Source: Leptospirillum ferrooxidans C2-3 (GTDB taxonomy: Bacteria; Nitrospirota; Leptospirillia; Leptospirillales; Leptospirillaceae). From it: DNA of 64,000 nucleotides. Of the stretch, positions 1 through 64,000 are shown piece after piece (position 1 is the stretch's first letter; each line of letters starts with the position of its first letter). Location: NCBI RefSeq assembly GCF_000284315.1, contig NC_017094.1:248001-312000 (forward strand). The letters are read 5' to 3'. Under the pieces are notes generated by a model. The model worked only from the letters and a program-made list of their open reading frames with translations, was not told the DNA's origin and made no database searches. Both the position numbers and the translations under genes were made by a program.

Positions 1-798
1 GAGGTTGTTCGTCTGGTTCACAAGGCCGGAGCACTGGTTTATATGGACGGTGCGAACATGAATGCCTTTCTGGGTGTGCTGAAGCCGGGCGATCTGGGAT
101 TCGACATTGTTCATATCAATACCCACAAGACATTGGCGACTCCTCATGGCGGCGGAGGTCCGGGTTCAGGGCCGGTGGGTGTGAAATCCCATCTTGCACC
201 CTTTCTGCCAACACCTGTCATTGTCAAGATGAACCATGTCTACTCCTTTGCAAATCCGGAAGATTCCTCTTCGATTGGTCCGGTCCGATCCTTTCTTGGG
301 TCGACCGGGGTGTTGCTCAGAGCTCTATCCTATGTCCTTTTGCTGGGCAGGGAGGGGCTTCCGAGAGTGGCTCTGTATGCATTGCTGAATGCAAACTACC
401 TGAAAAAAAAGCTCGATGGAGTCTTGCCTGGGGAGGGCCCTGGTTTGTGCGCCCATGAATTTGTTCTTTCTGCCAAGCCTCTGGCTGCGTTCGGAGTGCA
501 TGCGGGTGATCTTGCGAAAGGATTGCTCGATGCGGGATATTATGCGCCAACGATCCACTTCCCTCTCATTGTGCCGGAAGCATTGATGATCGAACCGACG
601 GAGTGTGAGAGCAAGTCCATGCTGGATGCATTTGCCGAGGATTTTTCAAGGATCGTGGAAAAGGCAGCACTCCATCCGTCCGAGATTCTCTCTGCGCCGT
701 TGCGGACTCCGGTATCCCGTCCGGATGAAGTTCTGGCGGCCAGGGACCCGGTGTTAAAAGATCCGACTGTTTCTTCTGGAAATCTCCGGAAGGATTGA
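1..798 (+). CDS. gcvPB: Glycine dehydrogenase (decarboxylating) subunit 2, C-terminal part
   Basis: The open frame runs in from the left edge, so about 265 C-terminal residues are seen. The stretch with DGANMNAF, then NTHKTLATPHGGGGPGSGP, is the signature of the P-protein of the glycine cleavage system; the lysine of HKT is the expected pyridoxal-phosphate lysine. P-protein decarboxylates glycine and passes the aminomethyl group to the lipoyl arm of H-protein. Two-subunit P-proteins (GcvPA plus GcvPB) place this active site in GcvPB, and the C-terminal part (PTIHFPLIVPEALMIEPTE) ends as in that family. The stop overlaps the start of a lipoyl-metabolism gene, which fits the need of this pathway for lipoylated H-protein. 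Confidence 0.93.
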   Translation, partial: EVVRLVHKAGALVYMDGANMNAFLGVLKPGDLGFDIVHINTHKTLATPHGGGGPGSGPVGVKSHLAPFLPTPVIVKMNHVYSFANPEDSSSIGPVRSFLGSTGVLLRALSYVLLLGREGLPRVALYALLNANYLKKKLDGVLPGEGPGLCAHEFVLSAKPLAAFGVHAGDLAKGLLDAGYYAPTIHFPLIVPEALMIEPTECESKSMLDAFAEDFSRIVEKAALHPSEILSAPLRTPVSRPDEVLAARDPVLKDPTVSSGNLRKD

Positions 799-1445
799 TG
801 CTGCGCCCAGGAAAGAAAATCGCCATCCCGCTTTTTTCAGACCACATGCGGGGGGCATCGGAGCAAATGGGCATGGATCAATCTCTTCTGGAGGGAATGG
901 CCACTCTCTCAAAGGATGACAAGATCTTTTATAGCCTTTTGAGAACCTACCGGATTGCTCCAGGGCAGGTTACAGTTGGCCGGACGTATCGAGGAACTCC
1001 ACCTGAAGACTGGAGAGTGGAGAATGGCCGTTGGGTTGTTCGTCCAACAGGAGGAGGTGCGGTTCTCCATGGTCAGGATCTCTGTTTTTCCCTTATGATG
1101 CCGATTCGTCCACGGATGGTTCTTGTCGATCTCTATGGATTTCTGCATATTTTTTTGGGAAAGTTTGTTGGAGATTTGGGAATAGAATCCTCTCTTGGTG
1201 GAAAGCCCGAAAGGGCGCATGATGGCCGTGGAACCTGTTTTTCGGAACCTGTTTGTGGGGATTTGATCTCAAACTCGAAAAAAATTCTGGGAGGGGCCAT
1301 CCGGATGGGTCGGTCGGGTTTCCTCTACCAGGGCTCTCTTCTGGTGGAAGGTTTTTCTCCTCTGGAGATTCAGGACCGCTTTCTATCGTGGTACAGGGGT
1401 GCCAATCGTCTTTTCCTTCATGATGGGGTTCTTGTGTGTCAATGA
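798..1445 (+). CDS. LplA/LipM-family lipoate-protein ligase or octanoyltransferase
   Basis: About 215 residues of the biotin/lipoate protein ligase fold. Visible motifs are the RPTGGGAVLHG loop and an SKKILGGAIRMG segment, whose lysine aligns with the conserved acyl-binding lysine. A cysteine in GTCFSEP lies where LipM-type octanoyltransferases keep their nucleophile, so LipM-like transfer is possible as well as ATP-dependent ligation. The ATG at 798 overlaps the gcvPB stop (ATGA); a TTG at 795 is an alternative. The coupling suggests that it supplies lipoyl groups to the glycine cleavage H-protein. The choice between ligase and octanoyltransferase cannot be settled from sequence alone. Confidence 0.8.
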   Translation: MLRPGKKIAIPLFSDHMRGASEQMGMDQSLLEGMATLSKDDKIFYSLLRTYRIAPGQVTVGRTYRGTPPEDWRVENGRWVVRPTGGGAVLHGQDLCFSLMMPIRPRMVLVDLYGFLHIFLGKFVGDLGIESSLGGKPERAHDGRGTCFSEPVCGDLISNSKKILGGAIRMGRSGFLYQGSLLVEGFSPLEIQDRFLSWYRGANRLFLHDGVLVCQ

Positions 1446-1493
1446 GTGAGGCGTTTTCGGACCGTGTCCATGTTTCAATAGAGGGGAGACCTG

Positions 1494-1883
1494 ATGGTTT
1501 GGATCAATACGCGGGTGGAATGCGAGAAACTTGCTGACGGGATGGAAATCGCAGAGGATGTCCTTGATTCATCCGGAAGGATTTTGCTGAAAGCCCCCCA
1601 GACGGTGAACGGTTCCCTGAAAAAAATTCTCGGCTCCAGGGGGGTGCTGTCGGTTGTTACCCGAACATGGAGGGATAAAGAGTCAGATGAGCTTCTTCTG
1701 GAGCTCAGGATGGAAATTGCTGCCTTATGTGACAGACATCGATATCTGAAAGACGATCCGCGACGAATGGATTCTGTGAAGCTCTTTGCGAGAGCCTTTG
1801 AGCTTTCAAAAAAGATCTGTTTGCCACCTGGGGAGAGTCTTTGCAATCAACTACCCACCACTAAACAAGGAGAACGGTTGTAA
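1494..1883 (+). CDS. Small protein with HD-GYP N-terminal-like domain, 3' end replaced by a TnpB element
   Basis: 129 codons preceded by GAGGGGAG. The first 60 residues (EKLADGMEIAEDVLDSSGRILLKAP and the following GSRGVLSVVV-like strand) resemble the small beta domain found in front of many HD-GYP/HDOD proteins (DUF3391-like); the rest is helical and not recognised. The last ten or so codons, from CAA at 1848 to the TAA at 1881, lie inside the right end of a TnpB element, so the present C-terminus is probably not the ancestral one. Removing the element in silico gives a protein ending LCNKHG with a TGA overlapping the ATG of the downstream HDOD gene. A role together with that HDOD protein is inferred from position only. 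Confidence 0.6.
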   Translation: MVWINTRVECEKLADGMEIAEDVLDSSGRILLKAPQTVNGSLKKILGSRGVLSVVTRTWRDKESDELLLELRMEIAALCDRHRYLKDDPRRMDSVKLFARAFELSKKICLPPGESLCNQLPTTKQGERL

Positions 1884-1980
1884 CGGGGTTTTGCAGTTCA
1901 AGCGTTCAATTCAGACTGCGATAGGCGGGTTGATGGTCGCCTTGAAACGGATATTTCGTGCGGCATTGATGTCCGTATTT
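1831..1980 (-). ncRNA. Possible omega-RNA: tnpB 3' end, element right end and flanking guide
   Basis: In IS200/IS605 elements the TnpB guide RNA overlaps the tnpB 3' end and the right end, and its guide is the host DNA just past the element border. By analogy the scaffold would end at 1847 and the guide would be the 16 nt from 1846 down to 1831 (TTGCAAAGACTCTCCC on the minus strand). The sequence shows the right-end tip, a 5-bp GCAGT/ACTGC pairing at 1893-1919 and a TTGAA repeat. The 5' boundary is arbitrary. With the effector truncated, this may be a fossil. Confidence 0.25.
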
Positions 1981-2686
1981 TCAATATGTTCGCATTCTTG
2001 ACAGGAGAGTTGGTCTTGAGACTTTCGGTTGTCTTTTTCGCAATGTCTACACACAGAGCATGTGCGGGAGGTGTTTCGTGGATCAATCAGAACCACGGGA
2101 ACCCCTTCCAGAACAGCCTTGTAGGTGATAAAGCGTCTCAACTGGTTAAACGCCCATTTTCCGAATCGTTCCTTTTGGCTCTTTCCAACCATTGTCCGGC
2201 CGTTGAATCCCTTGAGATCCTCAAGGGCAATACCTCGTCCGGTGCCTTTTGCCTTGGAAACGATTCGTTTGGAAAGACAGTGATTCGTGTCTTTTTTAAA
2301 TCGCGTTTCTTTGCCAGACGCTTTTTTCAGGGTGTGGATCTTTTTCCGAACCTGATCCACCCCTTCTCCGGAGAACGATTCTCCATCGGAGTCGGTGGAA
2401 AGATGGACGATCCCCATATCGACTCCGAGAAACTCTTCGGGGTCATACGGTGTTCCGGTCTCGAAGGACTTTCTGGAAATCCAGTTGCAGGCGTCGTTGA
2501 AAGTCTCGATCGTCTCAAGAAGAGACTTGGCCTGTTCTTTGGTCGGGGTCAGTTTGACCTTCAATGTTTTTTTCATAAGCTCATCATGGGATATACATTG
2601 TCTCATGTAAATCGCTAACAAATAAGGAGAAGCGCATTCCTACCCTCTCCTGATGGAACGACCATCCAGGAGAGGGTATCCTGCGC
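1847..2686 (-). mobile_element. IS200/IS605-family tnpB-only element (IS1341 type), degenerate
   Basis: No tnpA (Y1 transposase) is present; the element consists of one tnpB on the minus strand and two ends. Read on the minus strand, the right end finishes GTGGTGGGTAGTTGA, similar to IS605-type right ends, next to host sequence TTGCAAAG. The left end carries a strong subterminal hairpin and is preceded by host sequence GTTTA. These borders are inferred: joining the two flanks gives a continuous host frame with an ATGA junction. No target duplication is expected for this family. It probably moved with a TnpA supplied in trans and now looks inactive, because tnpB is internally deleted. Confidence 0.6.
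1911..2576 (-). CDS. tnpB: TnpB-family RuvC nuclease, internally deleted
   Basis: The frame starts at the ATG of MKKTLKVKLTPTKEQ, a classic TnpB N-terminus; a TTG at 2621 would add 15 residues without a ribosome site. At about 221 residues it is far shorter than the usual 370-400. The N-terminal helix (CNWISRKSFETGTP) jumps directly to the first RuvC strand (FLGVDMGIVHLSTDSDGE), so about 100 residues of wedge/recognition region are missing, and the RRRK-rich helix after it is shortened. All three RuvC acidic residues remain (GVDMG, ALEDLKG, NTDINAARN), as do the zinc-knuckle CSVC and CQEC pairs. TnpB is an RNA-guided nuclease; without its nucleic-acid recognition lobe this copy is probably inactive. 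Confidence 0.8.
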   Translation of the reverse strand: MKKTLKVKLTPTKEQAKSLLETIETFNDACNWISRKSFETGTPYDPEEFLGVDMGIVHLSTDSDGESFSGEGVDQVRKKIHTLKKASGKETRFKKDTNHCLSKRIVSKAKGTGRGIALEDLKGFNGRTMVGKSQKERFGKWAFNQLRRFITYKAVLEGVPVVLIDPRNTSRTCSVCRHCEKDNRKSQDQLSCQECEHIENTDINAARNIRFKATINPPIAV

Positions 2687-2687
2687 T
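2631..2687 (+). repeat. Long hairpin at the left end of the TnpB element
   Basis: AGCGCA (2631-2636) pairs with TGCGCT (2682-2687), TACCCTCTCCTG (2641-2652) pairs with CAGGAGAGGGTA (2667-2678), and ATGG pairs with CCAT inside, leaving the loop AACGA. That is 22 base pairs in 57 nt with one small internal loop and one bulge. No T-run follows on either strand, so it is not a simple terminator. It lies where IS200/IS605 elements carry the subterminal left-end hairpin recognised by TnpA. Confidence 0.7.
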
Positions 2688-2695
2688 AAACACGG

Positions 2696-3571
2696 ATGAA
2701 AGATAATGACCTCCTGATGGAAACGAAGGTCAATCCTTCCTTTCAGGTTTTTCTGGAAACGCTTTCTGTTTTGCCGGCCATTTCCCCTTTGTCTAATAAG
2801 CTCTTTACCATCATTGATGATCCAAATGTTTCTATCGCAGTCATTGGCAGCTTGATTGCGGAAGATCCGGGTCTGGCTTCGCGTCTGATTACGGTTGCAA
2901 ACTCTCCTTTCTATCCGTTTTCCGAAAAGGTGTCGACCATCCGTGGCGCTCTGGTCCGCTTGGGTCTTGTGACCGTACGGGGGATTCTTCTGACGACATC
3001 TCTTTTTGACAGGGTCAAGCATCAACCTGGAGTTTTTGAACTCTGGAAGCACTCGCTGGGGGTTTCAAGAGTTGCAAAGAACCTTTCCCTTCGCCTTGAG
3101 GGGGTCATGAACCCGGATGAAGCCACCCTTTCAGGTCTTTTGCATGATATCGGCAAGCTTCCCTTTTTGATATTCAAGCCTCAACGGATGGAGTCCATCT
3201 GGAAAGGGTTACCCAGATCGGGGAAAGATTCCGACTGGGAGCTTGAAGAATTTGGACTGAGCCATGACCAGCTGGGCGGGCGCCTTCTCACTCAATGGAA
3301 ATTTCCTGAAGTGATCCGAGACTCCATTCGTTGGCACCACCGTCCTGAAAAATGCCCTGTCAAGTCGAGACGGTCCTCCGCTCTGGTCGGTCTGGCCGAT
3401 ACCATTTGCCGGGGGGTTGGCATTGGCCATGCGGATTTCCCTTATCTGGACGCTCCGATCGGAGCATTTCTGGATGTTCTGGAAATGCGGGGTGAGGAGA
3501 TTGTTCCGGTAATTCAGGAGGTTGTGGGAGATCGGGACATGATTGAAATGGCCAGCAGGGAGATATTCTGA
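2696..3571 (+). CDS. HDOD-domain signalling protein
   Basis: 291 residues almost entirely made of an HDOD domain, an HD-related fold common in motility and signalling loci but usually lacking phosphodiesterase activity. Typical segments are LPAISPLSNKLFTIIDDPNVS, LIAEDPGLASRLITVANSPFY and LSGLLHDIGKL. The second half keeps HDxGK and later HH/H residues (WHHRPE), so some metal binding is possible. The ATG at 2696 would have overlapped the stop of the preceding gene before the TnpB insertion; an ATG at 2717 is an alternative start. The gene is followed directly by queG. Confidence 0.85.
   Translation: MKDNDLLMETKVNPSFQVFLETLSVLPAISPLSNKLFTIIDDPNVSIAVIGSLIAEDPGLASRLITVANSPFYPFSEKVSTIRGALVRLGLVTVRGILLTTSLFDRVKHQPGVFELWKHSLGVSRVAKNLSLRLEGVMNPDEATLSGLLHDIGKLPFLIFKPQRMESIWKGLPRSGKDSDWELEEFGLSHDQLGGRLLTQWKFPEVIRDSIRWHHRPEKCPVKSRRSSALVGLADTICRGVGIGHADFPYLDAPIGAFLDVLEMRGEEIVPVIQEVVGDRDMIEMASREIF
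3557..3570 (+). promoter_or_regulatory. Ribosome site and CTG codon that set the queG start
   Basis: AGGGAG (3557-3562) lies five bases before CTG (3568-3570), whose last two bases are the first two of the HDOD stop TGA. No ATG, GTG or TTG occurs in the queG frame between the upstream stop (3544-3546) and ATG 3733, although the intervening codons encode conserved QueG sequence. Confidence 0.6.
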
Positions 3572-4506
3572 CGGAACTTGACGGATTCCCGGGCTCCCCA
3601 CCGAATGACCCGGCACCTCTTGTTCGTGCGCTGTCCTCTTTTTTTACGGATTTTTCGATTCTTCTGGATCCAGCGGCATCTGAAGATTTTCCTTTTTTTC
3701 TGGAATGGCTCCGTCAGGGGAATCATGGATCAATGTCCTTCCTTGAGAGAAATCCCCATCGTCGCCGTTCCATTTCTGACGGATATCCGGGCTACCGCAC
3801 TGCAGTATTGGCACTTTTGCCGTCGGACAAGAAACTTCCGATTCCTGAGACAGCCGCCATAAAAGTGAGGGTGGCGAGGTATGCCGTTGGGGAGGACTAT
3901 CATTGTGTCTTTGAGGAAAGGTTCAAATCTGTTCTCAATGAGATCAGACCACTGCTCCAAAAGGGGGACAAGCCTCTGATCAAGCCGGATCATGGGGCAA
4001 TCCTTGAAAAATCCCTGGCCCAACAAGCGGGGCTTGGCCGCATCGGCCGCCATACCCTGTTGATCCACCGTAAGATGGGAACACGTTTTACGATCGGGGT
4101 TCTGCTCCTGAAAACGCCATTTTCATCATGGAGACCTCCCCTTGAAGATTTTATGCCGTGTGGATCCTGTACCCTTTGTCTTGACAGTTGCCCAACAGAA
4201 GCGTTTAGCGGTCCTTTCCGGCTTGATGCGCGAAAGTGCCTTTCGTATTTGACGATTGAGTCACCAAAATCGGAGAATCCCGGAAAGATTCCTGTGGATG
4301 TCGCTCAGAACTGGATTTTCGGATGTGATATTTGCCAGGAAGTTTGCCCATATAATGCTCCCTCCGGAGCGTTTTCCGGTGGGGAGGCTATTGTCCGTTC
4401 TCCGACGGATCTTATTAGGCTGGTCAAGGAGAATCCTTCTCTTCAGAGGGCGGGTTTTCCCGCTCTTTGGAAGCGGTATGAAGAAATAAGGGGGCAATCA
4501 GGATGA
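3568..4506 (+). CDS. queG: Epoxyqueuosine reductase QueG
   Basis: QueG reduces epoxyqueuosine to queuosine in tRNA using cobalamin and two [4Fe-4S] clusters. The cluster ligands are CGSCTLCLDSCP and CDICQEVCPYN; KPDHGAILEKSLAQQAGLGRIGRHT holds the conserved aspartate and substrate-loop region. An ATG at 3733 would give 257 residues but would cut off FFLEWLRQGNHGS, which matches the conserved AWLxxGYHGEM-type N-terminus of the family. Extending to the CTG at 3568, with its AGGGAG, gives 312 residues. The C-terminal HEAT extension seen in some QueG proteins is absent. Translation is probably coupled to the HDOD gene. Confidence 0.88.
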   Translation: MTELDGFPGSPPNDPAPLVRALSSFFTDFSILLDPAASEDFPFFLEWLRQGNHGSMSFLERNPHRRRSISDGYPGYRTAVLALLPSDKKLPIPETAAIKVRVARYAVGEDYHCVFEERFKSVLNEIRPLLQKGDKPLIKPDHGAILEKSLAQQAGLGRIGRHTLLIHRKMGTRFTIGVLLLKTPFSSWRPPLEDFMPCGSCTLCLDSCPTEAFSGPFRLDARKCLSYLTIESPKSENPGKIPVDVAQNWIFGCDICQEVCPYNAPSGAFSGGEAIVRSPTDLIRLVKENPSLQRAGFPALWKRYEEIRGQSG

Positions 4507-4534
4507 AATTTTCCAAAGTGATGCAGAGAGGCTT

Positions 4535-5614
4535 ATGACATCTGAATTTATCGGACAGGCCGCTTCCCTTAAAAAGCTTCAGGAACTTTTGGTGCGTGTG
4601 GCCAAAAGCAATTCGACGCTCTTGATCACAGGAGAAAGCGGTACCGGGAAAGAGCGTGTGGCGAGAATGGTCCATGGGATGAGTTCCCGTCAGAATCATC
4701 CCTTTATTCCGGTAAACTGCGGGGCCATTCCTGAAGGGCTGATTGAGAGTGAACTTTTTGGTCATGAAAAAGGGTCTTTCACCGGTGCCCTTTCACAACG
4801 TCCCGGTCGTTTTGAGCTGGCAGAGGGAGGAACCCTTTTTCTGGATGAAATCGGGGAACTGCCTCTGTCGTTGCAGGTCAAGCTTCTCAGGGTTCTTCAG
4901 GAAAGGACCTATGAACGGGTCGGCTCCGCCACTCAAAGAAAGGCCGATATCCGGATTCTTGCGGCAACCCATAGGAATCTTGAACAAATGGTTGCGACAG
5001 GGCAGTTCCGGGAAGATCTTTATTACAGGATTTCTGTCATACCAGTCGAGATTCCTCCGCTTCGCCAGCGTACCGAAGATATTCCCCTCTTGGTGGACTA
5101 CTTTGTCAGCCGATGGGTGCGGGAGGAAAGAGGTGAGCCTGTTCGTTTTTCGATTCCGGTGATGGATATCTTTTGCCGATACCCATGGCCAGGAAACATT
5201 CGCGAGCTCGAAAATCTTGTGGAGAGATTTCTGGTCCTGAAAGCCGGAGAAATGGTCCATCCGGAAGATCTTCCTGAAAAGTTTTCCCATGCGGCCGCTT
5301 GTCTTGAAGAACAGCCTGAAGAGTTTTCGGTTTCTTCAGAAGCTCTCAAAGGTGCACTCATTCCTTCTGTCTCATCAGGTGGAGATATGGCCAGTGCTTT
5401 TGGGGAGATCATTTCAAATACGGTTGAACATATCGATCTTTCAAACATGCTTGCTGAAATTGAACGTGATCTGATTCAGAAAGCCCTCGAAAGATTTGGA
5501 GGGAACAAGACCAAGGCTTCAGAGTTTTTGGGGATGAACCGGACCACCCTCATTGAAAAACTGAAGCGGCTCCGACTAGGGGGCCCGCCGGATTTATCCG
5601 AGATGGACGGCTAG
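4535..5614 (+). CDS. Sigma-54 activator lacking a receiver domain (FlrA/FleQ-like)
   Basis: 359 residues. The AAA+ domain begins at residue 4: Walker [10 protein letters not shown]1 loop GSFTGA (instead of GAFTGA), Walker B GTLFLDEIGE, and arginine-finger region REDLYYR. A Fis-type helix-turn-helix closes the protein (GGNKTKASEFLGMNRTTLIEKLKRL). Such proteins remodel sigma-54 RNA polymerase. There is no N-terminal sensory domain, so activity would be set by its amount or by a partner such as FlhG, which restrains FleQ/FlrA in other polar-flagellate bacteria. It lies upstream of an FlrB/FlrC-like pair and of three sigma-54 promoters, which supports a flagellar master-regulator role by inference. 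Confidence 0.85.
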   Translation: MTSEFIGQAASLKKLQELLVRVAKSNSTLLITGESGTGKERVARMVHGMSSRQNHPFIPVNCGAIPEGLIESELFGHEKGSFTGALSQRPGRFELAEGGTLFLDEIGELPLSLQVKLLRVLQERTYERVGSATQRKADIRILAATHRNLEQMVATGQFREDLYYRISVIPVEIPPLRQRTEDIPLLVDYFVSRWVREERGEPVRFSIPVMDIFCRYPWPGNIRELENLVERFLVLKAGEMVHPEDLPEKFSHAAACLEEQPEEFSVSSEALKGALIPSVSSGGDMASAFGEIISNTVEHIDLSNMLAEIERDLIQKALERFGGNKTKASEFLGMNRTTLIEKLKRLRLGGPPDLSEMDG

Positions 5615-5758
5615 AACACTCCTTTCTCAATATCCCCTCCCGGTTTTCCCCTCTCCTTATTCTTCGGCATGAATATTGCTGAATCCAGAGTGTGATCAGA
5701 ATCCCAAACGACCAATTCGGTTATGGGGGGACACTTCCTGTGGCAATCCGATTGATGC

Positions 5759-7957
5759 ATGAGTGAGGAGAGAATCGTGAATTTTGGGTGTTTCGGACGG
5801 TTCCTGGGGATCGTTTCTGCTCTATGGATCCCGACTCTCCACTTGTCCTCAGAAGCTTTGGCTTCTCAGCTCCCCGACGTCTCTGTGCCTGTTTCCGAAA
5901 CAGCGGATCGCATCCCTTCTTCGGGGGATCATGCCCTTTTCCACGAACTTTTAAAGCTGAAGGACTCAAACGGTTCTCCATCAGGGGCCAGGGAGATATT
6001 CCTGAAGCTCAAGAGGGAGCATCCGGGCTCTGTCCTGATTCCCCGCGCTTCTCTTGTGATGGGGGAGATCCTGGTCAAAAAATCCCTCAATCTCCGTCAT
6101 GAAAATGACAGCTCGGATCCCACCATCAAAGAAGCTTCGCGAGACTTATGGCGGGCCCGCATGGACCTTCCTCAAGGGTCCTTAAGGGATGAGGCAACTG
6201 AAGGACTTGCCAGGCTGATGTTTTCTGAAGGCCTTTATCCGGAAGCAAGAGGGATGATCGACCTTGGTCTGAGGGAAAGTCCTGATGGTCCGTTTTCCAT
6301 TTCCGAGAAGCTTCTTCTGGCGGCTTCCTGGAGGCGATCCGGAAATCCCAAGAAAGCGATGGAGACTCTTTCCTCTTTGGGAGTCGATATGGAAACGGCT
6401 TCTGGGGTCAGTCAGTCTGACAGGGTCCATTACTTGTACGAAGCGGGAGGTGTTTCCCTCGACCTTGGCAATCTTCCCCAAGCCGGTGAATACTATCGGG
6501 CGGCCATTGGCCTTTCCCCGGATTATGCCTATTCCCACCCGAAAAGGCTTTATGACCTTGCTCTCTATTCGGATCGTATCGGACACGATAAAAGAGCTTT
6601 TAAACTTTTTCGTGAGTATTTGAGAAGAAAGCCAGGAGGTATGCATGTTCCGATGGCGGCCTACCATATGGCCGAACTTGCAGGAAGGCTTGGCAAGCCT
6701 CAAAGTCGATTGGCGCGGCTCGCGGAGGTCATGAGGACTTATCCCCACACAGAAGCATCAGATCTTTCCAGAGTCACGCTTATGAAAGACAAGCTGAAAG
6801 ACCTACAGTCGGAATCACATCCGAGCGGGCAGCTGAAATTCCTTCCTCCCCACCAGAAATCCTTGAATGACCGGCTGATTGAGGATTCGGACCAGATTGT
6901 CCGCTCCGGTGTCACGAGCCGTTCCCGTGTTGAGGCTGCAAGCATTATGGTCCCCCTCCTTGTTTCCCAGAAGCGTTTTGATCTCGCTTTCCGGGTGATC
7001 CACCGGCTTGAAATCGACGCTGATCCCCAAAGTTCTTCCGGGAAAAGACTTCTTGGCCTTGAGTCAGCGGTCCTGTTCCGGAAGATTCTGGATATGAAGA
7101 ATCCTTCTGAGGATCGCCGGCTTCTTCGTATGGTGCACTCTTACCGGAATCTTGTCAGTCCGGTTCTGCTCGATCCTCGTCCGACAGGAATGGAGATGCG
7201 GAATTTCTCTTTGGAAGGCAAGGTGCTTTTAAGAATTGCCCGGGCACATGAAGGCGTCAAGGATGATCCGGGTGCCAGACGATGGCTTCGTCAGGTCCTT
7301 TACCATGGCGGGCTTGCTCCCCGTAGCGGTGCACTCAAGGATCTGATCGCGCTTGACCTGAAGTCCGGAGACACTCTAGGGGCATGGAGGACTGGACAGG
7401 AGCTGGTCGCCTTGATTCAGCCAGGGGATTCGAAAGGGGCTTCATGGATACTCGATGAGGAGAAGGTGGCCAGGAAGCTTGGCGATATGGATCGGGAAAT
7501 TCCTTTGTTAAGAAGCTTTGTTCGCGATTTCCCGGCCGATCCCAAGGCCGGTTGGGCCGAGGCGAGATTGTTCCGGATTCATCTTTTGAGAAACGAGTTT
7601 GACCAGGCTGAAAGAAGTGCGAGAAAGGCTCTGGTTCTTCTGGCTCCTGGTGGATCGGATCAGGCGAGTCTTTTGACGCTACTCTACCGATTCGGGCAGA
7701 TGGAGGTCTCTTTGCACCGGACAAAAGAGGCGATCTCCCTTTGGGAGAAATTTTTGCGGGACGGACCATCGGATCCGAGAAGGGGATGGGTCATGTACCA
7801 GCTTGGAAAGCTCGACGAGGCGGAGGGAAAAGAACAGAGAGCCTATCGTTGGTATCTCTCTGCGGCGAAGGCGGCAATCAATCCTGATCTTGCTTCGGTT
7901 GCCAGACAGAAAGCAAAGGGGATCTCGATCCTTTTTGACGGGAGGTCCGGGTCATGA
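5759..7957 (+). CDS. Exported TPR-repeat protein
   Basis: 732 residues. The N-terminus (GRFLGIVSALWIPTLHLSSEALA) looks like a signal peptide; a GTG at 5777 is an alternative start that gives a tighter one. The rest is mostly helical pairs of TPR/outer-membrane-assembly style, for example LGNLPQAGEYYRAAIGLSPDY, DKRAFKLFREYLRRKPGG and DQAERSARKALVLLAPGG. No enzymatic motif is seen. It lies between the two sigma-54 regulators, and its stop overlaps the start of the histidine kinase (ATGA), so it is probably made with the two-component pair. A periplasmic scaffold or sensor role is only a guess. Confidence 0.75.
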   Translation: MSEERIVNFGCFGRFLGIVSALWIPTLHLSSEALASQLPDVSVPVSETADRIPSSGDHALFHELLKLKDSNGSPSGAREIFLKLKREHPGSVLIPRASLVMGEILVKKSLNLRHENDSSDPTIKEASRDLWRARMDLPQGSLRDEATEGLARLMFSEGLYPEARGMIDLGLRESPDGPFSISEKLLLAASWRRSGNPKKAMETLSSLGVDMETASGVSQSDRVHYLYEAGGVSLDLGNLPQAGEYYRAAIGLSPDYAYSHPKRLYDLALYSDRIGHDKRAFKLFREYLRRKPGGMHVPMAAYHMAELAGRLGKPQSRLARLAEVMRTYPHTEASDLSRVTLMKDKLKDLQSESHPSGQLKFLPPHQKSLNDRLIEDSDQIVRSGVTSRSRVEAASIMVPLLVSQKRFDLAFRVIHRLEIDADPQSSSGKRLLGLESAVLFRKILDMKNPSEDRRLLRMVHSYRNLVSPVLLDPRPTGMEMRNFSLEGKVLLRIARAHEGVKDDPGARRWLRQVLYHGGLAPRSGALKDLIALDLKSGDTLGAWRTGQELVALIQPGDSKGASWILDEEKVARKLGDMDREIPLLRSFVRDFPADPKAGWAEARLFRIHLLRNEFDQAERSARKALVLLAPGGSDQASLLTLLYRFGQMEVSLHRTKEAISLWEKFLRDGPSDPRRGWVMYQLGKLDEAEGKEQRAYRWYLSAAKAAINPDLASVARQKAKGISILFDGRSGS

Positions 7958-9198
7958 AAGAGAACTTTATGGAGCAGCAGTCGAAAATGGCTCACCCGGG
8001 GGAGGATGCCCTTGCCCGGGCATTTTCGTCCTTTCAGGAAGCATCGGAATCCTTGTCAAGAAAATATGCCGGACTTGAGCGGAGAATTTCAGAGCTTTCA
8101 AGGGAGCTTCGCGATCGTGACCGGGCTCTTGCCAGCCAGGGGCAGTTTCTGGAAACGATTTTAAAAAGTCTCCCGACAGGAGTGTTGGTCCTTACTCCCG
8201 GAGGACAGGTTCTCTGGAGCAATCCACAGGTTGAAAAATGGCTTTCCCCGGATGATGGGGAATTGCTGAATCTCCTTCGGAAGTGGGGAATATGGCCGAT
8301 CTCAGAACGGATCGACCCTTTGGCCGTTTCCTGTAAAGGTCGCTCCCTTTTGATTGAAATCTCAAGAGTGGCCGATGACGAGGAGCGCTCTTCAGGATAT
8401 GTCCTGATTGTCAATGATGTCACAAGGCTGCGTGAGATGGAGGAGGAGGTCGCTCGGGACAGGCGGCTCAGGGATATGGGGGAAATGGTTGCAATGATCG
8501 CCCATGATCTTCGGAATCCGTTGGGGAGCATAGAGCTGTTTTCAAGTCTCCTGGCCCGTGATGCGGGAATAAGGGGTGGTCAGGCTCTTGAGGGAATCCG
8601 GTCTTCCGTCACATCGATGGATCGCCTGATCGGAAATCTTCTGTTCCATACCCGTCTCCCCAAAATTTCCCCTGCTCCATTTCCTGTGAAGGATCTTCTG
8701 GATCGGTTGTCTTTGGATTGTTCCCGTATTGGCGTCATGAGGGAAAGGGCCGGCGGTCCGGCCGTCTCTTTTTCGGTTCAGTCTTCTTCCTCATTTGTGG
8801 TTGAGGGCGACGAGGAGCTTCTTTACCACGCGGTCTTTAACCTTGTGACGAATGCATTCCAGGCCTGCTTTGATGCCGGAGGTGGCTCCATCACCCTGTC
8901 TGCAGAAAGGAGCAAGTCTGCTGGAGCGATCTTTTCTGTCAGGGATAATGGTCCGGGTATTCCGAGGGAGCTGAAGGAGAAGATCTTTGACCCATTTTTT
9001 ACCACCAGGACCAAGGGCACCGGTCTCGGTCTTCCGATCGTCTTGAAAATCATTCTTGCCCATAACGGATTATTGAAGATTGACTCCAATGAAAATGGGT
9101 CGTGTTTCATCATACAGCTTCCCGGACCAGGAGAGAGTCTGGAACGGACAAGCGGGGATATCTGGTCGGGACAAATTCTGGAGGAAGAATTCAAATGA
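7954..9198 (+). CDS. PAS-domain sensor histidine kinase (FlrB-like)
   Basis: 414 residues with no membrane segment, so cytoplasmic. An N-terminal coiled coil ([20 protein letters not shown] region) is followed by a PAS domain at about 65-160 ([18 protein letters not shown]), a HisKA box [10 protein letters not shown] with phospho-accepting His184, then N, G1 and G2 boxes ([26 protein letters not shown]). It belongs to the NtrB/FlrB/FleS group. It overlaps the next gene by ATGA, giving a kinase/regulator pair. In Vibrio and Pseudomonas the equivalent pair controls the middle flagellar genes; the same role is inferred here from position directly upstream of flgB. Confidence 0.88.
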
Positions 9199-10628
9199 GC
9201 ACGCAAGGTCCTGTTCTTGTGGTGGATGATGAATCGGAAATGTCTCTGGCCCTGCAGGAGACGCTTCGCCAGGACGGCTATACTGTGGACCTTGCCTCAA
9301 ACGGGAAGGAGGCTCTCCGTCGTTTTGAGGACGTAGGACCCTACCGGTGGGTGATTACGGATCTCAAAATGCCCCAGATGGACGGATGGGCCCTTTTGAC
9401 AACACTGCGTCGGATCAGTCCGGAAACGCGTGTCATATTAATGACGGCCTTTGGCTCTGTTCCTCAGGCGGTTGATGCCATGAGACAGGGAGCGGTGGAT
9501 TTTTTGATGAAGCCTTTTTCGCCAGAAGCCCTCAGGCGACTTTTGTGCCCTGATCCCTTGCCCCTGTCTCCGGATAAAGAGCCGATTGGAGAGAGAGGGG
9601 AGGGAGTAGAGATCTGGAAAAAGCTCAGACGTCCGATTTTGACGAAAGATCCCCGATTCTTGAGACTACTGAAAATGGTCGAGTCGGTTTCCCGATCCCA
9701 GGCGACGGTCCTGATTGAAGGTGAAAGCGGGACAGGAAAGGAGCTGTTGGCCCGCTTTATCCATGAGGCCTCTCCAAGGGCTCACCGTCCCTTTGTCGCG
9801 GTCAACTGTGCCGCAATCCCGGATGGTCTTCTGGAGCCTGAACTTTTTGGATACGAAAAAGGGGCTTTTTCAGGTGCTGTTGCCAGAAAGATCGGGAAGT
9901 TTGAGCTGGCGGACTCGGGAACGATTCTGCTCGATGAGATCGGGGAGATGGAGCTTTCCCTGCAGTCCAAGCTCTTGAGGGTTCTCCAGGAAAGGGAAGT
10001 CGACCGTGTCGGGGGAACATCTCCTGTTCCGGTGGATCTCCGGGTGATTGCGACGACGAACCGGAATATGAAGGACCTTGTCGCGTCCGGAAAGTTTCGG
10101 GAAGACCTCTATTACCGACTAAGAGTCTTTCCGGTCCAGGTCCCCCCCTTGAGAGAGAGAAAGGGTGATATTCCACTCCTGGCCCGTCATATCCTTGGTC
10201 GCTTGAGAGAAGATGGAATCCCTGTCGGAAGTTTGACGCAGGAGGCGATGAGCGCGATTTCGAATGGGACTTTTCCGGGAAACATCCGGGAACTGGAAAA
10301 TCTTTTAACACAGTTGGCCCTTTTATCAGGCGGAGATGACATTCGCGAGGAGCATCTTGCGATGGGCGAAGGATTGTCGCTTCCGCTTGAAGACGTATCG
10401 GTACCGGATTCCAGGGAGATCCTTTCCGTGCAATCTCCTGAACCATTTCCCTGCCGTCCGGGACAGTCTGTCAGGGAAGTTGAACGAGACCTGATCCTGA
10501 TGACACTTGATGCTTGCGGGGGGAATCGGACCCAGGCCGCAAGGATGCTTGAGATTTCTGTCCGGACGTTGCGGAATAAATTGCATGAGTATGGTGTATT
10601 GGTCTCGGGGGATCAGGAAGGGAACTAG
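9195..10628 (+). CDS. Sigma-54 response regulator (FlrC/FleR-like)
   Basis: 477 residues from the ATG at 9195, which overlaps the kinase stop. The receiver domain has acidic residues VVDDES, phospho-acceptor Asp56 in VITDLKMP and lysine in LMKPF. The AAA+ domain has GESGTGKE, an L1 loop GAFSGA (Ser replaces the usual Thr) and [12 protein letters not shown] Fis helix-turn-helix ends the protein ([22 protein letters not shown]). A sigma-54 promoter begins about 50 bp beyond its stop. It is probably the direct activator of the flgB, fliL and fliQ promoters; whether it also binds enhancer sites within this window is unknown. Confidence 0.9.
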
Positions 10629-10681
10629 GAAGAAATTTCCTTGTTGGGGCTTTTACGGGGCTGTGTGAACGGTTTTTTTGA

Positions 10682-10697
10682 TGGCATGCCAATTGCT
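10682..10697 (+). promoter_or_regulatory. Sigma-54 promoter of the flgB operon
   Basis: TGGCATGCCAATTGCT has the invariant GG and GC elements exactly ten bases apart and the TTGC of the -12 box. A transcript would start near 10708, about 50 nt before the flgB ATG. Confidence 0.85.
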
Positions 10698-10755
10698 TGT
10701 TTCCAGATGTTGTTTTTAGTCAAGAGCGAAATGGTTTCTTTTTCCGGAGGTTCAG

Positions 10756-11130
10756 ATGGAGCGGGTTCACCTTTTCGACAAGACGGTCTACCTCCTTAAA
10801 AGGGATCTGGATCTGAGAGCCCAGAGGCATATGCTTTTGATCTCCAATATTGCCAATCAGGATACTCCCGGATATCAGGCAAAGGATCTCTCTTTCAAGA
10901 GCGCTCTTGCCCGGGCTGTTGCTGAGCCGACAAGGGACTCCATTGATCGTGTCTCCGGGGAGATCCTGGTCAATCCCGATGAGACGGTGGGAAATGATCT
11001 CAATACCGTCAATATTGAGATGGAAATGCAAAAATTGGCGTCCAATACAGGAAATTACAATGCGGCAGCCCAGATGGTTTCCTGGAAGTATCGCCTTCTT
11101 GGCGATGCCATCAGGGGTAGCGGGAGGTAA
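10756..11130 (+). CDS. flgB: Flagellar proximal rod protein FlgB
   Basis: 124 residues, normal for FlgB. RHMLLISNIANQDTPGYQAKDL is the rod/hook N-terminal signature, and the C-terminus ends with the conserved amphipathic helix (NTVNIEMEMQKLASNTGNYNAAAQMVSWKYRLL). It forms part of the periplasmic drive shaft and is exported by the flagellar type III system. It is the first gene after the sigma-54 promoter and is preceded by CCGGAGG. Confidence 0.96.
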   Translation: MERVHLFDKTVYLLKRDLDLRAQRHMLLISNIANQDTPGYQAKDLSFKSALARAVAEPTRDSIDRVSGEILVNPDETVGNDLNTVNIEMEMQKLASNTGNYNAAAQMVSWKYRLLGDAIRGSGR

Positions 11131-11135
11131 TCGCG

Positions 11136-11573
11136 ATGGCTTTTTCTGATGCATTGAAAATTTCCGCCGGAGGAATGGAGGCGGAGCGGGTTCGAATGAA
11201 TGTCCTGTCGGGAAATCTTGCCAATGCCGACAGCCTTCACGGAAATGAAAATGGTGTCTTTGAGCGGAGGGATGTCGTCTTTGCCGCTGTTGTCCCGGGA
11301 AAGTCCTTCTTCGATGTCCTTTCCGACCAGACAAAGGAGCCGGTGAAGGAAGTCCGCGTCATGGGAATGATCAAGGACCCCAGGCCTCTCAAGAAGGTCT
11401 TCGATCCCATGAGCCCCGATGCCGATCAGTCCGGCTATGTCTATCACCCGAATGTCAGCAAGCTTGAGGAAATGGTCAACCTGACCGATGCCTCGAGGGC
11501 ATACGAGTCCAATTTGACAGCACTGGCCAATACAAAACAAATGGCAAAAAAGGATTTGACAATCCATGCATGA
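11136..11573 (+). CDS. flgC: Flagellar rod protein FlgC
   Basis: 145 residues. ALKISAGGMEAERVRMNVLSGNLANADS is the rod-protein N-terminus, and VNLTDASRAYESNLTALANTKQM is the C-terminal rod helix shared with FlgB, FlgG and FlgE. It lies five bases after flgB, and its last codons overlap the start of fliE. Confidence 0.96.
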   Translation: MAFSDALKISAGGMEAERVRMNVLSGNLANADSLHGNENGVFERRDVVFAAVVPGKSFFDVLSDQTKEPVKEVRVMGMIKDPRPLKKVFDPMSPDADQSGYVYHPNVSKLEEMVNLTDASRAYESNLTALANTKQMAKKDLTIHA

Positions 11574-11919
11574 CTCCAACCCGATTTATAATCCTCTGGC
11601 AGGATTCAAGGGGGTTCCTTCCCCGTCCGGGAGTGATGAGATTTCCGGACGGGTTCGTCCACACGATCCTGAAAAATCGTCCCTTGCCACCCCGGAGTCT
11701 TCTTTTGTCAATGTTCTGAAAGACTCCATCAGCAAGGTGAACGCCATTCAGGTCGAGGCGGACAAGACTATCCAGGATTATTCCACCGGGAAAAACAACG
11801 TGACGCTTCATCAGACAATGGTGGAGATGGCCCAGGCAGACGTTTCGTTTCAGCTCATGATGCAGGTTCGGGACAAGATTGTCCGGGCCTATCAGGAAAT
11901 GATGAATATGCCGATGTGA
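11566..11919 (+). CDS. fliE: Flagellar hook-basal body protein FliE
   Basis: 117 residues. The C-terminal two thirds match FliE (SFVNVLKDSISKVNAIQVEADK, then VTLHQTMVEMAQADVSFQLMMQVRDKIVRAYQEMMNM). FliE joins the MS ring to the proximal rod. The N-terminal 45 residues are a variable, proline- and serine-rich leader. It overlaps flgC by eight bases. Confidence 0.95.
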   Translation: MHDSNPIYNPLAGFKGVPSPSGSDEISGRVRPHDPEKSSLATPESSFVNVLKDSISKVNAIQVEADKTIQDYSTGKNNVTLHQTMVEMAQADVSFQLMMQVRDKIVRAYQEMMNMPM

Positions 11920-11977
11920 TCTGCCTGTTTTTCAGGAGAGTTGGCGGGCAAGAATCTTTATTGTGTGAGGGGCAAAG

Positions 11978-13570
11978 ATGGGTGCTTTAAGAGATGTTCT
12001 GGGGAATCTTGCCAATCGATTTTCAGAGCTTTCCATGGCGAGAAAAGTTGTGGGAGGGCTTGTCGCTGCAGGATTGATCGCAATATTGATCGTATTTTCC
12101 CTGATGGGAAGACAAGGAGATTCTTCGGTCCTTTTCTCAAACCTGTCGCCGGGGGACTCGATGGAGATCCAGTCCCACCTTGACCGGTTGGGTGTTCCCT
12201 ATCATGTCTCCAAGAAAGGCGCGCTGATCCGGGTTCCCTCAAAGGATGTCTATGCGCTTCGGATGCAGCTGTCTGATGAAGGCTTGCCGAGACATCACGG
12301 CGCGGGCTTTGACATTTTTAATCACCCTTCCCTTGCGACAACCGATTTTGCCCAGAAGGTTCAGTATCTTGAGGCTCTCCAGACAGAGCTTGACCGGACG
12401 ATCGAGGAGATGCATCCAATCGCTCTGGCAAGGGTGTCGATCGTTCTCCCGACCCATTCCGTATTCCTTAGGGAAAAAAATGGCGCCCATGCCTCCGTTC
12501 TTGTTCGACTGAAGCAGGGAGAAAGCCTTTCGAGAGGTCAGGTCAACGGGATTGTCCATCTGGTTTCGAATGCTGTTCCTGGCCTTGTATCAAAGCATGT
12601 CACGGTCGTTGACACCGACGGAGAAATCCTGAACAGGAAGAAACCCTCCCTGATTCCCGGAGAATTGACCTCTGCCCAGCTAGCCTATCAGGAACATGTT
12701 CAAAAGCAATTTCAGGGACAGCTCCAGACGATGCTGGACAAGGTTCTCGGTCCGGACCAGTCGGTTGTCCGGGTGACAGCGGAGCTGAATTTTCGAAGGG
12801 TTGAGAAAACAAGCCAGAGCTACGATCCCAATGGAAGAGTGCTCAAAGACCGGGAAAAAGTTCGCCAGCAGTCCAAGGGGAGCCGTATCCTTCCGGTCGG
12901 GGTTCCGGGTCTCCTTTCGAATGTCACCGGTGCGACTGGAAAGGTTGCCTCACCTCCCCTTGGACCCCAGAATGGGTCAGAGACGAGTTTTTCAAAGAAA
13001 AAAGAGATTGATCATTATGATGTGAGCGAAACCACCAAGCATGTGATGGAACCGGTGGGAACGCTCAAGCGGGTTTCCGTTTCGGTTCTGGTCAACCAGA
13101 GGATGGTGGAGGTTTCCGGGAAAAAAGGGACAAAGATGGTCTACCAGCCGAGAAGTGCCCAGGAAATCCAGGATTTTACCCACATTGTCCAGAATGCGAT
13201 GGGATTTGATCCTTCACGTGGCGACCAGGTGGTTGTCCTGTCGGTTCCATTTGCGGAGAATGTTGCCAGTGGTTCAAAAAAACCGGACCATAACCTTGAG
13301 TCGTCGATTGCCCCATTTGTTCCTCTTCTTGAGATATTCCTTGGTGGGGTTCTCCTTCTTCTCTTCGGGATCCTTGTCATGAGGCCCCTTTTAAAGAGCA
13401 TGACCCAGTGGAAGCCGGCCATGCCAACCCTCCAGATGGCTGAAGGTCCATCCCAGGAAAGTGGAGAAGGAACAGCCAAGCCCTCTTCAAGGGAAGAAGT
13501 TGCAAGAATGACCCAGGAGGATCCGGGGCAGGCGGCTCAGGTCATCAGAAGCTGGCTGAAGGAAAAGTAG
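11978..13570 (+). CDS. fliF: Flagellar MS-ring protein FliF
   Basis: 530 residues. A first membrane helix lies at about 25-45, followed by the YscJ/FliF ring-building domain (VLFSNLSPGDSMEIQSHLDRLGVPY, KVQYLEALQTELDRTIEEMHPIALARVSIVLP), a variable periplasmic region, a second helix at about 450-470 (LEIFLGGVLLLLFGILVMRPL) and a cytoplasmic tail ending VIRSWLKEK, the FliG-binding peptide. It forms the inner-membrane ring on which the export gate and rotor assemble. Confidence 0.96.
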   Translation: MGALRDVLGNLANRFSELSMARKVVGGLVAAGLIAILIVFSLMGRQGDSSVLFSNLSPGDSMEIQSHLDRLGVPYHVSKKGALIRVPSKDVYALRMQLSDEGLPRHHGAGFDIFNHPSLATTDFAQKVQYLEALQTELDRTIEEMHPIALARVSIVLPTHSVFLREKNGAHASVLVRLKQGESLSRGQVNGIVHLVSNAVPGLVSKHVTVVDTDGEILNRKKPSLIPGELTSAQLAYQEHVQKQFQGQLQTMLDKVLGPDQSVVRVTAELNFRRVEKTSQSYDPNGRVLKDREKVRQQSKGSRILPVGVPGLLSNVTGATGKVASPPLGPQNGSETSFSKKKEIDHYDVSETTKHVMEPVGTLKRVSVSVLVNQRMVEVSGKKGTKMVYQPRSAQEIQDFTHIVQNAMGFDPSRGDQVVVLSVPFAENVASGSKKPDHNLESSIAPFVPLLEIFLGGVLLLLFGILVMRPLLKSMTQWKPAMPTLQMAEGPSQESGEGTAKPSSREEVARMTQEDPGQAAQVIRSWLKEK

Positions 13571-13585
13571 GACAGGGAGAGTCTT

Positions 13586-14590
13586 GTGGCAAAAAGGAAA
13601 CTGTCAGGTCTTGAAAAGGCCGCAATTTTCATCGCGACGGTGGGGCCAGAGTCCGCATCGGAGATTTTGAGGAATCTCGAGGCGAAGGAAGTGGCTGTCA
13701 TTTCGAATCTGATCGCCCAGATGGGAGATATTACACCCGAAGAGGTCGATTCGGTGATGGAAGAGTTCGGCGTTCTCTACAAGGTCACCAGGAATATGCC
13801 GAATGTGGGTGAGAAGTATATGAGGTCCATCCTCGAGAAATCCCTGGGAAAAGAGCAGGCCGACAAGATCATTGAAATGATGAATGATCAGGATGGGGGC
13901 AGCCTTCAGTCTCTCAAGTGGATGGACGCAAAGGCCATCGCGACTCTGATCAGGAAAGAGCATCCGCAGACAATTGCCCTGATCATCTCGTATCTGAATC
14001 CGGCACAGGCGTCATCCGTGCTGAACTATTTGCCAGAGATTCTCCGAGCCGATGTTGTTCTCCGACTGGCTACGATCGAGGACATCAACCCCCAGGTCGT
14101 CAAGGATCTTGAAGAGGTTCTGTCGACGGAAATGCAACTTCTGGGCTCGACACGGAGTGTCAGCGGATCCTCCCGGATCGAAAAGGTCGCAGGGCTTCTA
14201 AACGAGATGGAACGCAATTCTGCAGAAGTGGTGCTTGACTACATCACCCAGAGTGACCAGGAGCTTGCAGAGCAGATCCGGGCATTGATGTTTGTCTTCG
14301 ATGACCTTCTGCTTCTTGATAACCGGGGAATCCAGCAGATTCTTCAGGCCATTCCAAGAGACGTCCTGACAAAGGCCCTTCGCGGGGCAGCAGAGCAGAT
14401 CCGGGACAAGTTCCTGTCGAATATGTCGACAAGGGCACAGGCCACGTTAAAGGACGATATCGAGAATATGGGAGGTATTCCCCTTCGGGAAGTCGAGGCA
14501 TCCCAGCAGGAGATCCTGAAAATCGTCCGTCGTCTCGAAGCCGAAGGAAAGCTTGTGATTGCCGGGAAGGGAGGAGAGAAGCTTGTCTGA
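13586..14590 (+). CDS. fliG: Flagellar motor switch protein FliG
   Basis: 334 residues from a GTG preceded by GGGAGAG. The three FliG domains are visible: the FliF-binding N-terminus (LSGLEKAAIFIATVGPESASEILRNL), the middle domain with the EHPQTIALIISYL motif that contacts FliM, and the C-terminal torque-generating domain with charged residues (FVFDDLLLLDNRGIQQIL, GAAEQIRDKFLSNMS). It couples stator force to rotor turning and sets direction together with FliM and FliN. Confidence 0.97.
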   Translation: MAKRKLSGLEKAAIFIATVGPESASEILRNLEAKEVAVISNLIAQMGDITPEEVDSVMEEFGVLYKVTRNMPNVGEKYMRSILEKSLGKEQADKIIEMMNDQDGGSLQSLKWMDAKAIATLIRKEHPQTIALIISYLNPAQASSVLNYLPEILRADVVLRLATIEDINPQVVKDLEEVLSTEMQLLGSTRSVSGSSRIEKVAGLLNEMERNSAEVVLDYITQSDQELAEQIRALMFVFDDLLLLDNRGIQQILQAIPRDVLTKALRGAAEQIRDKFLSNMSTRAQATLKDDIENMGGIPLREVEASQQEILKIVRRLEAEGKLVIAGKGGEKLV

Positions 14591-15242
14591 GAACAGGGGT
14601 GTGGAAGAAAAAGACGGAGGCGGATTTACCGCCTGGAGTCCGGAGGGTTTTCAGACTCCGTCTCCCCGTTCTGAAGGAAAGCCTGTGAAAGGCGAGCGAG
14701 TGTTTGTGGATGAACCGGAGCTGAAGGGTGACCGGTGGCTTTTGGCGATTGAGGAAAAAGCCCGGGAGGAAGGTTATCGTGCCGGTTTTTCCCGGGGGCT
14801 TGAAGGAGCCAAAGGAGAATCCGAACCTTTTCGGAACAGTCTCATTGCCTGGTCGGAGGGGCTTTCGGGCGCTCTTGAGAAAAGCCTTGCGGACCACCTT
14901 GACGTCATGGCGGATATTGTCCTCGAAGCTGTTAGCAGACTGGTTGGAGAGAGTCTTTCAACCCGGGAGGGGGTCAGGAGCCTTGTCCAAAAGGCGATTG
15001 GAAAGAGAGCGGCGGATCTTTCCGGAGTTCTTCTTGTCTCTCCTGAAATGGAGAGGATGCTGGACAGCCTTGATCCTGATCTCAAGGGAGAATTGTCCCT
15101 TCGGAAGATTGAGATCCAACCGGATCCCGGACTAGGTCTTTCGGAGTTTTCCTTCCGGACAGAGTCTTATTCCGCATCGATCGATCCCCTTTCCGGAATC
15201 CGGGAACTGGAAATGATACTTCGGGAAGGTCTGGAAAAATGA
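14583..15242 (+). CDS. fliH: Flagellar export ATPase regulator FliH
   Basis: About 219 residues from a TTG that overlaps the fliG stop and is preceded by GGAGAG; a TTG at 14559 would extend it. It has a proline-rich N-terminus, an alanine/glutamate heptad segment (EEKAREEGYRAGFSRGLEGAKGE) with spaced glycines typical of FliH, and a C-terminal FliH/V-ATPase-E-like domain (VMADIVLEAVSRLVGESL). It tethers and restrains FliI at the export gate. Its stop overlaps fliI (ATGA). Confidence 0.9.
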   Translation: MSENRGVEEKDGGGFTAWSPEGFQTPSPRSEGKPVKGERVFVDEPELKGDRWLLAIEEKAREEGYRAGFSRGLEGAKGESEPFRNSLIAWSEGLSGALEKSLADHLDVMADIVLEAVSRLVGESLSTREGVRSLVQKAIGKRAADLSGVLLVSPEMERMLDSLDPDLKGELSLRKIEIQPDPGLGLSEFSFRTESYSASIDPLSGIRELEMILREGLEK

Positions 15243-16585
15243 GCGTCCCTGAAGGCGGGATTCTCACCAGGAAGATTGAAGGGATCCTTTCCGGCTGGAC
15301 GGAACAGCTTTCGTTTTTCGATCCTGTTGTCGAAGGCGGTGTTGTCGTTCAGGGGGTGGGTTTGACGCTTGAAGTCCGCGGTCTTGATCTTGGGATCGGA
15401 GAGCTCTGTGAAATCAGGGGAGACAGGCCGATTCCCGCTGAGGTCATCGGGTTCAGGGAAGGACGGAGTCTACTGATGCCCCTTGGCGACTTGCGGGGAG
15501 TCCGTCCGGGCACAAGGGTCATCCGGAAGGAATCCCGCCCTGTCGTCCGTGTTTCAGACCGTTTTCTCGGCAGGGTTCTGGATCCGATGGGGCGGGCCAT
15601 CGATGGGGGTGCCGATCCTTCCGGGGAAAGGTCCATGGCTCTGTACGGGGAACCTATCAACCCAATGGGGAGAAGAAGGATCAGCCATGTTCTGGATCTG
15701 GGAATCCGGTCGGTCAACTCTTTCCTGACGATTGGCCAGGGACAGAAAATTGGTGTTTTTGCCGGGGCAGGCGTGGGAAAGAGCATGCTTCTGGGAATGC
15801 TTTCGAAAGACGCGAAGGTCGATGTAACGGTCATTGCCCTCATCGGTGAACGAGGGCGCGAAGTCCGGGAATTCATAGAGAGGGATCTCGGGGAGGATGG
15901 CCTTGCCAAGGCGGTTTTGGTGGCGTCAACGGGGGATCAGTCGCCCCTTTTGAGAATTCGCGGGGCATTGATGGCGATGAGCATCGCCGAGTATTTTCGG
16001 GATCAGGGCAAATCCGTCCTTTTTGTCATGGACTCCCTGACCCGCTTCGCGATGGCTCTCAGGGAGGTTGGTCTTGCTGCAGGCGAGCCACCGACAACCC
16101 GGGGCTATACACCATCGGTTTTTGCCCAGCTCCCCCGATTCCTGGAACGTTCGGGCTGTGTCGACGGGGATGGTTCGATCACGGGGATTTACACGGTTCT
16201 CGTGGAAGGTGGTGATATGCCATCGGATCCCCTGTCCGAAGCGCTCGCGGCCATCCTTGACGGACATGTCATTTTATCGAGAGAGATGGCCTCAGAAGGA
16301 ATCTATCCCGCAATAGACCTCCTTGAAAGCCGATCCCGGGTCATGAACGATATTGTGGATGAAGAGCACCGGGCAATGGTCCGGGAGTTTCTCAGGCTAT
16401 ATGCGCTCTACCGGAAGTCGGAGGATCTGATCCGGATAGGTGCTTATGTTCCCGGATCGGACGCTGATCTCGACAGGGCGGTCTATCTTTATCCGAGGAT
16501 GAGGGACTTCCTGGAGCAGGATCGCAATGAGAGATACTCCTTCGAAGAATCCCTTGAAACACTCAGATCCCTTTTGGCCGGGTAA
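15239..16585 (+). CDS. fliI: Flagellar export ATPase FliI
   Basis: 448 residues, typical length. F1-beta-like ATPase with Walker A GVFAGAGVGKSMLLG, Walker B VLFVMDSLTRFAMALREVGLAAGEPP and the type III ATPase segment GYTPSVFAQLPRFLERSG. It energises unfolding and release of export substrates at the base of the flagellum, with FliH and FliJ encoded on either side. Confidence 0.97.
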   Translation: MSVPEGGILTRKIEGILSGWTEQLSFFDPVVEGGVVVQGVGLTLEVRGLDLGIGELCEIRGDRPIPAEVIGFREGRSLLMPLGDLRGVRPGTRVIRKESRPVVRVSDRFLGRVLDPMGRAIDGGADPSGERSMALYGEPINPMGRRRISHVLDLGIRSVNSFLTIGQGQKIGVFAGAGVGKSMLLGMLSKDAKVDVTVIALIGERGREVREFIERDLGEDGLAKAVLVASTGDQSPLLRIRGALMAMSIAEYFRDQGKSVLFVMDSLTRFAMALREVGLAAGEPPTTRGYTPSVFAQLPRFLERSGCVDGDGSITGIYTVLVEGGDMPSDPLSEALAAILDGHVILSREMASEGIYPAIDLLESRSRVMNDIVDEEHRAMVREFLRLYALYRKSEDLIRIGAYVPGSDADLDRAVYLYPRMRDFLEQDRNERYSFEESLETLRSLLAG

Positions 16586-16597
16586 CAAGGAGAAGCT

Positions 16598-17089
16598 ATG
16601 GCATTTCCCTCGAGATATGAATCCCTTCGGAAATTGAAGGAGATTTCGGTCAGGAAGTCTGAGCAGTTGTTCATGGAGGCTCTCGGTATTCTCGAGCACA
16701 ATCGAATGCTGCTCAAGAAACTTGACTCCAAGCGGGTTCAGAGTGTTGCCTCCATTTCCGGTCAGGAAGGCTCATTTGCACAGACTGTTTCCTGGCGGGC
16801 CCTTTGCTATGACTATGTCAATGCTGTCAGCGAGGAAATTCAGAGGGTGGAGGAAGAAATCTCAAAAATAGAGATTGAGCTTTCCCGAAGACGGTGCCAT
16901 TGGCAGGAGGCAACGAAGGAGCTGAAAAAAGTCGAACATTTGATGGAGATAGAGCTTCAGGGCCAAAAAGATCTGGAGGCCCGGCGTGAGGAAAGGGTCA
17001 AGGACGATCTTCAGATGTCCCGCTGGGGAAAGGCTTCCAATTTCCAGCCGGTTTCCCTGTCTCTGGAAAAAGGGCAGGACGGTCGGTGA
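16598..17089 (+). CDS. fliJ: Flagellar export stalk protein FliJ
   Basis: 163 residues predicted to be one long coiled coil (SEEIQRVEEEISKIEIELSRRRCHWQEATKELKKVEHLMEIE). FliJ proteins are weakly conserved; the call rests on coiled-coil content, length and position between fliI and a MotE-like gene. It is preceded by AAGGAG, and its stop overlaps the next start (GTGA). FliJ acts as the central stalk of the FliI ring and links it to FlhA. Confidence 0.85.
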   Translation: MAFPSRYESLRKLKEISVRKSEQLFMEALGILEHNRMLLKKLDSKRVQSVASISGQEGSFAQTVSWRALCYDYVNAVSEEIQRVEEEISKIEIELSRRRCHWQEATKELKKVEHLMEIELQGQKDLEARREERVKDDLQMSRWGKASNFQPVSLSLEKGQDGR

Positions 17090-17583
17090 AGATCTGTCGG
17101 GGAGTTTTCGGGGGCGTCAGGGTTCTGACGATTCTTGTGCTTTGTTTTTCAATGTCTGGCCGGTTATTGGCCGCCCCGTCAGCTCAGGGACCAGCTCCGA
17201 CGTCCTCATCTTCCGATGCGGGGAAGGGTGAGGAAACAAGACTTCTTGAGATGCGCCAGGATCTTGAAGCGGAGATCCAGAAAAATCAGGCGCTGGTGGA
17301 TCAGATCAAGAAAGACAGGGAGTTTGAGAAAAAGCTGAAGACGGCAAAAATCCGGAACTTGACGACCATATATGAAAAAATGGCCCCACGGACGGCGGCC
17401 TCCCAGGTCAACATGATGTCCGATGATCTGGCGTTACTACTGATTGCCGGGATGAACCCAAGGAAGGCTTCCCGAATCATGCAGTATGTGGATCCAAAGG
17501 TGGCGATCCGTATCTCTCTTGAACTGTCAGGGCTGAAGTCCAAGAGCGGCGCCAGCAAAAATTCCACCGGGGCCTTGCCCTGA
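17086..17583 (+). CDS. MotE-like exported flagellar chaperone
   Basis: 165 residues starting at GTG. It has a signal peptide (VRVLTILVLCFSMSGRLLAAP), a coiled coil (EMRQDLEAEIQKNQALVDQIKKDREFEKKLK) and a MgtE-N-like C-terminal domain (IYEKMAPRTAASQVNMMSDDLALLLIAGMNPRKASRIMQYVDP). This arrangement matches MotE/FliY-adjacent proteins, which in other bacteria assist the stator protein MotC or MotB in the periplasm. Location between fliJ and fliK is common for this family. Confidence 0.75.
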   Translation: MKICRGVFGGVRVLTILVLCFSMSGRLLAAPSAQGPAPTSSSSDAGKGEETRLLEMRQDLEAEIQKNQALVDQIKKDREFEKKLKTAKIRNLTTIYEKMAPRTAASQVNMMSDDLALLLIAGMNPRKASRIMQYVDPKVAIRISLELSGLKSKSGASKNSTGALP

Positions 17584-17597
17584 AAGGACCGTCCGCG

Positions 17598-19262
17598 ATG
17601 TCAAAAATTGTTTCTTTGTTTGCTCCGCCAGTCGGGGCAGGAAAGCCCGTTTCAGGATCTTCCGGAAAAAAGGGGGTGAAGACGGACTCCCTGGTAAAAG
17701 AGGAGCCCCTGTCCCTTGGAGAGGCTGTTTCAGGAAAACCCCTCCGGAAGAAAAAGAAATCCTTTATGGATCATTTGCTGTTTCATGGAGAGGCCCTTTC
17801 TCCTCCCCCCGCATCTCCCAACGTATCCGGACCAGCCAAAAAGGTGGGTTCCGGGAAAATGGATCGGTCCATACCGCTCCTACCGGATTCTCCCGGTGTC
17901 TCTTTCAGAAGCTCTTCCCCGCATATTCCAAAGACGGCTTCTGTGAACGAGACATCTATCCCTTATCCGTCTCATGTCGTGAAAAATTCCGGGGGGGAAA
18001 TTCCGAATCTACCGGCGGGAGAAGCCCCCGGGCAAAAAGTCCCGTTTCATGACAATATTTCGGATGCCTTGATGGCTGCTCCCGTTTCCGAAGCTCCGAC
18101 GGCAAAAAAAGGGGTCTTTATCAAACCTGTTCCCGAGTCAGGGAGAAAAGTCACTTCCGGATCGCGGGAAATCGGTAGCTCTCAACCTTCTCCTTCGGAG
18201 CTCCTTTCCCGGACATCTGTCATGGGAGAGGGGCAGATTCCGGAAAAGCCTTCTGAGACTTTAACGGGGGAACCCTTTTTACACCGGAGAGACTCTTCTC
18301 TTTCAGGGCCGTTATCCCCCCAAACAAAATCGGCTGATGATGCTGGTGGAAAAATGTCCGGTGACGGGGTGCGTTCGAAGTCTCCCTTACCTGAACGGGA
18401 TCCTTCGGCCATTCAGATGACCGATTCCGGAGAGACTCCTCCCAAGACGGCATTTGAGGACAAACCGTTCAAACGGGAATCCTCCCTTCTGCCCGAGCCC
18501 AAAATGGTTTTACCTTCTTCAGGCGAATCCTCTGTTTCGGATAATGGGGAGAAAGGGAAGGGTGCTTCAGGTGAGTTTTCTCCGGATATGACGAAGACTC
18601 CGGAAGGAAAAGGTGGTCCATCGGGAACATCTGCCGGTCCTGTGTTGGCGACTCTTCCCCTGACTGCGCCGGATTCCCTTCAACCGGCTGTTTCCGACCA
18701 ACCTACGATCGATCAGCGGGAATTGGTTTCCCGGGTCATTACCACGGCAAGGCATGGGGGTGGCGAGATTTCCCTTCGTGTCCATCCTCCCGCTCTTGGG
18801 CCAATCCGGATACAGGTGCATGTTGATCCCAAGACCCGCGAGGTGGAGGTCAAGCTTTTCGCCAGGGACGAATCTGTCGGGGATCTTTTGAGGAGCAAGA
18901 GCCAGGACCTGAAGGGGGCGCTCTCCAGGGAGGGTTTTACAATGCACCAGTTTCATGTCGAAGGGGGAGGAGGGGATCTCGCGGCGTCTTCCCTTCCGAT
19001 GGCTTCTTCAGGATTTTCCCAGGGAGGTGACTCTTCTTCCGGGCAGCCCTCAGGATCTTCTCAGGGAAATGGCGCTTTTTTGACCTCCGGTACGGGAGGG
19101 GGGTCCCCAGGATTTGCTCAGGGTGGTGATGGCAGCAGGGAGCGTTCAACCGGGATGCCTCATGCGGTTCCAGGGGCACCTGTCACCGAAGAGACCCCCT
19201 TTCATACGCCATCCGAAAGGTTGTCCGCAGCTGATCTGTCCGGGTTTCACAGGGTTGTCTGA
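17598..19262 (+). CDS. fliK: Flagellar hook-length control protein FliK
   Basis: 554 residues. A long low-complexity proline/serine/glycine-rich N-terminal region (the ruler) precedes a conserved C-terminal hook-length domain at about 375-455 (ISLRVHPPALGPIRIQVHVDPKTREVEVKLFARDES, then LRSKSQDLKGALSREGFTMHQFHVE). A glycine/serine-rich tail follows. FliK measures hook length and switches FlhB specificity. It lies directly before flgD and flgE, as in many flagellar operons. Confidence 0.92.
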   Translation: MSKIVSLFAPPVGAGKPVSGSSGKKGVKTDSLVKEEPLSLGEAVSGKPLRKKKKSFMDHLLFHGEALSPPPASPNVSGPAKKVGSGKMDRSIPLLPDSPGVSFRSSSPHIPKTASVNETSIPYPSHVVKNSGGEIPNLPAGEAPGQKVPFHDNISDALMAAPVSEAPTAKKGVFIKPVPESGRKVTSGSREIGSSQPSPSELLSRTSVMGEGQIPEKPSETLTGEPFLHRRDSSLSGPLSPQTKSADDAGGKMSGDGVRSKSPLPERDPSAIQMTDSGETPPKTAFEDKPFKRESSLLPEPKMVLPSSGESSVSDNGEKGKGASGEFSPDMTKTPEGKGGPSGTSAGPVLATLPLTAPDSLQPAVSDQPTIDQRELVSRVITTARHGGGEISLRVHPPALGPIRIQVHVDPKTREVEVKLFARDESVGDLLRSKSQDLKGALSREGFTMHQFHVEGGGGDLAASSLPMASSGFSQGGDSSSGQPSGSSQGNGAFLTSGTGGGSPGFAQGGDGSRERSTGMPHAVPGAPVTEETPFHTPSERLSAADLSGFHRVV

Positions 19263-19307
19263 TCGGAGCCCGAAGATTCATTCATCTAATGCACAAGAGG
19301 TGGGAAA

Positions 19308-20171
19308 ATGATCATCAATTCAAAAAGCTCAAACATAGACGAGATTCGCAAGATGTCCGAGAAGCGTCTGGCTCCAAAATCACCGCCGCCTCCGACGAAA
19401 AAGCTTGGAATGGGAGATTTTCTCCATCTGATGATTTCCCAGCTGCAATATCAGGATCCGATGCATCCCCTGAACAATACCAAATTTGCCGCCCAGCTGG
19501 CGCAATTTTCCCAGCTCGATCAGCTGACCCGCCTGAACAAGGGGGTGGGAGCGATCGGAAAGGATACAGGAGATGCCAACAAGATCGGTATGGTGGGATT
19601 TTTGGGTCAGGAAGTCACCGTTTCCGGGAACGGTTTCCATTTTGATGCCAAGGATTCCGCCCGGATGACCTTTACTCTGGACGGAGCCATTGCATCCGGA
19701 TCTGTTCGCGTCTTTGACGCGTCGCATCATCTGGTCCGGACACTCTCCATGAAGCCTGCTCTGGCCGGTACACACTCGATCGAGTGGGACGGAGTCACCA
19801 ATCATGGATCGATGGCTAGTCCCGGCAATTATTCATTTGAAGTTGAGGCCAAGGATGGTCGTCACCGGCCTGTTTCCGCAAATCCAGTGGAAACGGGTGT
19901 CGTAACAGGAGTGCTCTTTAAGGATGGCGCTCCGATCCTTGAGGTTGGCGGCAGGGAAATCGCCCTCAAGGATGTCTCGCATGTAGGCAAACCTCCTGGC
20001 CACAAGATGCAATCACCTCCGGCTGGGTCACCGGTTCTTCCGGTGGCCGCAAACCCGGCATCTGTCCTGCCGGTGAAGAGTCCGGAGGGACACATTCCCC
20101 CATCCGCTTCTCCTCCGGTTGCCACCGGAAGAGGGCCAGTTCAAGCCATTTCGGTAAACAAAAAGGCCTAG
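19308..20171 (+). CDS. flgD: Flagellar hook cap protein FlgD
   Basis: 287 residues. MGDFLHLMISQLQYQDPMHPLNNTKFAAQLAQFSQLDQL is the FlgD N-terminal signature. The middle holds the FlgD Ig-like domain (VRVFDASHHLVRTLSMKPALAGTHSIEWDG, GNYSFEVEAKDG). About 65 C-terminal residues rich in proline and serine form an extension beyond usual FlgD. The protein caps the growing hook and is then discarded. Confidence 0.94.
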   Translation: MIINSKSSNIDEIRKMSEKRLAPKSPPPPTKKLGMGDFLHLMISQLQYQDPMHPLNNTKFAAQLAQFSQLDQLTRLNKGVGAIGKDTGDANKIGMVGFLGQEVTVSGNGFHFDAKDSARMTFTLDGAIASGSVRVFDASHHLVRTLSMKPALAGTHSIEWDGVTNHGSMASPGNYSFEVEAKDGRHRPVSANPVETGVVTGVLFKDGAPILEVGGREIALKDVSHVGKPPGHKMQSPPAGSPVLPVAANPASVLPVKSPEGHIPPSASPPVATGRGPVQAISVNKKA

Positions 20172-20217
20172 GAGAAGAAATCCTGGCCAAAAAGAGTTCA
20201 ATCAAAAGGAGATCACA

Positions 20218-21591
20218 ATGGGCGTTCTATCATCCATGTATGTTGCGACAAGCGGATTGAGTGCCATGGGAACCGACATGTCGGTTATCGGAAACAACAT
20301 CACGAACATGAACACGATCGGGTTCAAACAGGGAAGGGCTGTTTTCGCCAATATCTACAGCCAGACACTGACCGGCCGCTCGAATTCGGTGAATAACTCC
20401 CAGCCGGGAACAGGTGTTTACGTTGATGGAATCCAGAGCGAATTTTCCCAGGGGTCCATTGAAAACACAAACAATGGTCTGGATCTTGCCGTCCAGGGAA
20501 ACGGGTTCCTGACGCTCAGGACCAAAGCTGGCGCAAAGGTCTTCAGTCGCGCAGGAGAGCTTGCTCTTGACAAAAAAGGTCGTATTGTCGATCCGGATGG
20601 ACGTGTCCTTCAGGGATATCTTTACAAGAACGGAAAAATGGGAAGTTTACTGTCGGATATCTCTGTGCCCCAGTCGACGATTCCTCCGAAAGCGACCCAA
20701 AATGTCTTTTCAAGAATCAATCTTGATGCCGGTATTACGGAAAATCTCAAATCGGCACAATCTTTTGAGAAGTCCACGAATATTTTTGATTCCCTGGGGA
20801 TCCAGCACCTGTTGACCTACAAGTTCCATCCTACATCGGTTGCGGGACAGTGGGCTTTTGAGGCGAAGCTCGACGGGGCGGCTGTGACCAAGGGCGGAGG
20901 TTCGATTTCCTATATTCCAAAGGGTCACAAAAGGTCGATTTCAACCAAGGGAATGGTGGGACTCATCAACTTCGACGGAAACGGAAATGTGGCGAGTGTC
21001 AATTATGGGGGAACGCCTGTCAAAAGGGATAATAACGGTGTTTCCCATGCCCGGTATACGACCTCCCTCGACGACAAGGCCAAGACACCGGTCACCCTTG
21101 ATATCGTCATGCCCAAACCGGGAGAAAAAGTTCGTTCGAACCATATCAATGGTGTGACACAGCAGGTTCTCGACCTGACGCAGTACAATGCTCCGGCGGC
21201 GACGATCGAGGAGACCCAGGACGGCTACAAGTCGGGGGATCTGAACAACCTGGCGGTTGACCGGGCCGGCAAGATTGTCGGATCTTTTACCAATGGCGTC
21301 CAGAAGGTTCTGGCGGGTCTTTCGATCGCGAATTTCAACAATCCAAGCGGTCTCGCCAGTATCGGCGGCAATGCCTATGCGGAAAGCATCGCCTCAGGGG
21401 TGCCAAGCTACGGTCAGGCGGGTGTCGGTGGAAGGGGGACGGTATTGGCCAACTCGCTGGAACTTTCCAATACCGATCTTGGTCGTCAAATGGTTGACAT
21501 GATTACCGCCGAAAGGGGATATCAGGCCTCCGCGTCGGTGATCGCGACAGACAACACGATCATGAATACACTTCTGACCCGTTTGGGTTAA
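20218..21591 (+). CDS. flgE: Flagellar hook protein FlgE
   Basis: 457 residues with an AAAAGGAG ribosome site. The N-terminus (SMYVATSGLSAMGTDMSVIGNNITNMNTIGFKQGRA) and C-terminus (NSLELSNTDLGRQMVDMITAERGYQASASVIATDNTIMNTLL) are the two hook/rod helices; between them are the FlgE beta domains, with a QGNGFLTLRTKAG motif. It builds the hook that joins rod and filament. It is the last gene of the flgB operon, ahead of a strong terminator. Confidence 0.97.
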   Translation: MGVLSSMYVATSGLSAMGTDMSVIGNNITNMNTIGFKQGRAVFANIYSQTLTGRSNSVNNSQPGTGVYVDGIQSEFSQGSIENTNNGLDLAVQGNGFLTLRTKAGAKVFSRAGELALDKKGRIVDPDGRVLQGYLYKNGKMGSLLSDISVPQSTIPPKATQNVFSRINLDAGITENLKSAQSFEKSTNIFDSLGIQHLLTYKFHPTSVAGQWAFEAKLDGAAVTKGGGSISYIPKGHKRSISTKGMVGLINFDGNGNVASVNYGGTPVKRDNNGVSHARYTTSLDDKAKTPVTLDIVMPKPGEKVRSNHINGVTQQVLDLTQYNAPAATIEETQDGYKSGDLNNLAVDRAGKIVGSFTNGVQKVLAGLSIANFNNPSGLASIGGNAYAESIASGVPSYGQAGVGGRGTVLANSLELSNTDLGRQMVDMITAERGYQASASVIATDNTIMNTLLTRLG

Positions 21592-21622
21592 TATCCCTGT
21601 AAAAAGGGAAAGATTCAAAGGG

Positions 21623-21649
21623 AAAGGGAGGCTTCGGCCTCCCTTTTTT
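21623..21649 (+). terminator. Rho-independent terminator after flgE
   Basis: AAAGGGAGGC and GCCTCCCTTT form a perfect 10-bp stem around a TTCG tetraloop, followed by TTTA. It closes the flgB-flgE operon just before the next sigma-54 promoter. Confidence 0.93.
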
Positions 21650-21676
21650 ATTGCGTTCAGGGGGAAGCAATCTTTC

Positions 21677-21692
21677 TGGTATCATTATTGCG
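21677..21692 (+). promoter_or_regulatory. Sigma-54 promoter of the fliL operon
   Basis: TGGTATCATTATTGCG keeps GG and GC ten bases apart and the TTGC box; the first element is TGGTA rather than TGGCA. It sits between the flgE terminator and the fliL ATG, with a start expected near 21703. Confidence 0.75.
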
Positions 21693-21736
21693 TATTCAGG
21701 ACAGGAAAACGGAAATATCCATCATGAGGAGGAACA

Positions 21737-22240
21737 ATGGCCGAAGATTCAGAGAATGAAGAAGAGGGAGCGTCTCCCGCGAAATCCGGCGGAAAGAAAA
21801 AGCTGATCATCATAGGGGCGGTGGTCGTTTTGCTCCTGGGCGGCGGGGGAGCTTTTTTCTTTCTTCACCACAAGGGTAAAAAACCTTCCGAAGTCCCGAT
21901 GTCTCCCAAAGAGCTTGAAGGTCTCGTCAAGAAAAATCCCATTGTCGACCTGAAATCCTTTGTGGTGAATTTGGCGGTCGCTCCCAATGCCCTTCCCAAA
22001 TATTTGAAACTGAAGGTGGCGCTCAAGCTCAATAATCCGGAGGTGGCAAAAGAAATTGAATACCGGATGCCCGAGATCCAGAATATCATTCTGATCCTTC
22101 TGGGATCGGAGACGGAGGAAGACCTGTCTTCAACCGGTGGAAAACTGGCCCTCAGGAATCAGATCCAGCACCGGATCAATTCCATTTTGACCCTTGGTCG
22201 GGTGAGTTCGGTTTACTTTACGGAGTTTGTGATCCAGTAA
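21737..22240 (+). CDS. fliL: Flagellar basal-body-associated protein FliL
   Basis: 167 residues: a short charged cytoplasmic head, one membrane helix (KLIIIGAVVVLLLGGGGAFFFL) and a periplasmic FliL domain (PIVDLKSFVVNLAVAPNALPKYLKLKVALKLNNPEVAKEIEYRMPEIQNIILILL). FliL surrounds the stators and supports torque. It is preceded by GAGGAGGA and is first in its operon. Confidence 0.94.
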   Translation: MAEDSENEEEGASPAKSGGKKKLIIIGAVVVLLLGGGGAFFFLHHKGKKPSEVPMSPKELEGLVKKNPIVDLKSFVVNLAVAPNALPKYLKLKVALKLNNPEVAKEIEYRMPEIQNIILILLGSETEEDLSSTGGKLALRNQIQHRINSILTLGRVSSVYFTEFVIQ

Positions 22241-22290
22241 CCGGTACCGGAAATGAATGGCTCCCGGTCCAAAGAGAAAGGATTTCGAGA

Positions 22291-22668
22291 ATGTCTGATG
22301 AAGAGATCGATCAGGAAGCTCTTGCCGCGGCGTGGGAAGCGGATCTGACCAAAAATGATGCTCCGGAGCCGGAAATCAGTCGAGCCGATATGGGCAAAAC
22401 AACAGAATCTCCTGAAAATATTGATTTTCTTCTGGATGTTGCCCTGACCATTTCTGTTCAGGTGGGAACGGCAAAGATGTTGATCAAGGATCTTTTGCAG
22501 CTGGGACAGGGATCGGTCGTCGAGCTTGAGAAGCTTGCCGGAGAGCCCATGGAGATTCTTGTCAATGACAAGCTTATCGCCCGTGGAGAGGTCGTTATGG
22601 TCAATGACAAATATGGTGTCCGGCTGACCGATATCGTCAGTCCTGTGGAGCGGGTGAGAAGTCTGTGA
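22291..22668 (+). CDS. fliN: Flagellar motor switch protein FliN
   Basis: 125 residues. The C-terminal 75 are a SpoA/FliN domain (LLDVALTISVQVGTAKMLIKDLLQLGQGSVVELEKLAGEPMEILVNDKLIARGEVVMVNDKYGVRLTDIVS); the acidic N-terminal 45 are variable. FliN forms the lower C ring and binds FliH. fliM, which usually lies between fliL and fliN, is absent here. Confidence 0.95.
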   Translation: MSDEEIDQEALAAAWEADLTKNDAPEPEISRADMGKTTESPENIDFLLDVALTISVQVGTAKMLIKDLLQLGQGSVVELEKLAGEPMEILVNDKLIARGEVVMVNDKYGVRLTDIVSPVERVRSL

Positions 22669-22708
22669 GAGCTTGCGGTTCTGAATTCATTTATCCATGG
22701 AGTCCCTG

Positions 22709-23185
22709 ATGATCAATCACGTTCATGCACACGCTCCCTCGATGATGATGATGGGGGTTCGCCTTTTTGCCTCTTTCTTTTTTGTCCTGCTTCTTTTTTT
22801 GGGAGCGGTGGCGCTCATCCGTTATCTTCAGCGAAGGGCCCCTTCTCTCAGGAGGGAAAACAGGGATTCGATCGAGGTCCTGACAAGTTGCACTCTGGCG
22901 CCAAAGACGACCCTTTCGGTGGTTTCGGTCAAAGGAGAACAGTTTTTGATCGGAGTGACCCCGACTTCTGTCAATTTGCTTTCAAGACTTGGTGGAGGAG
23001 AAAGTGGCCAGGGTGTGGCCGGTATCCCGGTCCAAGCCGAAAAAAGGATCTCGCCTGACCGTTCTGAGGAGCCGGAATTTTCAAAAGGGGATAATAAAAG
23101 CTTCGATCATCTTCTCAAGGAAACGGCAAGCCGGCTGAAAGAAGGACGGGAATCTTCCTCCAATGGAAGAAGGTGGAGTGTCTGA
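22709..23185 (+). CDS. fliO: Flagellar biosynthesis protein FliO
   Basis: 158 residues from the ATG at 22709, chosen because GGAG lies six bases upstream; an ATG at 22697 lacks a ribosome site. A single membrane helix (LFASFFFVLLLFLGAVALIRYL) is followed by the small FliO beta domain (SIEVLTSCTLAPKTTLSVVSVKGEQFLIGVTPTSVNLLSRL) and a disordered tail. FliO assists assembly of the FliP pore. Its stop overlaps the fliP start. Confidence 0.88.
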   Translation: MINHVHAHAPSMMMMGVRLFASFFFVLLLFLGAVALIRYLQRRAPSLRRENRDSIEVLTSCTLAPKTTLSVVSVKGEQFLIGVTPTSVNLLSRLGGGESGQGVAGIPVQAEKRISPDRSEEPEFSKGDNKSFDHLLKETASRLKEGRESSSNGRRWSV

Positions 23186-23988
23186 TGCTGTTTCGACCTC
23201 TGATTCGCCGGTTCTCTTTTCTGGTTTTGTTTCTGTCTGTCCTTTCGGTATGGACCGCCCTCCCGGATATGGCATGGGGAAGCAATCTGTCCGTTGCTCC
23301 GGTTGCCCAGCTTCCGGAGCTTTCCCTCAAGTTCGGCTCTGACAATGGCCAGCCAAGCCAGGTGGCAATGACCGTTGAGCTTCTGCTCATGCTGACGGTC
23401 CTTTCCCTGGCCCCTTCCATTTTGATCATGATGACTTCCTTTACGAGAATTATCGTTGTCCTCTCCTTTCTTCGCCAGGCGATGGGAACAGCACAGGTGC
23501 CTCCGAATCAGGTGATGATCGGACTGTCTCTTTTCCTGACCTTCTTTATCATGGCTCCGGTCTATAAAACAATGGATGATACCGCCATTACTCCCTACCT
23601 TGAGAAAAGGATGGCTCCGGATGTGGCGTTGACCGAGGCGATGAAACCGGTCCGGAATTTCATGATGAAGCAGGTCCGCAAGAAAGATCTGGCGCTCTTC
23701 ATGAAGATCGGACATCTTCCGGAGAAGGTCAAAAGTCCTGACGATATTCCAACGTATGTGCTGATTCCCGCATTTGTGATCTCCGAGCTGTCGACCGCTT
23801 TTGAAATGGGTTTCATGATCTATCTTCCATTTTTGATACTGGATATGGTGGTCTCCTCGGTCTTGATGTCGATGGGAATGATGATGCTTCCTCCCACTGT
23901 TGTCTCCATGCCTTTCAAGATTCTTCTGTTTGTTCTGGTGGATGGCTGGTCCCTGGTTGTCGGGTCTCTTGTGCAAAGCTTTCACTAG
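23185..23988 (+). CDS. fliP: Flagellar export gate protein FliP
   Basis: About 267 residues from the ATG at 23185 with GGTGGAG upstream. It has a cleavable signal peptide (RFSFLVLFLSVLSVWTALPDMAWG) and four membrane segments with the family sequences LSLAPSILIMMTSFTRIIVVLSFLRQAMGT and VSSVLMSMGMMMLPP. It forms the core pore of the export gate with FliQ and FliR. It is the last gene before an internal sigma-54 promoter. Confidence 0.96.
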   Translation: MLFRPLIRRFSFLVLFLSVLSVWTALPDMAWGSNLSVAPVAQLPELSLKFGSDNGQPSQVAMTVELLLMLTVLSLAPSILIMMTSFTRIIVVLSFLRQAMGTAQVPPNQVMIGLSLFLTFFIMAPVYKTMDDTAITPYLEKRMAPDVALTEAMKPVRNFMMKQVRKKDLALFMKIGHLPEKVKSPDDIPTYVLIPAFVISELSTAFEMGFMIYLPFLILDMVVSSVLMSMGMMMLPPTVVSMPFKILLFVLVDGWSLVVGSLVQSFH

Positions 23989-24067
23989 ACTCCCCCGGCA
24001 GGGGCGGCCCTCCTTCCCTCATGATGTCCCATTCCGTCTGATTTTCCTTGAAAACTCTGCTTCCCAT

Positions 24068-24083
24068 TGGCATGGCGATTGCT
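24068..24083 (+). promoter_or_regulatory. Sigma-54 promoter of the fliQ operon
   Basis: TGGCATGGCGATTGCT, preceded by T, has GG and GC exactly ten bases apart and a full TTGC box. It lies in the 153-bp gap between fliP and fliQ and would start transcription near 24094. Confidence 0.85.
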
Positions 24084-24141
24084 TGATCGAGCATGTGAAT
24101 TCAAAAAAGATGGGATTTTGTATCTGATGAAGGGAGCCATG

Positions 24142-24411
24142 ATGGATCCGCAAACGGCGATTGACCTGACACACGATGCACTGAAAATGGCCATGGTGCT
24201 GACATTCCCCATCCTGATCGTGAGCCTTGTCATCGGTATTGTGGTCAGTCTGTTTCAGGCAGTGACCCAGATTAACGAAACGACTCTTTCCTTTTTGCCG
24301 AAGGTGGCAGGAGTGGTTGGAGTGCTGCTGATCCTGATGCCTTGGATGGTCCGTCAACTTCTTGACTATACGCAAGATCTTTTTGGACGTCTTCCGGGGA
24401 TTACCCAGTGA
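24142..24411 (+). CDS. fliQ: Flagellar export gate protein FliQ
   Basis: 89 residues, the standard length, with two membrane helices (MAMVLTFPILIVSLVIGIVVSLFQAVTQ and FLPKVAGVVGVLLILMPWMVRQLLDY). Two ATGs stand side by side (24139 and 24142); the second has the better distance to AGGGAG (24131-24136). Its stop overlaps the GTG of fliR. Confidence 0.95.
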   Translation: MDPQTAIDLTHDALKMAMVLTFPILIVSLVIGIVVSLFQAVTQINETTLSFLPKVAGVVGVLLILMPWMVRQLLDYTQDLFGRLPGITQ

Positions 24412-25208
24412 ATCTTCTTCAGACGCTCGCGGGATGGAATCCCCGGGATCCGGTGACGTTCATGCTGATCCTGTCACGGGTTTCAGGAATGGTTGTCAGC
24501 ATGCCGATCCTTTCTTCCAGAGCCATTCCGGTCAAGATCAAGGCGTTGGTTTCGATGGCGCTGGCCTTTTTGATGTTTCCTCTTGTCAGAAGGGATATGA
24601 CTCCTTATCAAGGGGCATTTTCCTCGTGGCTGATCGGTCTTTTTTCAGAGTTTGCAACAGGTATTGCCATTGGATTTTCGGCGTATCTGATCTTTTCGGC
24701 GGTGGCCCTTGCGGGAGAAATGGCCGGGGTCCAGGTGGGTTTTGGAATCGTTGATGTGATCAATCCCCTTGGTCTTGCCGAGGTTCCCCTTCTCGGGACA
24801 TTTCAGAACAGTGTTGCGTTTCTGGTTTTTCTGGCGACAAATGCCCAATACGCGATGATCTGGGGATTGGCCGAATCCTTTCGATGGGTTCCTCTGGGAG
24901 GAGGCAACTTCGGGCCTTTCTTTTTCGAGGGATACCTTTCCCTTTTTGGCCGATTCGTGGAATTGGGATTTGTTCTGGCTTCCCCCTTTCTGGTGGGGGG
25001 AATTGTTCTGAATCTGGTGATGGGTTTCCTGTCGAAAATGATGCCGCAACTAAATTTGTTGACATTGGGTTTCCCGCTCCTCCTTCTGGGGGGGCTTGTC
25101 CTTTTTATGGCATCTTTGCCTTTTTTTGGGAGCGTTGTGGAACATGCCTTTTCCAGAATGGAATCGAATCTTCCTGATCTCCTGAAGCTTTTGGGTTCCC
25201 ATGGCTGA
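24408..25208 (+). CDS. fliR: Flagellar export gate protein FliR
   Basis: 266 residues from GTG. Six hydrophobic segments with FliR sequences (FMLILSRVSGMVVSMPILSSRAIPVKIKALVSMALAFLMFPL, AGVQVGFGIVDVINPLG). FliR completes the FliP5-FliQ4-FliR1 export channel. It overlaps flhB by eight bases. Confidence 0.95.
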   Translation: MNLLQTLAGWNPRDPVTFMLILSRVSGMVVSMPILSSRAIPVKIKALVSMALAFLMFPLVRRDMTPYQGAFSSWLIGLFSEFATGIAIGFSAYLIFSAVALAGEMAGVQVGFGIVDVINPLGLAEVPLLGTFQNSVAFLVFLATNAQYAMIWGLAESFRWVPLGGGNFGPFFFEGYLSLFGRFVELGFVLASPFLVGGIVLNLVMGFLSKMMPQLNLLTLGFPLLLLGGLVLFMASLPFFGSVVEHAFSRMESNLPDLLKLLGSHG

Positions 25209-26280
25209 ACAGGACTTTCAGGAGAAAGAAGAAGAACCCACTCAAAAGCGCCTTGAAAAGGCGCGTGAGGAAGGTCAGGTTGCCAAAAGCCGCGAAGTGG
25301 GGATCTTTTTCTTTCTTCTGGCCTCAATGGCTTTCCTCTCCTTCTCCGGAGAGAGGCTGCTTTTGGGGTTGAAAGGACAGATGGCAGGTTTCTTTACCGC
25401 TTCAGCCCATCCGTTCATTACGCCTGATTCCATTACGAAGATTCTTGGGTCGGCCATTGTCTCCTCTTTTCGCGTCGGACTTCCTGTCTGGCTTCTGTTT
25501 TTGGGGGCAGGGGTCCTGGCAACCCTGATTCAGGGAGGCATTTCCTGGTCCCCCAAGGCATTGGCTTTAAAATGGGACCGGATCTCTCCGGCGAAGGGGT
25601 TTGGAAGGATCTTTTCCTCCCAGTCGGCAGGAGAACTTGTCAAACACATTCTCAAGATCGCAATCGTCATGGGGGTGACGTTCTGGTTTTTGAGAAGTGA
25701 CTGGGAGGGGTTGCCTGCTCTTGGGGGAACAGGAGTCCACCGGGTGATCTCAAGCCTTTCAATGATGATCAGGGATGTCCTTGTCAGGCTTTTGCCCATT
25801 TTTCTGATTCTGGCCATTCTGGATTACGGCTGGCAGAAATTTTTCCTTCTCCGGAAACTCCGGATGTCCAGGGCAGAGGTCAAGGAAGAATTCAAGGAAA
25901 GTGAGGGAGATCCTCAGGTCCGTCAGAGAATTCGGTCCATTCAGAGAGCGATGGCAAGACGGAGGATGATGGCCAAGGTCAAAAAGGCTACGGTGGTGAT
26001 CACCAACCCCACTCATTTCGCCATCGCGATTCTCTATGACATGGATACGATGGCGGCTCCGGTGGTGGTTGCGAAGGGTCAGGATGAAATCGCCCTGAAC
26101 ATGAGAAGGGTGGCGAAGGAAGCGGGGGTTCCCGTGATTGAAAATCCTCCTCTGGCCCGGACTCTTTATGCAGCATGTCCGGTTGACAGGGAGATTCCGT
26201 TTGTCTTTTACCAGGCGGTTGCCCAAGTGTTGTCGGTTTTGTATGAAAAAGGAACATTGTCAGGAGTGAAACATGGCTGA
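25201..26280 (+). CDS. flhB: Flagellar export switch protein FlhB
   Basis: 359 residues. N-terminal EPTQKRLEKAREEGQVAKSREV, four membrane segments, then the cytoplasmic domain with the autocleavage motif NPTH (VVITNPTHFAIAILYD) and the PVIENPPLARTLYAACPVDREIP segment. Cleavage at NPTH and contact with FliK switch export from rod/hook to filament substrates. A second, NPTH-less copy of its C-terminal domain is encoded at 39537. Confidence 0.97.
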   Translation: MAEQDFQEKEEEPTQKRLEKAREEGQVAKSREVGIFFFLLASMAFLSFSGERLLLGLKGQMAGFFTASAHPFITPDSITKILGSAIVSSFRVGLPVWLLFLGAGVLATLIQGGISWSPKALALKWDRISPAKGFGRIFSSQSAGELVKHILKIAIVMGVTFWFLRSDWEGLPALGGTGVHRVISSLSMMIRDVLVRLLPIFLILAILDYGWQKFFLLRKLRMSRAEVKEEFKESEGDPQVRQRIRSIQRAMARRRMMAKVKKATVVITNPTHFAIAILYDMDTMAAPVVVAKGQDEIALNMRRVAKEAGVPVIENPPLARTLYAACPVDREIPFVFYQAVAQVLSVLYEKGTLSGVKHG

Positions 26281-28375
26281 ACAAGTCGACCGGCCGGTCA
26301 AGCCAATGGCTTCCGGTAACTCTTCCGATTTTTTCGTGATCGTTGGCGTTGTTGGAATTCTTTCGATCATGATCGTTCCCCTACCACCCTTTCTTCTGGA
26401 TTTTCTCCTGGCAGGAAGCATCTCGTTTTCACTGATCATCCTGCTGGTTGCGATGACCACCAGAAACCTTCTGGAATTCAGTATTTTTCCGACCATTTTA
26501 TTGTTGTCGACCCTTTTCCGGCTTTCGCTCAATGTAGCCTCGACGAGGCTGATTCTTCTCCATGGGCAAGACGGGACCGAAGCGGCAGGACATGTGATCG
26601 AGTCATTTGGCCACTTTGTCGTCGGAGGATCTTATGCAGTCGGTCTCGTCCTTTTTGTGATCTTTGTAGTGATCAACTTCATGGTGGTCACCCGGGGTGC
26701 CGGGCGTATCGCTGAGGTCGCCGCTCGATTTACTCTCGACGCACTTCCCGGAAAACAGATGGCCATTGATGCCGATCTGAACTCCGGATCGATCAAGGAG
26801 GAAGAGGCCAGGAAGAGGCGAAAGGAGCTTTCCAGGGAATCAGAGTTTTTTGGAGCGATGGATGGAGCTTCCAAGTTCGTTCGCGGAGATGCTATCGCGG
26901 CGATCATGATTCTCCTTGTCAATATTCTCGGAGGGTTGCTCATCGGTCTTTTGATGAATGGTCTTTCTCTTTCCGATGCCTTGCAATTCTATACGACGCT
27001 CACGATTGGAGAAGGGCTTGTCGCACAGATCCCCGCCCTGATTGTGTCGGTTGCGGCCGGTATTGTGGTGACCAGGGCCGGTACCGGAAATGACCTGGGA
27101 GTCGAGATCAGGGATCAGGTGTTTCACAGGAGCCGGGCAATGGCCGGAACATCCGGGATTCTCCTTTTTCTGTCAGTCGTTCCGGGTCTTCCCCATCTGG
27201 CCTTTCTGGCTCTTGGTTCGACTATCGGACTGATGGCCTATAGCCAGATCAGCGGAAAGAAAAAGCAGGAGGAAAAACGGATTGAATCGGAGAAGACCCA
27301 GGTCAAGCCTCCTGCACCGGAAAATATTGAAAGCTACCTTTCCCTTGATTTACTGGAGCTCAATGTTGGGTATGGACTCGTTCCCTTGGTCGAAGGAGGG
27401 GAGGGGGCTGATCTCACGGACCGGATCCGGGGGATCCGGCGTCAGCTGGCGGGAGAGCTTGGGATTATTGTTCCCCCTATTCATATTCGCGACAACCTTC
27501 AGCTTAAGCCCAATGAATACCTGATTCTGCTCAAGGGAAATCCGGTCGGTCGCTGGGAGCTGAAAAATGGATCTCTTCTGGCCATGAATGCGGGAGGAGA
27601 TTCAGGCAGTCTCGATGGGGTTCCGGTCAAGGAGCCGACCTTTGGCCTTGACGCGGTGTGGATTGATTCGGACAAGAGGGAGATGGCGGAAAGCCTCGGC
27701 TTTACGGTTGTCGATCCTGTGACGGTTCTGTCTACTCACGTGACGGAAATCATACGAAGCCATAGTGCGGATCTTGTCGGGAGACAGGAAGTGGGGCGCC
27801 TGCTTGAGGCCTTGTCCCAAGACTACCCCAAGCTTGTGGAGGATCTGATACCGGGGCAAATTTCTCTGGGTGTGCTGGTTTCGGTACTTCATGGGCTGTT
27901 GTCCGAAAGGGTTTCGATCAGGGATTTGAGGACCATACTGGAGTCGCTTGCCGATCAGGTTTCCTCCGGTCGGGATGCCAAGGATGTGACATCTCTGACA
28001 GAAGGAGTCCGGCAGTCTCTTGGACGATCAATTGTCAATCCCTACCTGTCCGGCAAACTCAGAAATCTTCAGATCGTGAGCTTTGACAGGGGATGGGAAG
28101 AGGTGATCCTGAAACAGGCGGCTCATTCCGGAGCGGCAGGGCTTGTTCTTGAGCCATCCTTGGCACAGAAGTTGCTGTCAAGTCTGGGGAGCGTTCTTGA
28201 GAGCCAGGGTCGGCGTGGTCTCCAATCTGTCCTGATGGTTGCTCCCCAGGCCAGAGTTGGGCTCAAGAGGCTTCTGGAAAGATATTTCCCTTCTCTTGCG
28301 GTTATTTCACCACTTGAGGTACCGTCGGATATCCCGATCGTGTCCTCGGATGTTATTCGTTACCAGGAGGTCTAG
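26273..28375 (+). CDS. flhA: Flagellar export gate protein FlhA
   Basis: 700 residues, normal length. Eight membrane segments in the first 320 residues, with the FHIPEP-family loop TRGAGRIAEVAARFTLDALPGKQMAIDADLNSG and conserved charged sequences. The large cytoplasmic domain (from about 350) forms the nonameric ring that docks chaperone-substrate complexes. It overlaps flhB by eight bases and is followed three bases later by flhF. Confidence 0.97.
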   Translation: MAEQVDRPVKPMASGNSSDFFVIVGVVGILSIMIVPLPPFLLDFLLAGSISFSLIILLVAMTTRNLLEFSIFPTILLLSTLFRLSLNVASTRLILLHGQDGTEAAGHVIESFGHFVVGGSYAVGLVLFVIFVVINFMVVTRGAGRIAEVAARFTLDALPGKQMAIDADLNSGSIKEEEARKRRKELSRESEFFGAMDGASKFVRGDAIAAIMILLVNILGGLLIGLLMNGLSLSDALQFYTTLTIGEGLVAQIPALIVSVAAGIVVTRAGTGNDLGVEIRDQVFHRSRAMAGTSGILLFLSVVPGLPHLAFLALGSTIGLMAYSQISGKKKQEEKRIESEKTQVKPPAPENIESYLSLDLLELNVGYGLVPLVEGGEGADLTDRIRGIRRQLAGELGIIVPPIHIRDNLQLKPNEYLILLKGNPVGRWELKNGSLLAMNAGGDSGSLDGVPVKEPTFGLDAVWIDSDKREMAESLGFTVVDPVTVLSTHVTEIIRSHSADLVGRQEVGRLLEALSQDYPKLVEDLIPGQISLGVLVSVLHGLLSERVSIRDLRTILESLADQVSSGRDAKDVTSLTEGVRQSLGRSIVNPYLSGKLRNLQIVSFDRGWEEVILKQAAHSGAAGLVLEPSLAQKLLSSLGSVLESQGRRGLQSVLMVAPQARVGLKRLLERYFPSLAVISPLEVPSDIPIVSSDVIRYQEV

Positions 28376-28378
28376 GCA

Positions 28379-29590
28379 ATGCTCATTCGCACATTCGAGG
28401 GCCAGGATATGAGTGAGGTTCTCCGGAAAGTGAAGAGGGAACTTGGTTCGGAAGCGGTTATTCTGGATTCCAGGGAAGGAAGGACCGCGACTCGTGGAAG
28501 AACCTCCGGTGTTGTTGTGACAGCGGGGCTTCCAGAGATGGATCCCCCCTGGATGAATGATGTCCGGCATTCTGGAAAAAGTCCCGCTTCTCCGGATCCG
28601 GTTGAAGATGAACGGACCTCCCTCCGGAGGGAGGTCGAGTCCCTTCGGCTGGCGCTTCATCGTATGGAAGAAGAGTGGGGAACGGGGACAAGGGAAACGG
28701 TCCAGTCTCTTGCCAGACAGGTCGAGGCTCTGATCTCCGAAGGAGCCAGGAATGTTCCGGATCAGCCGGTGAATGAATCGGTTGATTCCCTCGCGCTGGC
28801 TCGAGAGATTCTTCTCCGTCAGGGGATCGCTCCGGAAGACGGGCAGGCCCTTCTTGAAGCGCTTTCCGATCTGACCCTGAATGTGGGAGAGATCGGGGAC
28901 GAGGAGCGCATCGGTTCTCTTTTGCAATTTCTGGTCGCAAGAAATATCCGCACGTCAGGATCTTTTCTGGACCGCATCCGCCACAATAATCCGGTCGTCT
29001 GTGTTTTTGCAGGTCCATCCGGAGTGGGCAAGACAACGACAATCGCAAAACTTGCGGCAGGATTTACCATACGACACGGGAAAAAAGTTCTTCTCGTAAA
29101 CCTCGATACTTACCGGATAGGAGCCCTTGAGCAACTGAGAATCTATGGCGACCTGATGGGGCTTCCGGTGGAGGTCGCATCGACTCCCGAGCGTCTGGTC
29201 TCCATCATTCGGGATGCGAGGGACAGGGAACTGTACGATGTGATCCTGGTGGACTCAGCAGGTGGTCTTTCCGGTGATGACACAAGAATCCATCCGTTTG
29301 TATCGGCCCTTCTACTGGAAGATCTGAACCTTTCTGTCTCTCTTGTCCTGTCTGCCTCCCACAAGACAAAAGATATCGAAAAATCCATTTTGCTCTACCA
29401 GTGTCTGGCTCCAAACAACATGATACTGACCAAGCTCGACGAGACCGAGTCCCTTGGATCGCTCTACCCCATTCTATCCAGGGCACCACTTCCTGTATCC
29501 TATGTGACGATGGGGCAGCGTGTTCCCGATGATATCGATGTTGCCCATTCAGGTCGCTTGTCCCAGTGGATTATTGGAGGATTCAGATAG
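28379..29590 (+). CDS. flhF: Flagellar placement GTPase FlhF
   Basis: 403 residues: basic N-terminal part, linker, and an SRP-type NG domain with Walker A GPSGVGKTTTIAKLAA, LLVNLDTYRIGALEQLRIYG, the DSAGGLSGDD G3 region and the TKLDETESLG G4 motif. FlhF recruits the first basal-body parts to the cell pole. It is preceded by CAGGAGG and abuts flhG without a gap. Confidence 0.96.
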   Translation: MLIRTFEGQDMSEVLRKVKRELGSEAVILDSREGRTATRGRTSGVVVTAGLPEMDPPWMNDVRHSGKSPASPDPVEDERTSLRREVESLRLALHRMEEEWGTGTRETVQSLARQVEALISEGARNVPDQPVNESVDSLALAREILLRQGIAPEDGQALLEALSDLTLNVGEIGDEERIGSLLQFLVARNIRTSGSFLDRIRHNNPVVCVFAGPSGVGKTTTIAKLAAGFTIRHGKKVLLVNLDTYRIGALEQLRIYGDLMGLPVEVASTPERLVSIIRDARDRELYDVILVDSAGGLSGDDTRIHPFVSALLLEDLNLSVSLVLSASHKTKDIEKSILLYQCLAPNNMILTKLDETESLGSLYPILSRAPLPVSYVTMGQRVPDDIDVAHSGRLSQWIIGGFR

Positions 29591-30463
29591 ATGGCAGACC
29601 AAGCCGAAGGCTTGAGACATCCGGGAGCTCCGGAAGGACCTCCCCAGAGGAAAGGTCCCCCTCCCCGGATCCTTGCGATTACGAGCGGAAAAGGTGGAGT
29701 CGGAAAAACCAATGTTGCGGCCAATCTCGCATATGTTCTTGCCGATACGTTCAAGAAACGGGTTCTGATTTTTGATGCGGATCTTGGACTTGGAAACATG
29801 GATATCCTATTCAACCTTCATCCTGTTTTTACCCTGAAGGACTTTATTTCCGGTTCTGCGGAGCTTTCACAGATCATGATCGAGGCGCCAGCAGGTATCA
29901 GAATTATTCCGGCAGCCTCCGGAGTGGAGTCCCTGACTCAACTTTCACCCGAAGAACACCTCAGGCTGATTTCGGCCTTTGACCAGATCGATGAATCGGT
30001 GGATATCCTGTTGATCGATACCGGTGCCGGGATTTCCGAGAATGTCCTGACCTTCAATCTGGCCAGTCAGGAAACAATGATTGTGGTGACTCCAGAGCCA
30101 ACGAGTCGCACAGACGCCTTTGCCCTGATGAAGGTGCTGAACCGGAGACAGTCGGGAAAACCTTTTCTCTTTCTGGCCAATATGGTCAGGGACAGGAAGG
30201 AGGCCCTTGAGCTTTTTGATCTGGTATCAAGGGTTGCCGACCGTTTTATTCCGGGCCTGAATCTTTCGTTCGGAGGTTACCTTCCGATTGATCCTTCCGT
30301 GACACAGGCTGTTCGCAATCAGAGGGCATTGGCGGAGATGCTTCCCGGAACTCCTTTTGCCTTGGGAATGCGACAGGTTGCGAGGGATTTCCTTTCAAGG
30401 CCGCCGCGTGAAGGAGTGAGGGCAAGTATCGGTCTTCTGATGAAGCGTCTTCTGGAGCGCTAG
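29591..30463 (+). CDS. flhG: Flagellar number regulator FlhG (FleN), MinD-like ATPase
   Basis: 290 residues. Deviant Walker A GKGGVGKTNVAANLAY, switch region FDADLGLGNMDILFNL and IDTGAGISENVLTF identify a MinD/ParA ATPase of the FlhG group. FlhG counteracts FlhF and, in polar flagellates, holds back the FleQ/FlrA activator to keep flagellar number low. The short basic-helix DQAEGLRHPGAP N-terminus may bind the FliM/FliN-FliY switch complex. Confidence 0.94.
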   Translation: MADQAEGLRHPGAPEGPPQRKGPPPRILAITSGKGGVGKTNVAANLAYVLADTFKKRVLIFDADLGLGNMDILFNLHPVFTLKDFISGSAELSQIMIEAPAGIRIIPAASGVESLTQLSPEEHLRLISAFDQIDESVDILLIDTGAGISENVLTFNLASQETMIVVTPEPTSRTDAFALMKVLNRRQSGKPFLFLANMVRDRKEALELFDLVSRVADRFIPGLNLSFGGYLPIDPSVTQAVRNQRALAEMLPGTPFALGMRQVARDFLSRPPREGVRASIGLLMKRLLER

Positions 30464-30574
30464 TGCAGTGGAGAATCTGTTCTTTGTGGGTGTCGGGAGT
30501 GTCAGGGGTGGTCGAGAGCTGTTTGGAGGTTGTTTTTCAACCGATAAGATGCTTGATATGAAAGGTGATTGGCC

Positions 30575-31294
30575 ATGATGGAACTTGATGAGGCCAGCCT
30601 GAAAGAGTTTGCTGTAACCATAAAATTTTTTGCGATGAGATATGCCCATCGTCTTCCGCCGGAAATCGATGTGGATGATCTTGTCAGTGTCGGGATGACA
30701 GGACTGATCGATGCGGCGAAACGATTTGATCCTTCAAGGGGGATCAAGTTCAAGACCATGGCTGAGCATCGGATCAGGGGTGCGATGCTTGACGAGATCC
30801 GTTCGGCCGACTGGGTGCCACGATCCGTCAGGGAGAAAGCTTCAGCCGTTCATGCCGTGCGGGAGACTTTGCGTGCAACCCTCCTGAGGGAGCCCAGTGA
30901 CAGCGAGATGGCGAAAGCACTTTCCTTGCCTCTCGATGAGTATCTGACACTCGAAAATGAAATCGAACCTCATCATCTTTATTCGATTGAAGATCTGTTC
31001 GAGATGGAGGATGGTTCAGGATCGTCCATATTGGATCGTCTGGTGGTTCCGGGGGAGGCCGATCCGCTTTCGGAGTTTCTGAAGAGTGAAGAGTCGACCC
31101 TTCTTGAAAAGGCTCTGGATGCCCTTCCGGAAAAGCAAAGACTGGTCCTGTCCTTGTATTACTATGATGAGCTTTCCATGAAAGAGGTTGCTGCGGTTCT
31201 TGAGGTGAGTGAATCCAGAGTTTCCCAGATCCATACCCTCGCGATCAAGAATTTGAAAAAAGCGCTTCTCTCTTCCGGTCATAAAGAGGGCTGA
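30575..31294 (+). CDS. fliA: Flagellar sigma factor FliA (sigma-28)
   Basis: 239 residues from an ATG with AAGGTGA seven bases upstream. Sigma-70 region 2 (PEIDVDDLVSVGMTGLIDAAKRFDPSRGIKFKTMAEHRIRGAMLDEIRSADWVPRS), a shortened region 3 and region 4 (LPEKQRLVLSLYYYDELSMKEVAAVLEVSESRVSQIH). It directs late genes such as flagellin and chemotaxis receptors. It lies about 110 bp after flhG. Confidence 0.95.
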   Translation: MMELDEASLKEFAVTIKFFAMRYAHRLPPEIDVDDLVSVGMTGLIDAAKRFDPSRGIKFKTMAEHRIRGAMLDEIRSADWVPRSVREKASAVHAVRETLRATLLREPSDSEMAKALSLPLDEYLTLENEIEPHHLYSIEDLFEMEDGSGSSILDRLVVPGEADPLSEFLKSEESTLLEKALDALPEKQRLVLSLYYYDELSMKEVAAVLEVSESRVSQIHTLAIKNLKKALLSSGHKEG

Positions 31295-31484
31295 TCTCTT
31301 TATATTAACCTTTAAATGCGTATGAAAAAATGGTAGATTGGCCCATTGCCATATCTGTCATGTAAGGGTGTCGTTCCTTGCTATGTGCGGGATTGACTAA
31401 AACTTGGCCGCGGATTTTCTTTTGAGATTGTTCTGGACTGATCGGGGATCTTCGGCTGTCGCATTTCTGGGGGTATACCACACA

Positions 31485-31862
31485 ATGGATTTTAAAATGA
31501 AAGTGCTGGTTGTTGACGATTTTTCGACGATGCGCAGAATCGTGAAAAACACTCTTCGTCAGATCGGATTCGTCAATATCGAGGAGGCCGAGGATGGGCA
31601 AAAGGCTTATGACAGACTTGTTTCTGAAAAATTTGATTTTGTTGTTTCAGACTGGAACATGCCGAATATGACCGGAATCGATCTCCTCAGGAAGGTAAGG
31701 GCAACTCCCTCCATCAAAAGCATCCCGTTTTTGATGGTGACAGCCGAAGCCAAGCAGGAAAATGTTGTTGAGGCAATCAAGGCTGGTGTTTCAAATTATA
31801 TCGTCAAGCCTTTCACTGTGGGGACCCTTCAGGAAAAGGTTGCAAAGATTTTCAAGGAATAA
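31485..31862 (+). CDS. cheY: Chemotaxis response regulator CheY
   Basis: 125 residues from ATG 31485; upstream in-frame codons are not conserved. Receiver fold with VVDDFSTMRRI acidic pair, phospho-acceptor Asp56 in VVSDWNMPNMTG, the threonine of LMVTAE and Lys108 in YIVKPFT; highly similar in pattern to polar-type CheY. Phosphorylated CheY binds FliM/FliN to reverse the motor. An ATG at 31497 is an alternative start. Confidence 0.95.
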   Translation: MDFKMKVLVVDDFSTMRRIVKNTLRQIGFVNIEEAEDGQKAYDRLVSEKFDFVVSDWNMPNMTGIDLLRKVRATPSIKSIPFLMVTAEAKQENVVEAIKAGVSNYIVKPFTVGTLQEKVAKIFKE

Positions 31863-31899
31863 TCATTGGCTGTTGTCTGATTCCTCAGGGGGGTGACCG

Positions 31900-33765
31900 G
31901 TGGCGGAAGGGTTTGATAATGACGAGATGAAGGAAATTGTTCAGGAGTTTCTTGCCGAGGCGCAGGAGATGCTTGAAGGTCTCGACAACTTTTTTGTCCA
32001 GCTTGAGGCAAGGCCGGACGATACATCTCTTCTGAACGAAATTTTTCGGGCTGCCCACAGTATTAAGGGATCCGCAGGTTTTATCGGCCTGACGCGGATT
32101 GTTGAGGTTGCCCATCATGCCGAAAATGTCCTGAATCAGTTGAGACAGGGAATGATGAAGGCAGAGCCGGCGGTGATCGATATCATTCTGGAAGCAATGG
32201 ATGCTCTGAAGCTTCTTCTGGAAGAGGTTCACACGGGAGTTCAGGCCGATGTGGATATTGATACCCTCACGATGAAGCTTGACCTTCTTCTCCAGTGGGG
32301 AGAAGACCAGGCTTCATCTCATGAATCAACGGGGCCGGCCGTTCCGGATTCCGAAGAGGCGGGAATGGTTGTTCCCCCCGAGGACCCGGAAGAGTCAGAA
32401 ACAGAAGAACCCGCTCCTCCTCTCCCTGCTAAAGTCGCTGAAATCGTATCACGTGATCCTTCTCCTGCCGTCTCTTCTCAACCCTCTCCCTCCGCTTCTG
32501 CCCAGACGGAAGGGGCCGCGCCGCAATCCTCGGGAGTTGAGGTGGATCAGACGATTCGGGTTGAGACCTCGCGACTCGACAATGTCATGAATCTGGTCGG
32601 AGAGCTCGTTCTTGGCCGCAACCGGCTGGTTCGTCTCGCCACCGATACCAGTGGGGATGAAGATTGGGAAAAACAGCAGAAGGATATCGCTGAGGCGGTC
32701 ATTCAGTTGTCCAGGGTGACAACGGATCTTCAGCTGGCGGTCATCAAGACCAGAATGCAGCCCATCAAGAAGGTTCTTGGAAAATTCCCGAGGATGGTCA
32801 GGGATCTGTCGAGAAAATTGGGGAAAGAGGCTCGTCTTGAGCTGTCCGGAGAAGAAACGGAACTGGATAAATCCGTTATCGAGGAGATCGGCGATCCGCT
32901 TGTCCATATTATCCGGAATGCGATCGATCATGGTCTTGAAATGCCTGAGGAACGTCTTGCCGCTGGGAAAAGCCCTGAAGGCGTCGTCCGGATTTCTGCC
33001 TATCAGGAGGGAAATTCCATTGTCATCGAGATTTCAGATGACGGTCATGGTGTCAATGTGGACAGGGTCCGCAGAAAAGCGATCGAACGCAATCTGATTT
33101 CGGCGGCGGATGCTGACCGGATGACCACTGAAGAGCTGGTCAATCTCATCTTTTTGCCTGGATTCAGCACTGCCGAAAAGGTGACGGATGTCTCCGGCCG
33201 TGGTGTCGGAATGGATGTGGTCAGGACGAATATCAACAAGATCAATGGCACAGTCGAGATCCGCTCCCAAAATGGACTGGGCTCGACATTTGTGATCAAC
33301 CTGCCTTTGACCATTGCCATTATCCAGGCGTTGATGGTCGCGATCGGGGATGAAGTCTATGCGGTACCGCTTCAGTCCGTTGTGGAAACGGTCAAAATCA
33401 CTGAATCGGATATCCGGACACTCTCGGGAGCTGAAGTTTTAAATCTCCGGAATCAGGTTTTGCCACTCCTGAGGCTAAGGGATGAGTTCAAAATCCCCGG
33501 TGAGGCCAATGAATCTGCAGGAAAAAACCGTTATGTGGTTGTTGTTCAGCTTGGCTCCCGCTCCGTAGGTCTTGTTGTCGAGGCACTTCCATACCAGGAG
33601 GAAGTGGTCATCAAGAGTATGGGGCCAATCCTGTCAGGTATCAGGGGAATGGCAGGGGCAACGATTACCGGCGATGGGAAGGTGGTTCTGATTCTTGATG
33701 TCGGTGAGATTTTGCAAGATATCCAGATCCGCGGCCATCAGGGGGTATCGGCCGTTTCCCGATAG
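31900..33765 (+). CDS. cheA: Chemotaxis histidine kinase CheA
   Basis: 621 residues from GTG. The Hpt domain has phospho-accepting His53 in RAAHSIKGSAGFIG. A proline/glutamate-rich linker (about 145-215) occupies the usual P2 position without an obvious CheY-binding fold. Then the dimerisation helices (RLDNVMNLVGELVLGRNRLVRL), ATPase boxes (HIIRNAIDHGLE, DDGHGVN, GRGVGMDVV) and a CheW-like domain. It phosphorylates CheY in receptor arrays. Confidence 0.96.
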   Translation: MAEGFDNDEMKEIVQEFLAEAQEMLEGLDNFFVQLEARPDDTSLLNEIFRAAHSIKGSAGFIGLTRIVEVAHHAENVLNQLRQGMMKAEPAVIDIILEAMDALKLLLEEVHTGVQADVDIDTLTMKLDLLLQWGEDQASSHESTGPAVPDSEEAGMVVPPEDPEESETEEPAPPLPAKVAEIVSRDPSPAVSSQPSPSASAQTEGAAPQSSGVEVDQTIRVETSRLDNVMNLVGELVLGRNRLVRLATDTSGDEDWEKQQKDIAEAVIQLSRVTTDLQLAVIKTRMQPIKKVLGKFPRMVRDLSRKLGKEARLELSGEETELDKSVIEEIGDPLVHIIRNAIDHGLEMPEERLAAGKSPEGVVRISAYQEGNSIVIEISDDGHGVNVDRVRRKAIERNLISAADADRMTTEELVNLIFLPGFSTAEKVTDVSGRGVGMDVVRTNINKINGTVEIRSQNGLGSTFVINLPLTIAIIQALMVAIGDEVYAVPLQSVVETVKITESDIRTLSGAEVLNLRNQVLPLLRLRDEFKIPGEANESAGKNRYVVVVQLGSRSVGLVVEALPYQEEVVIKSMGPILSGIRGMAGATITGDGKVVLILDVGEILQDIQIRGHQGVSAVSR

Positions 33766-33795
33766 AAGGGTTTGTCCGGGGGTAGGGGAGGTCGA

Positions 33796-35463
33796 TTGAA
33801 ATTACAGGGAAAGATCCAGCTGTCCGTGTTTTTGATTCTGCTCCTGTTTCTTTCTGTGACGGGGGTACTGACGATCTATAAGGTTTCGGGTGATCTGATG
33901 AATCAGGAGGGAAAACGATCCGAAATGATGGGACAGTCCATCATCGGTAGCCTTTCGACGGTGATGATGTCGGTCAATGCACCAGTCCTTTCTCAGAAGG
34001 TTATAGAGGATCAGAAACATCTTGAAGGGATTTTGAGGGTTCAGGTTCTTCGGCCATCCGGCAAGCAGGCGTTCTATGACAACAAGATGATTGATCGGGT
34101 CAACGCATGGAGGCATTACGATGCCTACGCCCGTCGTTCATTCTTTTCCCGGCCCAAGAATGATTCTGGCCGTCTGGGGCAGGATTCCCGTTTCAAGAAT
34201 GTTCTTTTATACGGTCGTGCCGTTTCATATCAGGAAACAGTTGATGGAACTCCTGCACTGACCCGGTTACTGCCGATCAAAATGTCCAATAACTGTCTTC
34301 TCTGCCATGGATTCCAAAAGGATCAGCCAGTCATGGCGGTTCTCAGGATCAGTACCCCCCTGACGGCTTTCAATCATTCGAAAAATTCCATGATCATGGA
34401 GATTTCCATATTGTCACTTGCAACGATGATTGTTCTCTCCGTCCTTCTGTCCATTACGATGAGAACCCTTGCCATCCGACCGATTCAGGAGATCGTTTCA
34501 GTGATTGAGCAGACGGCCCAGGGGGATCTTACCCGGACCGTCCAGCCCAGAACCGGTGACGAAATCGGAAGCTTGATGACGCATTTTAATGAGATGGTCA
34601 TGAAGATCCGTGAAGTCGTTATAAAACAGCGGGAAGAAGCCTCCAGGGTCATGCTGATTGCCAAGGGTATCATCGGAAAGCTTGACGGCATCCGCTCCAG
34701 GACGGACCATGAGGCCGAAATGATTGCCGGTGCGGCCGAAGCCACGGAAAAGCTATCCGGATCGATCCGGTCTGTGAGCCAAAATACCCGCTCCCTGGCA
34801 GAACTCTCCACGAAAACCGATCGGGAAGCCCTGAGGGGACTGGAATCCATTCAGAGGGCCGGGCAGGAACTGACACGAATTTCCGGAGTCGTCTCCGATG
34901 CGACCAAAAGCATTTTGGAGCTTGGCAAGTCCTCCGAGGAAATCTCCCAGATCATCACCATTATTGACGAGATCGCCGAGCAGACCAATCTCCTTGCCCT
35001 CAATGCGGCCATTGAAGCCGCACGTGCAGGGGAGCAGGGAAAAGGATTTGCTGTCGTTGCCGACGAGGTTAGAAAACTGGCGGAAAGAACGACACTTTCC
35101 ACGCGGGAAATTGCCGAGACGATAAAGTCTATTCAGGTTCAGACCGAAAAGTCGGTAAGGGTGATGTCTTCGGGATCGAAGGAGATGATCGATCTGATGG
35201 GGGTGATGGAGGAGGCTTCCACACTGCTCTCCGGAATCACCGCTTCCGTCAATCAGGTGACGATCCGTGTCAACGAGATCGCCGAAGATTCTGCCCGACA
35301 GAGTGAAGCGGTTTCCAATGTGACAGAAGCGGTGGAAAGCTCCTCCCGCGGAATTCAGCTGATCCGTCAAAATGCGAAAGAGTCCGCTGATGCCGGGGTG
35401 GAGATGGATTCAAGAATGAAAGAGCTTGAACGATATCTCGCGCAGTTCAGGACGGATGCCTGA
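33796..35463 (+). CDS. Methyl-accepting chemotaxis protein with a periplasmic CxxCH haem motif
   Basis: About 555 residues from TTG 33796, which has AGGGGAGG upstream (a TTG at 33772 is weaker). First membrane helix at 8-28, periplasmic domain to about 205, second helix ([18 protein letters not shown]), HAMP domain ([31 protein letters not shown]) and the signalling tip [41 protein letters not shown]. The periplasmic domain contains NNCLLCHG: Cys167, Cys170 and His171 form a c-type haem attachment motif. Haem-bearing periplasmic PAS-like domains occur in Geobacter chemoreceptors; redox or oxygen sensing is therefore inferred. No C-terminal CheR-tether peptide is seen. Confidence 0.9.
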
Positions 35464-35514
35464 TTTTCTATTCGAATGGTTTCTTGTTCTCAAAATGAAG
35501 GAGGCAATTGTCCA

Positions 35515-36054
35515 ATGAAGGAACTTTCGACCGACAGATCCATTGAGCCATTCTCCCCGGGATCTCCGTCGGGGACAGACTTTGCTGATGGATCAGATGA
35601 GATCCTCCAACTGGTCAGTTTTACCCTTGCAGGGGAAAATTATGGATGTGAAGTCATTCATGTTCAGGAGATCAACAGGCTCTCGGATTTGACCCGTGTG
35701 CCGAAGGCTCCCCACTATGTTGATGGTGTGGTCAATCTCAGGGGAAAAATTCTGCCGGTGATCAACTTCAGAAGGCTTCTCGGATTTCCTTCCGCATCGG
35801 AAGTGACCGAGGATATGAGAACGATCGTTGTGAATGCGGAAGGGATTCTTGCGGGTTTGACGGTGGACTCGGTCAACCAGGTCATCAGGATTCCCAGAAA
35901 GGATATTGAAAACCGTCAGGACTTCAATATGGCCGGAAGTTTTGCGGATGCCATTACCGGAGTGGCCCATCTTGATGATTCCCTGGTAACGATTATTGAT
36001 ATCATGAGCCTTCTCAGAAGACACCAGTCTGATGTTTCAGGATCCGGGCGCTAA
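35515..36054 (+). CDS. cheW: Chemotaxis coupling protein CheW
   Basis: 179 residues from ATG 35515, with AAGGAGG upstream. CheW fold visible from LQLVSFTLAGENYGCEVIHVQEINRLSDLTRVPKAPHYVDGVVNLRGKILPVINFRRLLGF. It bridges CheA and the receptors. An ATG at 35476 would add 13 residues with no support. Confidence 0.94.
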   Translation: MKELSTDRSIEPFSPGSPSGTDFADGSDEILQLVSFTLAGENYGCEVIHVQEINRLSDLTRVPKAPHYVDGVVNLRGKILPVINFRRLLGFPSASEVTEDMRTIVVNAEGILAGLTVDSVNQVIRIPRKDIENRQDFNMAGSFADAITGVAHLDDSLVTIIDIMSLLRRHQSDVSGSGR

Positions 36055-36060
36055 AAGACC

Positions 36061-36840
36061 ATGGATATCACGACCCTTCTGGGTTTCTTGATCGGTATCG
36101 GTGGAATTCTCGGCGGGGCAACGATGGAAGGTTTGCCTCTCGGGACCATTTTTCAGCTGACAGCTGCCATTATTGTGTTCGGCGGAACGATTGGCGCGAC
36201 GATGGTGACGACACCCCTTCCACAGGTCATTGCCGCAGTCAAGGGGATTCCCCGGCTGTTTTTGAATTCAAAGTCCGATCCGGTGCCCCTTATCCTGAAA
36301 ATCGTCGAGCTTGCAAAAGTTTCACGAAAGGAAGGGTTGTTAAAGCTTGAGGCCTATCTTGAGGATCCATTTATCAAGGCCAATGGATTTTTCACCCGCG
36401 GTGTCAGAATGGTGATGGATGGCACGGATATCGCCAAGGTTCGCGAAGCTCTTGAAGGAGAATCGTTCTATATGGAAGAGGAAGAGGGCGGAGCTGCCAA
36501 GGTTTTTGAAGCCGCTGGCGGGTATGCTCCGACGATCGGAATCCTTGGGGCGGTTCTGGGCTTGATCCATGTCATGAGCAACCTCTCCGATCCGAACAAG
36601 CTTGCTGAAGGGATCGCCACTGCCTTTGTCGCCACGGTGTATGGGGTGGGTTCTGCCAACCTGATCTTTTTGCCGCTTTCTGGAAAGCTCAAGATCAAGA
36701 ATCGTTCCGAAGGAAAGTTCCGGGAAATGATCATTGCTGGACTGGTCGCAATCGGTCAGGGGGAAAATCCGAACAACATCCAGGATCTTCTGGCAGGATT
36801 CCTGAGCGAGGCGGAACGGGTTCATCTGCCTTCCACCTGA
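36061..36840 (+). CDS. motA: Flagellar stator protein MotA (PomA type)
   Basis: 259 residues, shorter than enteric MotA and typical of MotA/PomA of polar systems. Four membrane helices (TLLGFLIGIGGILGGATMEG, IFQLTAAIIVFGGTIGATMV, APTIGILGAVLGLIHVM, IATAFVATVYGVGSANLIFLPL) with a cytoplasmic loop carrying charged residues that meet FliG. It starts six bases after cheW and pairs with the downstream motB. Proton use rather than sodium is likely in an acidophile, but this is inferred. Confidence 0.94.
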   Translation: MDITTLLGFLIGIGGILGGATMEGLPLGTIFQLTAAIIVFGGTIGATMVTTPLPQVIAAVKGIPRLFLNSKSDPVPLILKIVELAKVSRKEGLLKLEAYLEDPFIKANGFFTRGVRMVMDGTDIAKVREALEGESFYMEEEEGGAAKVFEAAGGYAPTIGILGAVLGLIHVMSNLSDPNKLAEGIATAFVATVYGVGSANLIFLPLSGKLKIKNRSEGKFREMIIAGLVAIGQGENPNNIQDLLAGFLSEAERVHLPST

Positions 36841-36865
36841 GTCATGATTTAGGGAGCGAAGGACA

Positions 36866-37672
36866 ATGGCTAAAAAAGCCCGTCATGAAGAACATGAAAA
36901 TCTCGAGAGATGGCTTGTTTCCTACGCCGATTTCATCACCCTCCTTTTTGCCTTTTTTGTGATGCTGTATGCGATCTCTTCCTTGAATACCGGAAAGTTC
37001 AGGGTCATGTCCAACGCCATTACCGCCACATTTCAGCACAAAAAGGTGATTGGGTCGACTCATGTGATCATTCCGAAGGACAATACCATGCAGTCCGGAA
37101 AAATCACTCCTCAGACACAGGCGGTTATGGTGCAGGCCATGCAGCTTATGGTGGAGAAATCCTCCCAAAAAGGGGATATGCAGGTTGTCCAGACAAAACA
37201 CGGAATTGTGCTCAGAATTCAGTCAAAACTTCTGTTTGAGTCGGGACATTCAAAAATCCGTCCACAGGCATTGCCTGTCCTGAAAAAGGTAGCGGGAATT
37301 CTCGCAAAGTCTAAAAAAGAAATCCGGATCAGCGGTTATACGGACAATCAGCCCATAAGGACATCCAAGTATCCCAATAACTGGGTCCTTTCCACGATGA
37401 GGGCCGTGAATGTCCTGACCGAGCTGATTCGTGAAGGTCCTCTGGATCCAAGGAGGGGAGGTGCTTCGGGGTTCGGGCGTTTTCGTCCGATCGCTTCAAA
37501 CATGACCGCGTCCGGACGAGAAAAAAATCGTCGTGTAGAGATCCTGATCCTGAACAGGGAGTACCACTCACCTACTGTCCTTCCGCTGGCTGATTCCGGC
37601 CCTGGTCCCCACCGGACATTTCCAAACCAGAAGCAAGAGCATTCAAAGCCGCTACCTCCTCCGGAGATTTGA
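36866..37672 (+). CDS. motB: Flagellar stator protein MotB
   Basis: 268 residues. The membrane helix WLVSYADFITLLFAFFVMLYAIS includes the ion-binding aspartate of SYAD. The periplasmic OmpA-like peptidoglycan-binding domain follows (SKIRPQALPVLKKVAGILAKSKKEIRISGYTDNQPI and SNWVLS-like NNWVLSTMRAVNVL, then GRFRPIASN). It anchors the stator to the cell wall. A proline-rich tail of about 35 residues ends the protein. Confidence 0.95.
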   Translation: MAKKARHEEHENLERWLVSYADFITLLFAFFVMLYAISSLNTGKFRVMSNAITATFQHKKVIGSTHVIIPKDNTMQSGKITPQTQAVMVQAMQLMVEKSSQKGDMQVVQTKHGIVLRIQSKLLFESGHSKIRPQALPVLKKVAGILAKSKKEIRISGYTDNQPIRTSKYPNNWVLSTMRAVNVLTELIREGPLDPRRGGASGFGRFRPIASNMTASGREKNRRVEILILNREYHSPTVLPLADSGPGPHRTFPNQKQEHSKPLPPPEI

Positions 37673-37768
37673 AGAATTCCCGGATGTATGATAGAAGGAA
37701 GTCATTGAAAGTCCGGGAAGTCGCATGATTGATCTTTTGTGACCTCCGGATAGAGATGGAGGTCCAAT

Positions 37769-38056
37769 ATGAGTATCTTGCCGACAGTGGGTGTTCAGCA
37801 ATCGATTGAGCAGATACCGGCGCTGATTCAGGCTTCTCCCCCTTTTAATCCCTCTCTTCCTGCCGTTTCCACGATGGCTCTCGCTATTTCCGAGGTGGAA
37901 AAAATCAGGGAGGTTCATCCCGTTTCCCTGTCCCGGGAGGATGCCGTTGGATCGGGTGAGGAGGAGGATGCCACAGACGAGAAGCAAAAAGACCAAGAAA
38001 ATGAGCCGGATGCCGTTTATCCCCGGTCAAAAGGACACCTTGATCTCAGGGTTTGA
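37769..38056 (+). CDS. Unrecognised small acidic protein of the flagellar locus
   Basis: 95 residues, preceded by GATGGAGG. The N-terminal half is hydrophobic/polar without a clear membrane helix (SILPTVGVQQSIEQIPALIQASPPFNPSLPAVSTMALAI); the C-terminal half is highly charged (GEEEDATDEKQKDQENEPD). The position after motB and before a DUF2802 gene resembles the short flagellar-tail ORFs of other loci; a flagellar link is inferred only from position. Confidence 0.55.
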   Translation: MSILPTVGVQQSIEQIPALIQASPPFNPSLPAVSTMALAISEVEKIREVHPVSLSREDAVGSGEEEDATDEKQKDQENEPDAVYPRSKGHLDLRV

Positions 38057-38083
38057 TCGATCGTCAGAACGTGAGGGGAGTCT

Positions 38084-38671
38084 GTGGGGTTTGATCTGAT
38101 GCAGGGTGTTCTCGATTTGATTTTTTTGGTTGCGGGTGCGATATCGATCGTCTACCTTCGTGTTGTCCGCATGAGAATGCGTCAGCTGGCGATTGATAAA
38201 GGCCGGCGTTTGCCTGGGAAAAATACGGTCGATCCCCCTGTCCAATCGGTCAGTCCCTCTGCTGTTTATCCCGTCCAGAGCCCGAGGAAGGATGCCATTG
38301 CCACGGGAGACAACCGGGAGGTTGCCCAGATGAAGAGTCTTCTGGCCAAAATGACAATGGAACGCTCCAGGCTTCAGGTGGCATTTTATGATGCAGAGAG
38401 AATGCTTGAGGATCTGGAAAATTTTCAGACGGGACCTTCTTTTCATTCTCCTGTCCCGCCACAGGATTCTCATCGGGAGACCTCTCAGGTTCTGGAACCG
38501 GTAGTTCCTGATTTAAGGAAGTCGTCTCCGTTGACTGACCAGGAAAAGGCTGTTTCCTGGTCCATGTCGGGTCAGTCGATTCCTGAGATTGCAAAAAGGC
38601 TCGGCCGAAGTGAAGGGGAGGTGGAGTTGATTCTGGGAATGGCAAGGCTATCCGGTGGAGGTGTCGGATAG
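38084..38671 (+). CDS. DUF2802-family membrane protein
   Basis: 195 residues from GTG with GAGGGGAG upstream. One N-terminal membrane helix (VLDLIFLVAGAISIVYLRVV), a charged and coiled-coil middle (QMKSLLAKMTMERSRLQVAFYDAERMLEDLENF) and a C-terminal helix-turn-helix-like motif (KAVSWSMSGQSIPEIAKRLGRSEGEVELIL). DUF2802 genes follow cheW in Pseudomonas-type chemotaxis clusters; the family function is unknown. Confidence 0.75.
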   Translation: MGFDLMQGVLDLIFLVAGAISIVYLRVVRMRMRQLAIDKGRRLPGKNTVDPPVQSVSPSAVYPVQSPRKDAIATGDNREVAQMKSLLAKMTMERSRLQVAFYDAERMLEDLENFQTGPSFHSPVPPQDSHRETSQVLEPVVPDLRKSSPLTDQEKAVSWSMSGQSIPEIAKRLGRSEGEVELILGMARLSGGGVG

Positions 38672-38680
38672 CCCGGGAGA

Positions 38681-39544
38681 GTGTCGATGTCAGGTGTGCA
38701 ACCACCCGATCTGTCTGGCGGGGGGATTCCTTTTGGACCAGATCCTCTTTTGGGTCTTGTGCGTCTTCTGCGCACAGCGCCGAAAGGAGTTTTGTCCGCA
38801 CTCCTGTCGCCGCTTCGTTCCTCTTCTCCCTTTTTATGGTCAGTGAGTCTTCCGGGACTGAAGGTTCCCCTGATTCTTTCACTGCCTCCTGAAAGCCTTC
38901 CGCCCACCCTTTCCCGTCAAAGCGTTTCCGGATTCCTTTTTGAAGAGAACAACCAATTGTTTTTCAAGGGGAATCAGGAAGTCGCCACTTCTCCTCCATT
39001 GTTGCTGCTCCTGGGAAATACTCGAGTCAGTGGCGGCGATCATGAGGAAACATCCGGTTTGGAGAAATCCATATCAAAAGCCTTATTTTTCGAAACAGAT
39101 GGAGCCATCCCGGCCAGTTCCCTCCAAACCCCTGCACAGATGATGGCTGAGACCTATTCTCTAAAAAATGGGGATATTCCGAATCTTACCTTTCAAAAGG
39201 TGGATGGACCTGTTCCACCAGGTTTGCTTTTTGCTGGGGGATCTCCTCCTTCGGTGATGTTCGAGATCTGCTGGCCGGATGAAAAAGAGGCTCACTCCTC
39301 AAAAAAGTCCGAAAATCTTCCGTCTGCGAGTTTTTCTTTCAGACTTTCCGTGTCCTATGCAACGGGGGAAAATCTGGAGCTCGCCGGTGTCTTTGATCCG
39401 TCATCCGCTAGATTAAATCTTTATCCAAGGACATCTTCCCCCTTTCTGATGTCTTATTGGAACAGCCTTGAGAGCGATCTGGGCGCGGCCCTTGAAAAAA
39501 ATATCTCGATATTGCTGGAAAGGCACCGGAAAGATCATGGATGA
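38681..39544 (+). CDS. Unrecognised protein, possibly FliK-like
   Basis: 287 residues from GTG (ATG 38687 possible). Low-complexity proline/serine-rich N-terminal two thirds, then a compact beta-like C-terminal region (ASFSFRLSVSYATGENLELAGVFDPSSARLNLYPRTS) that resembles in layout the FliK C-terminal domain, and a helix EKNISILLERHRKDH. Its stop overlaps the start of a FlhB C-terminal paralogue. A FliK-like partner preceding an FlhB-like domain is a recurring pair in flagellar loci, so a secretion-specificity role is plausible but unproven. Confidence 0.55.
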   Translation: MSMSGVQPPDLSGGGIPFGPDPLLGLVRLLRTAPKGVLSALLSPLRSSSPFLWSVSLPGLKVPLILSLPPESLPPTLSRQSVSGFLFEENNQLFFKGNQEVATSPPLLLLLGNTRVSGGDHEETSGLEKSISKALFFETDGAIPASSLQTPAQMMAETYSLKNGDIPNLTFQKVDGPVPPGLLFAGGSPPSVMFEICWPDEKEAHSSKKSENLPSASFSFRLSVSYATGENLELAGVFDPSSARLNLYPRTSSPFLMSYWNSLESDLGAALEKNISILLERHRKDHG

Positions 39545-39836
39545 TCCTGAAAAGTTGTCACGTCTGGCGATTGCGATCCGATACCTTCCAGGGGAAGATG
39601 GTGCTCCGGTTGTTCTTGCCTCCGGGAAGGGAGAAGTCGCTAAAGCCATCCTGGAGCAGGCCTCGCTCTACAAAATTCCTGTGACTGAAAACCCTCCACT
39701 TGCCAAAATGTTGATCGGATTACCTCTGGATCATCCCATTCCTGTCGAGTTTTACGAGGCTGTGGCCCTGGTTCTGGCCCATCTTTACCGTTATCCCGGT
39801 GGAGAGAAAGAGAGTGGGACGAAGTCTGCTCCCTGA
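39537..39836 (+). CDS. FlhB C-terminal-domain paralogue (FlhX-like)
   Basis: 99 residues from ATG 39537, overlapping the previous stop. It aligns with the post-cleavage part of FlhB: RLAIAIRYLPGEDGAPVVLASGKGEVAKAI, then IPVTENPPLAKMLIGLPLDHPIPVEFYEAVALVLAHLYRY, compared with GVPVIENPPLARTLYAACPVDREIPFVFYQAVAQVLSVLY in the FlhB of this locus. The membrane domain and the NPTH motif are missing, so it corresponds to the free C-terminal fragment. In other bacteria such copies can substitute for the cleaved domain at the export gate. Confidence 0.85.
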   Translation: MDDPEKLSRLAIAIRYLPGEDGAPVVLASGKGEVAKAILEQASLYKIPVTENPPLAKMLIGLPLDHPIPVEFYEAVALVLAHLYRYPGGEKESGTKSAP

Positions 39837-39850
39837 ATCCAAGACTGAGA

Positions 39851-39866
39851 AGGAAAGAGGTTTCCT
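39851..39866 (+). terminator. Weak candidate terminator after the flagellar genes
   Basis: AGGAAA and TTTCCT form a 6-bp stem with loop GAGG, followed by ATTGTTCT. It is the only hairpin just beyond the last flagellar gene, but it is AT-rich and lacks a proper T-run. Confidence 0.3.
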
Positions 39867-40011
39867 ATTGTTCTCCCCATCGACTCATGGTGTTCAACGA
39901 CGCTTTGCGGAGGATATCGCCATTATCAGTGCTAGGAAGATCCATGAAAAAACGCGTAAGGTGTTTTTTCCCTGAGGACTCATTCCTTTACGGGTACAAG
40001 AGGGGTTGACA

Positions 40012-40028
40012 GCCCGATCAGATCGGGC
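40012..40028. repeat. 17-bp perfect palindrome
   Basis: GCCCGATC-A-GATCGGGC, a perfect 8-bp inverted repeat around one base, lies in the gap downstream of the antitoxin gene. No T-run follows. It could be an operator, a recombination core or a hairpin that ends the toxin-antitoxin transcript. Confidence 0.5.
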
Positions 40029-40112
40029 CATCGACGGGGTGCGGAACAGCATTTGTGAGGATTGCAAGCTACCCATCCATACCGTCGTCGAAAGGCTTCC
40101 CAAGAGCGCCGG

Positions 40113-40352
40113 TCAGCCCAGCTCATCGCCCTTCAGCGGTGGGCTGTCCGGGCTGGCCGCCAGCCAATCGTCGAGGGCGGCGATATCACCACGCGCCTGA
40201 CGCTCGCGGAAATAGGCTTCTGTTTTGAGGGCCGAGACCTTTTCGGCGATGGCCGTCACAAAAAACTGGTTCATGGATACATGTTCTTCCTGAGCCACCT
40301 GGCGCACGTAGGCGAGCAGGGACTCAGGCACACGCAGGGCATAGTTGGACAT
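40113..40352 (-). CDS. Antitoxin of a PIN toxin pair
   Basis: 79 residues. MSNYALRVPESLLAYVRQVAQEEHVSMNQFFVTAIAEKVSAL is a ribbon-helix-helix/HicB-like DNA-binding segment; the acidic C-terminal part (GDIAALDDWLAASPDS) is typical of toxin-neutralising tails. On the minus strand the ATG overlaps the toxin stop (ATGA), with GAGGAG upstream. Such antitoxins bind the toxin and repress their own promoter. The region is visibly richer in G+C than the flagellar genes, suggesting a separate origin. Confidence 0.8.
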   Translation of the reverse strand: MSNYALRVPESLLAYVRQVAQEEHVSMNQFFVTAIAEKVSALKTEAYFRERQARGDIAALDDWLAASPDSPPLKGDELG

Positions 40353-40789
40353 CAGGGTTGCTCCTCTCGTAATTGGTGTAAAAATGCGCCAGGTGTCGCC
40401 ACTTTCAGGCGAAAACGCCCGACGATGGCAAAGTCTTGGATGTTCATGGAGACCAACACGTCCGCGCGGCCATTCAGCGCGGTTTCCAGGACCATTTCGT
40501 CGGCGGGATCGCGCAGTTGGGGCCGCCAGAGGTAATGCAGATGGACCGGTTCGCCGCACAAACACAAAGCGTCCAGAAACGCATCCGTCATGAGGGCGCT
40601 TCGCCCGCTGGCTGCCAGTTGCTCCGGGCGCTTGAGGACGGTTTCATACTCCAGGATCAGCGGTACCGAAAGCAAGACGAGAAACTGTCTGTCTCTCATG
40701 GCCTGTAATAAGGTGAATGACGCACCCAGGCGGCTGCGGGAAGCCGCCACCAATACATTCGTATCCAAGACGACGCGCGATAGTTTCAT
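40352..40789 (-). CDS. PIN-domain toxin (VapC-like, COG1569 type)
   Basis: 145 residues. PIN-fold acidic residues are visible in VVLDTNVLVAA, LEYETVL, DPADEMVLETALNG and VSMNIQDF. This group (PF13470-like) acts as an RNase toxin in type II toxin-antitoxin pairs. Gene order is toxin first, antitoxin second, the reverse of most vapBC loci. G+C-rich codons, minus-strand orientation and its placement between two operons point to horizontal gain. Confidence 0.85.
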   Translation of the reverse strand: MKLSRVVLDTNVLVAASRSRLGASFTLLQAMRDRQFLVLLSVPLILEYETVLKRPEQLAASGRSALMTDAFLDALCLCGEPVHLHYLWRPQLRDPADEMVLETALNGRADVLVSMNIQDFAIVGRFRLKVATPGAFLHQLREEQP

Positions 40790-41356
40790 ATTGCCGATGA
40801 TATTACCGTGTCAAAAAAAAAACAAGAGTCACCTTCATCCAACAGGGTATGAGTCTGAAAGGAGTCTCGTTATTCCAGTAAGGAATGAGACTGAAAATGG
40901 TTGATTTGTTCATAACAACGAACATGGTAGGCAATTCGATCAAGATGGCCAACCCACTGACCTCCTCAAAAACTCCCATGTCCGGAGTCCTATTCAGGAG
41001 GTGACCGGGAATGGTCAGAAGTCGAGCCTTCTGTCAGAAAAGGGTCATCGATGCAAGCCTTGAGAACGGTCGGAGTCCGGGAATGGAATGGCAGAAAGAC
41101 CCTTTCATGCCGCTTTTTAGGGTTTTTCTACTTTTAGAAGCTGAGATTGGAAAAATCCCCCTTTGTCCCCATTTTTAAGCAATGTAACAGAATTCTGATT
41201 GAGTGAGTCTGAGGCTGGAAGCCTTTTGCCTGCTCTGCTAGAATACAGGGAAAGTCATCCTGTCGGGTATCTGACGGGAGTGAGGTGTTTTCTCAGGCAA
41301 TAACCGATTTTTTGTCGTTTTCACATATCCCAAACTTTTACAGGAGTGTCTAGCTG
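40790..41356. other. 567-bp gap between the toxin gene and dapL
   Basis: No convincing gene. It should hold the divergent promoters of the toxin pair and dapL. Visible structure: an imperfect hairpin at 40863-40892, T-rich stretches at 41110-41135 and a possible -10 box TAGAAT at 41239-41244 for dapL without a clear -35. The first 200 bp could be remnant mobile DNA, but I could not identify a family. Confidence 0.5.
40863..40892. repeat. Imperfect hairpin
   Basis: AGTCTC (40863-40868) pairs with GAGACT (40887-40892), and ATTCC (40872-40876) pairs with GGAAT (40882-40886), with a three-base bulge and loop AGTAA. It lies upstream of the toxin start and could be its operator or the end of a lost mobile element. 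Confidence 0.4.
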
Positions 41357-42544
41357 ATGGATTTTCGCGCCAAGTGGTCTCAAAGAATTAAAAGTCTTCC
41401 ACCGTATCTCTTTGCCCGTATTGATGAAAAAAAGCGTGAGGCGATGGCCAAGGGAATGGATATCATCAACCTTGGAATCGGAGATCCGGACACCCCGACA
41501 CTCCCTCCGATCGTTGAGGCTGCTAGGATTGCCCTGGGCCGTCCAGAGCACCATCAGTATCCCTCTTATGAAGGAATGCTCTCGTTCAGGGAGTCGATTG
41601 CCCACTGGTACAAAAAGCGCTTTCTGGTCGACCTGGATCCTCACACGGAAGTGCTGGGCCTTATCGGTTCCAAGGAAGGGATCGGCCATATGCCGCTCGC
41701 ATTCATTGATCCGGGAGATACGGTTCTGGTCCCTGAGCCTGGTTACCCGGTCTATCATGCCGGTACTCTTTTTGCCGGCGGAGAAACCTACTACATGCCA
41801 ATACTGGAATCCAATGGATTTTTGCCTGATCTTTCGGCAATTCCGGATTCTGTCTATCGTCGTACAAAAATCATGTTCATCAATTATCCGAACAATCCAA
41901 CCGGTGCTGTCGCTCCGGATTCATTTTTTGCAGAAGTCATAGAAAAAGCAACAAAATATGGCTTTATCGTTGCGCATGATGCGGCTTACTCCGAGATCTA
42001 TTTTGACGGGAATGCTCCAAAGAGCTTCCTTTCATTTCCTGGGGCAAAGGAAGTGGGAATCGAATTTCACAGCTTGTCCAAGACATTCAACATGACCGGG
42101 TGGAGAGTCGGTTTTGCGGTTGGTAACGCATCGGTCCTCGCAGGTCTTGGAAAAATCAAAAGCAATATGGATTCCGGAATCTTTCAGGCTCTCCAGGAGG
42201 CATCGATTGCCGCAATGGCGCTTCCGGATTTTTGGATGGAGAATCTCCGTAGCATGTATCAAGAGCGCCGTGATGTTCTGGTATCGGGTCTCAGGACCGC
42301 CGGTCTTCGCGTCATCCCGCCGGGAGCATCGTTCTATCTTTGGGCGGGAATACCTGCGGGAATGAAGTCCGAGGAGGCCTCTTTGGCCTTGTTGAGCCGC
42401 ACTGGAATTGTCGCGACTCCCGGAAACGGATTCGGAATTTCCGGAGAAGGTTATGTCCGCTTCGCCCTGACGGTCGATACGCCGAGACTAAAGGAAGCCA
42501 TCGACAGGATTGTGAATGAGGGGCTCTTTACCCCCAAAAACTAG
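41357..42544 (+). CDS. dapL: LL-diaminopimelate aminotransferase
   Basis: 395 residues of the class I/II aminotransferase fold. INLGIGDPDTPTLPPIVEAA, HQYPSYEGMLSFRESIAHWYKKRF, INYPNNPTGAVA and SLSKTFNMTGWRVGFAVGN (with the PLP lysine) are typical of DapL. The enzyme converts tetrahydrodipicolinate directly to LL-diaminopimelate for lysine and peptidoglycan, bypassing the succinylase route. It is preceded by CAGGAG. Related aminotransferases share these motifs, so substrate is inferred from overall similarity. Confidence 0.85.
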   Translation: MDFRAKWSQRIKSLPPYLFARIDEKKREAMAKGMDIINLGIGDPDTPTLPPIVEAARIALGRPEHHQYPSYEGMLSFRESIAHWYKKRFLVDLDPHTEVLGLIGSKEGIGHMPLAFIDPGDTVLVPEPGYPVYHAGTLFAGGETYYMPILESNGFLPDLSAIPDSVYRRTKIMFINYPNNPTGAVAPDSFFAEVIEKATKYGFIVAHDAAYSEIYFDGNAPKSFLSFPGAKEVGIEFHSLSKTFNMTGWRVGFAVGNASVLAGLGKIKSNMDSGIFQALQEASIAAMALPDFWMENLRSMYQERRDVLVSGLRTAGLRVIPPGASFYLWAGIPAGMKSEEASLALLSRTGIVATPGNGFGISGEGYVRFALTVDTPRLKEAIDRIVNEGLFTPKN

Positions 42545-42592
42545 CCGGAGAAAAAACATGTTTCCTTTTTCCTGTTTTTCCGGGAAATCAGG

Positions 42593-43114
42593 GTGATTGC
42601 AGGAGTTTCACTCGGAGGAAATCTTCCCGGGTCGAGAATAGCAATTGAAAGATGTCTCTCCAGTATGTTTCAAAGCTCTTTTTTCAGATTGACAGGAATG
42701 TCTTCTTTTGCCCGGACACTGGCTTGGGGAACTCCGGCTCCTTCCTATGACAATGTTGTTGTTGTCGGGGTGACCAGGCTATGTGTTCCGGGTTTTTTTA
42801 ACTGGCTCAATGAACTTGAACGAAAAGTCCCCAGAAGAGGTAAGGGAAGGCTCTGGCCTCGTATCCTGGATATCGACTTTCTTTTTTCCTTTCCTCCATC
42901 ATCCGGTCACCCACCGGATCTGATTCTCCCTCACCATGCGTTGCCATCGCGGGAAACCTTGCGCCATCTTCTTGATGAAGCATCCCGTCAGGCTAGGCTG
43001 CCTTCGGATCTTCGTGACAGTTTATGTGGAACTCTATCGTCCGGTTCTCCCCCCGGGAGCGCTCCGATTGCCAGGCCAGGTGCTTTTTTCTGGAAAAGGG
43101 GGTTTGATCATTGA
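42593..43114 (+). CDS. folK: Hydroxymethyldihydropterin pyrophosphokinase FolK
   Basis: 173 residues from GTG. Motifs are AGVSLGGNLPG at the N-terminus, NWLNELERKVPRRGKGRLWPRILDIDFLF and LILPHHALPSRE, matching the pterin- and ATP-binding residues of HPPK. It makes the pyrophosphorylated pterin for folate synthesis. No ATG is available at this end. Its stop overlaps the TTG of mutY. Confidence 0.88.
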   Translation: MIAGVSLGGNLPGSRIAIERCLSSMFQSSFFRLTGMSSFARTLAWGTPAPSYDNVVVVGVTRLCVPGFFNWLNELERKVPRRGKGRLWPRILDIDFLFSFPPSSGHPPDLILPHHALPSRETLRHLLDEASRQARLPSDLRDSLCGTLSSGSPPGSAPIARPGAFFWKRGFDH

Positions 43115-44214
43115 CTGGAAAAGGACTTTTTCTGGAGACAATCTCCCGGTCGGTTGATCAGGAGGATCTGCTTGCCGGAAGGGCTTCCTTCAATTTTTTG
43201 GAGGCAAGAGACCGGCTTCTGGGATGGTACGGTAATGTTGCGAGAAAGCTGCCGTGGAGGGACCCCATTACCCCCTACAGGGTCTGGGTGTCGGAAATCA
43301 TGTTGCAACAGACGACTGTTTCTGCTGTGGTCGGATATTTTGAGCGTTTTATGGTGCGATTCCCTTCGGTTGATCTTTTGGCAGAGTCTTCGGAGAACGA
43401 TCTCCTGAAACTCTGGGAAGGACTGGGATATTACCAAAGGGCAAGAAATCTCCATCGGGCGGCTAAAATGATCGTGGTTTCCGGTTCGTTTCCCAGAACA
43501 AAAGCGCAGTGGGAACTTTTGCCAGGTATAGGACCGTCCACTGCAGGAGCAATTGCATCGATTGCTTTTGGGGAAAGGGAGCCGATTCTCGATGCGAACG
43601 TTCGTAGGGTCAATCGCCGTCTTTTTCAGTTCATGGATTCCCCTGAAAAAGGAGACAAGCTCGAATATCTCTGGAACATTTCACGAGCGTTTGTCGAATT
43701 GCCGGGAGACTCTCCCGGAGAGGTCAATCAGGCGTTGATGGACCTCGGTGCAACTGTTTGCCGGATCAGGGCTCCCTTGTGTGATGAATGTCCCCTCTCC
43801 TCCCAATGCCTGACGTCCCGTTTTTCTCTTGATTCCAGTTTGCCAATAATGAAAAGAGGTTTCCGAAGGAAGGTCATCAGAACAGCCCTTGTTCTTCCGC
43901 CTGAAAAAGGGCTTACCCTTGTGATCCGCTCGGGAGGACGTTTTTTGGAAGGACTCTGGGATTTTCCCGGGGATGTCATGGATGAAGTGGCTTCTTCAGA
44001 AAAAACAGGGAGGATGATTGGCAGGGTTTCTCATGTTTATACCCATATCGAGGAAGAGGTGTTGATTATCGAAGTGGATGTTCTGCCAACAGGGTCTGAA
44101 AACGCAAGGGTATTCCCCGGAATCGGAGAGGCAAGGGAGGTTCCCCTGACCGGGGCAGCCAAAAAGGTTATGCGCGTTCTTGAGAAACGGGAGTTATTCA
44201 AAACCAATGGATGA
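43111..44214 (+). CDS. mutY: A/G-specific adenine glycosylase MutY
   Basis: 367 residues from TTG overlapping folK. Catalytic Glu62 in VSEIMLQQTTV, helix-hairpin-helix LLPGIGPSTAGAIASIAFG with the following Asp in ILDANVRRV, and the [4Fe-4S] cysteines of CRIRAPLCDECPLSSQC (spacing 6-2-5). The C-terminal part is the NUDIX-like 8-oxoG-recognition domain (LEGLWDFPGD, VSHVYTHIEEEVLIIEV). It removes adenine mispaired with 8-oxoguanine, useful under oxidative, iron-rich conditions. Confidence 0.95.
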   Translation: MTGKGLFLETISRSVDQEDLLAGRASFNFLEARDRLLGWYGNVARKLPWRDPITPYRVWVSEIMLQQTTVSAVVGYFERFMVRFPSVDLLAESSENDLLKLWEGLGYYQRARNLHRAAKMIVVSGSFPRTKAQWELLPGIGPSTAGAIASIAFGEREPILDANVRRVNRRLFQFMDSPEKGDKLEYLWNISRAFVELPGDSPGEVNQALMDLGATVCRIRAPLCDECPLSSQCLTSRFSLDSSLPIMKRGFRRKVIRTALVLPPEKGLTLVIRSGGRFLEGLWDFPGDVMDEVASSEKTGRMIGRVSHVYTHIEEEVLIIEVDVLPTGSENARVFPGIGEAREVPLTGAAKKVMRVLEKRELFKTNG

Positions 44215-45385
44215 CCCTGTCACCGGCTTTATTTCCGGTTCCTTGCCGGTAAGCCTGTCAAGAAGACTTTGGAGAGCTTGCGTTCGCTTTTTGTGGATGA
44301 GCAAATGGTTGTTTCTGCTGATTGCTTTAGGGGTTGTGGGATCCTGTCAGTCGCAGAGCCAGAGTTTCTTGTGGGTTGCCGGTTCCATACCCTCCGGCTC
44401 ACAGCCAACATCCGTTTCCTGCCCGGGGCCATCGACCTGTTTTGTGGTGGGTCAAAACGGCCTGATCCTCTTGACCCAGAACGGTGGACTGACCTATCAG
44501 CCACTGGATTTTGTCAACGGAGGATTTGCTCTTGCCAACTTCAACCTGACATCGATCAGTTGTCCCTCGACCCTGATCTGCTACATTGTCGGAAATCAGG
44601 GATTGATCGCCCAGACACTTGATGGAGGGGCCACCTTTCAGGTCACCAATGAAACGGTCAATGGTAACCTGACCTTGAACTCCGTCAGCTGCCAGACGGT
44701 AACGACTCCTGCCTGTGTTGCGGTTGGAAGCAACAATTCAATGTATATCCTGCCGATCCTTTCCGGGGCATGGACGGCTGTCCTGAATTCCTCATCGTCC
44801 GGTGTCGGACCTGCCAACTATGGACAGGTGGCGATTTCTGGCTCAACCATTTTGATCTCGGCTCAAACGACATCCGGGCAGGGTATTCCCGGACTGGTGG
44901 TTTCCTCCGATTCCGGGGTGACTTTCCAGTTTTCACCCATTTCCCAGGCAGATGCCCCCCAGGGTATCAGCGGAGTGGCGTGCCAGCTGTCAGGGACCTG
45001 CATCGCTGTGGGACCCGGAGCCGTCCTTCAGAGCCAGCTGTCGACCTTGTCCTGGTATCCTGTCGCGATTCCCCAGAGCTTCTCCCAGCAGGCGGGATTC
45101 CTTCAGGAAGTTTCTCCGGATCCTTCCGGAAGCTTCTGGTTGACTGGATCATCCGGAACCCTTATCTATCTCTCGAATGGTGTCTCTCAGACATCGACGG
45201 GAAATGGTCTCTGGATATTCGAACTGCAAACCCTTCCTGGTTCCGGAATTTCCGAGACCGTTGGCCAAGTGGGTTGCTCAGGATCTTACTCCTGTATTGC
45301 AGCGGTCTATTCCCTCTCCGTCAATGGCTCGGTTTATGAAACCGGTGCCCAGATTTCAGGACAGTCGAGCCTCCAGACCCCATAA
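44207..45385 (+). CDS. Secreted repeat lipoprotein (YCF48/beta-propeller-like)
   Basis: About 392 residues from ATG 44207, which overlaps mutY by eight bases. An internal ATG at 44297 (MSKWLFLLIALGVVGSC) would place a lipobox ideally, so the true start is uncertain. The mature part has repeats of the kind SVSCPGPSTCFVVGQNGLILLTQNGG and SISCPSTLICYIVGNQGLIAQTLDGG, like YCF48/BNR propeller blades with paired cysteines that may form disulphides. Composition is serine-, glycine- and threonine-rich. Export to the outer membrane or surface is expected; the function is unknown. Confidence 0.75.
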   Translation: MDDPVTGFISGSLPVSLSRRLWRACVRFLWMSKWLFLLIALGVVGSCQSQSQSFLWVAGSIPSGSQPTSVSCPGPSTCFVVGQNGLILLTQNGGLTYQPLDFVNGGFALANFNLTSISCPSTLICYIVGNQGLIAQTLDGGATFQVTNETVNGNLTLNSVSCQTVTTPACVAVGSNNSMYILPILSGAWTAVLNSSSSGVGPANYGQVAISGSTILISAQTTSGQGIPGLVVSSDSGVTFQFSPISQADAPQGISGVACQLSGTCIAVGPGAVLQSQLSTLSWYPVAIPQSFSQQAGFLQEVSPDPSGSFWLTGSSGTLIYLSNGVSQTSTGNGLWIFELQTLPGSGISETVGQVGCSGSYSCIAAVYSLSVNGSVYETGAQISGQSSLQTP

Positions 45386-45482
45386 ATTTGATAAAAGTAT
45401 GTGTTGTTCGTATGCTTGTACCGTTTCTTCTGGGCCGCTGACTCCCAGAACCAGGTTCACAATCAAAAATGAGGAGACGGAG

Positions 45483-46025
45483 ATGTTCAACAAAACCAAA
45501 ACATGGATTTCCGCGGGTATGCTTGTTGTTTTTATGGGAGTCCTTTCCGGATGTTATGGGCAATATGCCCTGGTTCATCTGCTTTATAAATCCAACGGGA
45601 CGATCGAGAACAAGTGGGCCCGGTCCGGTGTGAATGCCCTTTTGATCATTTTCCCCGTGTATGCGATTGCAGGTCTGGGTGATGTCATTATCTTCAACAC
45701 GATCGAGTTCTGGTCCGGAAAAAATCCGATTACAAACTCCCCATCGGTTTCTGGTAAGGCCGATATTCCGCAAAACGGGATGAGGGCGGAAACGACGAAA
45801 TCCGGAAATCATGTCGTTTTGGCATGGCACTACAGCCAGTCAAGGAAATCTCTGGTCGCCCTTTCGGTTACAAGACCTTCCACTGGAGCGCCTGTCGTCA
45901 AGCTTTATCGTTCCCATGCTGTTGACTCTCAGGTGATGGGAGCCGGGGCACATGTGACGGAGACCACCTTCAATGCCGGTCATATGTCCTCAAGAGTTGT
46001 GACGGGACTTCCAGGAACGATCTAG
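45483..46025 (+). CDS. DUF3332-family lipoprotein
   Basis: 180 residues. Signal peptide with lipobox GVLSGC (MFNKTKTWISAGMLVVFMG region), followed by YGQYALVHLLYKSNGTIENKWARSGVNALLIIFPVYAIAGLGDVIIFNTIEFWSGKNPI, which matches the DUF3332 pattern. It is preceded by GGAGACGGAG. A hydrophobic stretch in the middle could be a membrane helix. The function of the family is not known. A strong terminator follows. Confidence 0.8.
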   Translation: MFNKTKTWISAGMLVVFMGVLSGCYGQYALVHLLYKSNGTIENKWARSGVNALLIIFPVYAIAGLGDVIIFNTIEFWSGKNPITNSPSVSGKADIPQNGMRAETTKSGNHVVLAWHYSQSRKSLVALSVTRPSTGAPVVKLYRSHAVDSQVMGAGAHVTETTFNAGHMSSRVVTGLPGTI

Positions 46026-46057
46026 TGACCTGTTAGGAAGATCATTCATGCGGTGTT

Positions 46058-46087
46058 AAGGGGGCAGTAATGCCCCCTTGTTTCTTT
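46058..46087. terminator. Bidirectional terminator between convergent genes
   Basis: AAGGGGGCA and TGCCCCCTT form a perfect 9-bp stem with loop GTAA, followed on the plus strand by GTTTCTTT. On the minus strand the stem comes just after the YtxH gene stop, so it may end both transcripts. Confidence 0.8.
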
Positions 46088-46376
46088 ACTCTTCCGTTGG
46101 GGGAGAAGACGGTCCCGGCGGATTTTCGGTCAATGTATTGATGAATGCTTCCCAACCGGCTTTCAACGCTTTTTTGGTCTGATGTTCGGTCTGGACCATT
46201 TCTGTCCGGATTTCTCCTTCTCGCAGTCCTTCGACTGTTTCCTGTGCAAGGGATCGGGCTTTTTTGCGGGCTTCCGGAAGGAAGAGGACCACTGCCGCTG
46301 CCCCGGCAAGTGTCCCTGCGACAAAAAACAAAAGGGCATGGGAGGATGAACTCTGGGAATCGGTTTTGTCGCTCAA
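46086..46376 (-). CDS. YtxH-domain membrane protein
   Basis: 96 residues: polar head, one membrane helix (LLFFVAGTLAGAAAVVLFLP) and a charged amphipathic tail beginning EARKKARSLAQETVEGLREG, typical of YtxH-like gas-vesicle/stress proteins of unknown role. Its start overlaps the stop of the next minus-strand gene (ATGA), indicating co-translation. Confidence 0.7.
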   Translation of the reverse strand: MSDKTDSQSSSSHALLFFVAGTLAGAAAVVLFLPEARKKARSLAQETVEGLREGEIRTEMVQTEHQTKKALKAGWEAFINTLTENPPGPSSPPTEE

Positions 46377-46801
46377 CTGTTTTCTCCTTTGCTTTCATGT
46401 TTTGGTGGAGATGGTTGTCCGTTGGGGTTTTTGTAAGCCATGACGGCATTCTTGAGAGCGTGTCCAATCGTTGTTGCCTTTTGAATCATGTTTCCGATCG
46501 ACGAGACCCGGCTGAAAAGGGAAAAAAGATGTTCAGCTGCTGGTCTGTCGAGACTTTCTTTAATGGACTCGATCCACTGGGTTACCCTCTCTGTGTCACG
46601 AAGGATCCCTGAAAGATGGTGAAGGACTGGGAGAGATGATCTGGAAAGCTCTTTTGCGGCTGTCTCAAGTGTCGAAAGAAAAAGAATGATCCGGTAAACA
46701 AGGATACCTGTCATGACCAGAAAAATCGCCACGCCGATCAGTATTCCTTCCTGGAAGGAGCTTAGGCCGGAGGGAACTTGTTGGATGCCTGCTGTAGTCA
46801 T
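46373..46801 (-). CDS. DUF948-like membrane protein
   Basis: About 142 residues from the ATG at 46801; an ATG at 46852 would give 159. One N-terminal membrane helix (GILIGVAIFLVMTGILVYRIILFL) and a long amphipathic helical part (STLETAAKELSRSSLPVLHHLSGILRDTERVTQWIESIKE) of the DUF948 kind. Gene pairs of DUF948 and YtxH proteins are common; their function is unknown. Divergent from the ABC permease. Confidence 0.65.
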   Translation of the reverse strand: MTTAGIQQVPSGLSSFQEGILIGVAIFLVMTGILVYRIILFLSTLETAAKELSRSSLPVLHHLSGILRDTERVTQWIESIKESLDRPAAEHLFSLFSRVSSIGNMIQKATTIGHALKNAVMAYKNPNGQPSPPKHESKGENS

Positions 46802-46872
46802 GAATCCTCCAGTATTCAGGATTTTTATGGGATTGATTTTTGATTCTTCCATGATTGAAACTCTAAATCAAT

Positions 46873-48651
46873 TTGTACTTCCTGAAAATGAAAGCCGTCA
46901 TCCTTGTTTCCTGTTCGGGAGAGCATGCTTTGTCACCTAGGATTCGATCCAATGCTGTTATGGCAGGTGCTCTGATTGTTCTGACTTTGCTGAGCTGGAT
47001 CTTGTTCAGGCACCATATCCTCCTTCAGGGTGGACAGATTGAAAAGGCCGAGATCTCGGCTTTACCGAAAGATCTTGCCCTTTCAGTCCTGAGACTTCTT
47101 GGCGGCTATCTGATTTCCCTAGTCTTTGCCTATTGCTACGGTCTTCTGACGGCGTTGACTCCCTGGGGTGAACGATATCTCCTTCCTGTTCTGGACATCC
47201 TTCAGTCCATTCCCATCCTCGGGTTTTTTCCGGCGGTGGTTTTTGTCCTGGCTCATCTTTTTTCCAATCCGCTCCATGGTGTGGAGCTTGCGAGTATGGT
47301 CCTGATTGCGACGAGTATGGCATGGAACATGGCGTTTGCCGTTTTTGAATCCATCAGGACCGCTCCTCATGAGTTTTCCGAGCTGATGAGGCAGATCCAG
47401 GCTCCATGGTGGATCAGGCTTTCAAGGTATTTGATTCCGGTAACGATTCCAAAGATGGTTTATAATTCCATCCTGTCCTGGGCACAGGGATGGTATTTTC
47501 TGATCGCCTGCGAAATGATCTCCCTTGGTTCTGTCCACTATCAGCTTCAGGGGTTGGGAAGCTTCCTGGTGTCGGCAACCGCTTCCGGGAGTATGGGGCT
47601 TGCGATACTCGGAATACTGACATTGATCGTATCGGTGGTCCTGTTCGACTTTTTTCTGTTTCGGCCCGTTATGGTATGGGCGGAGCGATTCAGGATCGAG
47701 CAGAACTCATCATCCTTTGACAGGGTCGAATCCCCTTTTCGGGATTTCCTGATGGATGCGACGATTCTCGAGCAACCAAGAAAGTTTTTGGGAAAAATGC
47801 GCTCGTTTTTTTCCGATGCTATGGACCGCCGGTTCTTCCAGCTTGAGTCCTATGGAAGAAAGATGGAAGGAAAATCTCCGGGGGGAATGCGGATCTTTTC
47901 CAGGGCCCTGCCGGCCCTTTCCGTCATTTTTGTTGGTTTTCTGGGGGCATTGGCTGTCCGTTCCCTTTTTCGGGAGCTCTCCAGGGGGATTCCATGGAGT
48001 GGTCTTTCAGAGCTTCCTCTGGATCTTCTTTTTTCCATTTTTAGACTCTTGGCAGGGTATTTTCTCTCCCTCTTGTGGACGGTTCCGCTTGCCTACATGG
48101 TTTTTCGCTTTCCCAGACTTCACAGGACAGTCATGCCGGTGGCCCAGATCATGGCATCTGTTCCGGCAACCGCTCTTTTTCCCTTTATCATCGTACTGGT
48201 CGTCAGGACAACCAACAGCATGAATCTGGCATCGATCATCCTGTTACTGTCCGGGATGCAGTGGTATCTTCTATTCAACCTTCTTGCCGGGGTCGGATCA
48301 TTTCCTGCCGAGATGCGGGAAGTCTCCCAGACACTTGGACTGTCCGGGATGATTTTTATCAGGAAGGTTTTCCTGCCCTTCCTGTATCCGTCATTGCTGA
48401 CCGGTTCCATCACGGCGTTCGGGGGTGGGTGGAATGCATTGATCGTCGCCGAATATGTGGTGTATGACAATAAGGATTATGGAGTCAGGGGAATCGGGGC
48501 TTTTTTGGACCGGGCAACATACCATTCGGGAAATGAAATTTTGGTGGTCGCGTCACTTTTATTGATGACTGGAGTCGTTGTCATGCTCAATCGCCTGTTC
48601 TGGACACCGCTGTATGAACGGGTGACCAATAAATATGGTTATCATGGCTGA
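46873..48651 (+). CDS. Double-length ABC transporter permease (NitT/TauT-like)
   Basis: 592 residues made of two binding-protein-dependent permease domains in one chain, each with about six membrane helices. The EAA loops sit at about 165-195 ([32 protein letters not shown]) and 485-515 ([33 protein letters not shown]). The family resembles nitrate/sulfonate/bicarbonate permeases. The start is uncertain: TTG at 46873 or ATG at 46888, neither with a good ribosome site. The stop overlaps the ATPase gene. Substrate cannot be inferred. Confidence 0.85.
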
Positions 48652-49399
48652 ACCGTTTCTTGAACTGTCGATGATTTCCCAGGAATTTCTGGAAGAGGGC
48701 CGCAACAATCTCGCCATTCGGGATCTCTCCCTATCGATTGACGAGGGGGAGTTTGTTTCGATTGTGGGCCCTTCCGGTTGCGGGAAAAGTACCCTACTCA
48801 GGATTTTGCAGGGACTGATCTCCCCCACGCGGGGTGAGGTTCTCTACAGGGGCAGCCCATCCCTAGGTGTCAATGGAGACATGGGGATGGTTTTTCAGGG
48901 ATTCGCGCTGTTCCCATGGATGACGGTTCGGGAAAACGTTGGAATCGGTCTTGTTGCCCAGGGGCTGCCCAAGTCCGAAATCTCCCGAAGCGTTGCTTTC
49001 TACATTGACAAGGTGGGGCTTGAAGGGTACGAGGAAGCTTATCCAAGGGAACTTTCCGGAGGAATGAAACAGAGGGTCGGGATCGCCCGGGCCCTGTGTA
49101 TGGAGCCAGCGATCCTTTTGATGGACGAGCCCTTTTCCAATCTGGATGCATTGACGAGCCTCACTCTCAGGGATGAGGTACTGATGCTTTGGCAGGACCC
49201 TGAGATGTCTGTCCGGACAATCATCATGGTGACTCATATCATTGAAGAGGCGATATTGATGTCCGACAGGGTCGTTGTTCTTTCGCGAAGGCCAACGCAT
49301 GTTGTGGAGGAGATCTCGGTCGACCTCCGGCGGCCAAGGGATCGGCGCCATCCCGACTTTGACCGGCTGTCGGACCGGATCTTTTCCCTGATTTCCTGA
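48635..49399 (+). CDS. ABC transporter ATP-binding protein (SsuB/NrtD-like)
   Basis: 254 residues. Walker [11 protein letters not shown]-loop [10 protein letters not shown], signature [15 protein letters not shown], Walker [13 protein letters not shown] and the switch histidine VTHIIEEA. It closely resembles the NitT/TauT ATPase group. It overlaps the permease gene by 17 bases. A second start (ATG 48644) gives MAEPFLEL. The C-terminal AAA-associated domain that some of these ATPases carry is encoded separately by the next gene. Confidence 0.93.
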
Positions 49400-49503
49400 A
49401 AGATTTTTGTTTTCGTATGGATGGACAAGTTTTTTGATGTCTCGAAAAGAGACGCATCCGCCTCCATTGGGGAGACGGTTTTTACCATTTTGAAGGAGGT
49501 TTT

Positions 49504-49983
49504 ATGGAAGGGGATCCCGATTCGCATCCGGGTATGAGTCGAATCGTAGGACTTTTAAAGGTCCTTGATCAGAATGGAGGGGAAGAGGACCTCTATCAGC
49601 TTGGCGTGGATCTTCATCTTGAGCTCGGGGAAGAGCTGCAGCTCGTTCGGGCGGCGGAGTCACTGGGGTTCGTTCTGACACCCGGATCAGCAATCATTCT
49701 GACCAAGATCGGTCGGGATTTGATTGGTGCCGATATCAATGGGAGAAAGAAGCTCTTCAGGGAAAGGATTCTGACGTTGCCTCTCTTTCAGCTGGTCGCC
49801 AAATGGCTGGAAGGGGAGAAGGAAGGACTTCCTGCTGATGAGGTCCGCCAAAGGATTGCGGAAGCTTTTCCCGGAGAAGATCCCCATATGAGCTTTTTAT
49901 TGCTGGTGAACTGGGGACGATACTCGGAGCTTTTCGGGTATCGGGCAGATCGGGAGGAAATCTATCTCGACAGGGGGGATTAA
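49504..49983 (+). CDS. Stand-alone AAA-associated C-terminal domain protein
   Basis: 159 residues preceded by GAAGGAGG. The fold matches the AAA_assoc_C domain found at the C-terminus of some nitrate/sulfonate-type ABC ATPases (SRIVGLLKVLDQNGGEEDLYQLGVDLHLELGEELQLVRAAESLGFVLTPGSAIILTKIGRDLI, then LPLFQLVAKWLEGE and LLLVNWGRYSELFGYR). It probably regulates the ATPase encoded 100 bases upstream, possibly as a winged-helix-like sensor. Confidence 0.75.
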   Translation: MEGDPDSHPGMSRIVGLLKVLDQNGGEEDLYQLGVDLHLELGEELQLVRAAESLGFVLTPGSAIILTKIGRDLIGADINGRKKLFRERILTLPLFQLVAKWLEGEKEGLPADEVRQRIAEAFPGEDPHMSFLLLVNWGRYSELFGYRADREEIYLDRGD

Positions 49984-50075
49984 ACTGGGGGTGCACGATC
50001 GTCGGATTAGAAAATCCTGGGAAGATGTTTTCGGGGGACTCCTTTTTGTCAGGGAGAAGTGAAACCTGTTTTTTG

Positions 50076-50312
50076 TTAGGATGTTTCCTCATCCATTTTT
50101 TTCCGTTTGGCTTTGAGAAGTTCTATGTGTTTTTCAAGGGCCAGAATTTCTTCGTCGAGCTGTTTTTTCCTCAGGTGCAGAGGAGGAAGTTCGGCTTTTT
50201 GGCGCATCAGGGCGTGTTTTCTGTCCCTTGACCAGAGAATGATGCCGGCAAGGGTCACAAGGGAAAGAATAACCGTTGCCACGGTAAACATCCGGAACAG
50301 GTCATTATTCAT
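50076..50312 (-). CDS. Small membrane-anchored coiled-coil protein
   Basis: 78 residues: an N-terminal membrane helix (FTVATVILSLVTLAGIILW) and a charged coiled coil (LRKKQLDEEILALEKHIELLKAKRKKMDEE). No family recognised. It is divergent from dprA and convergent with the ABC operon. The regular heptads support it being a real gene. Confidence 0.6.
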   Translation of the reverse strand: MNNDLFRMFTVATVILSLVTLAGIILWSRDRKHALMRQKAELPPLHLRKKQLDEEILALEKHIELLKAKRKKMDEETS

Positions 50313-50356
50313 TCGGACCTCCCAAAGAGCATTCTTGATCCTCTCAAAACGTTCCC

Positions 50357-51295
50357 ATGGTGGTTGAAAACTTGTCTCATACAGAACCTCCCCATCTTAA
50401 TGCCCGAAAGATCAAAGCTCAAGGGACTTCTAGAAGCGAGCAAGAGATTTTTTATCTGGCGCAGAGTCTTTTTCGCCTGGACCACCTGGGCAAGCAGAAA
50501 ACCCCCCACCTCCTTTCCAGAACATTTCGGGAAGGTTTGTTTTTCGAGGAGGAGTTTCGCTCCAAAACGAATTTTTGGCGGGAAAAGGCGCTGGTTGTTC
50601 TTGACAAGTGCGAACAACTGGGGTTAAAGATGATCACTGTCGGAACGGGTTACCCGCCCCTTCTGGAAAAGCTTTCTGATCCCCCCAAGGCCTTTTTTGT
50701 TCAGGGAGAGATTTCTTCCCTCTTTCACCCGTCCATTGCAATGATCGGATCTCGTGATGCACCATCTGTTGCCCTGGAAAGTTTCTCACGGTTGTCGGGA
50801 GATATAGCGCGCTTTGGGCTGTCGATCGTTTCGGGACTCGCGGCAGGAATGGATGGCGCAGCCCACAGGGGGGCCCTCGATGCGGGCGGGCTGACGGTTG
50901 CGGTTGTCGGGTGCGGTCTGGATCGGGTATATCCTCCTGCCAACAGACGCTTGGCCCAGGACATTCTTGACGGGGGAGGGGCTCTGGTGAGTGAATATCC
51001 TCCAGGAGATCCTCCTTCAGCTTGGCACTTTCCTTTCAGGAACAGGATTATCGCAGGCCTTTCGGCCGGAGCTGTCTGCGGTGTGCATAGACGATTTTCG
51101 GGAACGTCCATCACTGTGAGGGTTGCTGTTGAGGAAAACCGGGATTTGTTCGTATTTTTTGATGAACAATCCGGAGGTGCTTTTGATGGTCCACTGCACT
51201 TGATGGAGCAGGGAGCCCGAAGAGTTTATGATGCGGAGGATATTATCCTCGGCCTGGGTGGAAGACTTCCGGTCGGGGAAGCGGATCTTTTCTAA
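50357..51295 (+). CDS. dprA: DNA-processing protein DprA-like
   Basis: 312 residues. The N-terminal part is a SAM-like helical region; the Rossmann-like DprA domain has ITVGTGYPPLLEKLSDPPKAFFVQG, IAMIGSRDAPSVALE, SIVSGLAAGMDGAAHRGALDAGG, AVVGCGLDRVYPPANRRLAQDI, LVSEYPPGDPP and FPFRNRIIAGLS. It loads RecA on incoming single-stranded DNA in transformation. After GLS the usual VVEA and SGSLITA motifs are replaced (GAVCGVHRRFSGTSITVRVA) and the AVPG turn is VFFDE, so this copy is divergent. Confidence 0.88.
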   Translation: MVVENLSHTEPPHLNARKIKAQGTSRSEQEIFYLAQSLFRLDHLGKQKTPHLLSRTFREGLFFEEEFRSKTNFWREKALVVLDKCEQLGLKMITVGTGYPPLLEKLSDPPKAFFVQGEISSLFHPSIAMIGSRDAPSVALESFSRLSGDIARFGLSIVSGLAAGMDGAAHRGALDAGGLTVAVVGCGLDRVYPPANRRLAQDILDGGGALVSEYPPGDPPSAWHFPFRNRIIAGLSAGAVCGVHRRFSGTSITVRVAVEENRDLFVFFDEQSGGAFDGPLHLMEQGARRVYDAEDIILGLGGRLPVGEADLF

Positions 51296-51371
51296 TACCT
51301 GATGGATGGGACTGTCGGATGGGTTCCAGAGTGGGTTGGCCAATGTTTGAAGGTACTGTCTAAGGGGAAAA

Positions 51372-53918
51372 ATGGCCACAAAAAGTAAGGAAGATACTGT
51401 CAAGAAGAAGTCCACAAGGGCGGTGAAGGAGTCTTCATCTCCAGCGGCCAGGAAAACGGTCAGAAAAAAGCTGGTGGAGGGAAAGACGACTTCTTCGGGC
51501 GGAACACTCATTGTCGTCGAGTCTCCGACGAAAGCGAGAACGCTCACGAAGATCCTTGGTCCATCCTATTCCGTGAGGGCCTCCGTCGGTCATCTGAAAG
51601 ACCTTCCGCCTTCCAGGCTTGGTGTTGATCTCGACAAGGGTTTCGAGCTCGAGTTCATCGTCAACAAGGACAAGAAGGCGATCCTGTCCGATATTCTCAG
51701 TCAGGCAAAAAATGCATCGGAGATTTACCTTGCATCCGATCCTGATCGTGAAGGGGAGGCGATTGCCTACCATATTGCGTCAGAGCTGTCGGGGCTCAAT
51801 CGCCCCATCCGCAGGGTTCTGATCCATGAGCTGACCGAATCGGGAATACGTCATGCATTGTCCTTGCCAGGGGATATCGATGGGCACAAGGTGGAAGCCC
51901 AGATGGCCCGGCGTGCGCTTGACCGTATTGTGGGGTATACCCTTTCGCCCCTTCTCTGGGATCGTGTCCGTCGCGGTCTTTCGGCGGGGAGGGTTCAGTC
52001 CGTCGCGGTCAGGCTGATCTGTGACCGGGAAGAGGCGATCAGGGCATTTCGCCAGGAAGAATATTGGACAATTGAGTGTCTGTGCCAGGTCATTGATGCT
52101 TCCGCCTCTTCCAAAAGTGAGACCTTCCGTGCCCGTCTTGAGCGGGTAGCAGGGGAAAAGCCACAGCTTTCGAATGGGGAAGCGGCCCATGAAACGGTTC
52201 TTCGACTCCAGGAGGAGAGCTTCCGCATCGCTTCTGTCGAGTCGACGGAGAAAAAGCGGAATCCTTCCCCCCCGCTCACCACAAGCCGACTCCAGCAGGA
52301 AGGGGCCAACAGGTTTCGTTTTGCCGCCAGACGGACAATGATGGCTGCACAGAAGCTTTACGAGGGGATCGATCTTCCCGGAACAGGACCTGTTGGTCTG
52401 ATTACCTATATGAGGACGGATTCGATCCGGATTGCTCCCGAAGCCCAGGACGCTGCCAGAAAATGGATTTCATCCCACCATCCGGACGCCCTTCCGAAGA
52501 CGCCTAATGTGTTTAAAAATCGAAAGGGAATCCAGGATGCGCATGAAGCTATCCGCCCGAGTGATCCGTCCCGGACGCCCGAGTCCCTGAAGGGTGTTCT
52601 TGACGGGGATCTTTTCAAGGTCTACGACCTGATATGGCAGCGATTCATGGAAAGCCAGATGAGCCCTGCCCGCTATCTTCAGACTGTTGCCCTGATCGAG
52701 GGAAACAAAAAAGATGTTCTCAAGGCATCGGGAAGGGTCCTTCTTGATCCTGGTTTCCTGAGGCTTCGTGGAGAAACGGTCACCGTTGAGGGAGATCAGA
52801 CGGAATCAGCGGAAGAAGGTGTGCTTCCACCCCTTTCGGAAGGTCAGGGGATCGATCTGAAAAAAATTCTTCCTGAACAGCATTTTACCGAGCCGCCGCC
52901 CCGATATTCCGAAGGAACACTCATCAAGGAACTCGAGGAGAAGGGGATAGGACGCCCCAGTACCTTCGCGACGATCATGTCGACCATCCTTGAACGGGAA
53001 TATGTCGAAAAAAAGGAATCGCGCTTTTTTCCGACCGATCTCGGTGAGAGGGTGAACAAGCTTCTTGTGGCCTCCTTTCCGGATCTTGTGAGTCCCGGGT
53101 TTACGGCCAAAATGGAAGAGGAGCTTGATTCCGTGGAAGAGGGACGCCGGGACTATCAGACCATTGTGGGAGAGTTTTATCAGCCCTTTCATGAAAGCCT
53201 GTCAAAAGCTCGGTCCGGGGGAATGGAAAACCTCAAGCAGGCTTCTCTTCCAACCGATATCGACTGCCCGGCATGCGGCAAGAAAATGGTTCGTAAATGG
53301 GGTAAAAATGGCGGCTATCTCGCCTGTTCCGGCTATCCAGAATGCAAGACCAGCATGAATTATATCGAAGATGAGAACGGTATCCATCCGGATCTTCCAA
53401 AGACACTCGTCGACGAGCTTTGCGAGGTTTGCGGAAAGCCGATGGTGATCAAAAAGGGGCGTTTCGGGACCTTCCTCGCTTGCACCGGATACCCGACCTG
53501 CAAGACAACCCGGCCATGGCCTCCCAAGGACGAGCATAAAGTTCCACTTCCCCCTGTTCCCGAAAACACGCTTCCATGTGAGGTTTGCGGGAAACCCATG
53601 GTGGTCAGGAAAGGACGTTTCGGCCCCTTTTTGGCGTGCACCGGGTATCCAAAGTGCAAGACGGCGCGACCCATGCCAACGGGGATTCCCTGCGCCGAGC
53701 CGGGATGCAAGGGAGAAATCGTACCCAGACGGGGTAAGAGGGGCATCTTTTACGGATGTAGCGAGTACCCGACGTGTACAGCCACATTTGCTGGACGACC
53801 GGTTCTGAAGCCCTGTCCGGTTTGCGACCATCCATTTCTTGTCGAGTCGGGAAAGTCTTCGAATGGGGTCTTGGTCTGTCCCAGGGAAGGTTGTGGTTAT
53901 GAGTCGACTCCGGACTGA
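51372..53918 (+). CDS. topA: DNA topoisomerase I
   Basis: 848 residues preceded by AAGGGG. After a lysine-rich N-terminal tail of about 40 residues, the TOPRIM domain begins (TLIVVESPTKARTLTKILG, ASDPDREGEAIAYHIA); the active-site tyrosine lies in VGLITYMRTDSIRI; the IGRPSTFATIMSTILEREYV segment follows. Five C-terminal zinc ribbons follow (CPACGKKM, CEVCGKPM twice, CAEPGCKGEI, CPVCDHPF). It relaxes negative supercoils. The extra ribbons are more than the three or four of most type IA enzymes. Confidence 0.96.
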   Translation: MATKSKEDTVKKKSTRAVKESSSPAARKTVRKKLVEGKTTSSGGTLIVVESPTKARTLTKILGPSYSVRASVGHLKDLPPSRLGVDLDKGFELEFIVNKDKKAILSDILSQAKNASEIYLASDPDREGEAIAYHIASELSGLNRPIRRVLIHELTESGIRHALSLPGDIDGHKVEAQMARRALDRIVGYTLSPLLWDRVRRGLSAGRVQSVAVRLICDREEAIRAFRQEEYWTIECLCQVIDASASSKSETFRARLERVAGEKPQLSNGEAAHETVLRLQEESFRIASVESTEKKRNPSPPLTTSRLQQEGANRFRFAARRTMMAAQKLYEGIDLPGTGPVGLITYMRTDSIRIAPEAQDAARKWISSHHPDALPKTPNVFKNRKGIQDAHEAIRPSDPSRTPESLKGVLDGDLFKVYDLIWQRFMESQMSPARYLQTVALIEGNKKDVLKASGRVLLDPGFLRLRGETVTVEGDQTESAEEGVLPPLSEGQGIDLKKILPEQHFTEPPPRYSEGTLIKELEEKGIGRPSTFATIMSTILEREYVEKKESRFFPTDLGERVNKLLVASFPDLVSPGFTAKMEEELDSVEEGRRDYQTIVGEFYQPFHESLSKARSGGMENLKQASLPTDIDCPACGKKMVRKWGKNGGYLACSGYPECKTSMNYIEDENGIHPDLPKTLVDELCEVCGKPMVIKKGRFGTFLACTGYPTCKTTRPWPPKDEHKVPLPPVPENTLPCEVCGKPMVVRKGRFGPFLACTGYPKCKTARPMPTGIPCAEPGCKGEIVPRRGKRGIFYGCSEYPTCTATFAGRPVLKPCPVCDHPFLVESGKSSNGVLVCPREGCGYESTPD

Positions 53919-55299
53919 TCTGCCTGTTGTGACGGTCATCGGTGCAGGGCTTGCTGGCACCGAGGCCGCCCTTTCCCTGTCCTCGCTTGGACACAGGGTC
54001 AGACTTTTTGAGATGAGACCTGTTTTGATGTCGGGTGCCCATAAAACGGCTCTCGCTGGTGAGCTTGTCTGTTCAAATTCCCTAAAAAGCCTTGATCCCC
54101 TTACACCACATGGACTTTTAAAAGAAGAGCTTCTGGCGCTCAACTCTCCTGTGATTGAAGCGGCTGTCTCCTCCAGAATACCGGGTGGTGGTGCCCTTGT
54201 TGTGGACAGGGATCGTTTTGCAACGCTTCTTGATGGTCGGCTTTCCTCGGATCCCGATATCCAGGTGATACGGGAGCCTGTCCTGAAACTGCCATCGGTG
54301 AGGCCGCTGGTGATTGCGACCGGTCCACTGACTCATCCTGCCCTGATGGACGATCTCGTCCGATACCTTCCGGGAATGAAGCTCTCCTTTTATGATGCGA
54401 TCGCTCCTATTGTCGATGCGGAAAGTCTTGATCTGGAATCTCTCTACCCTGGAGATCGCCACGGTGTGCCCGGTCAGGGAGACTACCTGAATGCGCCGAT
54501 GTCGCAGGAGCTCTATCATGCGTTTTGTCAGGAGATCCTGCTTGGGGAAAAAGTTCCTCCCCATGAGGGGGTCGAGGACGACCCTGCATCCTTGAGGGCG
54601 TTTTCTGCCTGTCAACCGATCGAATCCCTCGTCGAGTCCGGAATGGAAACGCTGGCTCATGGCCCCTTAAGGCCGGTGGGTCTTCCGGATCCCCGGACGG
54701 GAGAAAGACCTTATGCGGTTGTCCAGCTCAGGAGAGAGACTCTTTCCGGATCCGCCTATAACCTGGTGGGTTTTCAGACCCGACTCAAGCAGGGGGAACA
54801 GGCCCGGATCTTTCGGATGATTCCCGGGCTATCAAACGCCAGTTTTCTTCGCTTTGGATCCCTTCACCGAAATACGTTTGTCGATGCCCCCTCGCTCCTT
54901 ATGGCAGACCTTTCGATCAGGGGACTTCCCGGGGTCTATATTACCGGCCAGCTTCTTGGCGTTGAGGGATATACGGAATCTGTCGCAATGGGGCATATGA
55001 CAGCGATGGCGGTACATGCTTCCTGGGGCGGGGAGCGTCTTCCTGCTGAAACGATATTGCCTCCCGGGGAAACCGCCCTCGGATCATTGTTGACCGGTTT
55101 GTCCAACCCGTCCGGTGGGGTCTTTTGTCCGATCAATCTCCATTTTGGTCTTTTCCCTGAGCCCGGCAAGAGAGGACAAGGTAAGAACGCACAGGAATCC
55201 AGGCGTCAAACCATCGTCAGAAATGCTCAGGAGGCGTTTTCTGTCTGGAGGAAAAAAACAGCTTCCGACGCACTCCATGGAGAGGCTTGTGGGAGGTAA
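53899..55299 (+). CDS. trmFO: tRNA (uracil-5-)-methyltransferase TrmFO
   Basis: 466 residues from ATG 53899 with AGGGAAGG upstream. FAD-binding VIGAGLAGTEAALSLSSLGHRVRLFEMRP and the TrmFO segment GAHKTALAGELVCSNSLKSLD are decisive; LTHPALMDDLVRYLPGMKLSFYDAIAPIVDAESLD and VQLRRETLSGSAYNLVGFQT follow. It forms m5U54 in tRNA with methylenetetrahydrofolate. The start lies inside the topA 3' end and the stop lies inside the Xer gene, a tight operon. Confidence 0.94.
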   Translation: MSRLRTDLPVVTVIGAGLAGTEAALSLSSLGHRVRLFEMRPVLMSGAHKTALAGELVCSNSLKSLDPLTPHGLLKEELLALNSPVIEAAVSSRIPGGGALVVDRDRFATLLDGRLSSDPDIQVIREPVLKLPSVRPLVIATGPLTHPALMDDLVRYLPGMKLSFYDAIAPIVDAESLDLESLYPGDRHGVPGQGDYLNAPMSQELYHAFCQEILLGEKVPPHEGVEDDPASLRAFSACQPIESLVESGMETLAHGPLRPVGLPDPRTGERPYAVVQLRRETLSGSAYNLVGFQTRLKQGEQARIFRMIPGLSNASFLRFGSLHRNTFVDAPSLLMADLSIRGLPGVYITGQLLGVEGYTESVAMGHMTAMAVHASWGGERLPAETILPPGETALGSLLTGLSNPSGGVFCPINLHFGLFPEPGKRGQGKNAQESRRQTIVRNAQEAFSVWRKKTASDALHGEACGR

Positions 55300-56290
55300 G
55301 GGGTCAGGAACTCGCAAATCCGAACATTTGATTCACGGAGCCATCCTTTCGGGAAGTCATCCGCCGGATCATCCAGTCTATCTGCATATGGACCATTTCT
55401 TGCGGATGCTGGCAATGAAGGGGCGCTCATCCAAAACCATCGCATCCTGCCGGAATGATTTACTCCTTTTTGCGGAAGCTTCCGGAAGTGGCGGGAAAAA
55501 AACAGCAGGTCCCGTTCTTTCCGAAAGTGATGCCCAGGCTTTTTTGATGCATCTGGTTCTCGGTGGTTATCACCCCCGGTCGATTTCTCGTATCCTGTCC
55601 TCTTTAAGGGGATTTTATGAATACCTTTCAGAGAATGGAGTTGTTGCAAAAAATCCGTTCAGGGGACTGAAGGGCCCCAAAATTCCCCGAAGCCAGCCAA
55701 AGTTTCTCACGATTGATGAGATCAATGAACTTCTGGATGCTCCGGATCCCTCGACATGGGAGGGGAGAAGAAATCGGGCAATCCTTGAGATTTTTTATCT
55801 TGACGGACTTCGTCTGTCAGAGTTGTGCGGTTTGAATCTCGGCGATCTTCAGGGGGATGTCCTTCTGGTCAGGGGGAAGGGAAACAAGGAGCGACGTGTG
55901 CCTCTTGTCGGTGTGGCGAGAGTCCGTTTGCTCACGTTCCTGCCGGAATCCGGAGCTGTGGCTCCGTTGGACTGCCTGTTCCCGGAATGCTTCGGAGGAA
56001 AAAGGCTGTCTGTTTATCAAATCAGCAGAATCGTCCGTGCTTCAGCCAGGAAAGCGGGAATTGCGGCCAACGTGACCCCTCATGGGATCAGGCATACCTG
56101 TGCGACACACCTGTTGAACAACAGCATGGATCTTCGCCATATACAGAGTCTTCTGGGCCACTCATCCCTTTCATCGACACAGAAATATACCCATGTGGGG
56201 ATCCGGGAGCTGAAAGATCGTTATGACAGGTCCAAAAAACAGGAGAGCGTTATAGTGCCCAAAGCCCCGGATGATGATGGAGCGAGGTGA
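55277..56290 (+). CDS. xerC: Xer-type tyrosine recombinase
   Basis: 337 residues from ATG 55277, overlapping trmFO by 23 bases. N-terminal core-binding SAM-like domain (VYLHMDHFLRMLAMKGRSSKTIASCRNDLLLFA), then the catalytic domain with the full set: Arg in DGLRLSELCGL, Lys in GKGNKERRVPLVG, HGIRHTCATHLL, the His of LLGHSSLSST and Tyr in TQKYTHVGI. The position after trmFO is typical of XerC for chromosome dimer resolution at dif; xerD-type use cannot be excluded. Confidence 0.88.
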   Translation: MERLVGGKGSGTRKSEHLIHGAILSGSHPPDHPVYLHMDHFLRMLAMKGRSSKTIASCRNDLLLFAEASGSGGKKTAGPVLSESDAQAFLMHLVLGGYHPRSISRILSSLRGFYEYLSENGVVAKNPFRGLKGPKIPRSQPKFLTIDEINELLDAPDPSTWEGRRNRAILEIFYLDGLRLSELCGLNLGDLQGDVLLVRGKGNKERRVPLVGVARVRLLTFLPESGAVAPLDCLFPECFGGKRLSVYQISRIVRASARKAGIAANVTPHGIRHTCATHLLNNSMDLRHIQSLLGHSSLSSTQKYTHVGIRELKDRYDRSKKQESVIVPKAPDDDGAR

Positions 56291-56339
56291 GTGCCGGGAT
56301 GGCTCCGAACAAGAAATGATTTCAGCCCGAGGAGGTTCT

Positions 56340-57188
56340 TTGGAGGTCAATCAGGAGAAGGCTCGTGTTCTGATAGAGGCGTTGCCCTATATCCGGACGT
56401 TTTCCGGGAAGACGTTCGTGATCAAATACGGTGGCAGCACCAGAGCCGGAGGGGTGAGTGACAGCTCATTTGCGGATGATCTTGTTCTTTTGAGCCACAT
56501 CGGCATTCGTCCTGTGGTTGTCCATGGGGGAGGTCCGGAGATTTCGGGTTGGTTGTCGAAGCTTGGCATCTCTTCGGTCTTTTCCGATGGAAGACGGATC
56601 ACCGATGACGAGACGATGGAAGTTGTGGAAATGGTTCTTTCCGGTAAAGTGAACAGGGATCTTGTCACTCTGGTGCAAAAACGGGGAGGACGGGCAGTGG
56701 GGATTGCCGGAAGGGATGCGGGGCTTTTGATCGGAGAGCGTATTTCTGAAGGGGAGCTCGGAGCGGTCGGTCGGGTGATTTCTGTGAACACCGAAATTCT
56801 GGATCTTCTGGACCGCCACCGTTATACCACCATTGTGGCCCCTGTCGGGGTCGACAGGGACGGACAACCTTTGAATATCAACGCGGATGAGGTGGCTTCA
56901 GAGCTGGCGGGAGCATTGAAGGCTGAAAAACTGATCATGATGACCGATACACCGGGGGTTCTGGATAGCGGGAAGAATCTTTTGACCTCCCTTTCCCCCG
57001 AACAGGTCAAAAAACTGATGATCGACAAGACCATTCATGGAGGAATGGTTCCGAAGATGCAGGGATGTCTCAAGGCGATTGAGGCGGGAGTCGGGAAGGT
57101 TCATGTGATTGACGGTCGTGTTCCGCATGCACTGTTGCTTGAAATTTTTACGCCGGAAGGTGTCGGCACGGAGATTACCAGAGAATGA
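56340..57188 (+). CDS. argB: Acetylglutamate kinase
   Basis: 282 residues from TTG 56340, chosen for its GAGGAGG and because ArgB proteins begin about ten residues before the VLIEALPYIRTFSGKTFVIKYGG motif. ATG 56271 or ATG 56316 would add 23 or 8 residues without ribosome sites. Further family motifs are VVVHGGGPEISGWLSKLGI, PLNINADEVASELAGAL and GGMVPKMQGCLKAIEAGVGKVHVIDGR, with the arginine-feedback region in the N-terminal helix. It phosphorylates N-acetylglutamate, the second step of arginine synthesis. Confidence 0.93.
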   Translation: MEVNQEKARVLIEALPYIRTFSGKTFVIKYGGSTRAGGVSDSSFADDLVLLSHIGIRPVVVHGGGPEISGWLSKLGISSVFSDGRRITDDETMEVVEMVLSGKVNRDLVTLVQKRGGRAVGIAGRDAGLLIGERISEGELGAVGRVISVNTEILDLLDRHRYTTIVAPVGVDRDGQPLNINADEVASELAGALKAEKLIMMTDTPGVLDSGKNLLTSLSPEQVKKLMIDKTIHGGMVPKMQGCLKAIEAGVGKVHVIDGRVPHALLLEIFTPEGVGTEITRE

Positions 57189-57667
57189 GCTGCAATCGTT
57201 TTTTACAGGTTTTATGCGGAGTTTTCATAAGTGCCTCTTTGACGGGGTTCTCCGGCTGCCATCCGGATGATCGCGAGGTGAAGGGGGTGACCGCCGTTGT
57301 CGCGGGTGTGGAGTGTCTGCCATTGTCCTCGGGCGGGAATCTTTTGGCGGTGCATCTTGACCTGAAAAGTGTAAGAAGGTCTGACGAGCAAATTCTGGGC
57401 TATCGGTTCCGGTCAGGTGGAGCCTCCTATCAGGAGGCTCTTCTTGGGACCCAGTTGAGGCAATCGTTGAGAGGCAAGGAACGGCATCTTGATCTTTCCG
57501 GCCTTCCTACCGTGATCAAGTCCAAAAGTCTTGTTGATGGTTGGGTCTTTTTTTCCAAAAATGGTCCGGGGACCATTCGTTTCCGTTTGAAGAATACCTA
57601 TGGAAAACTCGAAGTATTGTCTGTTGGCGTTCCATCAGCACCTTGTCAGGGAGGAGCTGCATCTTGA
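57185..57667 (+). CDS. Unrecognised lipoprotein
   Basis: 160 residues overlapping argB by four bases. A signal peptide ends in a lipobox (LQVLCGVFISASLTGFSGC), so it should be lipidated and exported. The mature part is beta-like with no known motif. Its stop overlaps the dUTPase TTG start. Confidence 0.65.
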   Translation: MSCNRFLQVLCGVFISASLTGFSGCHPDDREVKGVTAVVAGVECLPLSSGGNLLAVHLDLKSVRRSDEQILGYRFRSGGASYQEALLGTQLRQSLRGKERHLDLSGLPTVIKSKSLVDGWVFFSKNGPGTIRFRLKNTYGKLEVLSVGVPSAPCQGGAAS

Positions 57668-58146
57668 GTTCCTTTCATCCTTCTCCGGAAGTGGAAATCT
57701 GTATTCTCGACAAGCGGCTTCTGGAATGGGGAATTCCTCGTTACCAAAGCGAGATGGCCGCTGCCATCGATCTTTTTGCCTGTATTTCCGAACCGGTCAC
57801 ACTCGCTGCCGGGTCATCGGCGATGCTTGTTTCCGCGGGTTTTTCTCTCTTCCTGAGAAACCCCCACCTTGCTGCAATGGTTCTTCCGAGATCGGGGCTT
57901 GGACACCGGTCAGGACTTGTTCTCGGAAATCTTGTCGGCTTGATCGATGCAGATTATCAGGGGCCGGTTATGGTGAGTGTCTGGAACAGAAATGGAGAAG
58001 GGAGTGTTCCGGTCACAATCATGCCGGGTGATCGGCTGGCGCAGATGATTTTTGTGCCGGTGGTTCGGCCTGTTTTTTCCGTTGTGGAGTCTTTTTCGGA
58101 GAAGACCGAAAGGGGATCCGGTGGTTTTGGATCAACCGGGGTCTGA
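57664..58146 (+). CDS. dut: dUTP diphosphatase
   Basis: 160 residues from TTG 57664, overlapping the lipoprotein gene and preceded by AGGGAGGAG. Five trimeric dUTPase motifs are visible: AAAIDLFA, PRSGLGHRSGLVLGN, GLIDADYQGPVMVSVWN, PGDRLAQMIFVPV and a C-terminal RGSGGFGSTG. It hydrolyses dUTP to limit uracil in DNA and supplies dUMP. The 3' end overlaps the convergent HD-GYP gene by 15 bases. Confidence 0.92.
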   Translation: MSSFHPSPEVEICILDKRLLEWGIPRYQSEMAAAIDLFACISEPVTLAAGSSAMLVSAGFSLFLRNPHLAAMVLPRSGLGHRSGLVLGNLVGLIDADYQGPVMVSVWNRNGEGSVPVTIMPGDRLAQMIFVPVVRPVFSVVESFSEKTERGSGGFGSTGV

Positions 58147-59457
58147 AAGGGGATCCGGCAGTTCTCGGGCGTCTGTCCAGAGATGGAGATGTTCCCTTAG
58201 CTGAGTCCAGTCGATGCCCCATGCGGAATGATTGTGGGTTCGTGCCACAGGAGGGGGCGCTCCGGGAGACCATGTGATTTTTCTGGCGACAGGCTTCCTG
58301 AGATGCGCGCCGTTTTCGTCCTTCATCATCAGCAGGGAAAAATTCTGCTGATTTCTGTTGTCCTGGTCGATATGGTGTCTGATGACAACTCCCACCTCAC
58401 CGCTGCCCAGTTCCAGAACGGACCCAATGGGATAGATCCCCATGGCTTTGATGACCTGTGCCACAAGCTGGGTATCAAGGGAATCCTGCGCCATCTGGGC
58501 GATGAGTTTCAGTGCTTTTGGTGGCGGCATTCCTGCCCGATAGGATCGGTCGGCAGTGAGTGCGTCAAAGGTGTCCAGGATCATGACCGCCCTTGTAATG
58601 GTATCTGTGGTAATGAATAACCTCTGGTCAGGATAGCCTTTTCCGTTTTTCCGGACATGATGCTCTCCAGCCACCTTGGCAACGATGGGAGGCAATCCGT
58701 TCCACGTCTTCAGAATTTCTTCTCCCACGCTCGGATGGGATTTGATGATGTCCCATTCCCCGAGGGTCAATGGCTCCTTTTTATGAAGGATCATGGCGGG
58801 GATGGAGCATTTTCCCATGTCGTGAAAAAGCCCGCACATCCCCCAGATGCCAACCTCCTCTTGCGGAACATTTTTGGTAATGGCCATGTAAATCGCCAAA
58901 AACATGGTGTTGACCGAATGGATATAGGTTTCGTCATCGGTGGACTGGAGGTGCGCCATAAAAAGAAGCGCGTCCGGATAGGATCTTCCGAGTCGGGCGA
59001 CTTCATTCAACGCGTTTTTGTAGAAGGTGACATCGGATGCGCTGGGAGTGTCTTTTCCGTTTTTCAGGGACTGGAAGAGTTTTTTATATTGGTGAACGAG
59101 CCGGACGTGGGTGTCGGCCAAAAGGGAGGCTGCCTCAAACTCCGGGATCGTGACCTCTTCAAGCCGTTCGGAACTGTTCCAGTCGGGAGCATTGGATTCG
59201 TCTGACGATTTTTGCTGGTCGGCCTGTTCTTTCTGGGCGGGGTGCTGTTCCTTTTTTTCGGGATGCAGAAGCCTTGAGCGGGACAGGTCAACGGTCAGAA
59301 ATTTGACCCCGGATGCTCTGAGGGCGTCTATTTCATCTTTTCTGTGAATAAAAAAACGATGGGTCATGAACGGTGTCTCGAGCCAGTTTTTGTCCATGCC
59401 GACGACATAGTGTCCTATGCGCAGATTCTCAATCGGTATGGAGATTTCTTTGCTCAT
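58132..59457 (-). CDS. HD-GYP-domain phosphodiesterase
   Basis: 441 residues from ATG 59457. An N-terminal DUF3391-like domain (PIENLRIGHYVVGMDKNWLETPFMTHRFFIHRKDEIDALRASGVKFLTVDLSRSR), a low-complexity charged linker, then an HD-GYP domain with GLFHDMGKCSIP, HPSVGEEIL, GEHHVRKNGKGYPD and DTFDALTADRSYRAGMPPPKALKLI. HD-GYP enzymes hydrolyse cyclic di-GMP. Its 5' end is followed upstream by a promoter and an operator-like inverted repeat. It may control the switch between motility and attachment. Confidence 0.92.
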   Translation of the reverse strand: MSKEISIPIENLRIGHYVVGMDKNWLETPFMTHRFFIHRKDEIDALRASGVKFLTVDLSRSRLLHPEKKEQHPAQKEQADQQKSSDESNAPDWNSSERLEEVTIPEFEAASLLADTHVRLVHQYKKLFQSLKNGKDTPSASDVTFYKNALNEVARLGRSYPDALLFMAHLQSTDDETYIHSVNTMFLAIYMAITKNVPQEEVGIWGMCGLFHDMGKCSIPAMILHKKEPLTLGEWDIIKSHPSVGEEILKTWNGLPPIVAKVAGEHHVRKNGKGYPDQRLFITTDTITRAVMILDTFDALTADRSYRAGMPPPKALKLIAQMAQDSLDTQLVAQVIKAMGIYPIGSVLELGSGEVGVVIRHHIDQDNRNQQNFSLLMMKDENGAHLRKPVARKITWSPGAPPPVARTHNHSAWGIDWTQLREHLHLWTDARELPDPLSDPG

Positions 59458-59533
59458 CCGTATCAATCCTCGTTTTTTCAAGGGAAATATGACCCGAGAG
59501 AGGGAACATTTCCCACCACTACTTTCGTAGCGA

Positions 59534-59564
59534 GAGAATACACTGAATGATCCGGTATTCTCAA
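59534..59564 (-). promoter_or_regulatory. Promoter and operator-like inverted repeat for the HD-GYP gene
   Basis: GAGAATAC (59534-59541) and GTATTCTC (59555-59562) form a perfect 8-bp inverted repeat with a 13-base spacer. On the minus strand a sigma-70-like promoter overlaps it: TTGAGA (-35, from 59564) and TATTCT (-10, ending near 59535) spaced by 18 bases. Transcription would start near 59528, some 70 nt before the ATG. Confidence 0.45.
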
Positions 59565-59674
59565 TGGTTTTTTGAAAGGGTCCTTTTAGATTGGGCGTTT
59601 TTCCGGTCCCTGATCCGAAAAAACACACAACCGCCCTTTTGAAAAGAAAAAACGAAAGTCTAAAATGGCTTGAT

Positions 59675-59728
59675 ATTAAATTGATCAATGAGAATGGGAA
59701 AATTTTTATTGATCATCCTCAATTTAAT
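59675..59728. repeat. Nested AT-rich inverted repeats
   Basis: ATTAAATTGA (59675-59684) is the inverse of TCAATTTAAT (59719-59728), and inside it TGATCAAT (59682-59689) is the inverse of ATTGATCA (59708-59715). It could form a cruciform or be a binding site for a regulator. Confidence 0.5.
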
Positions 59729-59887
59729 CAATTTTCATAAATAAGATCAACCATTTTGTGAGAGTTCTGTTGAATGGAAAGCCGGATCTGTTCTGGATAT
59801 AAGTATTATCAACGGTCGAAAGGGATAAAACCCCTTTCTCATCGCCTAATATTCTTATCGGTTTCATTGATAAAAAGGCTGAGAACA

Positions 59888-61357
59888 CTATTTAGGTGGG
59901 GAAAATGTGAACATGGAGGGAGTGATCCGGTTGTCGACCGCCACGGGTTCACGGACAAGCTCGGGTGCTGATCCTGTGGCGGCCAGCAGGTCGAACTGGC
60001 TTTGGAGAAAGGATTCCGTTGCGTCGACGTATTTCAGTTGGGCGTGTACAAGATCGCGAAGACTGATGATGAGTTCAAGGGCATGATAGACACCCAGACG
60101 CACCCTTTTTCTCGAGGCCATGAATGTTTGCCGGGCAAGCCTGACATCGGATACGGCGATCCTTTCTTCGGAAAAGCTCTGGTTCAGGGATTCATATGAC
60201 TGGCTGACCTGCCGGTGAACCAGAAGCCTGGTCCTTTCCAGCCTGCTGTCGGCCAGCTCTTTTTGCCTGTTTGTCAGAAGAATTCTGGCAGGATCGAGTA
60301 TTCCCCCGGGTCCCACCGTCCATGAGGCAAAAAACAGGGTGGATCCATATCCTGTCAACGCATAGGGATCCGGACCGAGCTGACCGTTCAGCATCGTGAC
60401 GCCAATCGTGGGCAAGAGAGGAGCATACAGCGCTTCGTTGATGCCTTGTCGGCCCTCTGTGACCTGATAATGGCGTTTTTGCAAAAGGGGCCGATTCTTG
60501 TCCGAGAGGGTTAAGAGAGGTTCCAGGCGGTTTGGCATCTGGATGAAGAGCCTGGGAAGAATAAAGGACTCCTGCGGAATGGGAAGTGTTTCCCGTCCGG
60601 TTCCTAAAAGTTGGGCCAGGCGGAACCCGGCGATATAGGTCAGCCGCTCTTCTTCCACCAGGGCTCTCGAGTCTCTCGTGACCTCGTGGGCGGCCCGGAG
60701 AAGGCCGACAATGCTCGCTCCCCCCAGCTCCATTAGTCTCTTTTCCTCTTTCAGGATCTGCGCCGATATGGCGACTGCCCTTTCCAGAACGTAAATTCTG
60801 GACAGAAGGGCGCTTTCTTCGAAGTAGAGCCTGGCGGCCTGGGCCGTTTTCTGGTTAATCGTTTCGGACAGCTGAGAGCGGGTTTCATCGATCCTGGTTG
60901 TCTTGATCAATGTCTGAAAGCCCGAGACGCCCGGGCTTGTGCTCAAAACTCCTCCCTGTTCGATCATCGTGTGTTGCTTCTGGATATTTTCAAATAATCC
61001 GCTCGAACTCTGGACCTCCCCATTGTAAGCCATGGTTCCCCCGTTGACGGTAAAAGACGGGAAAAAGCCCTCGATAGCCAGATCCCTGATGGCATAGGAA
61101 ACGGCGAGTCTTTTTTTCTGGATCCTGATTTCCGGAGAGAGCTTGACCACCCGTTCAAGCACCTGAGAGATGGTGATGGGCAAGAGCCGGTATTGTGGTG
61201 AGGGGAAAATCGGAACCTTCGGGAGGTCTTCGATGTCCTGGTTGATGGAGGAGGTGGCCGCAATGGCTATGTTTTTGGAATGAAGGCCGGGCAATGGACA
61301 GGAGGAGATCAAGATCGAAAGGAGAATAAGCAAAATTCCTGGGACTGATCTGCTCAT
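59888..61357 (-). CDS. TolC-family outer membrane efflux protein
   Basis: 489 residues. The N-terminus (GILLILLSILISSCPLPGLHS) is a signal peptide with a possible lipobox ISSC, as in NodT-type lipoproteins. The mature part has the long alpha-barrel helices of the OEP family (LERVVKLSPEIRIQKKRLAVSYAIRDLAIEGFFPS; ESALLSRIYVLERAVAISAQILKEEKRLME; RLLVHRQVSQSYESLNQSFSEERIA). It forms the outer channel for the RND system encoded upstream. Its start overlaps the stop of the RND/adaptor gene. Confidence 0.88.
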   Translation of the reverse strand: MSRSVPGILLILLSILISSCPLPGLHSKNIAIAATSSINQDIEDLPKVPIFPSPQYRLLPITISQVLERVVKLSPEIRIQKKRLAVSYAIRDLAIEGFFPSFTVNGGTMAYNGEVQSSSGLFENIQKQHTMIEQGGVLSTSPGVSGFQTLIKTTRIDETRSQLSETINQKTAQAARLYFEESALLSRIYVLERAVAISAQILKEEKRLMELGGASIVGLLRAAHEVTRDSRALVEEERLTYIAGFRLAQLLGTGRETLPIPQESFILPRLFIQMPNRLEPLLTLSDKNRPLLQKRHYQVTEGRQGINEALYAPLLPTIGVTMLNGQLGPDPYALTGYGSTLFFASWTVGPGGILDPARILLTNRQKELADSRLERTRLLVHRQVSQSYESLNQSFSEERIAVSDVRLARQTFMASRKRVRLGVYHALELIISLRDLVHAQLKYVDATESFLQSQFDLLAATGSAPELVREPVAVDNRITPSMFTFSPPK

Positions 61358-64000
61358 TTTTGAACTCCCGGCTCTTCCCGGACAATGGGGTGGTCTCCGG
61401 ACAGGACCTGATGCTTGCCGGAGACAATGACCGCTTCCGATAGGTTCACTCCCTTCAGGATCTCAATGCTGACACCGTTGTCCTCTCCTGGAATGATGCG
61501 TCGCTCTTCAACTGAACCATCTTTTTTCAGTACATAAATAAACAGAAGGCCGTTTCTGGTCATGATGGCCGTATCGGGGATGGTCAGCCTGTTCTTGAGT
61601 GTATGGAGCAACAGGGAGACCCGTATGAACATTCCGGGTTTGAGCCGCTCGTTCCGGTTGTCGAAGATCGCCTCGACAGGCATCGTCTTGCTGTCTGGAT
61701 TCAGTGCGTGGCTGACCAGGGCGATTTTGCCCGAAATGGGATGATCAGGGTCTTGTTTGACGATGATGAGGGCAGGGGTGCCGATCGTCACATCATCGAC
61801 CGATGCTTGCGGAATATCAATTCTGACTCTCACTCTGGAGATGTCTTCAAGACGGAAAAGAGGGGTGTTGCTCCCTTTCTGTCCGACAAGGGCCCCCGGA
61901 TCGACATACCTTCTGGTGATGATTCCTGAAAACGGAGCCCGTATGACGGAAAACTGGAGTTGTGTGACATCTTCCCTGAGATTGGCCAGGGCTGAGAGAT
62001 AAAGATTCTGGGCCTGATCGACCTCTTCTCTCGAGATCAGGTCGGGAGATTCCTTGAGGGTTTGCCTGAAGCGGTTCAAAAGGGTCAGTCGGTACTGATA
62101 ATTGGCCAGTGCTCGCATGAAGTGTGTTCTCAGTTCGGGAATGTCGATCTGGGCAAGAATGTCATTTTTCCGGACACTTGACCCGATGTCGACCGAGACG
62201 GTTTTCAGGTATCCCAGAACCTGCGGATGGATTTCGGTCGACTGGTAGGATGTGACCGTTCCCGGGAGCCTGATGGAAACGGGAAGATCCGTGATGGTGG
62301 GATGAGTCACAAGGACTGTTGCCCTTGATCCCTCTATCGTGACCAGCTTGTCCTTTCGGGGAGTCTGGTGGCAGGAAACCAGAAATGGCATGAGAAAAAG
62401 CACAAGAAGGATCGATCGTAACGGAGTGTTGATCATGTTTTGGCCTTTATGGGTGGTGATGAATTGTTCTGTTTTCTTTAAAAAGAGAAAAGAGAGGACA
62501 GGAATCAAAAAGAGCGTCAGGGGAGTGGCGACAAGAAGTCCTCCGATAACGGACCTTGCCAGGGGAAGGGTGTTCTCGGATCCGACGCCAAAGCGGATGG
62601 CGACGGGGATCATGGCTGTAATGGCCGACAGGCTTGTGATCAGGATCGGCCGGATCCTTTCCCTGGACCCCCTCAGGATGGACTCCCTGAGGGGGATTCC
62701 CTCGTTGACGTACCGAAGGTAGCGGTTGACGAGAAGGATGCTGTTCGACGCGACAATACCGATCGTCATGAAGATCCCCATGATCGAAACAAGATTCAGG
62801 GAGGAATGGAGGATGCCAAGAAGGGCCATGCTGCCAATGATACCGAGAGGGACAACGCCGAGAACAATCAGGGGAGCGATGAAAGAACGGTAAAAGACAA
62901 GGAGAAGAAGGAAAAGGAAAAAGACTGCCAGCAGTATGCCTTTCGAAAGATTGGAAAAGGCATGCCTTATATGGGTCGTCATACCCACAAAACGGATGTG
63001 GATTCCGGGGGGTGTGGATGTGTTCTTTAACAGCTGGTTGATCCTGTCGGAAATCTGGATGGACTCTCCCGGGGAAGGCGCAACCAGAACATCTATGGCC
63101 CGGTCCAGACGATCGTGATCGATCTCTTCGGGGATATCCTGATGGGTAACCCGTGCGAGCTCTCCGAGATAGGTGATGCTTCCTTTCTGGGTGTGGGCTA
63201 CGGGAAGATTGGTCAGGTCTTCCATTCTCGTAAACTTTTCCGGCGGGTACATGACGGAAAGGTAGTAGAAGAATCCGGTTACGGGGTCGATCCAGGGAAT
63301 GGGCCGGATCGCGTTATTGGAGTTCAGGCTGACCTGAACATTCTTCGCAACCTCGTCTTCTTCTGTTCCGAGGATCTTTCCAAGCGTCCGGTCGACCTCG
63401 ATCTTCAGGGCCGGGTAATGGGGGCGTTGAAAGACATTGGAGGACAGGACTCCGGGAAGACCCCTTACTTTTTCCGCCAAACGTTTGGCATAAAGCATGC
63501 TGTTTTGGTAATGGTCTCCATGAATTTCGATGATCACAGGAGTGATTCTGCCCCGGGAAAGAAGATCCTGGACGATTCCGCTGGCCTTGAAGAGGAAAAT
63601 GGTGTTTTCAAAGTGCTTTCGCAGAATGGGCTCAAGATGTCTGATCGCCTGGGCAGTCGAATAGTGGCGATGATTTTTGGAGACCAGCGCGACATCGATA
63701 ATGGCCGTATCCGTTCCGGCATTGGGGTTGAAAATCGATGACCACCCTGCCTTGATGCCGATATTGGAGACGATCGCCGTGACGGTGTTCCCGGGAAGGG
63801 ATTTCCGTATCAGATGATCGATGGCGATCGATTCCTTCCGGGATACGGAAAGGCGTGACCCGCCCGGAAAATGGACAAAGATCCTGAACTGGCCGGCGTC
63901 GACCTCGGGATAAAGGCTCTGCGGAACCGAGCGCCCAAGAGGGAGGATCAGAAGAAGGATCATGGTAATGAAAAGAAGGGTTCTCGCCGGATGCAAGAGC
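61354..64000 (-). CDS. RND efflux permease fused in frame to a periplasmic adaptor (N-terminus beyond window)
   Basis: One frame without stop runs in from the window edge. The first about 520 residues are the C-terminal half of an RND permease: membrane helix 7 (RTLLFITMILLLILPLG), the pore and docking region, and helices 8-12, including SIMGIFMTIGIVASNSILLVNRY. Then, after FLKKTEQFITTHKGQN, comes MINTPLRSILLVLFLMPFLVSC, a lipoprotein-type signal, and a full membrane-fusion protein (STEIHPQVLGYLKTVSVDIGSSVRKNDILAQID, RAPFSGIITRRYVDPGALVGQKG). The internal ATG at 62436 has a weak AAGG, so separate adaptor synthesis is also possible. Topology fits: RND C-termini are cytoplasmic and the extra helix would lead the adaptor to the periplasm. 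Confidence 0.85.
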   Translation of the reverse strand, partial: LLHPARTLLFITMILLLILPLGRSVPQSLYPEVDAGQFRIFVHFPGGSRLSVSRKESIAIDHLIRKSLPGNTVTAIVSNIGIKAGWSSIFNPNAGTDTAIIDVALVSKNHRHYSTAQAIRHLEPILRKHFENTIFLFKASGIVQDLLSRGRITPVIIEIHGDHYQNSMLYAKRLAEKVRGLPGVLSSNVFQRPHYPALKIEVDRTLGKILGTEEDEVAKNVQVSLNSNNAIRPIPWIDPVTGFFYYLSVMYPPEKFTRMEDLTNLPVAHTQKGSITYLGELARVTHQDIPEEIDHDRLDRAIDVLVAPSPGESIQISDRINQLLKNTSTPPGIHIRFVGMTTHIRHAFSNLSKGILLAVFFLFLLLLVFYRSFIAPLIVLGVVPLGIIGSMALLGILHSSLNLVSIMGIFMTIGIVASNSILLVNRYLRYVNEGIPLRESILRGSRERIRPILITSLSAITAMIPVAIRFGVGSENTLPLARSVIGGLLVATPLTLFLIPVLSFLFLKKTEQFITTHKGQNMINTPLRSILLVLFLMPFLVSCHQTPRKDKLVTIEGSRATVLVTHPTITDLPVSIRLPGTVTSYQSTEIHPQVLGYLKTVSVDIGSSVRKNDILAQIDIPELRTHFMRALANYQYRLTLLNRFRQTLKESPDLISREEVDQAQNLYLSALANLREDVTQLQFSVIRAPFSGIITRRYVDPGALVGQKGSNTPLFRLEDISRVRVRIDIPQASVDDVTIGTPALIIVKQDPDHPISGKIALVSHALNPDSKTMPVEAIFDNRNERLKPGMFIRVSLLLHTLKNRLTIPDTAIMTRNGLLFIYVLKKDGSVEERRIIPGEDNGVSIEILKGVNLSEAVIVSGKHQVLSGDHPIVREEPGVQK

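Follow-up and report, generated by a model that had tools for sequence, protein, structure and literature searches.

A stop-free gene fusion of an RND permease and its periplasmic adaptor in two Leptospirillum species

The DNA analyzed here (the window) is a stretch of 64,000 nucleotides covering positions 248001 to 312000 of contig C1 in the 2,559,538-base single-contig genome of Leptospirillum ferrooxidans C2-3 (G000). On its minus strand, an open frame without internal stop was read from 61354 to 63999; it leaves the window at the right end, its 5' part extends ∼1.6 kb past the window, and the whole fused frame comprises 1,491 codons from stop to stop (L009:5358-9830, minus strand). Frame reading, Pfam, and NCBIfam assign the C-terminal 880 codons (61354 to 64000) to a fused RND permease-adaptor protein. 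All parts lie on the minus strand: the C-terminal half of the permease domain (62485 to 64000; the PF00873 match ends at residue 1115 of 1,491), a stop-free permease tail or linker (62437 to 62484) consisting of one residue plus LKKTEQFITTHKGQN, for which the MAG of a second species reads LKKTEQFITTHKGKK, and an internal ATG with the lipoprotein-type signal of the adaptor, MINTPLRSILLVLFLMPFLVSC (62371 to 62436), a candidate thirteenth transmembrane segment (TM13) or LspA site. The lipobox of this signal, LVSC, occupies 62382 to 62371 and is followed by the periplasmic adaptor body (61357 to 62370; HlyD_D23, HlyD_3, and RND_mfp). A weak Shine-Dalgarno-like site, AAAGG (62444 to 62448, −3.3 kcal/mol), lies 7 nt upstream of the internal ATG. 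The junction of the fused chain reads THKGQNMINTPLR, with FLVSCHQ across the predicted lipobox cut point (CHQTPR from the cysteine on).

A TolC-family outer membrane factor (59888 to 61357, minus strand; OEP, PF02321) follows, and its ATG overlaps the adaptor TGA by 4 nt (ATGA, 61354 to 61357), indicating that normal coupling persists at the adaptor-TolC junction. The neighboring genes (a pantoate ligase, a chorismate-binding enzyme, and Fic and HD domain proteins) are unrelated to the pump. A preliminary description had proposed one stop-free frame running from the permease into the adaptor, and such a frame is indeed present, with a complete permease and a complete adaptor. The internal ATG that it named at 62436 is also there, as is a lipobox in the lipoprotein-like signal that it described, but the window contains just the C-terminal half of the permease rather than the whole of it.

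The permease half matches PF00873 (ACR_tran) over residues 105 to 1115 (model positions 13 to 1019 of 1,021, 561 bits), and its hydropathy profile has exactly 12 hydrophobic peaks, with a further, shorter stretch of hydrophobic residues where the adaptor signal lies. The full-length match and the 12 transmembrane peaks identify it as an RND (ACR_tran) permease, and the closest solved structures are MdtB and AcrB. The AcrB-type (HAE1) proton relay, defined by Asp-Asp in TM4, Lys in TM10, and Arg in TM11, is not reproduced: TM4 has Asp-His, TM10 has Ser for Lys, and the TM11 Arg is kept. The variant TM4 and TM10 residues are common to all Leptospirillaceae orthologues compared, and because of them no detailed AcrB-like coupling is claimed. 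In the adaptor half, TIGR01730 (RND_mfp) matches residues 1180 to 1478 with 179.4 bits, above the curated cutoff of 94.9, HlyD_D23 and HlyD_3 match residues 1184 to 1401 of the fused frame, and MexJ, MexC-like, and MexA structures are closest. HAE1-type pumps (AcrAB-TolC, MexAB-OprM, and MdtABC) likewise have a permease, a lipoprotein-type adaptor, and a TolC-family channel encoded together; the Leptospirillum locus differs from them in its single permease-adaptor frame, in the order permease-adaptor-TolC, and in the TM4 and TM10 relay residues.

The same stop-free junction, in frame 0, was found in a Leptospirillum MAG (G001; L011 = L051, DAHWBS010000080.1) with 93% protein identity; no further member of the genus has the locus, and no orthologue of the locus was found in a third member, G002 (80% complete). 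The preliminary description had suggested comparing orthologues and had regarded a sequencing indel as fatal to the fusion. The second species settles this point, as finding the same frame in an independent MAG excludes both an indel error and chance. An overlapping stop would be restored by a small indel close to the junction, and the MAG contig has low coverage (cov 2.4); nevertheless, a sequencing or assembly artefact would have to be shared by a single-contig genome and an independent MAG, and both an artefact and a decaying operon are at odds with strong purifying selection on all parts and an intact downstream TolC gene. We regard either as highly improbable. At a dS between the two genomes of about 0.65 (0.63 to 0.71), dN/dS is 0.048 for the permease, 0.034 for the adaptor body, and 0.33 for the signal region, and strong constraint on both halves in two genomes argues against decay of the fused gene. 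Judged from these genomes, the Leptospirillum permease-adaptor fusion is a real, rare natural gene fusion in two species, with the stop-free junction kept in an independent genome. Purifying selection on each half does not, at the sequence level, show selection for the fusion itself, and the openness of the 15-codon tail was rejected as a sign of selection, since its probability of staying stop-free in both lineages under neutrality (P ∼0.35) makes it too weak. Separately, an A7 run (GGCAAAAAAATGATC; L011:1610-1624) precedes the internal ATG in the second fused genome and is a possible slippage site; it is absent from the window genome.

Besides the fused pair, a stop-free permease-adaptor junction occurs nowhere else in the family, the other members having separate genes. 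Junctions of the unfused orthologues read GGAGGC TAA ATG (G012, G018, and G020) or TAA ATG (G004), or they overlap by 4 nt (ATGA in G006 and in a second G018 copy, GTGA in G003). In the adaptor tree, the two fused sequences fall together with those of G006 and G003 (support 81/97), and the fused adaptor start, ATGATC, still holds ATGA. Given the 4-nt overlaps of these nearest unfused relatives and the ATGA at the adaptor start, the permease stop was most likely lost from such an overlap by a frame change in the variable cytoplasmic tail. A substitution in a TAA is a possible alternative origin; as the sole route, a TAA-to-sense substitution was set aside as unsupported because of the overlaps in G006 and G003. 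The gene order, which the preliminary description had considered inverted, is nothing special: permease-adaptor-TolC is found throughout this subfamily in the family and, on this comparative evidence, is ancestral at the locus and common elsewhere. Adaptor-then-permease was the commoner order in a broader scan; since same-frame permease-then-adaptor tandems occur in all five phyla sampled, the order is not the novelty.

The rarity of the fusion was surveyed with a profile spanning the permease end and the adaptor, in 295 genomes of the phylum to which the window belongs and 398, 345, 297, and 297 genomes from four other phyla. Spanning same-frame pairs numbered ∼66 in ∼1,630 genomes, a count from which rarity elsewhere cannot be read because the survey is biased to this permease subfamily, and three had no stop: the two Leptospirillum genomes and G1190. 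The last, the one unrelated case found when other fused RND-adaptor proteins were sought as the preliminary description had suggested, is a frame of 1,392 codons (L187:4366-8541, minus strand) in a genome of the phylum Acidobacteriota (that of G297), with a permease of another subfamily. Its joint, ...APAMKQTVLPLLLIAGLTVTGAACTAEK, is an intact lipoprotein-type signal, its internal ATG has a Shine-Dalgarno score of −6.0, and a search of nine further genomes from its order revealed no relative with this fusion. Six further candidates (G194, G126, G188, G251, G071, and G142) had come from a frame listing that reads through stops and were rejected, as their DNA in every case encodes permease and adaptor in separate frames. 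The plasmid matches H6, H13, H19, and H24, all with a stop between the genes, were rejected as well.

Two frames of another composition were also observed. In the taxonomic order of L187, an RND permease and a TolC-like OEP share a frame of 1,469 codons (L193:2701-7107, plus strand), joined at a type I-like signal, ...GAVAAAIVALLAWGGGAARA-ETPPP, without an ATG and with the adaptor gene upstream of the fused frame. A second, unrelated RND-OEP fusion of 1,557 codons (L194:3810-8480, plus strand) lies in a genome labeled Myxococcota (that of locus L073) and is joined at a signal-like stretch ending AFA-ASPS. The joints of L193 and L194 are type I-like signals ending in ARA or AFA; both of these fusions and L187 come from MAGs or unverified assemblies. 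Because an outer-membrane channel must presumably be cut free to function, chains of this kind could plausibly be processed by signal peptidases as a general rule.

Initiation at 62436, named by the preliminary description as one way out of the fusion, could in principle supply most of the adaptor as a separate lipoprotein, with the fused product minor. It would permit the usual 2:1 adaptor-to-permease ratio, and both genomes retain the ATG, the well-spaced AAAGG, the lipobox, and a positively charged n-region. The pairing of the site with the anti-Shine-Dalgarno sequence (GGATCACCTCCTTTCT, confirmed at the 16S tail of the window genome) has, however, the same energy of −3.3 kcal/mol in the two fused genomes. 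This is close to the median for internal ATGs taken at random (−2.7 to −3.3 kcal/mol) and far weaker than the −6.1 to −12.3 kcal/mol of 12 of the 13 unfused adaptor starts scored. The exception, the unfused relative G092, scores just −3.4, so a weak site does not exclude initiation. A strong site is not obligatory. In addition, the junction has no stop, and termination-reinitiation coupling is therefore impossible. Internal initiation as the main source of the adaptor is thus disfavored by its weak ribosome site and the lack of coupling, and we consider it improbable. With a weak internal site and no stop for reinitiation, the adaptor is probably made mainly within the long chain.

What becomes of that chain depends on the adaptor signal, which lies where a thirteenth membrane segment would and has the correct in-to-out topology, as the preliminary description had recognized. 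It has the charged n-region, h-region, and lipobox ([LVI][ASTVI][GAS]C) of bacterial lipoprotein signals in both fused genomes (LVSC), though at an internal position. Its uncharged hydrophobic run of 15 residues, with a proline, has the length of unfused lipoprotein signals and is shorter than a typical membrane helix. LVSC is identical in the two genomes, although the signal differs at 8 of its 22 residues and the following 19 residues differ at roughly half of their positions; four retained residues are, as sequence evidence, statistically thin and weigh weakly, and lipoprotein signals evolve fast anyway.

If the chain stayed intact, the signal would form TM13, and three fused chains carrying three adaptors (1:1) would assemble with TolC, possibly supplemented by a small number of free adaptors. 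The topology permits this, the internal Shine-Dalgarno site is weak, and engineered Escherichia coli AcrB-AcrA fusions act as efflux transporters according to the title of Hayashi et al. 2016, as cited in PMC8868134, PMC8300642, PMC7396618, and PMC10354078. Such a permanent tether nonetheless seems unlikely: the 15-residue stretch with its proline resembles a lipoprotein signal rather than an anchor, the lipobox is kept, pumps generally have six adaptors per three permeases (PMC8300642; PMC4446572), and AlphaFold2 gave no confident TM13 in the 880-residue part (pLDDT of <50 at 507 to 608), although the model is poor overall (mean pLDDT, 52.8) and was set aside as uninformative.

The retained LVSC and short hydrophobic stretch favor cleavage over a permanent 1:1 tether. 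The preliminary description had held that a fused chain forces either a new stoichiometry or an internal start; these are not the sole options, as signal peptidase II cleavage is a third. Our preferred reading, tentative and held at somewhat under even chances, is that of a genuine fusion made as one chain and then probably cut by Lgt/LspA into a permease and a lipoprotein adaptor, the precursor fixing a 1:1 ratio. As read from the frame, ribosomes would run from the permease into the adaptor and produce one chain of ∼1,400 residues. By RND topology, the permease C terminus would be cytoplasmic, and the embedded adaptor signal would thread the adaptor into the periplasm. After export, Lgt/LspA would probably lipidate the lipobox cysteine and cleave the chain, so that a lipoprotein adaptor and a permease normal but for a short stub at its C terminus arise from 1:1 synthesis; together with the TolC protein encoded alongside, the two might then form a tripartite RND pump of the ordinary kind. 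The unrelated L187 fusion, likewise joined at an intact lipoprotein signal, provides a supporting parallel, as do the type I-like signals at the joints of L193 and L194. More broadly, and with rather less confidence, we suggest that Gram-negative efflux pumps may be made as natural polyproteins, in which the cytoplasmic permease tail runs into the signal of the next part (adaptor or TolC-like channel) and is cut by a signal peptidase after 1:1 synthesis; the Leptospirillum fusion, L187, L193, and L194 would then be independent instances.

Among natural pump-part fusions bearing on stoichiometry, the fused dimeric adaptor DSY0927 (PMC4446572) joins adaptor to adaptor, whereas the Leptospirillum protein joins permease to adaptor. 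A limited literature search found no natural permease-adaptor fusions, which does not prove their absence. Man-made E. coli AcrB-AcrA fusions with designed linkers were reportedly described by Hayashi et al. in 2016 (J Bacteriol 198:332). These share with the Leptospirillum protein a permease and an adaptor in one chain, but the latter is natural and retains a complete lipoprotein signal at the joint. Bradyrhizobium FbcH is a cytochrome b/c1 precursor that signal peptidase cuts into two proteins, and this processing is proven. FbcH resembles the action proposed here in that a polytopic membrane protein runs into a periplasmic partner's signal peptide and is cut there by signal peptidase; it differs in belonging to an unrelated protein family, in having no lipobox, and in that its cleavage is proven while that of the Leptospirillum fusion is inferred.

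Whether a tripartite pump needs three adaptors or six was a matter of long debate. With a gene in which evolution has joined permease and adaptor 1:1 and which two species retain, adaptor number can be tested in a natural pump, by asking whether the chain remains tethered, is cleaved, or is supplemented with adaptor from internal starts. Cleavage would make the fusion a case of a bacterial efflux system produced as a natural polyprotein.
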